DNA of 43,106 nt from an uncultured beta proteobacterium. GTDB lineage: Bacteria > Pseudomonadota > Gammaproteobacteria > Burkholderiales > Burkholderiaceae_C. Below the pieces are notes generated by a model that saw only the letters and a list, made by a program, of their open reading frames with translations, was not told the origin of the DNA and searched no databases. Position 1 is the first letter of the stretch. Every line of letters begins with the position of its first letter. The position numbers were made by a program, and so were the translations under genes. The DNA is taken from positions 1 through 43,106 of the forward strand of contig CAIQOO010000194.1 in NCBI GenBank assembly GCA_903873485.1, read 5' to 3'. Positions 1 through 43,106 of this stretch are shown piece after piece.

Positions 1-29
1 TGTACCGGAACGGTTAGCAGTGAAATCAA

Positions 30-180
30 TTGGTACCTAAATCTCTTTCTGCGTCAAACCGAACAGGCAATCATGAAACGAAGCCGCAGCAAGACGCGTC
101 GTTCAGGCGACGCGTATCAGGACTTCCAGTCCGTAACTCAAACCCTCCGACTTCAGCCGGAGGTTGTTTAGTTGTAGCAC
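30..180 (+). mobile_element. possible 3' end of an IS200/IS605-type element (remnant)
   Basis: At 141-165 there is a short hairpin (AACCCTCCG / CGGAGGTT with a single bulge) of the kind that closes the right end of IS200/IS605 elements. It is preceded by a short, stop-free Arg/Ser-rich reading (GNHETKP... from about 70) resembling the low-complexity tail often read past tnpB. No transposase body is visible because the window begins here. The family call rests on the look of the hairpin and tail, so it is tentative. Confidence 0.3.
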
Positions 181-195
181 TTACATCCCATCTGT

Positions 196-468
196 CTATG
201 TTGAACGTGTAAATCCGGTACGCTCCCAAGGCCAGATTTCCACGCCATAGTGGTTTTGAATCCTTTTCACCAGCTCTATGGACAAGTCATCGGTCAACTC
301 GTTGACAAAGTAAGAGCTGCGCAGGGCAAAGGGCTCATGGCGAACAGCGTCTCGCTCGTAGGTCAGACCTTCATGCTGGATCATCAGGCTGGCCCGCTCA
401 CGCAGCACTGCGCTTGAGTTGAACACCCAGTCAACAAAGTCGATCTCTTGAGCTGTCCAGTCGCACAC
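196..468 (-). CDS. hypothetical protein, probably a gene fragment
   Basis: This is a 90-residue acidic/aromatic reading with a GTG start at 468. The frame stays open upstream to the TGA at 523-525, so the true N-terminus is uncertain. It lies in the same frame as the TPR fragment upstream (523-1200), separated from it only by that TGA and a 23-bp tandem duplication. The sequence has features such as VDWVFNSSAVLRERASLMI and ends EIWPWERTGF. I do not recognise a family. It may be the C-terminal part of the upstream gene after a duplication-induced break, or an independent small gene. Nothing visible shows a function. Confidence 0.4.
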   Translation of the reverse strand: MCDWTAQEIDFVDWVFNSSAVLRERASLMIQHEGLTYERDAVRHEPFALRSSYFVNELTDDLSIELVKRIQNHYGVEIWPWERTGFTRST

Positions 469-480
469 TGGCGCGCTCAG

Positions 481-526
481 GATAAACCAGAATCGCCGGT
501 CACGATAAACCAGAATGACCGGTCAC
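481..526. repeat. 23-bp tandem duplication (two copies)
   Basis: Two adjacent 23-base units, 481-503 and 504-526, both read GATAAACCAGAAT-nn-CCGGTCAC and differ at only two central bases (cg versus ga). On the minus strand each unit starts with TGACCGG, so the duplication puts a stop codon at each unit start. The unit length is not a multiple of three, so the duplication changes frame. It sits exactly at the junction of the two minus-strand reading frames. Confidence 0.85.
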
Positions 527-1200
527 GGTCCGCCGGAATACCCACTCAGGTAGTCGGTCGCCCAGTCCGGGCCATTGCGGTTGCTGGCATGCCAGTAAAG
601 ACGCTCGTTGATTTTCGTGCGGCCGGTGAGCCCTTCCGCAATGTAGGGGTTGGCCGCAATGCCCCGGCGCATATAGGTGCAGGCGCTCACAAAATCCCCC
701 TCACGAAATGCAATTTGGTCTGCCTGGTACCAGTGCGCCGGTGAACCTGTGGCTTCTTTCAGATAGCTTTTCATGGCACTTTGGGTGTCGCCCGTCATCA
801 GGCTGATGTCGCCCAGCAGCAGCCGCACACCCAGGTTGTCTGCAGGGCACCAGGCCAGCAGCTTTTTGGCCAGGGCTTTAGCCGCCTTGCCGTCACCCCG
901 GTGCATCAGCCCCAGCAGATAGCCGTGGGCAATGCGCAAGAAGGATCGGTTGTCCTCCTCCCCCCATGAAATCTGGCCTTTGAAGCCGGGCGGGATGAGG
1001 GCGGTAGCCTGCCGGCAGGCTTTTTCGCGCAGGTCGGTGGATTCATCGCGCATCTCAAGGCTCCAGAGCCGGTTGGCGATGAAGTTTTGAATCTCCATCT
1101 GGCTGGGGAACTTGAGCAGCAGCTTTTGGGCGCGCAGCAGGCCCTGCTTGTGGCTGACGCGGCCTGCCTCCAGGCTGTCGATCAGCTCGTCAAGCGGGGG
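523..1200 (-). pseudogene. TPR-type protein, 5'-truncated
   Basis: The minus-strand frame is open from about 1200 down to a TGA at 523-525. It encodes helical repeats typical of tetratricopeptide proteins (for example AAKALAKKLLAWCPADNLG and the following LLGDISLMTGDTQSAMKSYL). An internal ATG at 1098 would give 191 residues, but the same frame continues upstream (PLDELIDSLEAGRVSHKQGL) to about 1200, where homology-like sequence stops abruptly with no start codon. That indicates loss of the 5' end by recombination. At the other end it terminates inside the 23-bp duplication. Function unknown; TPR proteins are usually interaction scaffolds. Confidence 0.6.
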
Positions 1201-1202
1201 TA

Positions 1203-1340
1203 GGCACGGTAACGCAAGGGGTGGTGGTGGTCAGCCGTTGCCGAGTTATTGACCTGGCTGCGCGGGGTGCCAAATTGATTGAGGTTGCACCCGCGAGTGT
1301 TGTTGAGGAAGTGCTAGCCAAGTTGCAAGCCATGGTTTAA
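1203..1340 (+). pseudogene. short C-terminal gene fragment, unidentified
   Basis: A 45-codon open stretch ends with TAA at 1338-1340 (…RGAKLIEVAPASVVEEVLAK…). The end resembles C-termini of acyl-CoA/3-oxoacid CoA-transferase chains (L.EIAPG...EEV), but the match is from memory and short. It begins exactly where the truncated TPR gene on the other strand loses homology, so the junction at about 1200 is probably a recombination scar. It is unlikely to be functional. Confidence 0.3.
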
Positions 1341-1360
1341 AAAGGGGACGCTACCCTTTA

Positions 1361-1513
1361 ATGCAAGCTGTAAAAGCCCTCTACAAACAGGGGCGCATTG
1401 AGTTGTTAGCGCCGCTGCAAGGTGTCACGGAAGCCGAACTATTTGTTATCGCCTTCGATAAAACGGCACAGTTCAGCAACGGGAATTTGCGATTTTGTGT
1501 CGAACCCGGGTGA
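1361..1513 (+). CDS. small antitoxin-like protein (AF2212/DUF104-like)
   Basis: A 50-residue protein starts MQAVKALYKQGRIELLAPLQ and continues GVTEAELFVI. The pattern (short beta-strand, then 'Y..GRIELL.PL.GV.EAE') resembles small antitoxins of the AF2212/DUF104 type that sit in front of PIN toxins. It lies just upstream of an intact vapBC pair but has no toxin of its own, so it may be an orphan or a shortened remnant. The start is the first ATG after the preceding stop. Confidence 0.4.
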   Translation: MQAVKALYKQGRIELLAPLQGVTEAELFVIAFDKTAQFSNGNLRFCVEPG

Positions 1514-1576
1514 ATTGGATGAATGCATGAACAATGCATGCATAATGCAGTCATATCAAGTCTATGGGGGTTCGTC

Positions 1577-1822
1577 ATGCCGTCTTTGCAAATTCGTCAA
1601 ATGCCCGATGACCTCTACAACGCCTTGGCGTTCAGGGCAGCATTGGCACACCGCAGCCTGACCCAGCAAACACTGGCAGAGCTAAGCATTGCGGTAGGTT
1701 GTAACGGCAAGCAGCGCCGCCTGCAGGTGTTGCAAAAGATCAAACAACGCCAGGCTCAGCAGCCCTTGACTGTGGCCATGCCTGATCTCCAAGAGTTTGT
1801 TCGCCAAGACCGAGAGCGCTAA
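1577..1822 (+). CDS. vapB: VapB/FitA-like antitoxin
   Basis: An 81-residue basic protein starts MPSLQIRQMPDDLYNALAFR. This is the ribbon-helix-helix N-terminus of FitA/VapB-type antitoxins (S-L-Q-I-R-x-[ML]-P), which bind operator DNA and wrap the cognate PIN toxin. The ATG at 1577 was chosen because the RHH motif begins there; upstream in-frame ATGs only add a Cys/His/Met-rich leader. It is followed after 5 bases by a PIN toxin, forming a classic bicistronic type II toxin-antitoxin module, probably autoregulated. The C-terminal half is rich in Gln and Arg (RLQVLQKIKQRQAQQ), consistent with toxin binding. Confidence 0.8.
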   Translation: MPSLQIRQMPDDLYNALAFRAALAHRSLTQQTLAELSIAVGCNGKQRRLQVLQKIKQRQAQQPLTVAMPDLQEFVRQDRER

Positions 1823-1827
1823 AACCC

Positions 1828-2226
1828 ATGCGCTTGGTACTCGACACCTCTGCCGCAGCGAATATTGTGCTGGGCACGGCAGACGGGGTGCGGCTTACTG
1901 GTGTAGTGGAGCAGGCAGATTGGGTTATTGCACCTGGCTTGTTTCACAGCGAGCTGGGCAACACACTCTGGAAAACCGTACGCTTTGGCAGTTTGTCACA
2001 GGATGCGGCCGTTGACTTGTATGACGATGCCGTGGCGTTGGTTGATGAGTTTGTGGCCGATCAGCCCCTCGTTATCCAGGCCATGGCTGCTGCCCTGCTG
2101 CATGGTCACCCTGTCTACGACATGATTTTTGTCGTTTTGGCGCAGCGCTATGGTTGCAAGCTGCTCACCACCGACAAAAAACTACAGGCTTTGCTGCCGC
2201 ACATTGACCCGGCGTTGTGTGTTTAA
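1828..2226 (+). CDS. vapC: VapC-type PIN-domain RNase toxin
   Basis: A 132-residue PIN-domain protein. The first acidic residue lies in LVLDTSAAANIVLG (Asp6) and the conserved Glu in FHSELGNTLWK. C-terminal acidic residues lie in HPVYDMIFVVLAQRYG and TTDKKLQALL. PIN toxins cleave RNA (tRNA, rRNA or mRNA) through a metal-binding acidic cluster, and all the expected acidic positions are present, so it looks active. It is the second gene of the vapBC pair. Length is normal for VapC (about 130 residues). It sits in an accessory stretch with several damaged modules and is the only intact pair there. Confidence 0.88.
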   Translation: MRLVLDTSAAANIVLGTADGVRLTGVVEQADWVIAPGLFHSELGNTLWKTVRFGSLSQDAAVDLYDDAVALVDEFVADQPLVIQAMAAALLHGHPVYDMIFVVLAQRYGCKLLTTDKKLQALLPHIDPALCV

Positions 2227-2336
2227 TTGGTAATTGGGGTCACTGTGGGGTCACTGCAGTTGTTTGTACGGCTGCTTTTTGCTACCCATGCGTTTGAGGG
2301 GATGATTCAGCGCGAGGGTGATGGTCAGCGCTGGCA

Positions 2337-2625
2337 TCAAGAAACTTGCAGCTGCAGTTCTTTTCCGCATGCCCTGACGTACTTGCGCAGGGTGGCCAGC
2401 GATGGCGAGTGCTTGCCGGTGGCCAAGGCGCGCTCAAGACGGGCGACTGCAGGGGCCAGCGTGCCCATGCGGGTGTGCAAGCTCGGCTTGGGTCAATCCA
2501 GCTTCTTGACGTGCTTTGAGCAAAGCATCGAGGAGTTCACCCTCTTCGCGTTCGATGCGTGCAACTTCTGCCGCCACGCCGGGGCGGCTCATCAGTTTCT
2601 TGACGATTTCATCATGCGTGGCCAT
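2337..2625 (-). pseudogene. XRE/HigA-like antitoxin, frameshifted
   Basis: The N-terminal half reads MATHDEIVKKLMSRPGVAAE … EAGLTQAELA and then leaves frame. After one base is skipped in the CCC at about 2467-2474 the helix-turn-helix continues in the next frame (RMGTLAPAVARLERALATGK … KYVRACGKELQLQVS) to a stop at 2337-2339. Together these make a normal ~95-residue HigA-type antitoxin. A single-base insertion therefore breaks it. It overlaps the toxin gene end by 14 bases, as in intact higBA-like operons where the toxin comes first. Confidence 0.75.
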
Positions 2626-2943
2626 GTTTCACCTCTTTCATGCGGTTAAGTGCAGTTTCCAGTTCGCGCGGTGGCGTTCGGTTGGTCTTCTTGAGGAAGC
2701 TGTACAGCATCACGATCCGTCTTCCAACCCGCGTGCAGTAAAACACCCTTGCAATGCCTTCAGCCCCTTTGAGGCGGAGTTCAAGCAAGCCATCACCCAT
2801 CGACTTGGTGTGTGGCTCCCCAAGATACGGACCCACCGCTACCATACGACGTGTTAAGACGATGTACCGTGCTGCCAAGGTGTCGGGCGAGCAAGGATGT
2901 TTTTCTCGACGTTCTCGCTGTAGTAACCAATGGCGTATTCCAC
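2612..2943 (-). pseudogene. HigB/Gp49-like (RelE-fold) toxin, frameshifted
   Basis: The main body (DTLAARYIVLTRRMV … GDGLLELRLKGAEGIARVFY … GRRIVMLYSFLKKT) is a phage Gp49/HigB-type toxin of the RelE superfamily, which cleaves mRNA at the ribosome. The authentic N-terminus lies in another frame: GTG at 2943 gives VEYAIGYYSENVEKNILARP, and one missing C in a C-run near 2888 joins the two. Toxin precedes antitoxin, as usual for this family. Both genes of the module carry single-base indels in C-runs, so either the module has decayed or the assembly has homopolymer errors. Confidence 0.72.
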
Positions 2944-3411
2944 GCTGCAAGATAACAAATATGTTATCTAAAGGCTCAGGACTGAGCCGTAAAGACTGGT
3001 GGGATGGTCTTGCCGCTGATGTTGAGTAGCCTGGGCGGGTTGGCCCAGCTCATTGAAGCAATGGCCACGCTAGGTTGCCCTAGTTTTAGCGGGATGCTTC
3101 TGAGCAGCGCGGGTTAAGCGTAACCCGGCCAAATTGATGCGCAGTTTGCCAGCGTTACGTTCTGGTGCGGATACTTTTTTGGCGCACCACGCCCATCACG
3201 CCGAATGGCAAGTGCAGTTCTGCGCCATTGCGCCGCAGATGCCGCCAAGCATTCAAGCCGAATTGCAGGCCGCAAGCGTCATTGCCCAGCCTTTGCAAAA
3301 GTTGCTGTCCCTGCTGGCTACGCCGCCGCATAAGGCATGGACGGCAAACGGATGCCATTTTGATGTTTACTAGCCAAGTCTTGCATTTTTACTAGACAAG
3401 TCTTTTAAATA
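2944..3411. other. gene-poor stretch with decayed coding sequence
   Basis: No convincing gene is visible. A plus-strand frame at 3137-3373 (MRSLPALRSGADTFLAHHAH…) is open but shows no recognisable domain and competes with open frames in other phases; it may be the tail of a lost gene. Small dyads occur at 3071-3086 (CTAGGttgCCCTAG) and 3109-3128 (CGGGTTaagcgtAACCCG). The stretch ends at the left terminal repeat of the MITE-like element. Confidence 0.35.
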
Positions 3412-3617
3412 GTGTCTGAACGAAAACCCTGTTTATCAATATAAATCAATACGTTACACCATTTTTTTGAAACGAAGATTTTGCTCAAAAATTGACCTTC
3501 CCTAGGGCGATTTTCTGAAAGTTGCCTAAAGCGATTGTTTTGCACAAATCTTCGTTTTGGAAAAGTCATATAACTATATGATTTTCATTTAAAAATGACT
3601 CTTCGTTCAGGCACTAC
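3412..3617. mobile_element. MITE-like element with terminal inverted repeats
   Basis: The ends are inverted repeats: left TAGTGTCTGAACGAA at about 3412 and right TTCGTTCAGGCACTA ending at 3617, with one mismatch over 15 bases and bordered by TA. A second, nested inverted pair lies inside: AAACGAAGATTTTGC near 3471 and GCACAAATCTTCGTTTT near 3541-3557. The interior is strongly AT-rich and has no reading frame. This is the architecture of a non-autonomous miniature inverted-repeat transposable element. The termini resemble IS5/IS1182-type ends from memory, but no parent transposase is in the window. Confidence 0.65.
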
Positions 3618-3748
3618 ATCGCCGCCAACGGTTATCTTGACTTCTCTTCGTCCATCAATTCCCTGCTGCCTGGCATTGGCTTCTGGGTACACAAGCCGTG
3701 GCGGTGCAGCCCGTCTTTTGGCAGCCTGGCGGTCAGCCGGAGTTGGCC

Positions 3749-5587
3749 TTATCCGCGCAAGGCATCAAGGGCAGCCGCCAGACTGGCTTCAACTGGCAAT
3801 GGCTCTGCGCCCATCCGGGCTGCCAGCAGCTCGGCACACAGCACCGAAAAACTCAAGCCGCGTGAACCCATGGCCGCGCAGATCCACAGGCTGGGCTGCG
3901 GGCCAGCATCGAGCGGGCCCACCAGCGGCATTCGGTCGGTGCTGACGCAGCGGCTGCCTTTCCAGGTGTTGATCGCGGTGGATGCAAAAACCGGCGCAAG
4001 CGCACGCGCCAAGGTGGGCACAAGTTGCTGCAAATGCGCAAAGTTGCGGTCGTGGTTGTCGGTGTCGCTGCGCTCCAACTGGTTTTCTGGTTGGTAGGAC
4101 GACCCGGTAAACCAGCCAGACCGGTCGCCAAGCGGAATTTTCGATATCAAACTGCCTGCGCCATTCACCGGAAAAGGCGGGAAAGCCAGCGCTGGGTCAA
4201 CTGCCTCGGTGTGCCAAGCCCAACTCAGCAGCCCGCGCATCCCTTGAGTGGCTGGCAGATGCTGGAGTCGTACTGCCAGGTCGGGCTCATCTGATGCGAG
4301 CGACTTGAGAAGATCCCTGGCACCGCAGGCATTGGCCAGCACCACGCGCTCTGCCGTGCATAGAACGACCCCGGATTCGTCCAGCAGCTGCCAGACGCCT
4401 GCGGCATGTTGCAAGCTGCCCACGCCCGCATTGCCGAGAAAATGCACACCGGGTGTAGCAAGCCAGGCATTGACCAGCTCGGCGGGTTTGATCCAGGCAC
4501 CACTGGCATGCCAGATGCCGGGGGTCAAAGCCTCAGCTGCCGGGTCAATCAGGGCGTTGTTGCCCGGCCTCGACCAGTCTTTGCCCGCATCGGACCACGG
4601 CGCGGGCAACTGCGGTGTGCCGCCAATCTGGCGCTCCAGCACGCCGCTGGGTGCCCATTGCTGCCCGGTTTGCAGGTGCCAGCGGGCTTGCTGCAGCATC
4701 ATTCGCACACCGGCGCGCGACAGGCGTGACAGATGGCAGTCGTCAGGGGAGACATGTGGTAGCACCAGTCCAACCGGCAAGCCGGAAGCGCCGGCGGCGG
4801 CTGTGGCAGCTTGATCAAGCACCCAAACCTGCCAGCCGCGCCGCGCCAGCGCTGCCGCCACGCTGGCGCCGGCCAGGCCGGCACCGATGACGGCACAGCG
4901 CTGGATCGGCAAGGCATCGGTGCTGGCGGGCTGTCGAGACGCCTTGAGAGTCCAGGGTGGGTCAAAAACCGCCTCCAACTGGTACTGCGCAGCGCCGTTG
5001 GTCAATGCTGTTTCAGCCGTGACCGCAAAGCCGCATTGCTTGAGGTGACTGCGCAACATGGGCAAATCGGTGGGCTGTGCCTGTATCGCCCGCAGGCTGG
5101 TGCCACGTCGGCAACAGCGTGCCAGCGCCTTGACCGACCACAAAGACAAGGGATCGAGTGCATCAGGCCGATCATCCGGGTTGCACCAGAGCAGCACCGA
5201 ATCGGCCCGAAACTGCTGCTGGCGCAGCAGGTGCATGGCTTGCCCCACACACAGCGTCAGGCAGACATGCCCATCGGCGAGCAAAAACCGGTGGAAGCCG
5301 GCAACTAGCCCAAACCACTGGGCCGCCAGTGTGCGTGCCAGCGCTTGCCGCTCGGGGTTGTTGCCACACCGGTCAATCAGCACTGCGGCTGCCACAGGGC
5401 TGGGGCAAAAGGCCACATAGTGCAACATCCGTGGCCGCTGGGCATCCTGCTGCCAGGCCAGCCATTTGGCAAAAAACGCCTGCCCGTCGCCAAAGTCGGT
5501 ATTGAGCACCCGCCAGGTGGCCAAACTTTGCCAGCGGGTGGCCGATGCCTGATCACGCTGCGCGCCGCCAGCTTCCATCGCAGGCAC
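3749..5587 (-). CDS. mnmC: tRNA 5-methylaminomethyl-2-thiouridine biosynthesis bifunctional protein MnmC
   Basis: A 612-residue two-domain protein. MnmC finishes the mnm5s2U34 wobble modification in tRNAs: the C-terminal FAD domain (MnmC1) removes the carboxymethyl group and the N-terminal domain (MnmC2/MnmD) methylates the product with SAM. The FAD-binding loop CAVIGAGLAGASVAAAL is clear at about residue 235, and the C-terminal end has the oxidoreductase motif KGSRCVSTDRMPLVGPL. The methyltransferase domain is odd. The usual SAM loop (GxTGFGTGLNFL in E. coli) reads NTDFGDGQAFF, and the catalytic DGFxP segment reads WCNPDDRPDALDP, so methylation may be lost. It lies 11 bases after yggX, probably co-transcribed. 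Confidence 0.9.
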   Translation of the reverse strand: MPAMEAGGAQRDQASATRWQSLATWRVLNTDFGDGQAFFAKWLAWQQDAQRPRMLHYVAFCPSPVAAAVLIDRCGNNPERQALARTLAAQWFGLVAGFHRFLLADGHVCLTLCVGQAMHLLRQQQFRADSVLLWCNPDDRPDALDPLSLWSVKALARCCRRGTSLRAIQAQPTDLPMLRSHLKQCGFAVTAETALTNGAAQYQLEAVFDPPWTLKASRQPASTDALPIQRCAVIGAGLAGASVAAALARRGWQVWVLDQAATAAAGASGLPVGLVLPHVSPDDCHLSRLSRAGVRMMLQQARWHLQTGQQWAPSGVLERQIGGTPQLPAPWSDAGKDWSRPGNNALIDPAAEALTPGIWHASGAWIKPAELVNAWLATPGVHFLGNAGVGSLQHAAGVWQLLDESGVVLCTAERVVLANACGARDLLKSLASDEPDLAVRLQHLPATQGMRGLLSWAWHTEAVDPALAFPPFPVNGAGSLISKIPLGDRSGWFTGSSYQPENQLERSDTDNHDRNFAHLQQLVPTLARALAPVFASTAINTWKGSRCVSTDRMPLVGPLDAGPQPSLWICAAMGSRGLSFSVLCAELLAARMGAEPLPVEASLAAALDALRG

Positions 5588-5598
5588 AGGCAGGTGTT

Positions 5599-5871
5599 TC
5601 AGGCTTTGGGTGGCACATAACCCTGGGCGGCATCGGCGCCGCTGCCAAAAAAGTGGTTTTCCATCTGGCGCGCCAGGTACTGCCGGGCCCGGGCATCGGC
5701 CAGGTTCAGCCGGTTTTCATTGACCAGCATGGTCTGGTGCTTGAGCCATTGGCCCCAAGCCTCCTTGCTGACACTTTGCCAGATGCGTTTTCCCAATTCA
5801 CCCGGGTAGGGCGGAAAATCCAGCCCCTCCGCTTCAACACCCAGCTTGATGCAGTTCACAGTGCGCGCCAT
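5599..5871 (-). CDS. yggX: probable Fe(2+)-trafficking protein YggX
   Basis: A 90-residue protein starts [20 protein letters not shown]. It carries the family signatures [11 protein letters not shown] and [18 protein letters not shown], with the conserved Cys7. YggX proteins help protect Fe-S clusters and iron-handling enzymes from oxidative damage, probably in the cytoplasm. Length is typical (about 90). It precedes mnmC by 11 bases on the same strand and probably heads a two-gene operon. Confidence 0.95.
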
Positions 5872-5960
5872 GGTTTACCTTTTCATTCGTGGATTGGATC
5901 AAAAGACGAACTTTAGCAAGCTTTTGAACAAGTGCTGCGACTGAAGTAAAATCCAGCCCT

Positions 5961-6191
5961 ATGGCAAAAGCAGATACCAAAACCAAAATTGTGGCCGATG
6001 GCCTGCGTTACAAATCCAAAGTGTCGGGTTCGCCCTTCACGGCGGCAACTTCGTTTGGCGCAGCCACCATGTCGTGCTTCTTGTGTGGCAAGCACCGTGC
6101 TCGCTCGCAGATGGTGTCCAAGAAGATATTGGGCAAGTCGCAGGCGGTGTGTTCGCCTTCCTGCAAGGCGCTTGACGAAGCCAACAAATAG
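5961..6191 (+). CDS. small cysteine-rich (probable zinc-binding) protein
   Basis: A 76-residue basic protein. Its C-terminal half holds two Cys pairs, MSCFLCGKHRARSQM and AVCSPSCKALDEANK, spaced like a treble-clef or zinc-ribbon knuckle (C-x2-C … C-x3-C). The N-terminus is Lys/Thr-rich. I do not recognise a named family. It ends 3 bases before dsbB and is probably co-transcribed with it, but a link to disulfide chemistry is only inference from position. The start at 5961 follows a short intergenic gap after the divergent yggX. Confidence 0.7.
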   Translation: MAKADTKTKIVADGLRYKSKVSGSPFTAATSFGAATMSCFLCGKHRARSQMVSKKILGKSQAVCSPSCKALDEANK

Positions 6192-6194
6192 CGG

Positions 6195-6716
6195 ATGTTT
6201 TCCTTCGTGCTTTCGGTGATCGACGGCGCGCTCGGTCGCGCCTATTTCGCCTTGGGTGCGGTGTGTTTTGCCATGCTGGCGTTTGGCCTGTACCTGCAAC
6301 ACAGTGTCGGGCTTGATCCCTGCCCAATGTGCATTGTTCAGCGCTATGCTCTCCTATTTGTAGCTATCAGCGCAGTGCTGGCGGGGGCTAGCGGCAAAAA
6401 AGTCATTCATGTTTTGGCGGCTGTGCTGCTTTTGGCCGGTGCCGGATTTGGTGCCTTTGTGGCGGCACGCCAGAGCTGGCTACAGTGGTATCCGCCCGAG
6501 GTGGCCACCTGCGGGCGCGACTTCTACGGCATGATCGAGAGTTTTCCGCTGAACCGCGCCATCCCGATGATTTTCCGCGGTAGCGGCGACTGCTCCCGGG
6601 TGGACTGGACATTTTTGGGCGGATCCATCGCCAACTGGTCATTTGTCTGTTTCACGCTGATTGCTGCCTTGGCCTTGCTGATTCTTTGGCGCAAGGCCAC
6701 CCGCCGCAGCCACTGA
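6195..6716 (+). CDS. dsbB: disulfide bond formation protein DsbB
   Basis: A 173-residue inner-membrane protein with four hydrophobic helices. It carries the first periplasmic Cys pair in LDPCPMCIVQRY (about residues 43-46) and the second in EVATCGRDFYG and GSGDCSRVDW. DsbB re-oxidises DsbA and passes electrons to quinone. Length and all four cysteines are normal. Unusually, the part encoding helix 2 (about residues 50-69, ALLFVAISAVLAGASGKKVI) overlaps a copy of the dispersed palindromic repeat found elsewhere in the window. It converges on ppk2 with only 4 bases between the stops. Confidence 0.95.
   Translation: MFSFVLSVIDGALGRAYFALGAVCFAMLAFGLYLQHSVGLDPCPMCIVQRYALLFVAISAVLAGASGKKVIHVLAAVLLLAGAGFGAFVAARQSWLQWYPPEVATCGRDFYGMIESFPLNRAIPMIFRGSGDCSRVDWTFLGGSIANWSFVCFTLIAALALLILWRKATRRSH
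6343..6402 (+). repeat. dispersed palindromic repeat, copy 1 (inside dsbB)
   Basis: The copy reads GCTATgctctcctatttg, then TAGCTatcaGCGCagtgc, then tggcgGGGGCTAGcGGC. It matches the intergenic copies at 36873 and 10892 in order and spacing of the conserved blocks (TAGCT-n4-GCGC, then GGGCTA-n-aGGCC). It lies in frame within dsbB. Confidence 0.65.
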
Positions 6717-6720
6717 CTGG

Positions 6721-7920
6721 CTATAACAAGGCGTTTCCAGGGTGTTCGCCCCGTTCATACACCACATGGGCGCGCCCGACCAGCAGCGTGTCAAGCGGGC
6801 CAATGTTGGATGTGTCCTTTTTGGCATAGGGCAATTTGTGCAAAACAAAGCGCATCGCATTGAGCCGGGCGCGCTTTTTGCAGTCTGACTTGATCACCGT
6901 CCAGGGCGCGTCAGCCGTGTCGGTCTCAAAAAACATTGCCTCCTTGGCCTTGGTGTAGTCGTCCCACTTGTCGAGCGAAGCCAGGTCAATCGGGCTGAGC
7001 TTCCACTGCTTGAGCGGGTGCAACTCGCGTTCCTTGAAACGGCGGCGCTGCTCCTTGCGGCTGACAGAAAACCAGAACTTGATCAGATAGACACCGCTTT
7101 GCACCAATTGCCGCTCAAACAACGGTGCCTGATGAATGAACTGCTGGTACTCGTTTTCAGAACAAAAACCCATCACCTGCTCAACGCCGGCCCGGTTGTA
7201 CCAGGATCGGTCAAACAGCACGATCTCGCCGGCAGTCGGCAAATGCTGCACATAGCGCTGAAAATACCACTGCCCACGTTCGGATTCGGTGGGTTTTTCA
7301 AGTGCCACCACGCGCGCGCCACGTGGATTGAGGTGCTCCATAAACCGCCGGATGGTGCCGCCCTTGCCGGCCGCATCGCGCCCTTCAAACAAAATCACGA
7401 TACGCTGGCCAGATTCTTTGGCCCAGCTTTGCAGCTTGAGCAGTTCGACCTGCAGCTTGTATTTTTCTGCCTCATAGCGTCGGCGCGACAGCAGGTTTTT
7501 GTAAGGATAACCGCCGGTGCGCCAGTCCGTGGCCAGTTCATCATCAGGATCGGTGGATTTTCCGTTGGGGTTGACCTGGCTGCCCAGCAACATCTGGCGC
7601 ACCGCTGCAATGTCTTCAGCCGAACTGCCCGCCAGCAGCGTTCTGAGCGCGTCTGCCTTGTCAGTCGATTTGGCCAAAATGGCCATAACGGCGTTTTGCT
7701 GGCTTCCCTGAGCGGCATCCATGCTGGCTTGTACCGCATGTTTTGCCACACCGGCGCTGGTTCTGGCGCCGCTGATGTCGCCTTGAACCGTGCGACGGGT
7801 AACGGTTGCGGCCTTTTTGCTGACGACTTTTTTGGCCGGCGAGGTTGTTGCAGCCGCGCTGCCGGGCTGCAAGACCGCTTTTGGAGTGCCGGGAGAGAGG
7901 GTTTTTTTGAGTTCTGCCAT
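6721..7920 (-). CDS. ppk2: polyphosphate kinase 2 (PPK2 family)
   Basis: A 399-residue protein from the ATG at 7920 (MAELKKTLSPG). An in-frame start at 7974 exists but only adds a Gln/Arg/His-rich leader. PPK2 enzymes transfer phosphate between polyphosphate and nucleotides. The kinase core begins around residue 135 with YEAEKYKLQVELLKLQ. Walker A is FEGRDAAGKGGTIRRF and Walker B/lid is LFDRSWYNRAGVEQVMGF, with the typical SPIDLASLDKWDDYTKAKE near the end. The first ~110 residues are an Ala/Lys-rich extension with TPAKAV-like repeats, longer than in minimal PPK2. Substrate (ADP versus GDP or AMP) cannot be told from this. Confidence 0.9.
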   Translation of the reverse strand: MAELKKTLSPGTPKAVLQPGSAAATTSPAKKVVSKKAATVTRRTVQGDISGARTSAGVAKHAVQASMDAAQGSQQNAVMAILAKSTDKADALRTLLAGSSAEDIAAVRQMLLGSQVNPNGKSTDPDDELATDWRTGGYPYKNLLSRRRYEAEKYKLQVELLKLQSWAKESGQRIVILFEGRDAAGKGGTIRRFMEHLNPRGARVVALEKPTESERGQWYFQRYVQHLPTAGEIVLFDRSWYNRAGVEQVMGFCSENEYQQFIHQAPLFERQLVQSGVYLIKFWFSVSRKEQRRRFKERELHPLKQWKLSPIDLASLDKWDDYTKAKEAMFFETDTADAPWTVIKSDCKKRARLNAMRFVLHKLPYAKKDTSNIGPLDTLLVGRAHVVYERGEHPGNALL

Positions 7921-8110
7921 TCGGGTCTCGTTGTCTTGGTTGTGTTGTGGCTGCCGACATGATTTTTGCCGCAAAGCTGCAACCGTGTCAATTGATCATG
8001 TTCAGTCAGCCCAACGCAAATTTGTTCCGGCCACGCATCCCGATGAGCAATGTGAGATTGTCAAACCAACGCTTGCGGAAGAGCATCCGCCCTGGCACCC
8101 CGGCAGTGGC

Positions 8111-8815
8111 TTACAGCGGCAGGGTATCAAACGTTTCGTAAGCCTTTTTCAGCCAGCTTCTGACACGCTGACGCTCCAGCAGTCCAAGTGCATCGAGATC
8201 GGGCCGACTGTTGATGGCGGCCCAGAAGCTGGCATTTTGCCGGTCCATCTTGCGCATGCTGCCCTCATGCAGTTGCGCCAGCGTGACCAACCGGGCACCC
8301 AGATCCCGTGCCTTGGCCAGGGCCGCCGAGTCGTCGAGCTGCGAGAAGTCGCTGCCGCGCCCGAGGTTTTTCACAATCAGGTAGTTGGGGCCAGCGCCAT
8401 AGGTGTCGAGCAGCTTGTCGAGCAGGTCCACCGAGTCTTGGCCGGCATCGGCCACATGCCAGAAGTTCACCGCAATCCCCATGTCTGACAACACATCGAT
8501 CAGGTCCGAGTCGTCAACCCAGCGCGCCAGCGGCGCGGCGGTTTGGGCGGCTAGGTCAACAATCACCCTGGGCTGCGCTTGGGCGGCGGTAACTTCCTCA
8601 AAAACGCTCACCACCTGGTCTAGCCCCTCGTAGCTGTCCACCAGCACCGGGCTTGCGTAATCGGCGTAAAAACGGGTAAACGAGGTGTGCGAGCGATCCG
8701 TGTCAAAGCCGACAAACGGCAGATCGCGATCAATGAAATACTGGGCTAAAACCCGTGCCACCACGGATTTGCCGACACCACCTTTTTCGCCGCCGATGAA
8801 ATTCAGAGAACTCAT
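8111..8815 (-). CDS. ParA/MinD-like P-loop ATPase
   Basis: A 234-residue protein starts MSSLNFIGGEKGGVGKSVVA. The deviant Walker A motif (KGGVGKS) marks the ParA/MinD/CobQ ATPase superfamily. FVGFDTDRSHTSFTRFYADY follows as the switch region. No ParB partner or parS-like repeat is adjacent, and the gene stands alone between argA and ppk2. It therefore looks like an orphan positioning or regulatory ATPase rather than a plasmid partition gene. Proteins of this size in Burkholderiales are usually annotated only as nucleotide-binding proteins. Confidence 0.8.
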   Translation of the reverse strand: MSSLNFIGGEKGGVGKSVVARVLAQYFIDRDLPFVGFDTDRSHTSFTRFYADYASPVLVDSYEGLDQVVSVFEEVTAAQAQPRVIVDLAAQTAAPLARWVDDSDLIDVLSDMGIAVNFWHVADAGQDSVDLLDKLLDTYGAGPNYLIVKNLGRGSDFSQLDDSAALAKARDLGARLVTLAQLHEGSMRKMDRQNASFWAAINSRPDLDALGLLERQRVRSWLKKAYETFDTLPL

Positions 8816-8909
8816 GAAATTTTCCTGTTAGGTTGAAGATTTGACGCTGATTGACTTGCCCTGACTGGCTAGCAAGTGTCATGCTCAAAATTGGCAGTAT
8901 CGGGCCAAC

Positions 8910-10259
8910 TCAGTTGACTTTTTTCACCAGCACCAGGCTTTTGCGATCCCAGTTGTACTTGCGTTTGCGCGCTTCGGGCAGCCAATCCGGGTCCATTTGC
9001 TCAAAACCGCGTTTGATGAACCAGTGCATGGTGCGGGTGGTCAGCACAAAGATGCTGTCTAGGCCGGCCAGTCGGGCGCGCTGTTCAATGCGCTTGAGCA
9101 CCCGCTCGCCGTCACCTTGCCCCTGCACGTCTGGCGACACGGTCAGCGCGGCCATCTCGGCGGTGCGTGCTTCCGGGTAGGCATACAGTGCGGCACAGGC
9201 AAAAATCACGCCATCGTGTTCAATCACTGTATAGAGGCCGATGTCGCGCTCTATTTCGGTGCGGCTGCGCTTGACCAGTGTGCCGTCTTTTTCAAACGGT
9301 TCAATCAATTGCAGGATGCCGCCGACATCGTCGGCGCTGGCTTCGCGCAGGCTCTCCAGCTTTTCGTCAACCACCATGGTGCCAATGCCATCATGCACGT
9401 ACACCTCCAGCAAGATCGAGCCATCGACGGCAAACGGAATGATGTGGCTGCGCTCCACGCCACCTTTGCAGGCTTTGACGCAATGCTGCAGGTAAAACGC
9501 AGTGTCGGTGGGCTTGTCGGCGGCGGGCAAATCAGCCAGCAGCTTTTCGGCCGCATCCACCGGCAGCTCGGTATCAACCGGATTGTCTTCACTGACCGCC
9601 TTGGTGACATCGGTTGCGATGCCGGGCACTTCGGTGACAAAAATCAGTTTGTCGGCTTGCAGTGCAATGGCCACCGAGGTGGCGACTTCTTCCATGGTCA
9701 GGTTGAAGGCTTCGCCGGTCGGCGAAAAGCCAAACGGCGACATCAACACCAGCGCGCCCATCGCCAGCGAATGGGCAATGCCGGCCGTGTCAATCTTGCG
9801 CACCAGGCCTGAGTGCTGAAAATCCACTCCATCGACAATCCCGACCGGTCGCGCCGTCAGAAAATTGCCCGAGATCACCCGCACCGTGGCACCCGCCATC
9901 GGGGTGTTGGGCAAGCCCTGGCTGAAGGCGGCTTCAATCTCGTAGCGCAACTGGCCGGCTGCTTCCTGGGCACAGTCAAGAGAGACTTCGTCGGTGATTC
10001 GGATGCCTTTGAAAAAGCTTGCTGCATGGCCCTTGGCCTTAAGCTGCTCGTTGACCTGCGGCCGAAAGCCATGCACCAGCACCACCTTGACGCCCATGCT
10101 TTGAATCAAGGCCAAGTCTTGTGCCAGATTGGGCAGCTTGCCTGCCGCAATCGCTTCGCCACACACCCCCAGCACAAAGGTCTGGTTGCGAAACTTGTGA
10201 ATATAGGGTGCCACCGAGCGGAACCAGGGGACGAAAGTGAAATTAAAGGGAAGACTCAT
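8910..10259 (-). CDS. argA: amino-acid N-acetyltransferase (N-acetylglutamate synthase)
   Basis: A 449-residue protein with an N-terminal amino-acid-kinase-like domain (LVHGFRPQVNEQLKAKG near residue 60) and a C-terminal GNAT domain (AEMAALTVSPDVQGQGDGERV then KRIEQRARLAG and RTMHWFIKRGFE). It acetylates glutamate with acetyl-CoA, the first step of arginine synthesis, and the kinase-like domain normally binds arginine for feedback inhibition. Length is normal for ArgA (about 440-450). It starts at the edge of the variable region; everything immediately upstream is fragmentary. Confidence 0.95.
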   Translation of the reverse strand: MSLPFNFTFVPWFRSVAPYIHKFRNQTFVLGVCGEAIAAGKLPNLAQDLALIQSMGVKVVLVHGFRPQVNEQLKAKGHAASFFKGIRITDEVSLDCAQEAAGQLRYEIEAAFSQGLPNTPMAGATVRVISGNFLTARPVGIVDGVDFQHSGLVRKIDTAGIAHSLAMGALVLMSPFGFSPTGEAFNLTMEEVATSVAIALQADKLIFVTEVPGIATDVTKAVSEDNPVDTELPVDAAEKLLADLPAADKPTDTAFYLQHCVKACKGGVERSHIIPFAVDGSILLEVYVHDGIGTMVVDEKLESLREASADDVGGILQLIEPFEKDGTLVKRSRTEIERDIGLYTVIEHDGVIFACAALYAYPEARTAEMAALTVSPDVQGQGDGERVLKRIEQRARLAGLDSIFVLTTRTMHWFIKRGFEQMDPDWLPEARKRKYNWDRKSLVLVKKVN

Positions 10260-10285
10260 GGCGTGGTTTGTGGCAATTACACATG

Positions 10286-10441
10286 TTATGGGGGCAAAAG
10301 ACGAGCAAAGTCACGATCAAACATGACCAGCACATCTTGTTGTTGTAGCGCGCAGGCAGGCAGCGACAATGCGCGCCCGACCAAGTCGAGGTTGCCCTCA
10401 TGGCGCATGGGTTCTCGCTGCAGCAAAAAATCAAGCAGCCG
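10286..10441 (-). pseudogene. PIN-domain toxin, C-terminal fragment
   Basis: The minus-strand frame ends at TAA 10286-10288 and reads RHEGNLDLVGRALSLPAC … DVLVMFDRDFARLLPP. This is the last ~50 residues of a PIN-domain toxin with its final acidic cluster (FDRDFA). The N-terminal two thirds are missing: the frame is abutted directly by the end of the antitoxin gene, so a deletion joined the two. It cannot form an active nuclease. Confidence 0.6.
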
Positions 10442-10637
10442 CTCCGGCCAGCTTGGCGTTTTCCGGAAAAGTCAGGCCGCGCCGGACGAACTCTTGCTGA
10501 TGCTGTCTGCGCTGCACACTGTTGCGCACTGCGGTTGGCAGAAGCTCGGACAGGGTTTCACCCGCACCGGGCCGACACCCGATTTCGGCCCTGAACTCGA
10601 GGAGAACTCGCACTGGCGGGCGTGTTGCAGTTTTCAT
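10431..10637 (-). CDS. antitoxin-like protein of a broken TA module (YlcI/ParD-like), altered C-terminus
   Basis: A 68-residue protein starts MKTATRPPVRVLLEFR and contains GAGETLSELLPTAVRNSVQ and RRQHQQEFVRRGLTF. This resembles the short ribbon-helix-helix antitoxins 'MKTATVPSLRVEPELR…QEGETLS.F.E…RR..Q.EF..RGL' paired with PIN or RelE toxins. The C-terminus diverges after RGLTFPENAKLAG, where a deletion fuses it to the toxin remnant downstream. It may still be expressed but has no intact partner. Confidence 0.5.
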   Translation of the reverse strand: MKTATRPPVRVLLEFRAEIGCRPGAGETLSELLPTAVRNSVQRRQHQQEFVRRGLTFPENAKLAGAAA

Positions 10638-10667
10638 GGCTGAAATTGTATTGCGACGGCGATGCAT

Positions 10668-10859
10668 CTACCCCCGGCGCCAGACGTGTGGAAGTTGTCC
10701 CTGTGCCAGTAGATCGACCATCCGCAGGATGCCAGAGTACACCGATGTGGTGTGCTCGACTTCGAAGGTTCGAACGATGGACCTGCCTCGGAGCCAAAGG
10801 ACGTCTATTTGCTCAATCGTGCGCAGCGTTGTGTCGTCGGAACCAAAAGCCGACCGCAA
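10668..10859 (-). pseudogene. fragment of a restriction-endonuclease-like protein
   Basis: A 63-residue open stretch contains IEQIDVLWLRGRSIVRTFEV followed by EHTTSVYSGILRMVDLLA. This 'IDVLWL … FEVEHTTS.YSG.LRM.DLL' pattern is familiar from the C-terminal nuclease-like part of predicted restriction or PD-(D/E)XK proteins (V-x-FE-V-EHT as the core acidic strand). The stretch is cut on its 3' side at about 10668 and has no proper start, so it is a fragment. Its position next to a methyltransferase operon suggests earlier turnover of defence genes here. Confidence 0.45.
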
Positions 10860-11465
10860 TCGAGATCACCAAGGGCGGGTCACTAACTTCTCTTTTTGTA
10901 GCTGTTTGCTTATATCCCATAAGGGCTAGAGGCCTTTTTTATGCATAAAAAATCTACGGGAGCGTATCTACTTCACCCAGCCAGCAGCCGGTTTGCGCTG
11001 GCTGCACTGCCAGACCAATATGTCATGACCCCGGATTCGTTCGAGTTGCCCCGACTATCGGGTACGCATTATCGGTATGGGCGGTGGCACCGTCGACCGC
11101 GCTGGTGCGCAAGGTTTGATTGACCGCTTGCCAGCGTTTCATCACTTGCCGACCTTTGCGATGCGGATGGCTTCAGCCTGTATGCGACCCATATCGAGCA
11201 AGGCGATACGCCTGACGCAGCAGAGGCCGTCAGCAACGCCGCATTGCTCATCCGCAACTAAATTACTTCATCTGCGCTGAAGCGCTGCGTATCAGGCTAA
11301 GATCCAAAGAAATCAAAGCAAAATTTCGCATGATCGAATTGGGATAAAAAAACTGTACATAAACCCATATTTCAAGTGTAATCACTAAGAGCGCTGCGGC
11401 TTGTTCGATGCCGCCGGTGAATCTGCACAAATGGAATACGTTCAGTAGTTTGATTTGCCTACCCT
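10860..11465. other. ~600-bp non-genic stretch with one palindromic repeat and decayed frames
   Basis: It holds repeat copy 2 (10892-10940). Two mutually shifted plus-strand frames follow, 11060-11195 (VRIIGMGGGTVDRAGAQGLI…) and 11160-11261 (DADGFSLYATHIEQGDTPDA…). They look like one gene broken by a frameshift, ending in TAA at 11259-11261; the family is not recognised. From about 11300 the sequence turns AT-rich (AAAATTTCGC, GGGATAAAAAAACTGTACAT) up to the methyltransferase start. The promoter of the defence operon should lie there, but I cannot define its boxes. Confidence 0.4.
10892..10940 (+). repeat. dispersed palindromic repeat, copy 2
   Basis: It contains TTTTTGTAGCTGTTTGC, then the dyad TTATatcccATAA, then GGGCTAGAGGCCTTTTTT. 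The blocks match copy 3 on the other side of the defence operon (CTTATCCCATAAGGG shared apart from a 2-base insertion). The T-run after GGCC could make this copy act as a terminator. Confidence 0.75.
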
Positions 11466-12824
11466 ATGAAAACAACGTCATTTCGCTTCATAGACCTCTT
11501 TGCAGGTCTTGGAGGCTTCCATCTCGCGCTGCAACGCATGGGTGGCAGTTGCGTGTTCGCCGCCGAATGGAAGCAAAATCTTCGCGACTTGTACAAGGTC
11601 AATCACGGCATTTACCCCGAAGGCGACATCACCTTGGTAGATCCATCAAAGGTTCCAGACCATGATATCTTGACCGCAGGATTTCCATGCCAGCCGTTTT
11701 CTAAAGCTGGAGAGCAACTCGGTTTCGAATGCACCAAGCAAGGCGGACTTTTCTTCAATGTTGAAGCCATCCTTGATGAGAAGAAGCCGAGCTTTTTTAT
11801 CCTCGAAAACGTTCCCAATTTGTTGAAACATGACAGTGGACGTACATGGGAGGAAATTCAGCAGCGGCTTGGGCTTGACGGTCTTGGCTACCATGTCCGT
11901 GCAGCACGCTTTTCTCCACATCATTTCGGAATTCCGCAGATTCGTGAACGGGTTTACATTGTTGGGTCCCGGCTTCCGCTGACTTCGTTTAAGTGGCCAG
12001 AAGTGACAAATGATGAAACCTGCATTGATAGTGTCCTAGACGACTATCCAGAAGAGGCAAAGAAGCTCTCACCGCAGGTAGAAGCATGTCTGGTTGTTTG
12101 GGATGCCTTCTTGAAGGCATGTCCTAGCAATGTTGTGTTGCCGTCTTTCCCTTTATGGTCTATGGAGTGGGGCGCGACCTATCCCTATGAGGTGGAGACT
12201 CCCTATGCACGGCGTGTCAGCCTCGGCATAGACGGACTCAAAGGATTTAAAGGAAGTCACGGGGTCAAGATTGGCCTTTACAAGGACATTGAGGATCGAT
12301 GGGCCGCTCTTCCGAGCCATGCGAGGACGGAACAGTTTACGTTTCCCAAGTGGAAGCGCGACTTCATTCGTCAGAACAGAACGTTTTTCGAAGTCAACCG
12401 ATCCTGGATCGAACCATGGCTTCCGCAGATACTTCGCTTTCCTTCAAGCTTTCAGAAGCTCGAATGGAATGTGCAAGGCGGCAAGCCTGGCATTTGGGAC
12501 TACGTCCTGCAATTCAGAGCATCAGGTGTGCGAGTGAAGCGGCGCACCACCGCACCAAGCTTGATTGCAATGACTGACACGCAAGTGCCGATCATTGCTT
12601 GGCAGAAGCGTTATATGACGCCCAGCGAATGCGCTCGTCTCCAGAGCATGGACGATCTTAAACAATTGCCCAGCACCCCCACGCAGGCGTTTCATGCGCT
12701 GGGAAATGCGGTGAATTCCAATGTGGTTGAGAAGGTGGCAAGCGCTCTTCTCGCGGGGTTCGGGCAGTCTTCGAACGCCTCATCCGGGCCAGTTGCAACA
12801 CATTCCATGCTTGAAACATGTTGA
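11466..12824 (+). CDS. DNA (cytosine-5)-methyltransferase
   Basis: A 452-residue C5-methyltransferase with motifs in order: I ([17 protein letters not shown], residues 9-25), IV with the catalytic Cys ([16 protein letters not shown], about 75), VI ([10 protein letters not shown], about 118), VIII ([16 protein letters not shown], about 157), IX (RLQSMDDL) and X ([16 protein letters not shown]). A large target-recognition region lies between VIII and IX. It transfers methyl from SAM to cytosine C5 at an unknown site. It is the first gene of a four-gene overlapping operon; the next start overlaps its end by 7 bases. Codon use looks less GC-rich than in the flanking core genes, suggesting transfer. 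Confidence 0.95.
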
Positions 12825-14398
12825 GTCCAGAACCTGTCGGCTCCTCTTCTGTGACAAGCGTCGGTATTCGACCGAATTCATCTATCCTCTCTGTCCTCGC
12901 GCATCTCAACTACAAGGCTTGGTTCGCCGTCGCCGAGTTCGTTGACAATAGCATCCAAAGCTACATCGCAAACAAGGAAATGTTGCGTGCTCTTTATGGG
13001 GACGACTTCAAACTGAAAATCAGAGTTTGGCTCGATCAGCACAACCAATTGATCGAGATTACAGACAACGCCGCAGGTATTCGGGGTGTCGATTTTCCAA
13101 GGGCATTTAAGCCGGCGGAAGTCCCCGCAGATAGAACTGGACTGTCGGAATTTGGCATGGGCATGAAGACTGCTGCATGCTGGTTTACGAATACCTGGAG
13201 CGTACGTTCCAAGGCGATCGGAGAGCCAGTCGAAAGGCTAATCCGATTTGACCTGAACTCAATCGTGGGTTCAAAGCTTGACAGTCTTCCGGTTCTTGAA
13301 ACGCCAACTCCTGCGCACGAACATTACACAGTGCTTCGCCTAGAGAATCTGGGCAAGAAATTTCCGGTTAAACGCACGCAGAAGAAGTTGCGTGACCACC
13401 TGGCGAGCATTTATCGGGTCTATCTTAGGTCGGGCGAGGTCGAGCTTTTCTTCGATGAAGACAAGTCGCCTTTGCAGCACAGTGAACCTGAAGTCATGGT
13501 TGCGCCGCCATACGCGTCGCCGAATGCGCTGCCGGTCAATTGGCGAAAGGACATCAACTTCCACATGGGTGAAAACCGCCGTGTATTTGGCTTTGCGGCG
13601 CTCCGGGCGGAGGGTTCGACTACGCATGCCGGGTTCTCCTTGTTGCGGCGTAACAGGCTGATACTCGGGAGCGATGACGAAACCTATAGGCCTCAGGAAA
13701 TCTTCGGCAATAGTAATAGCTATCGGTTCCAGCGCTTGTGCGGCGAGTTGAACATTGAGGGGGTCGACGTAAGTCATACAAAGGACGGTTTCGTATGGGA
13801 CGACTTTGAGGAAGAGTTCTTGCAAAAGCTGCGTGACAATCTCCGGGAGGCGCCGCTGGATTTGCTGTCGCAGGCGGAAAATTTCCGTGTCAGACCAAGC
13901 AAGACAGCCCTCCAGCCGGTACTCAAGAAGGCTGGACAGTCTCTAGCCAATGACATGGTTCGTACCGGCGCTCAGGCACTCTCAATTGAAGGGGCCACGC
14001 AGGGTATCCTCTCGGCATCCGATCCGTTTGTTCCGGTCACCTCGCTGATCGCAAGTGAGAGCAAATTCAGTCTTCTCGTGGACGACCAAGTGTGGAATGT
14101 CGTGGTCCGCACATCAGTCGATCCTGCTGTGACGGAGATGATCCGTGTTGGCAAGACCGAGCGTCAGCAAATCGACCTTCAGGCTATCAACGACATCCAA
14201 GTCGATGTATCGATGGCCCATCCTTTTGTTCAGCAATATATCGGCCCAAAAAATGAAAACGCGGAACTCTTTCTTCGTCTTGCAGTAGCTATTGCACTGT
14301 CGGCTGAGAAGTCGAGCCGTGCGGGTTATCCAGTGCGCTTTGCCATGCACTGGCTCAATCGAATATTTCGAGAATGTCTGCCACAGGGAGGAAAATGA
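12818..14398 (+). CDS. MORC/MutL-like GHKL-family ATPase
   Basis: A 526-residue protein with the GHKL (Bergerat) ATP site: N-box [14 protein letters not shown] (about residues 40-53), DNAAGI (about 82) and the glycine lid [15 protein letters not shown] (about 105-119). The rest resembles the prokaryotic MORC-like ATPases that Iyer, Abhiman and Aravind linked to restriction-modification operons. Such ATPases are thought to clamp or loop DNA, which is inference for this protein. The ATG at 12818 overlaps the methyltransferase stop by 7 bases; no strong ribosome-binding site is visible, so translational coupling is likely. The C-terminus ([19 protein letters not shown]) runs to the ATGA overlap with the next gene. 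Confidence 0.85.
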
Positions 14399-16638
14399 GC
14401 ATCGTTGTAAGAGAACTGAAAAGCGTGCGTCCGCCTCTGAGTTGGGAGCCATTCGAACGTAACGAAACTGCGGCGTTTATCGATCGAAAGAACAAGCAAA
14501 ACGGAATTCCCATTCCGGCATTGCAGAACATCGTCTTCGAAGCGCAACAAATACTCGGGCGCTGCATTGACCCATCCGCACCAAAAAAAGGAACGACCGG
14601 CCTTGTCGTCGGCTTCGTTCAGAGCGGCAAAACCTTATCGTTCACAACACTTTGTGCCCTCGCTCACGACAACGACTTCGGCCTCATCATTCTGATTGCG
14701 GGGACGATCGAAAATCTCCTGCTTCAGACCAAGAGTCGCCTTGAATCGGATTTGAAGCTCGATGGAAACGGCTCGACAAGACCGTGGATGGTGGTTGACA
14801 GGCCATCACCAGGTACACCTGAGGCAAGTATGCTTCAACGTCACCTGTGCAACTGGGTGAATCCGTTGATACCGAAAGACAAGAAGCGTGTTTGCCTTGT
14901 CGTCGTCTTAAAACAGCACAAGCGTCTGGCAAGCTTGCGGCAATGTCTAAAGGGAATTGACCTGACAAAGGTGCCAACGCTGGTGATCGATGACGAGGCT
15001 GATCAGGCAAGCCTGAATACCTTTGCCGCGAAAAATAGAACCACTGGCAGCAATCGCAAGAGCACGAATTACGTCGAAGTACTTGCACTCAAGGATGTGC
15101 TACCGCATCACTCTTATGTGCAATATACAGCGACGCCACAAGCCAATTTACTTATCTCTTTGGATGACAAGCTGACTCCGGAATTTGCCGAGTTGCTGTC
15201 TCCTGGCTACGGCTATGTCGGCGGAAGCACCCTATTCAAGGCGCATGGCAACTATGCAGCAACTATCCCTGATGTAGAGGCATCAGCAGCGTTCGCGACA
15301 AGTATCGGACCGCCCACAACGCTGGTAAAGGCGTTGAGGGTTTTCTTGCTCGGAGCTTGCGCAGCAGAAGAGCTAAAGGTCAAGACGAACCGGACAATGA
15401 TGGTTCATCCTTCGCAGCAAACAGGACCGCACAACGATTATTTGCGTTGGGTGCTTGACCTTGTAGAAAGCTGGCGAGTCATCACGGCGGATGAGAATTT
15501 ATTGCTGGCATTTTTTGATGATTTCAAGGATGCCTACGCCGACCTTTTGAAGACCGTCGGCGATGCTCTGCCATCGTTTGATTCGCTAGTCAAACAGCTA
15601 TCTTTGGTGATGAGTTTGGTCAGCGTTCGAGAGGTCAACTCAACGGGTACCGGCACTGCCGCCATAAGCTGGACGGCATGCGAATATTGGATTCTTGTGG
15701 GCGGCGCGAAGCTTGATCGCGGATTTACCGTTGAAGGGTTAACCGTTACCTACATGCCCCGACCGCTCGCACTCGGAAACGCGGACAGCCTCCAGCAGCG
15801 CGCACGTTTTTACGGCTACAAGCAAAAGTATCTTGGCTACTGCCGCGTCTATCTGAGGGGCGACGTTCGTGGCGCTTTCGAGCAATACGTTGAGCATGAA
15901 GCCGATATTCATATCAGTCTTGCCAAGACGCGGGGTCTGCCGCTGAAGGACTGGGTGAGACAGTTCACCCTGGATAGCAGCATGCAGCCGACGAGAAAGG
16001 GTGTTATCGGAATCCCCGTAACAGAACTCGTTGCTACAGGTTGGATGCAGCCAAAGGCGGCACATCGGAACGCCGACTTTGTGACGGTGAATCGCAATGC
16101 CCTCGCTGAGTTCCAACGTCAACTTGACTGTTCATTTGCCGGAGCGAACGCGGCGGATATTGACCCGATCCGCTACATCGACAAGCGTGTAAGTTCACCG
16201 CGCAACATCCTTCACGACAGCGTACCACTGGAGTTCGTGATTGACCAGTTTTTGAAGAGGATCCAAATGGCGCACCCAGATGATGCCTTTCAACTGGCTG
16301 GTGCCATCCTTGCATTGCGTCGGCTCATCGAGAGTGGTGAAACTTTTTCAAATGTTTTTGTTATGGGCGAACTTCAACCTCAAAACAGAGGTTGCGCCAC
16401 GGGAGACACGATCAAGCAGGTCTATTCAGGCAAGGCCCCTGCTGGAACCAATGATCGTGCAAAGTTAAACTATGGTGGCGACAAGGACTTTGTTGCTACG
16501 GATCGTGTGACGCTTCACTTAAGGATATTCAATATGTTGAAAGATCCCGCCAACCCTGGGCTTGCCAATATTCCTTGGTATGCCATTCACATTCCGAATA
16601 GCTTCAGGAAGCGTTTTTTGCTTCAGGCCGATAAGTGA
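14395..16638 (+). CDS. Z1-domain helicase-like ATPase
   Basis: A 747-residue protein. The ATG at 14395 is chosen over an upstream in-frame ATG at 14374 because GGAGG lies at 14386-14390 and the ATGA overlap with the previous stop is typical. Walker A is GLVVGFVQSGKTLSFTTL (about residues 69-86) and Walker B is TLVIDDEADQAS (about 197-208). Further landmarks are SYVQYTATPQANLLI and, in the Z1 region, LVGGAKLDRGFTVEGLTVTY and MPRPLALGNADSLQQRARFY. These are signatures of the Z1 (superfamily II-like) proteins found with MORC/MutL-like ATPases in predicted restriction systems such as Mza. It probably translocates on or remodels DNA. It is the third gene of the operon. Confidence 0.9.
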   Translation: MSIVVRELKSVRPPLSWEPFERNETAAFIDRKNKQNGIPIPALQNIVFEAQQILGRCIDPSAPKKGTTGLVVGFVQSGKTLSFTTLCALAHDNDFGLIILIAGTIENLLLQTKSRLESDLKLDGNGSTRPWMVVDRPSPGTPEASMLQRHLCNWVNPLIPKDKKRVCLVVVLKQHKRLASLRQCLKGIDLTKVPTLVIDDEADQASLNTFAAKNRTTGSNRKSTNYVEVLALKDVLPHHSYVQYTATPQANLLISLDDKLTPEFAELLSPGYGYVGGSTLFKAHGNYAATIPDVEASAAFATSIGPPTTLVKALRVFLLGACAAEELKVKTNRTMMVHPSQQTGPHNDYLRWVLDLVESWRVITADENLLLAFFDDFKDAYADLLKTVGDALPSFDSLVKQLSLVMSLVSVREVNSTGTGTAAISWTACEYWILVGGAKLDRGFTVEGLTVTYMPRPLALGNADSLQQRARFYGYKQKYLGYCRVYLRGDVRGAFEQYVEHEADIHISLAKTRGLPLKDWVRQFTLDSSMQPTRKGVIGIPVTELVATGWMQPKAAHRNADFVTVNRNALAEFQRQLDCSFAGANAADIDPIRYIDKRVSSPRNILHDSVPLEFVIDQFLKRIQMAHPDDAFQLAGAILALRRLIESGETFSNVFVMGELQPQNRGCATGDTIKQVYSGKAPAGTNDRAKLNYGGDKDFVATDRVTLHLRIFNMLKDPANPGLANIPWYAIHIPNSFRKRFLLQADK

Positions 16639-17609
16639 TGGGCGCGCGCAGTCAACTTTGGGTCGCATTTGAAGCGCTCTCGAATTCGGACAACGATAGC
16701 GCGATTTCGGCAGTTCGCTGCGGTGGGGCGAAGCAGCACTTGCTGATCAAAGGAACCTACGGCGAGCCTATTCTTCTACTTGCGACGGAGCCGCGTAAAA
16801 CACTGCGGGCACCTATCAAGCTAAAGCATGTCAGCGTTGGATTCGAGTTGCTATTTGAAGTGACGGATACAGCCTCAAGTGAGGTGACAAGCGGGACTTA
16901 TTGCAAGTTTATCTGCGAGCCGACCAGCGTGTCGTTGCACCCTTACTTTGTAGAAATGCTGGCGGCAACCGCATCTATTCACGGTACGACCTTAAGCCAG
17001 TTGGATGCAGATGAAGCTGTAGACGCGATGCTTGAACTATTTCGACAGTTGGAACGGCCTGCAAAGACAACCATCGTTGGCTTGTGGGGTGAATTGCTGA
17101 TCATTTACGCGGCAAAAAATGCTACTGACTTCATTAATGCGTGGCATATTGCAGGCACAGACACCTACGACTTCGCATTCTCCGATGGTCGGCTGGAAGT
17201 CAAGACTACGGAACGTTCGATGCGCGAACATGATTTCGCACTCGCACAAGTAAGAGGGGGCCGCACTGGTGACGCAATCGCATCGCTGTTATTGTCTCGT
17301 TCTGCAGCGGGGATATCCGTGCTTGGCCTTGCCAATGCCATTGCCCAACGGGTTCCGCCGGTTCAGCAACAAAAGCTTTGGACCCTTGTTTTGGCCGAAC
17401 TTGGACAAGATGCCGAAGCAGCGGACGAACTGATTTTCGACCTGGAGGCAGCGCTTAACAATCTCCGCATAATCCCTGCGGCACGGATTCCCGCGCCGCA
17501 AATCAATGGCGATGACAAGGCGTTCATATCAAACGTCCGATTCCGAGCCAATATTGCCTTGGTTTGCGACACCACAGTTGATAGTGCGGATGCCTTTCTA
17601 CGCCGCTGA
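16638..17609 (+). CDS. PD-(D/E)XK motif protein (DUF4420-like), predicted nuclease subunit
   Basis: A 323-residue protein. The ATG at 16638 shares one base with the preceding TGA (TGATG); a GTG at 16635 would add one residue. The predicted catalytic core is GLWGELLIIYAAKN (about residue 148) followed by TYDFAFSDGRLEVKTTERSM, in which YDF…EVK fits the D…ExK nuclease signature, as in DUF4420 proteins. It is the last gene of the operon and the most likely DNA-cutting component beside the methyltransferase. Substrate and cleavage are inferred, not shown. No AIPR gene follows, unlike Mza-type loci as I recall them. Confidence 0.8.
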   Translation: MGARSQLWVAFEALSNSDNDSAISAVRCGGAKQHLLIKGTYGEPILLLATEPRKTLRAPIKLKHVSVGFELLFEVTDTASSEVTSGTYCKFICEPTSVSLHPYFVEMLAATASIHGTTLSQLDADEAVDAMLELFRQLERPAKTTIVGLWGELLIIYAAKNATDFINAWHIAGTDTYDFAFSDGRLEVKTTERSMREHDFALAQVRGGRTGDAIASLLLSRSAAGISVLGLANAIAQRVPPVQQQKLWTLVLAELGQDAEAADELIFDLEAALNNLRIIPAARIPAPQINGDDKAFISNVRFRANIALVCDTTVDSADAFLRR

Positions 17610-17662
17610 CACTTGACCCCCTGCATTTTGCCTGCCTGTGTGAGTTCAAAAGTAGCTTGCTC

Positions 17663-17737
17663 CTGGGGATGGGTTGGAGCGGCGGCCGATTTCTGGGCCT
17701 TTGACAGTATGAGGTCGCCGCTCCAACCCATCCCCAG
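17663..17737. repeat. 22-bp perfect inverted repeat, 31-nt loop
   Basis: The arms at 17663-17684 and 17716-17737 are exact reverse complements (left arm begins CTGGGGATGGGTTGG and ends AGCGGCG). The loop is 31 nt and contains no reading frame. It lies 53 bases after the last defence gene. There is no T-run, so a simple intrinsic terminator is unlikely, though the hairpin would be very stable. It could be a transposon end, a recombination or replication structure, or an RNA-stabilising hairpin. Confidence 0.9.
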
Positions 17738-17779
17738 CCAGCCACAGCCACTGAGTACCATCCGACACTCGACGTTCTC

Positions 17780-17839
17780 CAATAGCTATATATTCAATAG
17801 CTACTCACGCTTATCCCATAAGGGTTAGATGCCAATTTC
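17780..17839 (+). repeat. dispersed palindromic repeat, copy 3
   Basis: The copy reads AATAGCTATATATTCAATAG, then CTACTCACGCTTATCCCATA, then AGGGTTAGATGCCAATTTC. It is the most complete plus-strand copy, with AT dyad (ATAGCTATAT), CTTATcccATAAG dyad and the AGGG-TAG-GCC core. It brackets the defence operon together with copy 2. Confidence 0.8.
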
Positions 17840-17899
17840 ATCAATAAAACAAGCCGCCTGTCAGCCGCTCCCTTACGCGGCCTCGATCATTGCGGCCCC

Positions 17900-18063
17900 A
17901 TGTCCGCACCTTTGAATATCGAATTTCCCGAATCCCTGCCGGTCAACACTTCACCGTGAAGAGATCATGGCGGCAATGGACAAGCACTAGGTCATGATCG
18001 TCTGCGGTGAAACCGGCTTCGGCAAAACCACCCAACTTTACAAAATTGCCCTAGCCCGCATGT
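17900..18063 (+). pseudogene. hrpA (ATP-dependent helicase) N-terminal remnant
   Basis: It starts ATG TCC GCA (MSAPLNIEFPESLPVN). After a frameshift at about 17958 it continues EEIMAAMDKH, then a TAG, then VMIVCGETGFGKTTQLYKIA with the helicase Walker A. This is the N-terminus of the DEAH-box RNA helicase HrpA (…ESLPV…R.[25 protein letters not shown]…), carrying a frameshift, an internal stop and a truncation at about 18063. The remaining ~1200 codons are absent. From memory hrpA is a frequent neighbour of argA in Burkholderiales, which suggests rearrangement here. Confidence 0.75.
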
Positions 18064-18095
18064 TCTCAACGTGTTTATCCGTCGCTCGGCAATAC

Positions 18096-18410
18096 TCAAA
18101 AATCCACTTTTGCCAAGCGGTATTTCTGCGTGGGGATATTGGGTGATTCGGGTTGCGTCATCTGAATCAGGTCGGACTTCAAGGCAGGTTGCCGATAGTT
18201 CGCCAAAAAAGTAGGTCTATGCTTGAGCCCCAAGCCATCCATCGCCTCACGCACGCCCGGCGGGCCATCTTTTAGAGGCGCCAAAAATCGTGCTACTTGT
18301 TCGGTTAATTGTCCGGTTGTTCGCGGCAAGGGCAGTTCACTGAGCGGCACACCTGAATGACTGCTCTCCACAACGAGGGAATGCTGGGTGTCGTCTTGGC
18401 ACGGATGCAA
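18096..18410 (-). pseudogene. C-terminal fragment of a Fic/COG2865-type regulator
   Basis: A 104-residue open stretch. The C-terminal 75 residues form a winged-helix-like tail (TGQLTEQVARFLAPLKDGP … LGLKHRPTFLANYRQPALKS … MTQPESPNIPTQKYRL). This is familiar from the C-termini of Fic-family or RecG-like (COG2865, AlbA_2) transcriptional regulators. The catalytic or DNA-binding N-terminal domains are missing and the first ~25 residues look unrelated, so this is probably a truncated relic. Confidence 0.55.
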
Positions 18411-18413
18411 GCG

Positions 18414-18920
18414 TTAGTGCCGTGTCTGGCTGTTGCCCGGAACAAAGCTGAAGTCGCCAGAGGGGATAAATTGCTGCGCTGAAAAGCGCGCGAACAGTGT
18501 TTCTCCGGGACCTGTCATGCCGGCCATGGCGGCCATCCCCTGGTCGATGTCGTGGAAGTAGATGAATGTCAGGATGTTGTTGCCGATCTGGCCACCGCTA
18601 TGGGAGAAGCTCAATTTTTCCAGGGTGGTGATCAGCAAGTGTGAAGCGGTTTGGGCATGTTGCGGCATCACCTGGCGGTACAGGGTTTCGCTGATGAGGC
18701 GAAACAAGCCCTTGAGCTTCTTGTCGCGCGAGAGTTTGCCAGCCGCCATGAAATTGGGGTCGTCCACCAGGGCATCCATGAAAAAAACCATAGGTTTTTG
18801 AAAATCGGTGGCACTGGCCATCATGGTCTTCAATGCTGCGAGGTTTTCAGCGATATGTACCGATGCGGCGGATGGCTTGCTGCCGATGGACGAGCGCGAT
18901 GGATTTTTGCTGGAGGTCAT
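18414..18920 (-). CDS. hypothetical protein divergent from the Hsp70 operon
   Basis: A 168-residue protein starting MTSSKNPSRSSIGSKPSAAS. After a Ser-rich N-terminus (about 20 residues) it looks like a compact helical domain (AENLAALKTMMASATDFQKP … LISETLYRQVMPQHAQTASH … GGQIGNNILTFIYFHDIDQG). No signal peptide, transmembrane segment or catalytic motif is recognised. It is transcribed away from the chaperone operon, with 266 bases between the starts, and could be a client or regulator, but only position suggests that. Confidence 0.6.
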   Translation of the reverse strand: MTSSKNPSRSSIGSKPSAASVHIAENLAALKTMMASATDFQKPMVFFMDALVDDPNFMAAGKLSRDKKLKGLFRLISETLYRQVMPQHAQTASHLLITTLEKLSFSHSGGQIGNNILTFIYFHDIDQGMAAMAGMTGPGETLFARFSAQQFIPSGDFSFVPGNSQTRH

Positions 18921-19186
18921 GGGGTGTCATGGGTTGCTTGGGTGACAAAACAAGGGGCTGGCTGGTGACTTCAAAAACCGGTGTGTGTTCGATTTGGCCA
19001 AATGGTAACCGGGCGGGACAAGTAAAGGGCGATTGGTGCCGATGCCTGATTTGGCTTCAAACAGATGATTCGGGTGGCGCAGGATGCCCTGCTGGTGCCG
19101 ATTTTTTTTGCATGACGAAAAACCTGAATTTAGGATCATTAGAATTGAGCGAAATTTATCTTGTTCATGGCCAATAAAATCAATTC

Positions 19187-21745
19187 ATGTCCCGCAAATT
19201 GCCTCCTCCCATTAAAAAACCGATCACTGCTGCTGTCGCCACCAATGTGCAAGTGCAAACTGCGCTGGTTCACCTGGAAAAAGGCCGCTATCGTGACGCC
19301 GTGGCTTGCTACAAGGCGCTGCTGAAGACAGAGCGGCGTCCTGAGTGGCTTGTTGGTCTGGCCGCTGCCTATGCCGGACGGGCCAAAGGGCTTGCGGCCA
19401 AGGGCATGCTGCAAGAGGCGATCGGACTTTGGCGCAGTCGTGCCGAACTCTGCGGCACGCCGCTCTGGGATGGCCCCTATGCGGGTTGGCTGGTCAGGGA
19501 TGGCCGGCTGGCAGAAGCGCTGGCTTACCTGGCGCAGCAGCGTGCCAGTTCCGCCACACCACCTGACGGTCAACGCAATGATGAAATCGCCTTCCTCGAA
19601 GCCCAACTGGCTCCTGGCCTGCTGACCGCCGACAAGGCCATGCTGGCATTGCTGCCGGCCGAGTCGCTGCTGTTGCGCCACCGCCCGCATGCTCTTGCGG
19701 CACTGACCGCATATTCCAGCAAGGACGCGGCGGCGCTGGAGCAAGCGCTGGCGGAAATTTCATTTCGTTCCCCCTACCGCGACCTTCGTACCCTGCTCAA
19801 GGCGATGCTGCTCTGGGAGACCGATGAGGAGTCGGCGCGCTCGGCCCTTGTCCGGCTGCCGGAGGATGGTCCCTTTGAGCCACTTGCGGCACCCTTGCGC
19901 ACGCTGCTGATCAGCGGGCCTGAGAGGCTGCGGCGCTGGGCCGGTCTCGATGGCTCCCAACAAGCGATGGCACTGGATTTGCTGGGTTGCCCGCCGACGC
20001 TGGCTTCCTTGCTGCGCACGCTGGCCGAAACGGATGTTCATTTGGCGCCTGCCGCCTTGTTTGATCTGGTGCAGCGACATTCCCGCGATTTGCCCGAGCC
20101 GTTGGCGACTCGCGTATGGCAATGGCTGGTGCCTTGGGCGACACGGCGCGGTTGTGCCAGTCCGCGCATTTTTGGCCACCCATCTCCGGCTGCCGAGGAA
20201 TGCGCGAAGGCGCTGGCGGTAGAAATCAGCGGGGACTGGGACCATGCTGAAAATCATTGGGCGCAGGCAGCAATACTGCTGGCATCCAGCCAAGATCCGC
20301 AGGACCGGTTGCGCGCCGCCTTGGTGTGGCGCCACATTGCGCTGGCATCGGAGCATCTGTCGCGCGATGGCGTCATCGACAAGACCGCAGAGAGGGCGTT
20401 GACGCAAAGCCTGACCCTGGATCCCGATGACTGCGATGTGCATGTGCGGCTGGTCCAGTACTGGCGTCGCAATGGCAACTTGAAGCGCTCGCGGGAACAA
20501 CTCGATTTGGCATTGGTCCACTTTCCAGACAATGTTGCGCTGCTGGCCGAGGCGATTGAAACCGCCCTGGCGGCAGGCTCCTTCAAGAAGGCAGCAACAA
20601 CTGCGCGGCAACTGCTCGAACTCGACCCGCTGAACCGCAAGGCGCGCTCCTTGCTTGGCAACGCGCATTTGTCGCATGCGGTCAAACAGATTTCCGCAGG
20701 CAAGCTGGAAGCCGCCAAGAAAGAGATCAAGGAAGCCGCCAACTGGCTGGAGTCGGCGCTGGACCAGGGTCGCATGCAACTGCTGCAGGCCTGGTGTCAA
20801 CCAGCCGCAAGCGTTGAGCGTCTGCGTCTGGCGCGGCTTGCGGCAGTTACCTGGGGTGCGGGGCTGGCTGCCGGCTGGCGCTTGCTGCGCGAGGCCCAAG
20901 GAGCCTTTGCCCGGGCTGGCACCACAACCCTGACAGGGCTGCTGAGCGAGGCCGGCATCAGCACGGCAAAAGTCTTGCTGCCGGCCGATGTGCTCGAACT
21001 GGTGCTGGTGCTAGAGCAAGAAGCCCCACTTGTCCGCAAGGGCCAAGACCCGCTGTTGCCTTGGCGCAAGGCCATCATCGGCATGGCTCGCTCAGTTGTC
21101 TTTGATGCGCAGGAAACCATTCGCATTTGCGAAGCACTCAGCCGTCACCAGGAGCATGATCTGGTCGAGCAGTTTGCCAATGCAGCGCGCAAACGCTGGC
21201 CCGATCAGCCGATTTTTGTTTTTCATGCAGTTGCGGCACGTTTCCACAAAAACGGCTGCATCGAGACTGATCGTGACTACGATGACCTGGATGACGCGAC
21301 AGTGCGCGCGCGCCAGCGCAAGGATATGCGGCTGGTCATGCGCATGGAAGCGTTGTTTGAAGACGATGACTCCGACTCCGAGCCTGATTTCGATTTTGAT
21401 TCCGATGCAATCGACTTGCTCGACGACCTGAGTTCGCCTGGCGCTGCCGGATTGCCTGCAATGTTCGACAAAATGGGTCCGCAAGCGCTCCGGACCATGA
21501 TTGAACTGGCAACCAAGATCGACGGTGGCACCGCTTTCCTGAAACAGGCTCGCAACGACATGGGCGATGTGATGTACCGGCAAATTGAGAAGGAGTGTGG
21601 TGGCAACAAAAAACTCATACTGGAACGTATCATCAATATGATGATGTCCATGATGGGAGGTGAAATAAACCGGCCACCGCCACACGTTCTGCCAAAAATT
21701 GGCCAATCCAAAGCGCCTGTCAAAGGGCAGGGGGCTGTTAAATGA
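19187..21745 (+). CDS. large TPR-repeat protein, first gene of the alternative Hsp70 operon
   Basis: An 852-residue protein of mostly helical tetratricopeptide-like repeats (for example VHLEKGRYRDAVACYKALLK, then LDPDDCDVHVRLVQYWRRNG and DPLNRKARSLLGNAHLSHAV). An acidic stretch DDDSDSEPDFDFDSDAIDLL lies at about residues 724-743, and a Met-rich helix IINMMMSMMGG near the C-terminus. TPR proteins often dock chaperones, and acidic tails can recruit them; that role is inferred here. The stop overlaps the next start by 4 bases (ATGA). No sigma-32 promoter is evident in the AT-rich 19120-19186 leader. Confidence 0.85.
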   Translation: MSRKLPPPIKKPITAAVATNVQVQTALVHLEKGRYRDAVACYKALLKTERRPEWLVGLAAAYAGRAKGLAAKGMLQEAIGLWRSRAELCGTPLWDGPYAGWLVRDGRLAEALAYLAQQRASSATPPDGQRNDEIAFLEAQLAPGLLTADKAMLALLPAESLLLRHRPHALAALTAYSSKDAAALEQALAEISFRSPYRDLRTLLKAMLLWETDEESARSALVRLPEDGPFEPLAAPLRTLLISGPERLRRWAGLDGSQQAMALDLLGCPPTLASLLRTLAETDVHLAPAALFDLVQRHSRDLPEPLATRVWQWLVPWATRRGCASPRIFGHPSPAAEECAKALAVEISGDWDHAENHWAQAAILLASSQDPQDRLRAALVWRHIALASEHLSRDGVIDKTAERALTQSLTLDPDDCDVHVRLVQYWRRNGNLKRSREQLDLALVHFPDNVALLAEAIETALAAGSFKKAATTARQLLELDPLNRKARSLLGNAHLSHAVKQISAGKLEAAKKEIKEAANWLESALDQGRMQLLQAWCQPAASVERLRLARLAAVTWGAGLAAGWRLLREAQGAFARAGTTTLTGLLSEAGISTAKVLLPADVLELVLVLEQEAPLVRKGQDPLLPWRKAIIGMARSVVFDAQETIRICEALSRHQEHDLVEQFANAARKRWPDQPIFVFHAVAARFHKNGCIETDRDYDDLDDATVRARQRKDMRLVMRMEALFEDDDSDSEPDFDFDSDAIDLLDDLSSPGAAGLPAMFDKMGPQALRTMIELATKIDGGTAFLKQARNDMGDVMYRQIEKECGGNKKLILERIINMMMSMMGGEINRPPPHVLPKIGQSKAPVKGQGAVK

Positions 21746-22044
21746 GTGATCCGTACCAGGTACTTGGTATTGCGCGCGATATTGACGACGCTGCGGTACG
21801 CGCCGCCTATCTCGCCGCTGTGCGCCTTTGCCCCCCAGACCGTGATGCCGAGCGTTTTGCCGCTGTGCGCAAAGCTTTTGATGATGTGGCAACCCATCGC
21901 CTGCGGCTGGCCCACGCGCTGTTCGACCGCGAGGCACCGACGCACCGGGGGTTGTTGCACATGCTCGAAACCCAGTTTTCCAAGCGCCGGCCCGATGTGG
22001 CGCCGTTGCTGCGCGTACTCAAGGGCGGCAGTGATGGACGCTGA
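21742..22044 (+). CDS. J-domain-like co-chaperone with degenerate HPD motif
   Basis: A 100-residue protein starting MSDPYQVLGIARDIDDAAVR. This is the first J-domain helix (YQVLGI….) followed by AAYLAAVRLCPPDRDAERFA and VRKAFDDVATHRLRLAHALF. In canonical J domains the loop between helices II and III is His-Pro-Asp and stimulates Hsp70 ATPase activity; here that position reads C-P-P-D. Either a variant J activity paired with this Hsp70 or loss of stimulation is possible. It overlaps the TPR gene by 4 bases and the GrpE-like gene by 11. Confidence 0.82.
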   Translation: MSDPYQVLGIARDIDDAAVRAAYLAAVRLCPPDRDAERFAAVRKAFDDVATHRLRLAHALFDREAPTHRGLLHMLETQFSKRRPDVAPLLRVLKGGSDGR

Positions 22045-22705
22045 AGCAAAAGAGCGGCTGATCGAAGAGTTTCGCGCTTGCCTCGACGAATGGCATCAAG
22101 CTGACGGCGATGCTGACGATGCCTTGCAGGATGATTCCCCGGTCAATCTTGCGCTGTTGTTCTCCGAATTGTCGGTTTTGCGCAACGAAGTGCGTGTCGA
22201 GGCGCGCCAGTTCAAGACCGCACTCGATGAAATGCGGTCCTTGACCGAGCTGCTCGGCGAGCAGAACCGGCGGCTTGCCCGCGACCTTGAACGCTCCCGC
22301 GAGACAGCCGGTCTGGCGCAGCGCCAGACGGAGCGAAGTCTGCTGCTCGACATGATTGATCTGCGCGACCGCATTGCCGCTGCCTTGGCTTCGGTCAGCG
22401 GCTACCGGCCCGGGTTTCTTTCCCGCCTGGCGCGCAAGGAAGTCAAACTCGCGCAGGGTTTGGGTGAGGGCATGGAACTGACACTGCGCCGGCTTGACGA
22501 TATGCTCGCCGAGCGGCATGTGCGGCCGATCGAGGCCATTGGTGGACGGCTTGATCCCAACACCATGCGTGCCATCGGCGTTCAATTTATCGCCCAGCGC
22601 AGTCCGGGCGAAGTGCTCAGCGAGGCGCGGCGAGGTTATTGGCGCGACGAAGAATTGTTGCGTCTGGCTGAAGTTATTGTTAACAAACGAGAAATTGAAT
22701 CATGA
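22034..22705 (+). CDS. GrpE-like nucleotide-exchange factor
   Basis: A 223-residue protein. A long coiled coil comes first (ELSVLRNEVRVEARQFKTAL through NRRLARDLERSRETAGLAQ). A compact domain follows with ELTLRRLDDMLAERHVRPIE and DPNTMRAIGVQFIAQRSPGE, matching the GrpE layout (long helix, then beta head 'L.. .GV..I...G..FDP..H.A'). GrpE proteins release ADP from Hsp70. It is divergent from canonical GrpE, so the assignment rests on architecture plus its place between a J-like protein and an Hsp70. The ATG at 22034 lies within the preceding gene; its stop overlaps the Hsp70 start by 4 bases. Confidence 0.75.
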   Translation: MDAEAKERLIEEFRACLDEWHQADGDADDALQDDSPVNLALLFSELSVLRNEVRVEARQFKTALDEMRSLTELLGEQNRRLARDLERSRETAGLAQRQTERSLLLDMIDLRDRIAAALASVSGYRPGFLSRLARKEVKLAQGLGEGMELTLRRLDDMLAERHVRPIEAIGGRLDPNTMRAIGVQFIAQRSPGEVLSEARRGYWRDEELLRLAEVIVNKREIES

Positions 22706-24546
22706 ACGATGTCATTGTGGGTATTGACCTGGGCACTACCAATTCGGAAATTGCCGTTGTCAGAAATGGCCGGATTGAGGTCATCGAGATTGAAAATGGG
22801 GTGCCCATCCTGCCCTCTGTGGTTGGTCTGGGTGATGACAATGTGTTGCTGGTTGGCGCCGCAGCGCGCAACCAGTACATCCTTCACCCTGAACGCACGA
22901 TACGTTCAGTCAAGCGGCGCATGGGCGAGGCGACCCACCTGAGCCTGGGCGACAAGCAGTACAGCCCGGCGGAAATCTCGGCCATGATCCTGCTGCGCTT
23001 GAAGAAAATTGCCGAGGCCTATCTCGGAGTTCCCGTCAGCAAGGCCGTCATCACGGTGCCGGCCTATTTTTCCGATGCACAGCGGCAAGCCACGCGCGAG
23101 GCCGGCGAAATTGCCGGACTCGAGGTGGTGCGCATCCTCAACGAGCCGACTGCCGCCGCGCTGGCCTACGGCGCCCACCGCAGTGCAGCAGGCGCCGCCC
23201 CGGCAGCCACCCAGGCACGCAAGGCGCTGGTTTACGATCTGGGCGGGGGCACCTTTGATGTCTCGATTGTCAACATGGAGGGCGATGTGGTCGAGGTGCT
23301 GGCCAGTCATGGCAACAACCACCTTGGCGGCGATGACTTTGACCGCCGCATCGTCGAGTTCGTGCTGGACCACTTGAGCACCGTGCATGGCATTGATGCC
23401 GCGACCGCATCGGCCTCGCCAATTGCCATGGCACGGCTGCAACGCGCGGCGGAAACCGCCAAGATTGCCCTGTCAGACCATCCCTATGCCACGCTGGCCG
23501 AGGAGTTTCTGTTTGAGAAAGACGGCGCGCCGATTCATTTGTCACTGGAAATTTCGCGTCATGAATATGAGGCAATGATTGAGCCTTACATCACCGAAAC
23601 CATGGATGCCGTCCATGTGGCACTGATTGGTGCCAAGCTAGCGGTAGCGGATATTGACGAGGTGTTGTTGGTCGGTGGCACCACACGCACACCGATGGTG
23701 TCGCGACTGCTCGAAGCACTCACCGGCATTGCGCCCCATGGCGAAATTGATCCCGACCTGTGTGTGGCGATGGGTGCCGCGATTCAGGGCGAAACCATCG
23801 CCGGCGGGGCGACACCCACCGTGCTGATCGATGTCACCCCGTACACCTTTGGCACCAGTTCGGTGGCAGAGCTTGGCGGCAGAGAGTATCCATACTGTTT
23901 CATTCCCCTGATTCGCCGCAACACGCCGATTCCGGCCGCGCGCAGCGAGGTCTTCTACACCATGTTCGACAATCAGGAAAAGGTCGATGTCACGGTTTAC
24001 CAAGGGGAGTCGCCGGATGCTCTTGAGAACATCGAAATTGGCCGTTTCATGGTCGAGGGCCTGCGCAAGGTGCCGTCCGGCAACCCGATCGTGATCGATT
24101 TCGCTATTGATATCAACGGCATTTTGCAAGTCCGGGCGAGCGAGAAAAAAACCGGTCTCCAATACGCCATCACCATTGACAACGCGATTTCGCGCTTCGA
24201 GGATGGCAAGCTTGATCAGGCACGTGACCGCATCCGTTCAATGTTCGGTGACGAGACCGAAGCGGATGCAGATGCAGATGCAGATGCCGACGCCGACGCA
24301 CCAGAGTCGGATTCACCGGGCGCTGAATCACCACAGGAGCACCGCCGCAATCTGGTGGAGGCGACTGCCTTGGTCGAAAAGGCCGAGCACCGGCTCAAGT
24401 CTGCCAGTGCCGATGACCGGGAAGACCTGATCGACAACATTGAAGCGGTGCGCGATGCCATGAACCATGCCGAAGGAGTGGACGATGCGTCACTCCAGCA
24501 AGCCATGGCGGCGCTGGCCGATGTGCTGTATTACCTTGACAACTGA
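22702..24546 (+). CDS. Hsp70 (DnaK-like) chaperone, non-canonical paralogue
   Basis: A 614-residue Hsp70. ATPase signatures are VGIDLGTTNSEIAVV (about residues 5-19), VPAYFSDAQRQATREAGEIA (about 119-138), ILNEPTAAALAYG and VYDLGGGTFDVSIVNMEGD (about 181-199). The substrate domain includes VLIDVTPYTFGTSSV and NGILQVRASEKKTG. The C-terminal region has an Asp-Ala dipeptide tract (seven DA units) at about residues 523-535 and ends YYLDN, not the EEV-K/D type tail of DnaK. It is shorter than DnaK (about 640) and embedded in its own operon with TPR, J-like and GrpE-like partners, so it is a dedicated chaperone rather than the housekeeping DnaK. Confidence 0.92.
   Translation: MNDVIVGIDLGTTNSEIAVVRNGRIEVIEIENGVPILPSVVGLGDDNVLLVGAAARNQYILHPERTIRSVKRRMGEATHLSLGDKQYSPAEISAMILLRLKKIAEAYLGVPVSKAVITVPAYFSDAQRQATREAGEIAGLEVVRILNEPTAAALAYGAHRSAAGAAPAATQARKALVYDLGGGTFDVSIVNMEGDVVEVLASHGNNHLGGDDFDRRIVEFVLDHLSTVHGIDAATASASPIAMARLQRAAETAKIALSDHPYATLAEEFLFEKDGAPIHLSLEISRHEYEAMIEPYITETMDAVHVALIGAKLAVADIDEVLLVGGTTRTPMVSRLLEALTGIAPHGEIDPDLCVAMGAAIQGETIAGGATPTVLIDVTPYTFGTSSVAELGGREYPYCFIPLIRRNTPIPAARSEVFYTMFDNQEKVDVTVYQGESPDALENIEIGRFMVEGLRKVPSGNPIVIDFAIDINGILQVRASEKKTGLQYAITIDNAISRFEDGKLDQARDRIRSMFGDETEADADADADADADAPESDSPGAESPQEHRRNLVEATALVEKAEHRLKSASADDREDLIDNIEAVRDAMNHAEGVDDASLQQAMAALADVLYYLDN
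24263..24301 (+). repeat. GATGCA hexanucleotide tract in the Hsp70 gene
   Basis: About six to seven in-frame GAT/C-GCA/C units encode (Asp-Ala)n. Hexamer repeats keep frame when they expand or contract, so the acidic linker length may vary between strains. Confidence 0.8.
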
Positions 24547-24917
24547 TGGACCAGATGGAGCGGTGTCCGGCTTGCCGCGCGCGCCTGGCTGATGCGCCGG
24601 TATGCAGCCGTTGCGGCACAGATTTTTCAATTTCCCGTCGTGCCGAGCGTCAGGCGCTGGGGTGGGCATGCATTGCCGTGCGGCAGCTTTCCCAGGGGCA
24701 AACACGGCAAGCTGCCGAAGCTGCCGAAGCTGCATCACACTTGGCCAATTCGCCGTTGGCGCACGCCGTGACTCGAATGATCAGGCGACGCGAAACCACT
24801 CCGGACCAGATTGTCGGCAACCGTGTGAACCGACCCAAGTTTCGACCGCTGGCCGGCAACCGTGTGAGCCGACCCAAGTTTCGACCGCTGGCCGGCAACC
24901 GTGTGAGCCGACTTTGA
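24546..24917 (+). CDS. zinc-ribbon protein with tandem basic repeats, last gene of the Hsp70 operon
   Basis: A 123-residue protein. The N-terminal zinc ribbon MERCPACRARLADAPVCSRC holds C-x2-C … C-x2-C. A helical middle follows (GWACIAVRQLSQGQTRQAAE). The C-terminal third consists of 2.5 copies of a 13-residue basic repeat, GNRVSRPKFRPLA. Its ATG shares one base with the Hsp70 stop (TGATG). The repeats are exact at DNA level (39-bp units), so they are recent and may have extended an originally ~90-residue protein. Function unknown; the ribbon could bind RNA or an Hsp70 client. Confidence 0.75.
   Translation: MDQMERCPACRARLADAPVCSRCGTDFSISRRAERQALGWACIAVRQLSQGQTRQAAEAAEAASHLANSPLAHAVTRMIRRRETTPDQIVGNRVNRPKFRPLAGNRVSRPKFRPLAGNRVSRL
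24816..24912 (+). repeat. 39-bp tandem repeat, 2.5 copies
   Basis: Units start at 24816, 24855 and 24894 (partial). Each begins GGCAACCGTGTGA and contains CGACCCAAGTTTCGACCGCT; units 1 and 2 differ at one base (aACC versus gCC). They are in frame with the zinc-ribbon gene and end 39 bases before the tRNA gene. Confidence 0.9.
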
Positions 24918-24950
24918 TGCCGGTCGGCCTCGCTTAAAATGGTCAGTTGT

Positions 24951-25027
24951 CAGCCCGTAGCTCATCTGGATAGAGCAATGTCCTTCTAAGACATGGGTAG
25001 GGGGTTCGAGTCCCTCCGGGCTGGCCA
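24951..25027 (+). tRNA. tRNA-Arg (anticodon TCT)
   Basis: A 77-nt cloverleaf: acceptor CAGCCCG/CGGGCTG (7 pairs), D arm GCTCATCTGGATAGAGC, anticodon stem ATGTC/GACAT with loop CTTCTAA (anticodon TCT, reads AGA/AGG), T arm GGGGGTTCGAGTCCCTC (one G-T pair), discriminator G and encoded CCA at 25025-25027. All stems pair. Confidence 0.95.
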
Positions 25028-25074
25028 CCCATCACCGTGCCCGGTGAATGCAACCGGCATTCTGAAATGCAATC

Positions 25075-26688
25075 ATGACCGAACTTCTTTTTCTGGCTGC
25101 CGGTTTCGGGCTGATGGTCGTCCTGCAAATCTTGCTGCTGCTGCGCCAACCGAAAATCGAGCTTCCCGCCGAACTGCTGCTGCGGCTCAATGCTATTGAG
25201 CAGTCATCACGCGCTACGCTGCAGGCAAGCGCCAAGAATGAGGGCGTTCTGGAGGGCCTGTCCCAGCAGATCCGCAGCTTTACTCAGGCGACTGCAGCCA
25301 GCCTGGATGCAGTCAGACGTGCGATCGATGAAAAACTGACACAAACGGTGGCCGAGTCGCGCCAAGGGCGCGCCGAATTGTTGGCCGCCTTTCAGGGCTT
25401 TGAAGGCAAGCTGGAGCAGCGGCTCGATGCAGTGCAGGCAACCGTTTCGACCCGACTCGACGAAACCAGCAAAGGCTTGCTGGCGCATCTGGCACAGGCG
25501 CAAGCCGATGCAGCCACCACCCGCAAAGAACTGGTTGATGCGCTGGCGGGCTTTCGCATTGAGATCAACAGCCAGCTCGGCATCATGTCTGGTGCCCTGA
25601 AAGACCAGTTGGATGGCAATGCCAGCCAGATCAGAAACCAGTTTTCGGCATTGCAGGAGTCGGTTTCGCAGCAACTCATCGCGCTGGTGACCGGCAGCCA
25701 GCAAAACGCCGAGCAGTTGCGTGTCGCACTCAATGAGCGCCTGGCCGCCATCCAGCTTGATAACACCACCAAGCTCGAAGAAATGCGCCGCACCGTTGAT
25801 GAAAAACTGCATGCCACACTGGAGCAGCGTCTCGGCGAATCGTTCAAGCTGGTCAGTGAGCGCCTGGAGCAAGTGCAAGCGGGCCTGGGAGAAATGAAAA
25901 CCCTCGCGGCCAGTGTGGGTGATCTCAAGCGTGTCATGACCAACGTCAAATCGCGCGGCACCTGGGGTGAAATGCAGCTTGGTGCCATCATTGAAAATGT
26001 GCTGACCATAGACCAATATGGCAAAAACGTCAAAACCGTGCCGGGCAGCAATGAACTGGTCGAATTTGCCATCCGGCTGCCAGGCAAGCACGAAGAGCAC
26101 CCGATCTGGCTGCCGATCGACTCCAAATACCCGGTAGAACATTACCAGCGTCTGATGGACGCCCACGATGCCGTGGACAAGGTGGCCATTTTGCAGACTG
26201 GCGCCGCCTTTGAGGCATCGGTGAAATTCGAGGCCAAGAAAATATTTGCCAAATATGTGTCACCGCCGCACACCACCGACTTTGCCATTTTGTACCTGCC
26301 GACCGAAGGCTTGTTTGCCGAGGTGATGCGCCGCCCCGGTCTGGTCGAAGCGATTCAAAATGACTGCCGCGTCATGATCACCGGCCCGGCCAATCTGGCA
26401 GCCATGCTCAATAGCCTGCAAATGGGCTTCAAGACGCTGGCGATTGAAAAGCGCTCATCTGAAGTGTGGAGCCTGCTGGGCATGGTGAAAACCGAGTTTT
26501 CCAAATTTGGCGATATTGTCGATGCCACCAAGAAGTCGATTGACTCGGCTGCCGCCAGGTTCAACGAGGTCGGCGTGCGTACCCGGGCGATTCAGAAAAA
26601 ACTGCGCGCTGTAGAAACACTGCCAGCACCGGCGCTGCTGCCAGTGGCTGGGGTTATGGCGGATTTGCCAGATGACGAACAGCTTTGA
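25075..26688 (+). CDS. rmuC: DNA recombination protein RmuC
   Basis: A 537-residue protein. An N-terminal membrane helix (MTELLFLAAGFGLMVVLQIL) is followed by a long coiled coil of repeated VDEKL/LAAIQ-type heptads to about residue 290. The RmuC nuclease-like domain then carries NVKSRGTWGEMQLGAIIENV, PIDSKYPVEHYQRLMDA and PTEGLFAEVMRRPGLVEAIQ. RmuC limits inversions and recombination at short inverted repeats. It lies directly after the tRNA and just before the antisense SRP RNA. The start at 25075 is the first ATG of the hydrophobic segment. Confidence 0.95.
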   Translation: MTELLFLAAGFGLMVVLQILLLLRQPKIELPAELLLRLNAIEQSSRATLQASAKNEGVLEGLSQQIRSFTQATAASLDAVRRAIDEKLTQTVAESRQGRAELLAAFQGFEGKLEQRLDAVQATVSTRLDETSKGLLAHLAQAQADAATTRKELVDALAGFRIEINSQLGIMSGALKDQLDGNASQIRNQFSALQESVSQQLIALVTGSQQNAEQLRVALNERLAAIQLDNTTKLEEMRRTVDEKLHATLEQRLGESFKLVSERLEQVQAGLGEMKTLAASVGDLKRVMTNVKSRGTWGEMQLGAIIENVLTIDQYGKNVKTVPGSNELVEFAIRLPGKHEEHPIWLPIDSKYPVEHYQRLMDAHDAVDKVAILQTGAAFEASVKFEAKKIFAKYVSPPHTTDFAILYLPTEGLFAEVMRRPGLVEAIQNDCRVMITGPANLAAMLNSLQMGFKTLAIEKRSSEVWSLLGMVKTEFSKFGDIVDATKKSIDSAAARFNEVGVRTRAIQKKLRAVETLPAPALLPVAGVMADLPDDEQL

Positions 26689-26698
26689 AAATAAGGTT

Positions 26699-26792
26699 GA
26701 CGAGCCTTGACCCCGGCACTGGCTCCACAGTTAGGGCTGCTTGGTTCCCCACCTGACCCGGTTGGCCGCTTTACCATGCGGGAAGGCCCGTC
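26699..26792 (-). ncRNA. ffs: 4.5S / signal recognition particle RNA (bacterial small type)
   Basis: Read on the minus strand, the ends GACGGGCCTT and AAGGCTCGTC pair over 10 bases (one G-U). The apical region reads GGGTCAGGTGGGGAACCAAG then CAGCCC. This is the SRP RNA domain IV: CAGG…AAGCAG internal loop capped by a GGAA tetraloop. The tetraloop is closed by GG/CC where E. coli has CC/GG, a compensated change. About 94 nt is normal. It binds Ffh for co-translational targeting. Location next to dnaX fits other betaproteobacteria. Confidence 0.9.
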
Positions 26793-26881
26793 GAGCGCGA
26801 TTGTAGCCATGCCGAACCGCCGGTTGGCGCAGGTGGCCCTGAAAATACGACGCGCACGATGCCACCTTTAGAATCAGCGCC

Positions 26882-28900
26882 ATGTCCTATCTCGTGCTCG
26901 CCCGCAAGTACCGTCCCCGCAACTTTTCTGAAATGGTCGGGCAAGACCATGTGGTGCAGGCCCTGACCAATGCGCTGACCACCGGGCGGCTGCACCATGC
27001 CTACCTGTTTACCGGTACCCGCGGGGTTGGCAAAACCACGGTGTCGCGCATTCTGGCCAAGTCGCTTAACTGCCAGGGACCCGACGGCAGCGGTGGTATC
27101 ACCGCGACCCCCTGTGGGGTCTGCCAGGCCTGTACCGACATTGACAGTGGCCGGTTTGTCGATTACACCGAGTTGGATGCCGCCTCCAACCGGGGTGTCG
27201 ATGAGGTCCAGGCGCTGCTGGAGCAGGCAGTCTATAAACCGGTGCAGGGTCGTTTCAAGGTCTTCATGATCGACGAAGTTCACATGTTGACCAACACGGC
27301 GTTCAACGCCATGCTGAAGACGCTGGAAGAGCCGCCCGAATACCTCAAGTTTGTGCTGGCCACCACCGACCCGCAAAAAGTGCCGGTTACCGTGCTGTCG
27401 CGCTGCCTGCAGTTCAATTTGCGTCCAATGGCGCCCGAGACAATTCGTGAGCATCTGCACTTGGTATTGCAAACCGAGCAGGTGGCGGCCGACTTGCAGT
27501 CGCTCAGATTGCTGGCGCGGGCGGCACGCGGGTCGATGCGTGATGCCCTGAGCCTGACCGACCAGGCCATTGCCTTTGGCTCGGGCGTGCTCGAAGAAGC
27601 CACGGTGCGCCAGATGCTTGGCAGTGTTGATCGATCCTATGTGTTTCGCCTGCTTGATGCGCTGGCGCAAGGTGATGGCAAAACCGTGGTGGAAACCTCC
27701 GAGATGTTGCGCCGCAACGGCTTGAGTGCCGCCTCGACGCTGGAGGAAATGGGCGCGGTATTGCAGCGCATGGCGGTGTTGCAGGCGGTTCCCGATGCAT
27801 CACAAGGCGATGAGCTGGATGTCGAACAGGCCGAATTCGGTCGCCTGGCCGATCTGATGCCGCCCGACGAAACCCAGTTGCTCTACAGCATTTGCCTGCA
27901 TGGCCGCAGTGAACTCGGCCTGGCTCCCGATGAATACGCCGCCTTGACCATGGTGCTGCTGCGCTTGCTGGCCTTCAAGCCCGCCAGCAGCAGTGCCAGG
28001 GCAGAAAAAAAAACGCTGAAAAAAACGCTGGCAGCAGTTGATCCGGCAGCTTTGCAACAGCCGACGGCAGCTCTTGCGCCCGCCGCGTCCGGGGCCGCGC
28101 GCGACCCGGTGGCAGCCGCACCAGCACCAGCCGCTGCTGCAGCCCCGCAAGCCGCCGCTCTGGCAACCGCCAGTCTGGCCGAAACCGCACCGCCGGCCGC
28201 TCTGGCCGCGAGGCTTGCCAGCGACCCGGCGTTGGCTGCGAAGAATTATGTACAAAATCAGGCCCCAGCCCTTGCCAGCTCTGCGCTGAGTGCTCCTTTT
28301 GTTGAAGCGAACATGAATTCGCCAACTGGCTGGCGTTTGCCGGTTGTCGCCATGCCAGGTGCGCCGTCAAGTGCCGAAAATTTTGAGTCAAATCGGCCTC
28401 CAGCCCATACCCAGCCTGCGCAGACAGCTACAACAATTGAAGCAATTGAGGTGCGGGTGCAGGCCCAATCCCAACGGGATGTGCTTATCGCTGACGCGTC
28501 GCAAGCGGTGCCTGCGAGTGCCGATGGCGACTTTTGGCAGGCTACCGTGCAAGCCCTGATCGCCAGCGAAGCGATTGGCGGCATGGTGCGCGAACTGGCG
28601 CTGCAGTCGCAGTTGCTGGCGCGCGACACTGATCAGTGGCTGCTGCGGGTCGAGCAAGAGTCGCTCAACCAAAGCGGCAGCCGTGATCGCCTGACTGCTG
28701 CGCTGGCCGCCGCCGGTTATCCGGTCAAGCTGGTGGTTGAAGTTGGCCGGGTCAACGACAGCCCGGCCAAACGCCATGCGGCAGCAGCGGCGGCAGCACA
28801 GTTGATGGCCGAGAGAATCGTTTTTGACGACCCCTTTGTGCAGTCCATGATGCGTGAATTTGGGGCGAAAATCGTGCCCGGCAGCATCAAACCTCTTTAG
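26882..28900 (+). CDS. dnaX: DNA polymerase III subunit tau/gamma
   Basis: A 672-residue clamp-loader ATPase, MSYLVLARKYRPRNFSEMVG onward. Walker A is FTGTRGVGKTTVSRILAKSL (about residues 43-62), the zinc module CGVCQACTDIDSGRF, Walker B/DEAD VFMIDEVHMLTN, and sensor 1 FVLATTDPQKVPVTVLSRC. A Pro/Ala-rich linker from about residue 375 carries two copies of the dispersed repeat. The C-terminal tau domain (DFWQATVQALIASEAIGGMV … FDDPFVQSMMREFGAKIVPG) binds the polymerase alpha subunit. A run of nine A at the start of the linker could allow -1 frameshifting to make gamma. ybaB and recR follow as usual. Confidence 0.97.
   Translation: MSYLVLARKYRPRNFSEMVGQDHVVQALTNALTTGRLHHAYLFTGTRGVGKTTVSRILAKSLNCQGPDGSGGITATPCGVCQACTDIDSGRFVDYTELDAASNRGVDEVQALLEQAVYKPVQGRFKVFMIDEVHMLTNTAFNAMLKTLEEPPEYLKFVLATTDPQKVPVTVLSRCLQFNLRPMAPETIREHLHLVLQTEQVAADLQSLRLLARAARGSMRDALSLTDQAIAFGSGVLEEATVRQMLGSVDRSYVFRLLDALAQGDGKTVVETSEMLRRNGLSAASTLEEMGAVLQRMAVLQAVPDASQGDELDVEQAEFGRLADLMPPDETQLLYSICLHGRSELGLAPDEYAALTMVLLRLLAFKPASSSARAEKKTLKKTLAAVDPAALQQPTAALAPAASGAARDPVAAAPAPAAAAAPQAAALATASLAETAPPAALAARLASDPALAAKNYVQNQAPALASSALSAPFVEANMNSPTGWRLPVVAMPGAPSSAENFESNRPPAHTQPAQTATTIEAIEVRVQAQSQRDVLIADASQAVPASADGDFWQATVQALIASEAIGGMVRELALQSQLLARDTDQWLLRVEQESLNQSGSRDRLTAALAAAGYPVKLVVEVGRVNDSPAKRHAAAAAAAQLMAERIVFDDPFVQSMMREFGAKIVPGSIKPL
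28005..28041 (+). promoter_or_regulatory. candidate programmed -1 slippage site for the gamma form of DnaX
   Basis: The in-frame codons GAA AAA AAA ACG contain a run of nine A (28005-28013), followed by a second run of seven (28019-28025). Slipping one base back at either run gives TGA at 28039-28041, truncating the protein at about 386 residues, just after the clamp-loader domains. E. coli (A AAA AAG, ribosomal) and Thermus (A9, transcriptional) dnaX use the same principle. No clear downstream stem-loop or upstream Shine-Dalgarno stimulator was identified. Confidence 0.6.
28248..28310 (-). repeat. dispersed palindromic repeat, copy 4 (inside dnaX)
   Basis: On the minus strand it reads …AAAGGAGCACTCAGCGCAGA, then GCTGGCAAGGGCTGGGGCCT, then GATTTTGTAC. 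Blocks GCGC, AAGGGCT and GGCC-nATTTT align with the intergenic copies. It encodes in-frame linker residues of DnaX (NYVQNQAPALASSALSAPF). Confidence 0.6.
28389..28450 (-). repeat. dispersed palindromic repeat, copy 5 (inside dnaX)
   Basis: On the plus strand it reads TCAAATCGGCCTCCAGCCCA, then TACCCAGCCTGCGCAGACAG, then CTACAACAATTGAAGCAATT. This is block-for-block like copy 7 (AAATTGGCCTCTAGCCCTTG … TGCGCAAGTAGCTATATTTT). It is in frame within the DnaX linker (SNRPPAHTQPAQTATTIEAI). Confidence 0.65.
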
Positions 28901-28960
28901 CACGCCGCTCAAGAGGTGGCTGACTCCATCATTTTGTTAAATTAACCCCCAAGGAAAACC

Positions 28961-29293
28961 ATGTTCAACAAAGGACAACTCGCCGGCCTCATGAAGCAGG
29001 CGCAAGCGATGCAGGACAACATGAAAAAAGCCCAGGACGAATTGGGCAGCATCGAAGTCAGCGGCGAATCCGGCGCCGGCCTGGTCAAGGTCACCATGAC
29101 CTGCAAGCACGAGGTGCGCCGCGTCACCATTGACCCGAGCCTGCTGGCCGAAGACCGCGACATGCTAGAAGACCTGGTGGCTGCGGCCTTTAACGCTGCC
29201 GTGCGCAAGGTGGAAGACACCACGACCGAAAAGATGGGCAAGATCACGGCAGGCATGCCCGGCCTGCCCGGCGGCATGAAGTTCCCTCTCTGA
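28961..29293 (+). CDS. ybaB: YbaB/EbfC family nucleoid-associated protein
   Basis: A 110-residue protein starting [20 protein letters not shown]. It has the YbaB pattern: an N-terminal coiled helix, [20 protein letters not shown], then [20 protein letters not shown] and a C-terminal [18 protein letters not shown]. It binds DNA as a dimer and is nearly always between dnaX and recR, as here. Normal length. A purine-rich leader (CCCAAGGAAAACC) just upstream supports the ATG. Confidence 0.95.
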
Positions 29294-29361
29294 GAACTTG
29301 TGGGAAAGACCGCAGTTACACGCAGTGAACAAGCTCTGTCCCCAACTGACCAAAACCTTGC

Positions 29362-29952
29362 ATGTCTGATGCCAACGCGCTGGAGTCGCTGATCCAGTCG
29401 CTGCGCTGTTTGCCGGGTGTCGGGGTCAAGTCGGCGCAACGCATGGCGTTTCATTTGCTGCAGCACAACCGGGTTGGCGCCCAGACGCTGGCGCGTGCCC
29501 TGACGCAGGCGGCCCAACATATCCAGCATTGCCAACGCTGCCACACCTTTACCGAGCACGAGGTGTGTGCCACTTGCCTGGACCTGCGCCGCGATGCCAG
29601 CAAGCTGTGTGTGGTGGAAACACCGGCGGACCAGTCTGCCGTAGAGCGCACCGGTGCCTACAAAGGGCTGTATTTTGTATTGATGGGCAAGCTCAGCCCG
29701 CTCGATGGCATTGGCCCCAAAGACATTGGCCTGAAAAAGCTGTTTGACCGGGCACTCGATGGCACCGTGCAAGAGGTGATTCTGGCAACCAACTTCACCG
29801 CCGAGGGCGAGGCCACTGCCCATGTCATCAACCAGGGCCTGAAAGCCCGTGGCTTACAGTTGACCCGCCTGGCGCGCGGTGTGCCAGTGGGCAGCGAGCT
29901 GGAGTATGTCGATCTGGGCACCATTGCCCATGCGTTGGTGGACCGACGATAA
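29362..29952 (+). CDS. recR: recombination mediator protein RecR
   Basis: A 196-residue protein. A helix-hairpin-helix comes at the N-terminus ([20 protein letters not shown]), then a four-Cys zinc finger ([20 protein letters not shown]). The Toprim domain has [20 protein letters not shown] and [20 protein letters not shown], and the Walker-like C-terminus [20 protein letters not shown]. RecR works with RecO (and RecF) to load RecA on gapped DNA. It is the last gene of the dnaX-ybaB-recR set. It converges on the nif operon with 136 bases between the stops, in which I see no clear terminator. Confidence 0.97.
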
Positions 29953-30088
29953 CGCCGCAATTTCAGCCCTTCACGCCTTGCAAGCCAACTTCGGATGCGG
30001 TTTGACGTGATTTTTCGGTCGCTGTTTTTTTCTGCCTGGCCTGCGCTGCGGGCTGCGTCCAAGGCAGCAAGCGGCACTGGCCACATCA

Positions 30089-30913
30089 TCATTGCATGGC
30101 CGCCATCAGCGCGGCAGCAAACTGTGTCAGCGGCAGGTCAATGCGGCTGATGTTTTGCTCTTGCAAAAAACGCGCTTCCATGCGGGTTGGCTCGTTGGGC
30201 AGCACGGCCCAGTGTTGGCTGCTGGAGCGCTTCATGATCTGGCGGGCAAAACAGCGGGTGAGCTGGTCGTCAAACCGGCAGCCGACAAACAGAAAATGGC
30301 GACCGCTGCGCCAGGCTTGCACCGCTGCCGGAATCGGGGTCTGAATGTCGATTTCAGTCAGCACCTCGACATAGTCGCTGTCCGACACCAGGTAGTTTCC
30401 TGCCGGGCCATGGCTGCCCAGGGGTTTGTAAAGCAGGCGTGTCGGCTTTGCCGGCAGTTCTGCCAGCACAGATCCGTCAGCGGCGTAAGCGCCAGTCCAA
30501 TGGCCAAAATGCTCGGATTGGGATAGCCCCTGAACTTGTATCCAAGGCCCTGGTGTCTGCGACAGTGCAGCCGCGAAGGTGTCGTCATACCAGGTGTCCA
30601 CCCACAGCCTGGCACCACTTGCGGCCAGCGCCAGGTGCAGCGGCGAAGGGGCTGGCGTTGCGGCAAAAGCTTCGTTCATCAGGTGCACCACCGATTTGCG
30701 GTGCTTGAAGTTCTCGATGAACTGGGCGGCCTGGGTCAGGCGCTTGCGAATCTTGTGCGGCACGCTGACCTTGGCTGTCATGTTCTCGGCCAGTGCCAGC
30801 GGCGTACCCGGCACCAGGAGGTCGCTACACAGTGACAGCATGTCAGGCCCCAGATAGGGAATGACAGCGCCGGCATCAAGGCTGCGGGCGATGGTCTGGA
30901 TCAGGTCGGTCAT
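30089..30913 (-). CDS. SIR2-like domain protein of the nif cluster
   Basis: A 274-residue protein from the ATG at 30913 (MTDLIQTIARSLDAGAVIPY); the longer in-frame start at 31012 lies within the upstream gene. Features are an N-terminal PYLGPDMLSLC, a central LYKPLGSHGPAGNYLVSDSD (the 'K.HG' strand of SIR2_2 proteins) and FLFVGCRFDDQLTRCFARQI (the 'GyS..D..l' region). SIR2-like proteins of this kind occur in nif clusters of betaproteobacteria, from memory, with no established role in nitrogen fixation; NAD hydrolysis cannot be assumed. It is the last gene of the nifB operon, 38 bases after its neighbour. Confidence 0.65.
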   Translation of the reverse strand: MTDLIQTIARSLDAGAVIPYLGPDMLSLCSDLLVPGTPLALAENMTAKVSVPHKIRKRLTQAAQFIENFKHRKSVVHLMNEAFAATPAPSPLHLALAASGARLWVDTWYDDTFAAALSQTPGPWIQVQGLSQSEHFGHWTGAYAADGSVLAELPAKPTRLLYKPLGSHGPAGNYLVSDSDYVEVLTEIDIQTPIPAAVQAWRSGRHFLFVGCRFDDQLTRCFARQIMKRSSSQHWAVLPNEPTRMEARFLQEQNISRIDLPLTQFAAALMAAMQ

Positions 30914-30951
30914 GGTTTTAGAGGAGGAAGGGGAAATACCGGGGATGGAAG

Positions 30952-31212
30952 TTAGTCTTGCGTCAGGATCAGCGCCGTCGCTTCGGCTGCCTGCTGGGTG
31001 GTGGACCAGCAATGGCCATTGGAGCTTGCCAGAAAAATCCGGCGCTGGCCCAGCGTCAGCGCCGGGGTTTCGTCTCGCATGTCCAGGGCATCGACCACCA
31101 CCACCCGCATCGCCGGGTCACGGGCACGCCAGGCGGCAGCAGCTTCGCGAACCGAGCTGGCAGCAGCCACGACTTCAGCGGCATCGCGCAAATAGTCCGG
31201 GGTGATGGCCAT
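30952..31212 (-). CDS. small nif-cluster protein, unidentified (DUF6129-like?)
   Basis: An 86-residue protein starting MAITPDYLRDAAEVVAAASS at the ATG at 31212, with GAGC a few bases upstream. It continues VREAAAAWRARDPAMRVVVV and DALDMRDETPALTLGQRRIF. It resembles a short family seen only beside nif genes (DUF6129-like), but I am not certain of the name. No cofactor-binding motif is visible. It starts 3 bases before the nifT stop, so it is translationally coupled. Confidence 0.6.
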   Translation of the reverse strand: MAITPDYLRDAAEVVAAASSVREAAAAWRARDPAMRVVVVDALDMRDETPALTLGQRRIFLASSNGHCWSTTQQAAEATALILTQD

Positions 31213-31214
31213 GC

Positions 31215-31442
31215 TCAATCCCCGGCATCTTCGGCCAGTGCCAGGCGGCGCGCTTCGACCGTGATTGGCAGCGATGTTGCACCCGGCATGGCTGGCAAAT
31301 CAAATTGCCAGCCATTGGCCAGGGTGACAACCCCGCCCCACATGTCTGGATTGGCCATGGCAATGATGGGTTCCTCCAGGTCTTTTTTGGCTACATAGCC
31401 CGTTAGCACACCTTTGCTGTCTTTGCGGATCATCAGTTTCAT
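31215..31442 (-). CDS. nifT: nitrogen fixation protein NifT/FixU
   Basis: A 75-residue protein starting MKLMIRKDSKGVLTGYVAKK. It contains DLEEPIIAMANPDMWGGVVT and LANGWQFDLPAMPGATSLPI, the conserved NifT/FixU pattern. Role unclear in all diazotrophs studied; possibly linked to nitrogenase maturation. Normal length. It lies 73 bases after nifS. Confidence 0.92.
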   Translation of the reverse strand: MKLMIRKDSKGVLTGYVAKKDLEEPIIAMANPDMWGGVVTLANGWQFDLPAMPGATSLPITVEARRLALAEDAGD

Positions 31443-31515
31443 CGTCGTCGGCTCCTGGTAGGTAAATCGGGAATAAATCGGGGGTCAATGCAGCGTACAG
31501 GGCAAAGGCTGGCCT

Positions 31516-32664
31516 TCAGGGCGCAGCCAAAACCTGTTCGTGCAGCAGAGGTTCAAGCAGCGGTGGCAGTGCGTCCAACAAGGTGTTGATCTGCGCTGGC
31601 GTGGTGCTGGTGCCCAAAGAAAATCGCACCGCCGACAGTGCTTCTTCAACTGGCACGCCCATCGCCATGAGCACATGCGAGGGCTGGCTGCCACCCGACG
31701 CGCAGGCGGCACCGCTGGAGGCGGCAACACCCAAGCCGTCAAGCCGTTGCAGCACCACATCGACCGAAAGCTGGCCAAAGCGCAGGTAACTGGTGCCAGC
31801 CAGGCGCGGCACCTGCCGACACCAGATATGCGTTTCGGGTAACGCACGGGTCAGACCGCTTTCAAGCGCATCACGCAGCCGGGCCAGCCGCGCCGCCTGC
31901 GGGCGCACATCGCCCAAGAGCGCCAGCGCCGCCGCCAGGCCGACAATGCCTGCCAGGTTCTCGGTGCCGCCGCGTCGTCCGCGCTCCTGGCTGCCCAATA
32001 TCTGCGGCACACAGGGCAGGCCCAAGCGCAGCAGCAAGGCACCCACACCCTTGGGGCCATGAAACTTGTGCGCCGACAAGGACACCGCATCTGCTCCATA
32101 GCCAGCAAATTCAAAGGGCAACTTGCCAATCAGTTGGGTTGCATCAACATGCAGCAAGGCACCTGCGGCATGGGCCAGTGCGGCAACTTCAGTTACCGGC
32201 ATCAGCGCCCCGGTTTCGTTGTTGGCGGCCATCAAAGACACCAGTGCCACATCCGGCCCGATCAGGCTGGCAGCAGCAGCCAGGTCAAGCGTGCCGTCGC
32301 GCTGCACCGGCAGCAAGTCCACCGGCACACCAGCATCCCTCAAAGCCCGCGCCAGCCGCAGATGGCCGGCGTGCTCGACGCTGCCAAACAGCACACGCCG
32401 ACGCGCTGGCACACTGGCTGCCAGCAAACCGCGCACCGCCAGGTGGTTGGCCTCGGTCGCTCCACTGGTAAAAATAACCTCAACGGGCTTGCAGCCCAGC
32501 ACCTCTGCCACTGTGGCGCGCGCCGTACTCAAGGCACGCTTGGCCTGTTGCCCTGGCCCATGTTGCGAAGATGCGTTGGCCCACAGGCCCGAGAGCACCG
32601 GCAGCATGGCCGCGATGACCTCGGGGGCCGGCGGCGTAGTGGCGTTGTGATCCAGGTAAATCAT
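31516..32664 (-). CDS. nifS: cysteine desulfurase NifS
   Basis: A 382-residue PLP-dependent enzyme. N-terminus MIYLDHNATTPPAPEVIAAM; substrate region VIFTSGATEANHLAVRGLLA; PLP lysine in VSLSAHKFHGPKGVGALLLR; active-site cysteine in VAASSGAACASGGSQPSHVL (about residue 320). It removes sulfur from cysteine to build Fe-S clusters for nitrogenase. The nif assignment over IscS rests on its location in the nifB operon and its compact length. It lies 20 bases after the DUF3024-like gene. Confidence 0.93.
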   Translation of the reverse strand: MIYLDHNATTPPAPEVIAAMLPVLSGLWANASSQHGPGQQAKRALSTARATVAEVLGCKPVEVIFTSGATEANHLAVRGLLAASVPARRRVLFGSVEHAGHLRLARALRDAGVPVDLLPVQRDGTLDLAAAASLIGPDVALVSLMAANNETGALMPVTEVAALAHAAGALLHVDATQLIGKLPFEFAGYGADAVSLSAHKFHGPKGVGALLLRLGLPCVPQILGSQERGRRGGTENLAGIVGLAAALALLGDVRPQAARLARLRDALESGLTRALPETHIWCRQVPRLAGTSYLRFGQLSVDVVLQRLDGLGVAASSGAACASGGSQPSHVLMAMGVPVEEALSAVRFSLGTSTTPAQINTLLDALPPLLEPLLHEQVLAAP

Positions 32665-32684
32665 GATGCGACCGGGCTGGACTT

Positions 32685-33035
32685 TCAGGGCCAGAAGGCG
32701 CGTTCGCGGTCAATACACAGCAAGTCCAAAACAGCATCGAGGGACTGATTCTGACAGCGGGTGACCCAGCGCTGGCCGGCATGGTCACGCGAACACAGGC
32801 ACCAGTGCTGACCTTCATGCGGCACCAGCAGGGCGATGTCGATCAATCCGCCTGCAGCGTCCACGGTGCGGGAACAGCAGGGGCTTTGAATGCGGTAACT
32901 GCCACCTTCCTCCAGCAACACGCGCGGCTGTACATAGCGGTAGCGCACCCGTGCGCGCAGGGCACGCGCCAGCCTGTGCTGCAGCAGGTCATAAACCGGG
33001 CCGCTGGCCGGCGCAAGTACGGCAGCCGGGTTCAC
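32685..33035 (-). CDS. nif-associated DUF3024-like protein
   Basis: A 116-residue protein starting MNPAAVLAPASGPVYDLLQH. It contains RARVRYRYVQPRVLLEEGGS and SYRIQSPCCSRTVDAAGGLI, then WCLCSRDHAGQRWVTRCQNQ and LCIDRERAFWP at the end. The final 'W...RDH...W........L...L..D..R.FWP' resembles DUF3024. The CC pair and CLC may bind metal, which is speculative. Its start overlaps the stop of the second nifZ by 4 bases (ATGA), so it belongs to the operon. Confidence 0.6.
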   Translation of the reverse strand: MNPAAVLAPASGPVYDLLQHRLARALRARVRYRYVQPRVLLEEGGSYRIQSPCCSRTVDAAGGLIDIALLVPHEGQHWCLCSRDHAGQRWVTRCQNQSLDAVLDLLCIDRERAFWP

Positions 33036-33346
33036 GCCAGCGCCTCAGTCTCGGGCAGCAGTCCGGGTGGGGCCGGAACCAGCTCAATTTCAAGACAGCC
33101 GACCACGCAGCCGTCAAACTGCACCAGATAGACCGGCTCGTTCAGATCAGGGGCATGGCCAATTTTGACGATCTCGCCAACCGAGCCGCGTGCCGCCAGC
33201 AGCGCATCCACTGGGCGATCCGGGTAACTGCCGTCGTTGACCAGATCGTCCTGCGCAATGACGCGCTGGCCCCAGGCATAAGTCGGCTCGCGTGGTTCGA
33301 TGCCTGGCAAGGCGTTGACAGTGGCATGGGTAGCGGTATTCATCAT
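33032..33346 (-). CDS. nifZ: NifZ-family protein, second copy
   Basis: A 104-residue protein from the ATG at 33346 (MMNTATHATVNALPGI), supported by CGGAG just upstream; a longer in-frame start lies inside the neighbouring gene. NifZ features are YAWGQRVIAQDDLVNDGSYP and ARGSVGEIVKIGHAPDLNEP, then VYLVQFDGCVVGCLEIELVP. NifZ helps mature the nitrogenase MoFe protein P-cluster. This copy has a shorter, more divergent core than its upstream neighbour, which suggests subfunctionalisation or a former two-domain protein split in two. Confidence 0.8.
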   Translation of the reverse strand: MMNTATHATVNALPGIEPREPTYAWGQRVIAQDDLVNDGSYPDRPVDALLAARGSVGEIVKIGHAPDLNEPVYLVQFDGCVVGCLEIELVPAPPGLLPETEALA

Positions 33347-33720
33347 GGTGCTCCGGTTGGCCTGGCAGATCCAAGCGTGTGCAATGCGTCGGCTCCGGCA
33401 CCGAGTTGCGCCAGTACTTCGGCGGGCAAGTTGTCCAGCGTACACAGCTCTTTGGCACGCATGCCGACCCGGTGACCCGACTCGACAAAATCCACTGCGT
33501 AGATATAGAACTGCTGCAAAAAGGTGTTGATGTGGATCACATAGCCGATCTCGCCCTTGTGGACCAGCACATCGCCGATGTCGTGGCCACCATAGGTGCC
33601 GTCGTTGCGCACCACCGAGCGCGCAATCACCCGCTCGCCATAACTGAAGCGCGGCGGGTAGGCCAGTTCGATATCGTCATCGTCGCGACTGGTTTCCAAG
33701 GATGCGGCGGCGTTGTTCAT
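33343..33720 (-). CDS. nifZ: NifZ-family protein, first copy
   Basis: A 125-residue protein, MNNAAASLETSRDDDDIELA then YPPRFSYGERVIARSVVRND, GTYGGHDIGDVLVHKGEIGY and YAVDFVESGHRVGMRAKELC. This is the canonical NifZ pattern (G..V….VRNDGT..G...G..L...G..GYV). NifZ acts in formation of the second P-cluster of NifDK. Its stop overlaps the ATG of the second nifZ by 4 bases, and its start overlaps the stop of the TPR gene, so the operon is continuous. Confidence 0.88.
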   Translation of the reverse strand: MNNAAASLETSRDDDDIELAYPPRFSYGERVIARSVVRNDGTYGGHDIGDVLVHKGEIGYVIHINTFLQQFYIYAVDFVESGHRVGMRAKELCTLDNLPAEVLAQLGAGADALHTLGSARPTGAP

Positions 33721-34283
33721 ATTGGGCCGGTGGCATTCCAGCCACGCACCGGGTAGTCTGCCGGTGCATCGCCTGCCCCGCCGTTTTGGTGGCGTGTCAG
33801 CACATGGAAAAGCAAGGCACCGCCAATGTGGTCTTTCGGGTCAAGGCGGCGCAACTCCTTGAGGATCCGTTGCGCTTCGTCGAGTGCTGCCAGCCGCATG
33901 TTCAGGTATGCCAGCCCCTTGAGCGTGAACAGATAAAAGCGCACCGCAGCGTTGTCGCAGGTCGCCTCATCGTCTGGCGCTTCATCGCCAAAGTTGGGGC
34001 CAAGAGCAGTGCGGGCTATCGCCAGCGCATTTTCACCAACGGCCCGTGCCTGCGCCAGTTCATGGCCATAAAAGTAAAAGCGGTACAGCGCGATCAGCGG
34101 GGCCGGGTGACGCGGTGCCGCCGTCCGCGCTTGCTCCAGCAGGGGCAGGGCCTCAAGCGGCAGATGCCGCAACTGCCCGGCCTGGGCTATCAGGGCGCTG
34201 ACTTGCGGACTCAAGCCGCCGCCAATGGCGCCATCGGCAAAAGCAGCCAAATCATCGTCAAAGTGCAGTCTGTTGGCGTTCAT
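33717..34283 (-). CDS. TPR-type protein of the nif operon
   Basis: A 188-residue protein from the ATG at 34283 (MNANRLHFDDDLAAFADGAI); the upstream extension of the frame runs into the iscA-like gene. Helical repeats are VSALIAQAGQLRHLPLEALP then LIALYRFYFYGHELAQARAV and RFYLFTLKGLAYLNMRLAAL. TPR proteins of this type recur between nifB and nifZ in betaproteobacterial clusters, from memory, with unknown role; a scaffold for cofactor assembly is plausible but not shown. It overlaps nifZ by 4 bases. Confidence 0.65.
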   Translation of the reverse strand: MNANRLHFDDDLAAFADGAIGGGLSPQVSALIAQAGQLRHLPLEALPLLEQARTAAPRHPAPLIALYRFYFYGHELAQARAVGENALAIARTALGPNFGDEAPDDEATCDNAAVRFYLFTLKGLAYLNMRLAALDEAQRILKELRRLDPKDHIGGALLFHVLTRHQNGGAGDAPADYPVRGWNATGPI

Positions 34284-34299
34284 GGCTTGATCGGTAATT

Positions 34300-34704
34300 T
34301 CAATGCACCATAACCGGTGCCGGGCGACCACGCCCGATGGCGCTGATCTCGATTTTGGTAATGCCCGCCTTGGGCGTGGTCTCGGCACTGCTACAGGCAC
34401 AGGCTGGCCGGTTGGGGTCGATAAAACTCAAGCCTGACTGGGTCGCGGTCTCGGTGAAGTCAATCGTCAGGCCATTGAGCATCAGGCAGCTTTGGGCGCC
34501 CAGAAACAAAAGCACGCCGCCGACATCCAGCAGTTGTTCATCTGCAGCCGGGGCGGCTTGGGCGCTGAACTCGGACGTGTAACCGGAACAGCCGCCGGCG
34601 GTCACGGCCAGGCGCAAGCCAGCTCCTGCAGGCAGACCAGAAAAACGCAGAATGCGGTTGATGAACTTCGCCGCAGCGGGCGTCAGGGTGATAGTAGGTG
34701 GCAT
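34300..34704 (-). CDS. IscA/HesB-type Fe-S assembly protein (nif-associated)
   Basis: A 134-residue protein from the ATG at 34704 (MPPTITLTPAAAKFINRILR); the longer frame to 34890 overlaps the ferredoxin gene antiparallel-free region and lacks similarity. HesB landmarks are AGLRLAVTAGGCSGYTSEFS with the first conserved Cys and SFIDPNRPACACSSAETTPK with the C-terminal Cys pair spaced C-x-C. These carriers donate Fe-S clusters. Its place between a ferredoxin and nifZ marks it as the nif-dedicated copy (IscA-nif). The C-terminal tail after the Cys pair is longer than usual. Confidence 0.85.
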   Translation of the reverse strand: MPPTITLTPAAAKFINRILRFSGLPAGAGLRLAVTAGGCSGYTSEFSAQAAPAADEQLLDVGGVLLFLGAQSCLMLNGLTIDFTETATQSGLSFIDPNRPACACSSAETTPKAGITKIEISAIGRGRPAPVMVH

Positions 34705-34735
34705 GGCGGGAGCCTCTTTCAAAGCGCTGCAGGCA

Positions 34736-34930
34736 TCAGACTTCGGTGATGCAGCCATCGACCGGACAAACCGCCACGCACTGCGGATCGTCAAAATGGC
34801 CTTCACAGTCGTTGCACTTGGTGGCGTTGATGATATAGACACCTTTTTTGACGCTAATGGCGACGTTCGGGCACTCCGGCTCGCAAGCATCGCAAGAGGT
34901 GCAGGTTTCGGTGTTGATTTTGTGGGTCAT
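34736..34930 (-). CDS. fdxN: 2[4Fe-4S] ferredoxin (FdxN-like)
   Basis: A 64-residue protein, [20 protein letters not shown] then [20 protein letters not shown] and [20 protein letters not shown]. There are two clusters of four cysteines, the second with the extended C-x2-C-x8-C-x3-C spacing seen in nif ferredoxins. It probably donates electrons to NifB or nitrogenase. It lies 50 bases after nifB with a TAGGAGTG ribosome-binding site. Confidence 0.92.
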
Positions 34931-34980
34931 GGTGACACTCCTATTAAAGTTAACAAGGTTGACAAAATAAAGAAAAATAC

Positions 34981-36612
34981 TCAGGCCGCCAGCGCAACAC
35001 CGTCTGCCAGGTGGGTGTAGGCACCCTGGCGAATCCGCGCATCGCCACGGTTCTGATGCACCGCGGCACCGCTGGCAATGCGGGCACGGTAGTCGCCAAA
35101 CCAGTCCAGCGCAGCTTTTTCAATAAACTCGCCGACATAACGCTCCACCGGTTCGACCCCGGCAGCCGTCAGTTCGTCCCTTGGGCAAGCGCCAATTTTG
35201 GCCACCAGCACGGCATGGCAGTCATTGATGGCGCGCACCACCGAGGGCAGTTGTCCGTCATCCCCGGCACCGCCCTGGCAATACTGATCAACCCGGCGGT
35301 GGCCGACAAACACAGCTTTGGCGGCAGACACTTCAAACACCTGAAACTCGGTGACATGGCCAAAATGCTCATTGACCCGGCCACCACCTTTGGTCGCCAC
35401 CGCCACCAGCACCGTCAGGTCCTGGGTTGCCTGGCTGATGCTGCCCGCTGCTGCCTGGGCGTGTTGTTTGGCGCTTTGCCGGGCGGCTTGCTGGGCATCG
35501 CGCTCGGCCGCCACCTTTTCCAAGTCACTGTGGCGCTTGTCGATGTCATACACCCGGTTGATTTGCGCCAGCTTGTCCAATGAAAATTCGTCACTGCGGT
35601 CTTCGCCAAGCAGGCCGACCGCATCGGCGCGGCATTGGCGGCAGTGGCGCATCAGCTTGGCACCGCCCATGCAGGCATCCTGCACCGCCTTAAGTTCTGC
35701 GGCGCTCGGACCACGCTGGCCGCTCAGGCCAAATGCGGTGCCGTGGCCGGCCTCGCTGATCAGCGGCATGATGTTGTGCAGGAAGGCACCGCGCTTTTTC
35801 ACTTCGCGGTTGACTTCAATCAGATGTGCATCGTTGATGCCGGGAATCAGCACCGAGTTGATCTTGGTTAGCACGCCGCGCGCGGTGAGCATTTCCAGCC
35901 CGAGCATCTGGCGCTCATGCAGCACTTTGGATGCCTCATAACCGGTTAGACGTTTGTGGTTCCAGAAAATCCAGGGGTAAATTTTTGCGCCAATGGCCGG
36001 ATCCACCATATTGATGGTGATGGTGACATGATCAACCTTGTACTTGCACAACTCATCAACCAGGTCGGGCAGCGCCAGGCCATTGGTGGAAATGCACAGC
36101 TTGAGGTCGGGTGCCTGCGCTTGCAGCATGTGCAAGGTGTCAAAAGTCTTTTTCGGATTCGCCAGCGCATCGCCCGGCCCGGCAATGCCGACTACCGTCA
36201 ATTGCTGGATTTCGCTGGCCACTGCCAGCACTTTTCTGACTGCCAGCTCAGGGCTGAGCTTTTGCGACACCACGCCGGGGCGGGATTCGTTGGAGCAATC
36301 GTATTTGCGGTTGCAGTAATTGCATTGGATATTGCAAGCCGGTGCCACCGCAATGTGCATGCGGGCAAAGTGGTGATGGGCTTGTTCGGAATAGCAGGGG
36401 TGATCCTTGACCTTGTCCCAGATGGCTTGGGGCATGTCGTCCGGGCCGTCTGATGCGCCGCAACTGATCTGATCTTGCACGCTTTTTGTGTAGCAGCCGC
36501 CGCTGCTGCCGCCGGCATCGGACAACGCCAGCCTGGCCTTGATCGACTGAATCTGGCCGATGCTGACATAGGTTCTGGCTGGCATCGAACCGGTGTTGGC
36601 GCTTGACTGCAT
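34981..36612 (-). CDS. nifB: nitrogenase FeMo-cofactor biosynthesis protein NifB
   Basis: A 543-residue protein from the ATG at 36612 ([20 protein letters not shown]); an upstream in-frame start at 36648 would fall at the predicted transcription start. The radical-SAM motif is [20 protein letters not shown] (C-x3-C-x2-C, about residues 95-102). Further landmarks are [20 protein letters not shown] and the [19 protein letters not shown] region. A C-terminal NifX/NafY-like domain starts at about 415 ([20 protein letters not shown]). NifB builds NifB-co, the Fe-S-carbide precursor of the nitrogenase cofactor. It is the first gene of the leftward operon, behind a sigma-54 promoter with two NifA sites. 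Confidence 0.97.
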
Positions 36613-36658
36613 GGAAACCCTTTTCGCGGCCAACCGCTGGCCGCACAAGGATGAGTTA

Positions 36659-36673
36659 GCTAAATCCGTGCCA
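36659..36673 (-). promoter_or_regulatory. sigma-54 (-24/-12) promoter of nifB
   Basis: On the minus strand it reads TGGCAC-GGATT-TAGC against the consensus TGGCAC-N5-TTGC, with one mismatch and exact spacing. It lies 47-61 bases upstream of the nifB ATG, so transcription would start near 36647. Confidence 0.82.
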
Positions 36674-36702
36674 CCTGAAAATCACTGGTTTTTGCCTGGT
36701 TT

Positions 36703-36718
36703 TGTCGGGTGTGGCACA
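36703..36718 (-). promoter_or_regulatory. NifA upstream activator site, proximal
   Basis: TGT-N10-ACA is present exactly (TGTCGGGTGTGGCACA on the plus strand). It lies about 30 bases upstream of the -24 box, closer than the usual 80-150 bases. Confidence 0.65.
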
Positions 36719-36755
36719 GGCCATGCGGGCATCAAAGACCGATGTTGTGTCGCAA

Positions 36756-36771
36756 TGTCAGTGATACGACA
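36756..36771 (-). promoter_or_regulatory. NifA upstream activator site, distal
   Basis: TGT-N10-ACA is present exactly (TGTCAGTGATACGACA on the plus strand). It lies about 83 bases upstream of the -24 box, the normal distance for NifA. The two sites are 53 bases apart centre to centre, roughly five helical turns. Confidence 0.72.
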
Positions 36772-37010
36772 AAGGCCACATCGGACACCGTGCCCAAGGT
36801 GCAAGCCTATGCTGACGGCATCTTTCAGCGCTCGCCCAAATGACCATTGTCAGACCTGATCACGGTCAGCATCAAAATATCTAAATTCATAGCTGCCTGC
36901 GCTTACAGGACGGGGGCTACAGGCCCATTTTGCATATAAAGGTGATAGCCAGACTGATAGACCTGGCAGGCATGTCTCCTTACAATATTTTAAAATGTAA
37001 GGAGTTGCAC
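36772..37010. other. intergenic region between nifB promoter and abrB-like gene
   Basis: It holds repeat copy 6 (36873-36932) and a short plus-strand tail open to TGA at about 36840 (DTVPKVQAYADGIFQRSPK) that may be the end of a lost gene. Just before 37011 are AAGGAG and an AT-rich TACAATATTTTAAAATGTAA, probably the antitoxin promoter and operator. Confidence 0.4.
36873..36932 (+). repeat. dispersed palindromic repeat, copy 6
   Basis: The copy reads AATATCTAAATTCATAGCTG, then CCTGCGCTTACAGGACGGGG, then GCTACAGGCCCATTTTG. The order ATAGCT-n4-GCGCTTA … GGGCTA-n-AGGCC-nATTTT matches the other copies. Confidence 0.75.
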
Positions 37011-37235
37011 ATGTCCGAAGCCACACTGACCAGCAAGGGTCAAATCACCATCCCTGCCGATATCCGCAAGTCGATGTCGATCAACCCGAAGGACCGGCTC
37101 ACGTTCACCCCCATGCCCGACGGGACGGTGGTGCTGCGAGCCAAGACGAAATCCATCAAAGACCTGAAGGGCATGCTCAAGCCGCCGCATGGCGTTGCTG
37201 TCTCCATGGTTGACATGCGCATGGGCGGGGATTAA
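37011..37235 (+). CDS. AbrB/SpoVT-type antitoxin
   Basis: A 74-residue protein starting MSEATLTSKGQITIPADIRK. This is the swapped-hairpin AbrB fold of VapB/MazE-type antitoxins (S-x-KGQITIP). The ATG at 37011 has AAGGAG 8 bases upstream. An earlier in-frame start would add 27 residues without similarity. It overlaps by one base the start of a PIN toxin gene that is truncated after about 25 codons, so it is now an antitoxin without a working toxin. Confidence 0.85.
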   Translation: MSEATLTSKGQITIPADIRKSMSINPKDRLTFTPMPDGTVVLRAKTKSIKDLKGMLKPPHGVAVSMVDMRMGGD

Positions 37236-37309
37236 TGGCGGCGCTGGACACCAACATGCTGGTTCGCTGGCTGACCAACGATGACGCGAAGCAATGCGCA
37301 GTCGTGGCC
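37235..37309 (+). pseudogene. PIN-domain toxin, N-terminal stub
   Basis: It starts MAALDTNMLVRWLTNDDAKQ, the first strand and catalytic Asp of a PIN toxin. The similarity ends at about 37305, and the remaining frame is the antisense of a motility gene. The break coincides with that gene's stop codon. It has only one of the four acidic residues needed, so it is inactive. Confidence 0.75.
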
Positions 37310-37513
37310 TTACGCCATGGCGTTGACTTGCGTACCCAGATTGCCGCTGGAGGCCAATGGCAAATTGCCGGGCAGGGCCTGGAGCAAAGCCAATGCACCC
37401 GCAGCCTGCAGGTCCATGGCTTTCTTTAGCACCAGAATCTGGGCTGACTGAGCCACTTGGGTTTGCTGCATTTGAGTTGATGCGTTGACAAGGGCCGAGA
37501 TTGAGGCATCCAT
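37310..37513 (-). CDS. YjfB-family putative motility protein
   Basis: A 67-residue protein from the ATG at 37513 (MDASISALVNASTQMQQTQV), continuing AQSAQILVLKKAMDLQAAGA and LALLQALPGNLPLA. This is the YjfB pattern (short, Gln/Ala-rich helix pair, LKKA.D.Q....LLQ.LP). Members are found near flagellar genes; function unknown. The longer frame to 37573 was not chosen because similarity starts at 37513. It stands downstream of flaG in the same direction. Confidence 0.75.
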   Translation of the reverse strand: MDASISALVNASTQMQQTQVAQSAQILVLKKAMDLQAAGALALLQALPGNLPLASSGNLGTQVNAMA

Positions 37514-37650
37514 GACTTGTTCTTTCAAGAGCGGTGATGCCGGTTCAAAGTCAATCTGGCATGCCATTGACATTTGCTGGCATCAAAGAATTTGTTGTGA
37601 CGCCAGTCTGCGCGTCAAGCCCTGCCACATCGGGCTTGTGCCTTCAGACT

Positions 37651-38046
37651 TCAGGCTTTTTCGTTGAGCAGCTTGCCCACCAACTGATCAAGTGTTTTGG
37701 CAATTTGCAAGGCCTGCTCAGACGGAATCTGGCGGATGAGCTCCCGGGTCTGGTGGTCGATTACCTTGACGACCGTATGTTTGGACTCGGTATCGACTGA
37801 AAACTCAAGTCCTTGCGACAAAGACTGCAAGGACTTGTTGATATTTTCGACGGCTTGCTTGAGTTCATCGGCTGATGGCTTGGCAGCGGCTGACTTTTGA
37901 GACGCAGTGTTTGATTTTTGAGCCGCAGTTGGTGCCTGAACGGCATCAGGTCGGGCAATGCCTGCTGCTGGCTCAAGGCTGCGCGGTGCATTGTCTGTCA
38001 CTTTGGGGGTAAAGAGGGCTGCGTTGCCGTTGACTCTGATGTCCAT
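37651..38046 (-). CDS. flaG: FlaG family flagellar protein
   Basis: A 131-residue protein. A variable Ala/Ser/Lys-rich N-terminal half is followed by the conserved FlaG C-terminus: LKQAVENINKSLQSLSQGLE, FSVDTESKHTVVKVIDHQTR and ELIRQIPSEQALQIAKTLDQ. FlaG influences filament length. It is in the usual position near fliD. A palindromic hairpin (CAAGCCC-n9-GGGCTTG, 37616-37638) lies just beyond its stop and may end the transcript, though it lacks a T-run. Confidence 0.9.
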   Translation of the reverse strand: MDIRVNGNAALFTPKVTDNAPRSLEPAAGIARPDAVQAPTAAQKSNTASQKSAAAKPSADELKQAVENINKSLQSLSQGLEFSVDTESKHTVVKVIDHQTRELIRQIPSEQALQIAKTLDQLVGKLLNEKA

Positions 38047-38127
38047 GATATTTTCTCCAATGGAAGGATTTTGGCGATTTTCTCATGGCGGTCAGGCGCA
38101 GGAGTGCCGGCTTGCACGATAAAAAAC

Positions 38128-38189
38128 TAGCCAAATTGGCCTCTAGCCCTTGTATTCATTGCGCAAGTAGCTATATTTTAAATAGCAAA
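38128..38189 (-). repeat. dispersed palindromic repeat, copy 7
   Basis: On the minus strand it reads GCTATTTAAAATATAGCTAC, then TTGCGCAATGAATACAAGGG, then CTAGAGGCCAATTTGGC. It is the best-preserved copy, with the AT-rich dyad GCTAT…ATAGC and the intact core. It sits between flaG and fliT. Confidence 0.8.
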
Positions 38190-38489
38190 TCAATGCAGAT
38201 ACTGGTGCGGACTATCAATGCTCTGCTCGCAGTGCATCAGCCAGGGTTCGGCCAGGTAACGAATCTGCGCGTCGTTGTTGAGGATGCGCTGCATGATGCG
38301 GGTTTTTTCAACCCGCTGCTCAGGTGCCAATTGCTCGCTGGTGGCGCGGTCGCGCAGTTGCTCGATCAGCACTGCGCAAGCCCCTTCAAAACGCACCACC
38401 TGGTCCCAGTCTTCAGAGCGGGCAGCGTCGAGCATTTTGGCGCTGCTGTTTTCGATGGCTTTGTAAAAGTCGATGAGTATTTGTGACAT
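38190..38489 (-). CDS. fliT: flagellar protein FliT
   Basis: A 99-residue all-helical protein (MSQILIDFYKAIENSSAKML, then DAARSEDWDQVVRFEGACAV and EKTRIMQRILNNDAQIRYLA). Size, helical pattern and position directly after fliS match FliT, the export chaperone for FliD. Sequence identity in this family is low, so context carries much of the call. Its stop touches repeat copy 7. Confidence 0.82.
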   Translation of the reverse strand: MSQILIDFYKAIENSSAKMLDAARSEDWDQVVRFEGACAVLIEQLRDRATSEQLAPEQRVEKTRIMQRILNNDAQIRYLAEPWLMHCEQSIDSPHQYLH

Positions 38490-38504
38490 GACAGACTCCG
38501 TTAG

Positions 38505-38924
38505 TTACATCAGGCGGGTGCCAGCCGGACGAGTGCCGGCAATCTGCTTCCAGCCGTCGGCGATGGGTGCTATCACCCGGCTCACTTCTTGCAAAATATC
38601 ATCGTCACTGCGTGCATTTGCCAGCGTCAGGCGCAGCGCACAATAGTCGTAAACATTCTGCAAGTTGGCTGCCAGTTCGCCGCCATCAGCCAGGTTCAGA
38701 CCACCCTTGAGACCTTCTTCGAGAATTCTGACCGCTATTGAAATGTGATGGCATTTGGCCTTGATATCGCCACGTGCCAAAGCGCCCCGGGCTGCGCCCA
38801 CGTTGTTCAATAAACCGTCAAACAACATTTGAATCAATTGATGCGGGTCTGCCTGTGCGATGCCAGCATCGATGCTGACTCTTTGGTAGGCGTTGGCGGA
38901 CCTGGCGCTGACTGATGTAAACAT
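38505..38924 (-). CDS. fliS: flagellar export chaperone FliS
   Basis: A 139-residue protein from the ATG at 38924 (MFTSVSARSANAYQRVSIDA). FliS landmarks are ANAYQRVSIDAGIAQADPHQ, LIQMLFDGLLNNVGAARGAL and KCHHISIAVRILEEGLKGGL, plus LNLADGGELAANLQNVYDYC. It binds flagellin in the cytoplasm and prevents early polymerisation. The alternative start at 38969 adds residues not in the family. It is located between fliD and fliT as usual. Confidence 0.95.
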   Translation of the reverse strand: MFTSVSARSANAYQRVSIDAGIAQADPHQLIQMLFDGLLNNVGAARGALARGDIKAKCHHISIAVRILEEGLKGGLNLADGGELAANLQNVYDYCALRLTLANARSDDDILQEVSRVIAPIADGWKQIAGTRPAGTRLM

Positions 38925-39030
38925 GGTGTTGTTCCTTTGTTCTATGTATTTTTTATCGGCAGTTTCCATGCTAAATCAAGTCCTTAAAGCGATTATTTAA
39001 ACCTTCTTTCCACGTCCTGGCAAGCCTTGT

Positions 39031-40476
39031 TCAACCGCCGCTCTTGTTCCAGGTCGTGACCTGCTGCGCCACATAGGAATTGAGCGCTGTCAGACTGGCC
39101 ATTTTGGCATCGAGGGCGCTGTATTTGGCGTTAAGTTGTGCCTCGTAGCGGCTGATGTGGTCGCTCGACTTGGTCTGGTCTTTTAGATTCTGGGCGAGCG
39201 ATCGTTTCAGTGACGCATCTTTGCTTGCAAATAAGCCATCGATCGAAAGCAGTCCGTCCGCAAATTTTTTGAACTTCACCGCCACACCATTGCTCAGGTC
39301 GTTGCTGGTATCGGCCTTGAACAGATTTTTGACATCACTGAAATTAGCGCTCAGCGCGGTGCCGAGTTTGGCCGAATCGAGGGTTAAATTACCGCCTCGT
39401 TCGGCGGTAATGCCAATATCAGCCAAGCGCGAATAAGCCCCGCCACCGGTGGCGGCCTGCAATATGCCACGCATGGCGCTGAGCAGACTATTCACACCGC
39501 TGTCGCCTTGAAACAAGCCCGATGTCTTGGTTCCTGCGTCGTATTTGGTCGCATCACTCATGGACTGGTTGATTTTGTTGTAGGCATCGACAAAGGTTTG
39601 AATGCCCGTCTTGATGCTGCTCTCATCCCGGCCAATGCTGATTTCGGCGGCGCTGGTGGTTTCCTGCAAGGCGGTAAACGACACCCCTGACACCACATTG
39701 CTGAAGGTGTTCGAGGCCGAACTGATGGCTATGCCGTTGAGCTTGGCAGTGGCATCAAAACCCTGTTGGGTCATGGTCGAGCCTGGCGTGGCCTCATACA
39801 CCAGCCCGGACAAACCAAATTCGTCGGTCAAGGTCGGGTCGAGGGGGTCGGTGATGCCACCGTCGTTAGTCACCGACATTTTGAAACCGGCATCGGCCCC
39901 CGAATTTTTCGAGCGCAGCAACAGGCGTTCGCCCGATGCATCGGTCAGCACCGTCGCTGTGACACCCGCGTTGGCACCGTTGATCTTGCTGGCGATGCCT
40001 GAAACCGTGTCCGTTGCCTCCACTGTGATATCTACGGCAGTGGCAGAACCCCCTGTGAAGGTGTCGCCAGGGGCGGTCCAGGTGCCCAACTGAATCTGCA
40101 AAGTCCCGGCCCCCGGCATCGAGCCAGTTGGCAAAAAGGCTTGCGAGGCGGTGGACTGGGTTTTGGCCAGAGTCAGCACTTCGACACTGAAATTAGATGC
40201 CGCCGTGCCGCCCAAGGCGGTGGCGGTGACGGCAGAGGTGTTGGACGACGTGGCCGTCACCGCATTCCAGGTGGTCAGGCTGTTGAGTGAGCTGGCGGCG
40301 CTGGCAAGCGTCGAAAACATCGACTTGAATTCGCCAAAGGCCGAAATTTTGGTATCGACCGTGGTGCCAGCAAGCTTGAGCTTGTCCAGCGGCTTTTGTT
40401 CGAGCGCCACCAGTTGTGACACGATCGACTTGACATCCAGCCCGCTGCCGATGCCCACTGACGAAATGCTTGCCAT
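39031..40476 (-). CDS. fliD: flagellar hook-associated protein 2 (filament cap) FliD
   Basis: A 481-residue protein from the ATG at 40476 (MASISSVGIGSGLDVKSIVS). The N-terminal FliD domain has the conserved GSGLDVKSIVSQLVALEQKP. A Thr/Ser/Ala-rich variable middle follows (exposed D2-D3). The C-terminal coiled coil is LFASKDASLKRSLAQNLKDQ, then YEAQLNAKYSALDAKMASLT and LNSYVAQQVTTWNKSGG. The cap helps flagellin fold at the filament tip. Length is in the usual range. An alternative start at 40515 lacks a ribosome-binding site; AGGAG lies close to the chosen ATG. Confidence 0.95.
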   Translation of the reverse strand: MASISSVGIGSGLDVKSIVSQLVALEQKPLDKLKLAGTTVDTKISAFGEFKSMFSTLASAASSLNSLTTWNAVTATSSNTSAVTATALGGTAASNFSVEVLTLAKTQSTASQAFLPTGSMPGAGTLQIQLGTWTAPGDTFTGGSATAVDITVEATDTVSGIASKINGANAGVTATVLTDASGERLLLRSKNSGADAGFKMSVTNDGGITDPLDPTLTDEFGLSGLVYEATPGSTMTQQGFDATAKLNGIAISSASNTFSNVVSGVSFTALQETTSAAEISIGRDESSIKTGIQTFVDAYNKINQSMSDATKYDAGTKTSGLFQGDSGVNSLLSAMRGILQAATGGGAYSRLADIGITAERGGNLTLDSAKLGTALSANFSDVKNLFKADTSNDLSNGVAVKFKKFADGLLSIDGLFASKDASLKRSLAQNLKDQTKSSDHISRYEAQLNAKYSALDAKMASLTALNSYVAQQVTTWNKSGG

Positions 40477-40698
40477 GATGAACTCCTGAAATAACGGTTG
40501 ACCGCTCCTGATCAATTCAATTTGATTATGCGGCCGGCAAGCCCTTTAGAACTGCGAATAAGCAGTCAATCAACCTGACTGATCGCACCCTCGGTTCAAC
40601 ATAAAACTTGCCACATCTATGTTTTCGACTTAAATCCCGGTGACTTGAGGCATTTGCCAATAACCCCCTGAGTCAGAATGCTTGTCGCATCAGCGCAT

Positions 40699-41115
40699 TC
40701 AAGTTCCAGCGCGTTGAACTTTAAGGTAGCCTGTCTGGCTGTAGCCAAGGATCAACTTGTCTTCCGTCACCAGCGTGGCACCCAGATGCCTGGCCGTGGC
40801 CACGATCATTCTGTCTGCCGGATCAGCGTGAAAATCACCCGGAAGCTGTGTGCTGGCAACAGAAATTTCAATCGATAACGGAGCCAGTCGAATGCCTGGC
40901 ATGGCGAAGGCAACCTTTAACCATTCTCCGATTTCCTGTGCAAATGCCAAGCGGCCCTTACTCACCAGCATGGCAATTTCCCAGGGCGTAATGGCCGACA
41001 CATAAAGACGCTCTGCCTGTGCTGCCGCAAAAACCAGGTCGCGTGTTTTTTGGCCCAGTCTCGGGTTGCCTTCGAGCAGCCATACCAGCGCATGGGTGTC
41101 GAGCAAGGTAATCAC
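40699..41115 (-). CDS. PIN-domain toxin (VapC-like)
   Basis: A 138-residue protein starting GTG at 41115, which overlaps the antitoxin stop by 4 bases (GTGA). The longer frame to 41133 begins inside the antitoxin. PIN landmarks are ITLLDTHALVWLLEGNPRLG, VSAITPWEIAMLVSKGRLAF (conserved Glu) and HADPADRMIVATARHLGATL, with VTEDKLILGY near the end. All four acidic positions are present. Domain form matches the 'type II toxin VapC, PIN_Sll0205' class, usually paired with Phd antitoxins as here. It lies between fliD and fliC. Confidence 0.9.
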   Translation of the reverse strand: MITLLDTHALVWLLEGNPRLGQKTRDLVFAAAQAERLYVSAITPWEIAMLVSKGRLAFAQEIGEWLKVAFAMPGIRLAPLSIEISVASTQLPGDFHADPADRMIVATARHLGATLVTEDKLILGYSQTGYLKVQRAGT

Positions 41116-41354
41116 GGGCAGGCTGCCTCCCATTCATTCTCCAGCGGTGAAATGATGTCGCCTGCAAACGTCACACTGCCTGACATGGCCCCAAAAAGAT
41201 CGGCTGTGACTGGCATGGGAACCAGCTTGGCGACCGCTTTACCGTGCTTGGTGATGATGATCGGTGTGCGCGTCAAGGCGACGGTATCGAGAAGCTTGAG
41301 GCATTGGCTTTTGAATGCCCCGGCACCTATCTCGGTTTGAGTTGGTAACATCAT
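41112..41354 (-). CDS. Phd/YefM-type antitoxin
   Basis: An 80-residue protein from the ATG at 41354 (MMLPTQTEIGAGAFKSQCLK). Phd/YefM pattern: GAGAFKSQCLKLLDTVALTR then TPIIITKHGKAVAKLVPMPV, the DNA-binding N-terminal fold, with a toxin-binding tail ending SPLENEWEAACP. It overlaps the toxin start by 4 bases. It probably represses its own promoter. Confidence 0.9.
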   Translation of the reverse strand: MMLPTQTEIGAGAFKSQCLKLLDTVALTRTPIIITKHGKAVAKLVPMPVTADLFGAMSGSVTFAGDIISPLENEWEAACP

Positions 41355-41645
41355 TTTTATCGCCCTATGGTCATGCGTCATGGTCATACTTTAATTTTAT
41401 TATCAATCACTGATGTTACGCACTCCCCAGTGGAGAGAAAGGGCTCCGCAGCGAGTCTCTTCATTAGGGGAAGGCGATTGAACTGCGTAACCAGTCAATC
41501 AGAAGGTTAAAACCACCGGTCTCCAGCCGGTCAGCTTCAGCTATGCGAATTTGTGCGCTCGGCAGTGGATGCGAAAAAAAAAGTAGTTGGATGGCCGGCA
41601 TAGGCATACGTTCGATCCATATCGAGAAACCCATGAAGAAGTCGA
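41355..41645. other. ~290-bp spacer between two TA modules
   Basis: It contains ACCGGTCTCCAGCCGGT at about 41514-41530 (dyad ACCGG/CCGGT), which resembles the end hairpins of IS200/IS605-type elements. A minus-strand frame (HPLPSAQIRIAEADRLETGG … LIDWLRSSIAFP, about 41480-41590) is open but unrecognised and may be a remnant. Otherwise I see nothing. Confidence 0.3.
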
Positions 41646-42050
41646 TCAGTTGACCGGCGTTATCACGTTTAACGCCGCAAAGTAGTTGCGAAAAAAACCA
41701 GCATCGTTAGTCAGCAGCCCATCAGCTTGTTTTACGGCGTGAGCACCGATCAAAAAGTCAGGGGCCGTGCGTGTGCGCGGCCCCTTGTTGCAGGCATAGC
41801 TGCGCATGATGCGTGCGGCTTCCAGCGCAGACTCCATCGACAGCGGATCATGGTCAATTTGGCACGCACCCAAAAATTCACGCAAATCTTGCTCACTCGA
41901 AAAGTAACGACCAAGCTCGGCCACCACCACCGCGCAAACACACAGGTGGCCGTGGGCCAAAGCCGCCTCCAGCGCGGTTTGAGCGGCTACAGCACCTGGC
42001 GCACCTTTGACAATATCAAACAGCACACTTGAATCAACAGCGATTTTCAT
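41646..42050 (-). CDS. PIN-domain toxin (VapC-like)
   Basis: A 134-residue protein, MKIAVDSSVLFDIVKGAPGA onward. First Asp in IAVDSSVLFDIV, conserved Glu in VVVAELGRYFSSEQDL, and C-terminal acidic residues in APDFLIGAHAVKQADGLLTN and DAGFFRNYF. All catalytic positions are present. Its ATG overlaps the antitoxin stop by 4 bases (ATGA). It forms an AbrB-type VapBC pair with the next gene. Confidence 0.9.
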   Translation of the reverse strand: MKIAVDSSVLFDIVKGAPGAVAAQTALEAALAHGHLCVCAVVVAELGRYFSSEQDLREFLGACQIDHDPLSMESALEAARIMRSYACNKGPRTRTAPDFLIGAHAVKQADGLLTNDAGFFRNYFAALNVITPVN

Positions 42051-42307
42051 GCCTGGGGATCCATACCTTGCCAGGGCACGGGCCGGCCACGCAGTTCAGC
42101 CAGCGCTTGGTTGGTGGACAAGCCGTCATCAATGGCCCGACCGACCCAGCGACTCAGGTCAAGAGTTACCTTTTTCTCGATCAGCAGCCGACCATCTGCT
42201 ATACGAATTTGCAGTTTGGCACCTGGTTTGAGGCCCAGTGCGTCACGGGCTTGTTTGGGAATCACAATTTGGCCACGCTGCGCCAGCGTTACATCCATAG
42301 CTTCCAT
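42047..42307 (-). CDS. AbrB-type antitoxin (VapB-like)
   Basis: An 86-residue protein, MEAMDVTLAQRGQIVIPKQA then RDALGLKPGAKLQIRIADGR. The AbrB motif (xGQIVIPKxAR) is clear, with a Trp-containing C-terminus for toxin binding. A second ATG at 42298 is possible. The pair lies between fliC and fliD. Confidence 0.88.
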   Translation of the reverse strand: MEAMDVTLAQRGQIVIPKQARDALGLKPGAKLQIRIADGRLLIEKKVTLDLSRWVGRAIDDGLSTNQALAELRGRPVPWQGMDPQA

Positions 42308-42374
42308 GGCGTACTTTCAAGAATTAAAATTAAAGTATGCCTTGTCTGGTATGCATTAGCAAGTACGAATCACC

Positions 42375-42420
42375 TTTGATAGCAGACTACGCAGGTTGCA
42401 TAAGGGCTGCAAGGCGATTT
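42375..42420 (+). repeat. possible diverged copy of the dispersed repeat
   Basis: It reads TTGATAGCAGACTACGCAGG, then TTGCATAAGGGCTGCAAGGC, then GATTT. ATAGC, CGC, ATAAGGGCT and aGGC-GATTT are in the right order, but the spacing and central TAG differ. It is only a candidate copy. Confidence 0.35.
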
Positions 42421-42426
42421 AGCATG

Positions 42427-42457
42427 AAAAAAGCGACAACAGCCGGGCTGTTGTCGC
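42427..42457 (-). terminator. intrinsic terminator of fliC
   Basis: On the minus strand, GCGACAACAG-CCCGG-CTGTTGTCGC forms a perfect 10-bp stem, followed directly by TTTTTT. It lies 53 bases after the flagellin stop codon. Confidence 0.95.
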
Positions 42458-42509
42458 CTTGTGTGCCAAACCCTTGGGTCGGGTCTGGCTGTGCCTTGAC
42501 TTGACTGGC

Positions 42510-43106
42510 TTACCGCAGCAGCGCCAGCACACCTTGCGGCAACTGGTTGGCCTGCGCCACCATGGCGGTGCCGGCCTGTTGCAGGATCTGGGCGCGTGAC
42601 AGGTTGGCGGTTTCCGAGGCAAAGTCAGCATCCTGGATGCGGCTGCGGGCGGAGCTCATGTTCTCGGAGCTGCTTTGCAGGTTGGCAACTGTCGATTCAA
42701 AGCGTGATTGCAAGGCACCGAAGGTCGCACGCTGGCTATTGACGGTCGCCAGCGCCGAATCCACGGTGGAAATGGTGCGGGTGGCCGAGGCAACCGTTGA
42801 CACGTCCAGACTGCTGGTCGCTTGCAATTCACTTGAAGCTGTCGCAGCTTTGAAGTAGCCAACGCCACCAGCACTAGCGGCGTTACTAATGCCAAAAGTC
42901 TTGTCCGAATCCAATACCACAGTACCGGTCACATAGCCCGTCACAGCACCACCGGCAATAGCCTGAGTTCCAAGAGTCAAGCTACTTGCGACCAAAGAAT
43001 TATTCGTAATACTTATGTCGTTGCCCGCGCTGTTCGTTAATGTGATGCCATCTCCCGCAGCATTGAGTTTTGCAGTCACCCCGGTTTGGGATGTCTTGTC
43101 GTTGAA
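42510..43106 (-). CDS. fliC: flagellin (C-terminal part, cut by window end)
   Basis: The last ~199 codons of a flagellin. The part from about 42690 to 42510 is the conserved D1/D0 tail: [60 protein letters not shown] and [20 protein letters not shown], ending GVLALLR. Residues nearer the window edge belong to the surface-exposed variable domain (Thr/Ser/Asn-rich). The N-terminus lies outside the window. A strong terminator follows. Transcription is in the same direction as fliD, but two TA modules lie between them. Confidence 0.97.

Follow-up and report, generated by a model that had tools for sequence, protein, structure and literature searches.

A conserved five-gene operon encoding Hsp70, J-like and GrpE-like proteins and a putative TPR scaffold that may be tethered to the sliding clamp in many hosts

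Results

Five overlapping genes in a conserved order

The window, a 43,106-nt stretch of DNA from an uncultured beta proteobacterium, contains five ORFs on the + strand that overlap by 4, 11, 4 and 1 bases, exactly where the original prediction had placed them. The gene for the putative TPR scaffold (19187..21745; 852 aa; Pfam TPR_14) is followed by a J-like gene (21742..22044; 100 aa) in which HPD is changed to PPD, a gene for a predicted dedicated GrpE-type nucleotide exchange factor (22034..22705; 223 aa; PF01025), an Hsp70 gene whose product ends in ...DVLYYLDN (22702..24546; 614 aa), and a zinc-ribbon gene encoding a four-cysteine protein (24546..24917). Pfam, profile and structure comparisons bore out the prediction of a self-contained Hsp70 operon that encodes a J-fold protein, a GrpE and an Hsp70. 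A promoter scan gave 3 promoter-like sites, compared with 1.4 (sd 1.0) in shuffles, and none of them lies on the + strand upstream of the operon. Our literature search found no paper on this five-gene system.

Conservation of gene order was scored in the best 80 of 197 confirmed relatives, a set in which two genomes are present twice (L109 is the genome of L039, and L110 that of L042). Genes were counted as present at more than 40 bits, or at any hit for the J and zinc-ribbon genes, and the count takes in genes broken off at contig ends as well as a remnant of Hsp70 in L091. The five-gene order is complete in 62/80 loci and no locus has the genes out of order, a degree of conservation far beyond chance. 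A contig end truncates 13 of the 18 incomplete loci; the remaining 5 (L075, L086, L091, L113 and L124) are not truncated in this way. The order is also conserved in 15 further genome picks, 4 of which repeat earlier loci exactly and one of which (L178) covers just the end of the TPR gene. The arrangement is therefore found in many genomes, spanning many families, and is not restricted to that of the window.

A survey across betaproteobacteria had been proposed; the order is indeed conserved, and its spread is both wider and patchier than that scope implies. The operon is present in 16/299 genomes of a phylum sample and in a few MAGs labelled outside the phylum, while among 200 genomes sampled from the order to which the window belongs, the single positive is the window's genome itself. 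The GrpE-like protein had no match in 72,556 plasmid records, and the single phage match was weak, confined to the final third of the query and in a record without annotation. Among the recurring neighbour families listed (25 of 87 for Pfam, 25 of 54 for PADLOC), we found neither a fixed partner gene beyond the five nor a recurrent replication gene. Those that do recur include an M16 peptidase (7/103, in Competibacteraceae-type loci) and parts of cytochrome bc1 in Thiotrichaceae-type loci. A loose single-linkage ORF cluster that looks sensor-kinase-like by eye was judged generic; it reaches 19 loci, at distances that vary.

A J protein without the HPD histidine and a GrpE-family protein

The product of 21742..22044 has a J fold, as had been proposed. 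Its profile matches PDB J domains (E 1.5e-11), AlphaFold2 modelling with Foldseek recovers the fold, and a Pfam DnaJ match at E up to 0.01 is seen in 71/72 family J proteins scanned; the window's protein itself scores 25.9 bits, just under the cut-off of 27.8. In all 81 family J proteins (from 88 loci, truncated rows dropped) the HPD histidine is missing, mostly replaced to give PPE or PPD, with the proline kept in 78/81 and an acidic residue in 81/81. Changing this histidine to Gln abolished stimulation in every system tested (Mayer 2021, PMC8215388). The parts of the predicted chaperone cycle are present, but it would be unsafe to assume a normal Hsp70 cycle when every family J protein counted is without the HPD histidine, a feature that the original prediction had not mentioned.

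The product of 22034..22705 likewise proved to be of the GrpE family, with a Pfam GrpE (PF01025) score of 67.9 bits against a cut-off of 25.8 and a profile match to the solved GrpE 4ani at E 1.7e-16; the NCBIfam GrpE cut-off is not reached (best 38.4 versus 184 bits). A Q-T-D-L-F string near the GrpE N-terminus in seven Thiotrichaceae-type loci was considered and set aside; we took it to belong to a conserved helix and not to be a clamp motif.

The Hsp70 is a mosaic of HscC-like and DnaK-like features

The window's Hsp70 (22702..24546) scores 486 bits with Pfam HSP70 and falls short of the NCBIfam DnaK cut-offs (526.5 versus 648 bits and 516.9 versus 822.55 bits). Family Hsp70s form their own clade and, by sequence, are a mosaic of HscC-like and DnaK-like features; the residue counts that follow come from 72 complete proteins (from 86 loci, truncated rows dropped) and rest on one MAFFT alignment. 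On the HscC-like side, a deletion in the NBD (DnaK residues 76–101) leaves 2 residues in 72/72, as in two HscCs, and SBD loop L1,2 has 27–28 residues in 72/72, compared with 19 in 21 DnaKs and 23 and 27 in the two HscCs. On the DnaK-like side, the GrpE-signature loop has the DnaK length of 13 residues in 71/72 and 14 in one, compared with 7 in each of two HscCs and 4 in E. coli HscA. A tree groups the family with HscC on the same side of a branch (support 100/97), with long branches, and an AU test gives p 0.073 for the rival grouping with DnaK. We did not assign the Hsp70 to HscC, given the retained GrpE loop and a tree that is not decisive. The window's own genome also encodes an HscC with a J partner.

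Two features of this protein had been singled out. The absence of a DnaK-type tail is correct and general, the last lid helix being the end of the protein here and in 72/72 family Hsp70s in the alignment. The Asp-Ala run is confirmed as well, as a peculiarity of this genome: no other family Hsp70 examined has one of at least 8 D/A residues. Ten ATPase-site positions are invariant in 72/72. Contacts for the HPD loop are also kept (R167 69/72, Q378 71/72, L391 72/72, P419 72/72). From the list of acidic J contacts on DnaK in Mayer 2021, only E217 is kept (70/72); D211 is deleted in 72/72, E206 has mostly given way to other residues, and D477 survives in 10/72. With several known J-contact residues changed in this way, J docking itself is uncertain.

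The putative TPR scaffold and the zinc-ribbon protein

The TPR protein (TPR_14, 33.2 bits) shares 22–64% identity with 68 relatives. Its AlphaFold2 model, with a mean pLDDT of 88.4, shows a helical solenoid at residues 15–730, a low-confidence acidic linker at about 731–758, a small helical bundle at about 759–823 and a low-confidence tail. The 50 Foldseek matches listed for this model are generic solenoid/TPR proteins, and hhalign detected no homology between the TPR protein and the helical part of DjlC.

The zinc-ribbon protein (24546..24917) is below Pfam cut-offs, with a best score of 17.9 bits, and has one region predicted by eye to be helical. Its four cysteines are kept throughout the 56 aligned family members, of which the window's is one. 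The start may lie nine bases downstream of the annotated one, at the M(E/K)RCP methionine where six aligned relatives begin. The gene ends in a 39-nt tandem repeat which is absent from six aligned relatives and has copies nowhere else in the genome.

A clamp-binding-type motif at the TPR C-terminus

We examined the tails of 79 TPR proteins (from 87 loci, truncated rows dropped) for a beta-sliding-clamp-binding-type motif of the QLDLF type, defined as the pentamer Q..[LMFI]F within the last 14 residues. It occurs in 30/79 family members, and in a stricter form in 15/79. Shuffled TPR tails gave a mean of 0.475 matches and a maximum of 4 in 2000 rounds; internal TPR 14-mers gave 6/4466, other operon proteins 0/313, and flanking ORFs, taken from a greedy ORF call and not from curated genes, 3/705, or 2/695 once ten core genes from L039 and L042 were removed. 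A hexameric form, Q-[LIV]-x-[LIF]-x-[LF] (QLxLxF), adds two more of the 79, both from Magnetococcales, with 0/695 in controls. The literature gives QL(S/D)LF as the clamp consensus, reports QLDLF as the strongest, and describes a hexameric LQLELDF obtained by phage display (PMC11139829). In the extra genome picks, one or the other form is present in 8/15, and in 6/11 of the new ones. Codons for the motif vary (Gln is CAA in 14 cases and CAG in 16, and several Leu codons are used), which favours a protein motif over a DNA signal. A basic stretch precedes the hydrophobic motif in a number of tails.

Neither form is present in 47/79 TPR proteins, the window's own included, and the window's sequence could therefore not have revealed the motif of its relatives. 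Scored on the pentamer alone, the tree requires 9 gains or losses, and the pentamer is therefore not essential to the machine. DNA alignment of the 3′ end of the TPR gene (21700..21745, + strand) with eight close relatives, together with the protein tails, shows that five of the eight encode the C-terminal motif at this position; the window's copy seems to have lost it through a small indel at the gene end.

Discussion

Taken from sequence, these features suggest a dedicated Hsp70 cycle built on a TPR scaffold and, in many hosts, putatively tethered to the sliding clamp, a proposal whose chances we put just short of even. The TPR solenoid would gather the J, GrpE and Hsp70 proteins and determine where they act. 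In many hosts its flexible tail, carrying QLDLF or QLxLDF, often behind a basic stretch, would dock on the beta sliding clamp of DNA polymerase III, and the ATP-driven cycle would therefore be aimed at clamp- or DNA-bound clients, such as stalled or persistent protein-DNA complexes at forks. The J protein, lacking the histidine, may still dock through its acidic residue on R167 of Hsp70 and would stimulate ATP hydrolysis in an altered or more regulated manner, and GrpE would reset the cycle. The motif thus hints that the chaperone may act at DNA and not on proteins generally, and we would replace the earlier guess of an assembly or stress machine with this more specific one, a sliding-clamp tether. 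Since the window's genome is without the clamp tag, the machine there, if active, would work untethered.

TPR proteins often serve as adaptors for clients or chaperones, and the operon could instead be a dedicated HscC-like Hsp70 system for few cytosolic clients, acting in quality control or in assembling particular complexes, with the TPR protein as client receptor and the tail motif incidental or meant for some other partner. We give this appreciable probability, though well under one half: the HscC-like NBD deletion and SBD loop insertion in 72/72 Hsp70s fit it, as do the 47 TPR proteins with no motif and the HscC and J partner in the window's genome, which indicate that such systems coexist, but against it stand the frequency of the motif, far above every control tried, and the occurrence of both known clamp-motif forms in different lineages. 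The short motif could also serve the Hsp70's own peptide groove, as a tethered pseudo-substrate that holds scaffold and Hsp70 together. The basic stretch seen ahead of the motif would suit this, positive charge being the main contributor to HscC peptide binding (Mayer 2021, PMC8215388, section 12); a pseudo-substrate, however, would require neither the Gln nor the clamp-type spacing in its two specific forms (QxxLF and QLxLxF), and we consider it unlikely. Hardly probable at all is a defence or conflict system, either like the GAP1-N2 GTPase modules or as part of the defence-like cluster upstream in the window. PADLOC gives just two matches for the five proteins, both weak (E 0.008 and 0.0097), defence hits among the 103 nearest neighbours of the fetched loci are scattered with no PADLOC family in more than 2/103, no GTPase or effector is prominent among the recurring neighbours listed, and the plasmid search was null; on these grounds we rejected defence as the main reading.

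Bacterial Hsp70 biology has been treated as that of DnaK, HscA and HscC, and specialised Hsp70s have been argued to need an exchange factor no longer (Mayer 2021, PMC8215388). The clade described here is specialised by its architecture, yet has its own GrpE and a J protein without the HPD histidine. A bolder version of the clamp-tether proposal, which we regard as doubtful, would rank it with those three as a fourth type of Hsp70 machine in bacteria: a clamp-riding TPR-Hsp70-GrpE-J complex that remodels clamp- or fork-bound complexes and is driven by a J protein able to work without the HPD histidine. If the tail does hold the clamp, a known short motif would be directing a chaperone machine to the replisome, and the old question of Hsp70 action on replication complexes would become directly testable.

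Several known systems share parts of this design. The GAP1-N2 GTPase conflict systems (Kaur et al. 2020) also combine HSP70, GrpE, and J or TPR components, whereas the operon is proteobacterial and no GTPase, FNIII or effector was noticed with it. A QLDLF-type motif in a C-terminal tail occurs in part of the family TPR proteins and in Pol II, Pol IV and Pol III alpha (PMC11139829); the TPR protein differs in being a chaperone scaffold and not a DNA enzyme, with putative clamp binding. With DnaK-DnaJ-GrpE the operon shares the Hsp70, J and GrpE parts of the cycle, the GrpE loop, and the ATPase and HPD-contact residues. Its Hsp70, by contrast, is 39% identical to E. coli DnaK, remains under the NCBIfam DnaK cut-offs, is without the disordered tail, has latch residues R467/H544 and salt-bridge R56 replaced and J-contact D211 deleted, and its J protein comprises hardly anything beyond a J domain, and that without the histidine. 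HscC-DjlC/DjlB of E. coli has the same NBD 76–101 deletion, L1,2 insertion and nearby J partner, which bears an AYL or GYL signature and a changed HPD (HPE in both DjlB and DjlC; the HscC partner encoded by the window's genome has RPE); common origin is not proven by the tree, given AU p 0.073 for the rival grouping. Unlike the HscC system, in which DjlB and DjlC are 475 and 483 aa and reported to be tail-anchored, the operon has a J protein of 100 aa, keeps the GrpE-signature loop together with a dedicated GrpE, and carries separate TPR and zinc-ribbon genes.

Gene content and conservation of the operon

The five genes, predicted to form a tightly overlapping unit, indeed lie together on the + strand and overlap by 4, 11, 4 and 1 bases (TPR, 19187–21745; J-like, 21742–22044; GrpE-like, 22034–22705; Hsp70, 22702–24546; zinc ribbon, 24546–24917). 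Pfam identified TPR repeats, HSP70 (486 bits) and GrpE (67.9 bits); the J-like protein matched DnaJ at 25.9 bits, slightly below the cut-off, and zinc-ribbon matches were weak. The proposed J fold was confirmed by a family profile that detects solved J domains (E 1.5e-11), by DnaJ matches in 71/72 family J proteins, and by an AlphaFold2 model (pLDDT 79.6) whose nearest Foldseek structures are J domains, with probabilities near 1 yet no E-value below 0.001. The GrpE-like assignment also held, as the GrpE profile retrieves solved GrpE 4ani (E 1.7e-16). In the TPR model (mean pLDDT 88.4) a long helical solenoid leads into a low-confidence acidic linker, after which come a small bundle of helices and a tail, likewise of low confidence. 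A 39-nt tandem repeat (24815–24931) forms the end of the zinc-ribbon gene directly before a tRNA-Arg; a 36-base stretch of it has no further copy elsewhere in the window's genome assembly.

The special GrpE scored above 96 bits in 10 of 369 genomes of a class sample, the window's own included; the next best scored below 46 bits, and the 20 such loci inspected all adjoin a DnaK-like gene. The system was present in 16/299 genomes of a phylum sample and, within the window's order, in 1/200, its own. From a scan of named genome contigs we compared the best 80 of 197 confirmed loci, whose hosts include Comamonadaceae, Halomonadaceae, Chromatiaceae, Competibacteraceae, Thiotrichaceae, Methylococcaceae, Magnetococcales and Desulfobulbaceae. 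Conservation of gene order was borne out: five genes in order at 62/80 loci, out of order at 0/80. Eight loci have the first four genes; 4 retain GrpE-Hsp70-zinc ribbon, the Hsp70 being reduced to a remnant in one of them; TPR-J-GrpE is found at 2 and a solitary GrpE at 3; and one locus, on a contig edge, lacks only part of the set, namely TPR except for its end. Thirteen of these 18 loci are situated at contig ends. Fifteen extra genome picks, of which 4 proved identical to earlier loci (11 new), all have five genes in order, one with only the TPR end at a contig edge. Broken-up versions (loci L043, L086, L113, L124, L091 and L103) include J-GrpE followed by a serS-like gene, a GrpE without the other four, a remnant of the Hsp70, and a pair of ORFs (by eye substrate-binding-like and sensor-kinase-like) lying between GrpE and Hsp70.

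A clamp-binding-type motif at the TPR C terminus

TPR C-termini often read QLDLF, QFDLF, QPDLF, QGNLFDE or similar. The pentamer Q..[LMFI]F falls within the last 14 residues of 30/79 TPR proteins (15/79 for a stricter form), against a mean of 0.475 and a maximum of 4 in 2000 rounds of tail shuffling. It occurs in 3/705 flanking ORFs (2/695 after removal of ten core genes of two loci) and at the C terminus of 0/313 of the remaining four operon proteins. Codon choice within the motif varies. Mapped on the Hsp70 tree, the pentamer requires 9 changes versus 21.5 with shuffled labels, and 25 of 27 bearers lie within one half of the tree. Among four Magnetococcales-titled loci, two TPR tails are hexameric (QLEFDF, QLEIEF), one lacks the motif and one is a gene fragment only; the nearest GrpE of 14/15 extra picks lies in these loci, and either motif form occurs in 8/15 picks (QLILDF, QLTLDF and similar), or 6/11 new ones. 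Family tails show both shapes described in PMC11139829, which gives the consensus QL(S/D)LF, the strongest form QLDLF, a hexameric LQLELDF from phage display, and C-terminal tails as one known site. In the window and a pair of close relatives, small indels shift the frame of the last TPR codons relative to motif-bearing relatives, so the tag seems to have been lost there.

The J protein and its possible docking

Read from helix II, the HPD histidine is replaced by P in 71, S in 9 and A in 1 of the 81 J proteins, and it is also absent from 15/15 extra picks; Pro is kept in 78/81, and the Asp position is Glu in 60 and Asp in 21. Such drift has precedent among HscC-type partners, since HPE occurs in both DjlB and DjlC of E. 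coli and RPE in the J protein adjoining HscC in the window's own genome. BLAST aligned the window J better with DjlC (37% over 57 residues) and that HscC partner than with DnaJ, and gave no alignment with DjlB; the family profile scored E. coli DnaJ (44.0 bits) slightly above DjlB/DjlC (39 bits). On the family Hsp70 the HPD-loop partners R167, Q378, L391 and P419 are kept. Among acidic J contacts E217 alone is kept (70/72); D211 is deleted in 72/72, E206 mostly replaced and D477 kept in 10/72. Docking of the His-less J is therefore possible from these residues, and it might stimulate its Hsp70. Changing His or Asp of HPD to Gln or Asn abolished stimulation in all systems tested, according to Mayer 2021 (PMC8215388).

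Features and kinship of the Hsp70

Ten residues chosen to represent the ATPase site are invariant in 72/72 complete Hsp70s. In the tree the family is a single clade (100/100), separate from DnaK, HscA and HscC. Like HscC, all 72 lack residues 76–101 and have a loop L1,2 about 8 residues longer. Residues of the cleft salt bridge 55-267 are present in 63/72; the 56-264 pair is missing (N in 72/72; R in 71/72, H in 1/72). Other residues stand in place of R467 and H544 of the lid latch. The family protein stops at the end of the last lid helix; position -4 is Tyr in 72/72 and -2 is Asp/Glu in 70/72. How DnaK, HscA and HscC compare in such features is described in Mayer 2021 (PMC8215388). Kinship with HscC is suggested, though grouping of the family with DnaK is not rejected (AU p 0.073) and long branches meet in the tree. 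An Asp-Ala run in the window's lid (24262–24300) is a simple-sequence expansion that none of the other family Hsp70s examined shares. The window's genome also encodes two HscA-like Hsp70s and one HscC (loci L002, L003, L005).

Neighbourhood of the operon

Outside the five genes we found no neighbour recurrent across families, save a loose cluster of sensor-kinase-like ORFs, set aside as generic. Downstream of the operon and tRNA lie rmuC and dnaX (25075–28900), whose proximity is suggestive in view of the clamp idea, but they occur in no neighbour cluster spanning three or more loci. A ParA-like ATPase, by eye, lies near the operon (8111–8815; no Pfam match), and its cluster has members upstream of the TPR gene in locus L044 (6558–7253) and in L127 (Methylomicrobium). 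The unannotated record of Pseudomonas phage Y6 (OQ572408.1, 32048–32284) shows weak 38% similarity to the GrpE end.

Discussion

The most likely reading is a TPR-gathered Hsp70 cycle: the solenoid would gather Hsp70, J and GrpE and, in many hosts, the TPR tail would hold the sliding clamp, so that the cycle would act on clamp- or DNA-bound clients. Clamp tether, clients and J activity are what we infer for it. DnaK-DnaJ-GrpE is known to be able to act on replication and recombination: chaperone mutations reduce Red recombination (PMC3686724), and mini-F and P1 replication roles are named in reference titles within PMC4980987. Searches of an open-access library turned up no paper with a title or opening abstract text pointing to the five-gene operon. 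The screen of Pan et al. 2024 (PMC11019930) covered DnaK-type (PRK00290) paralogs, and Mayer 2021 (PMC8215388) cites Barriot et al. 2020 on how HscA and HscC are distributed.

Specialised Hsp70s are argued by Mayer 2021 (PMC8215388) to have outgrown the need for an exchange factor. Unlike HscC and HscA, 71/72 family Hsp70s retain the GrpE-signature loop at DnaK length, and if the GrpE of this clade works, the clade would be an exception to that argument.
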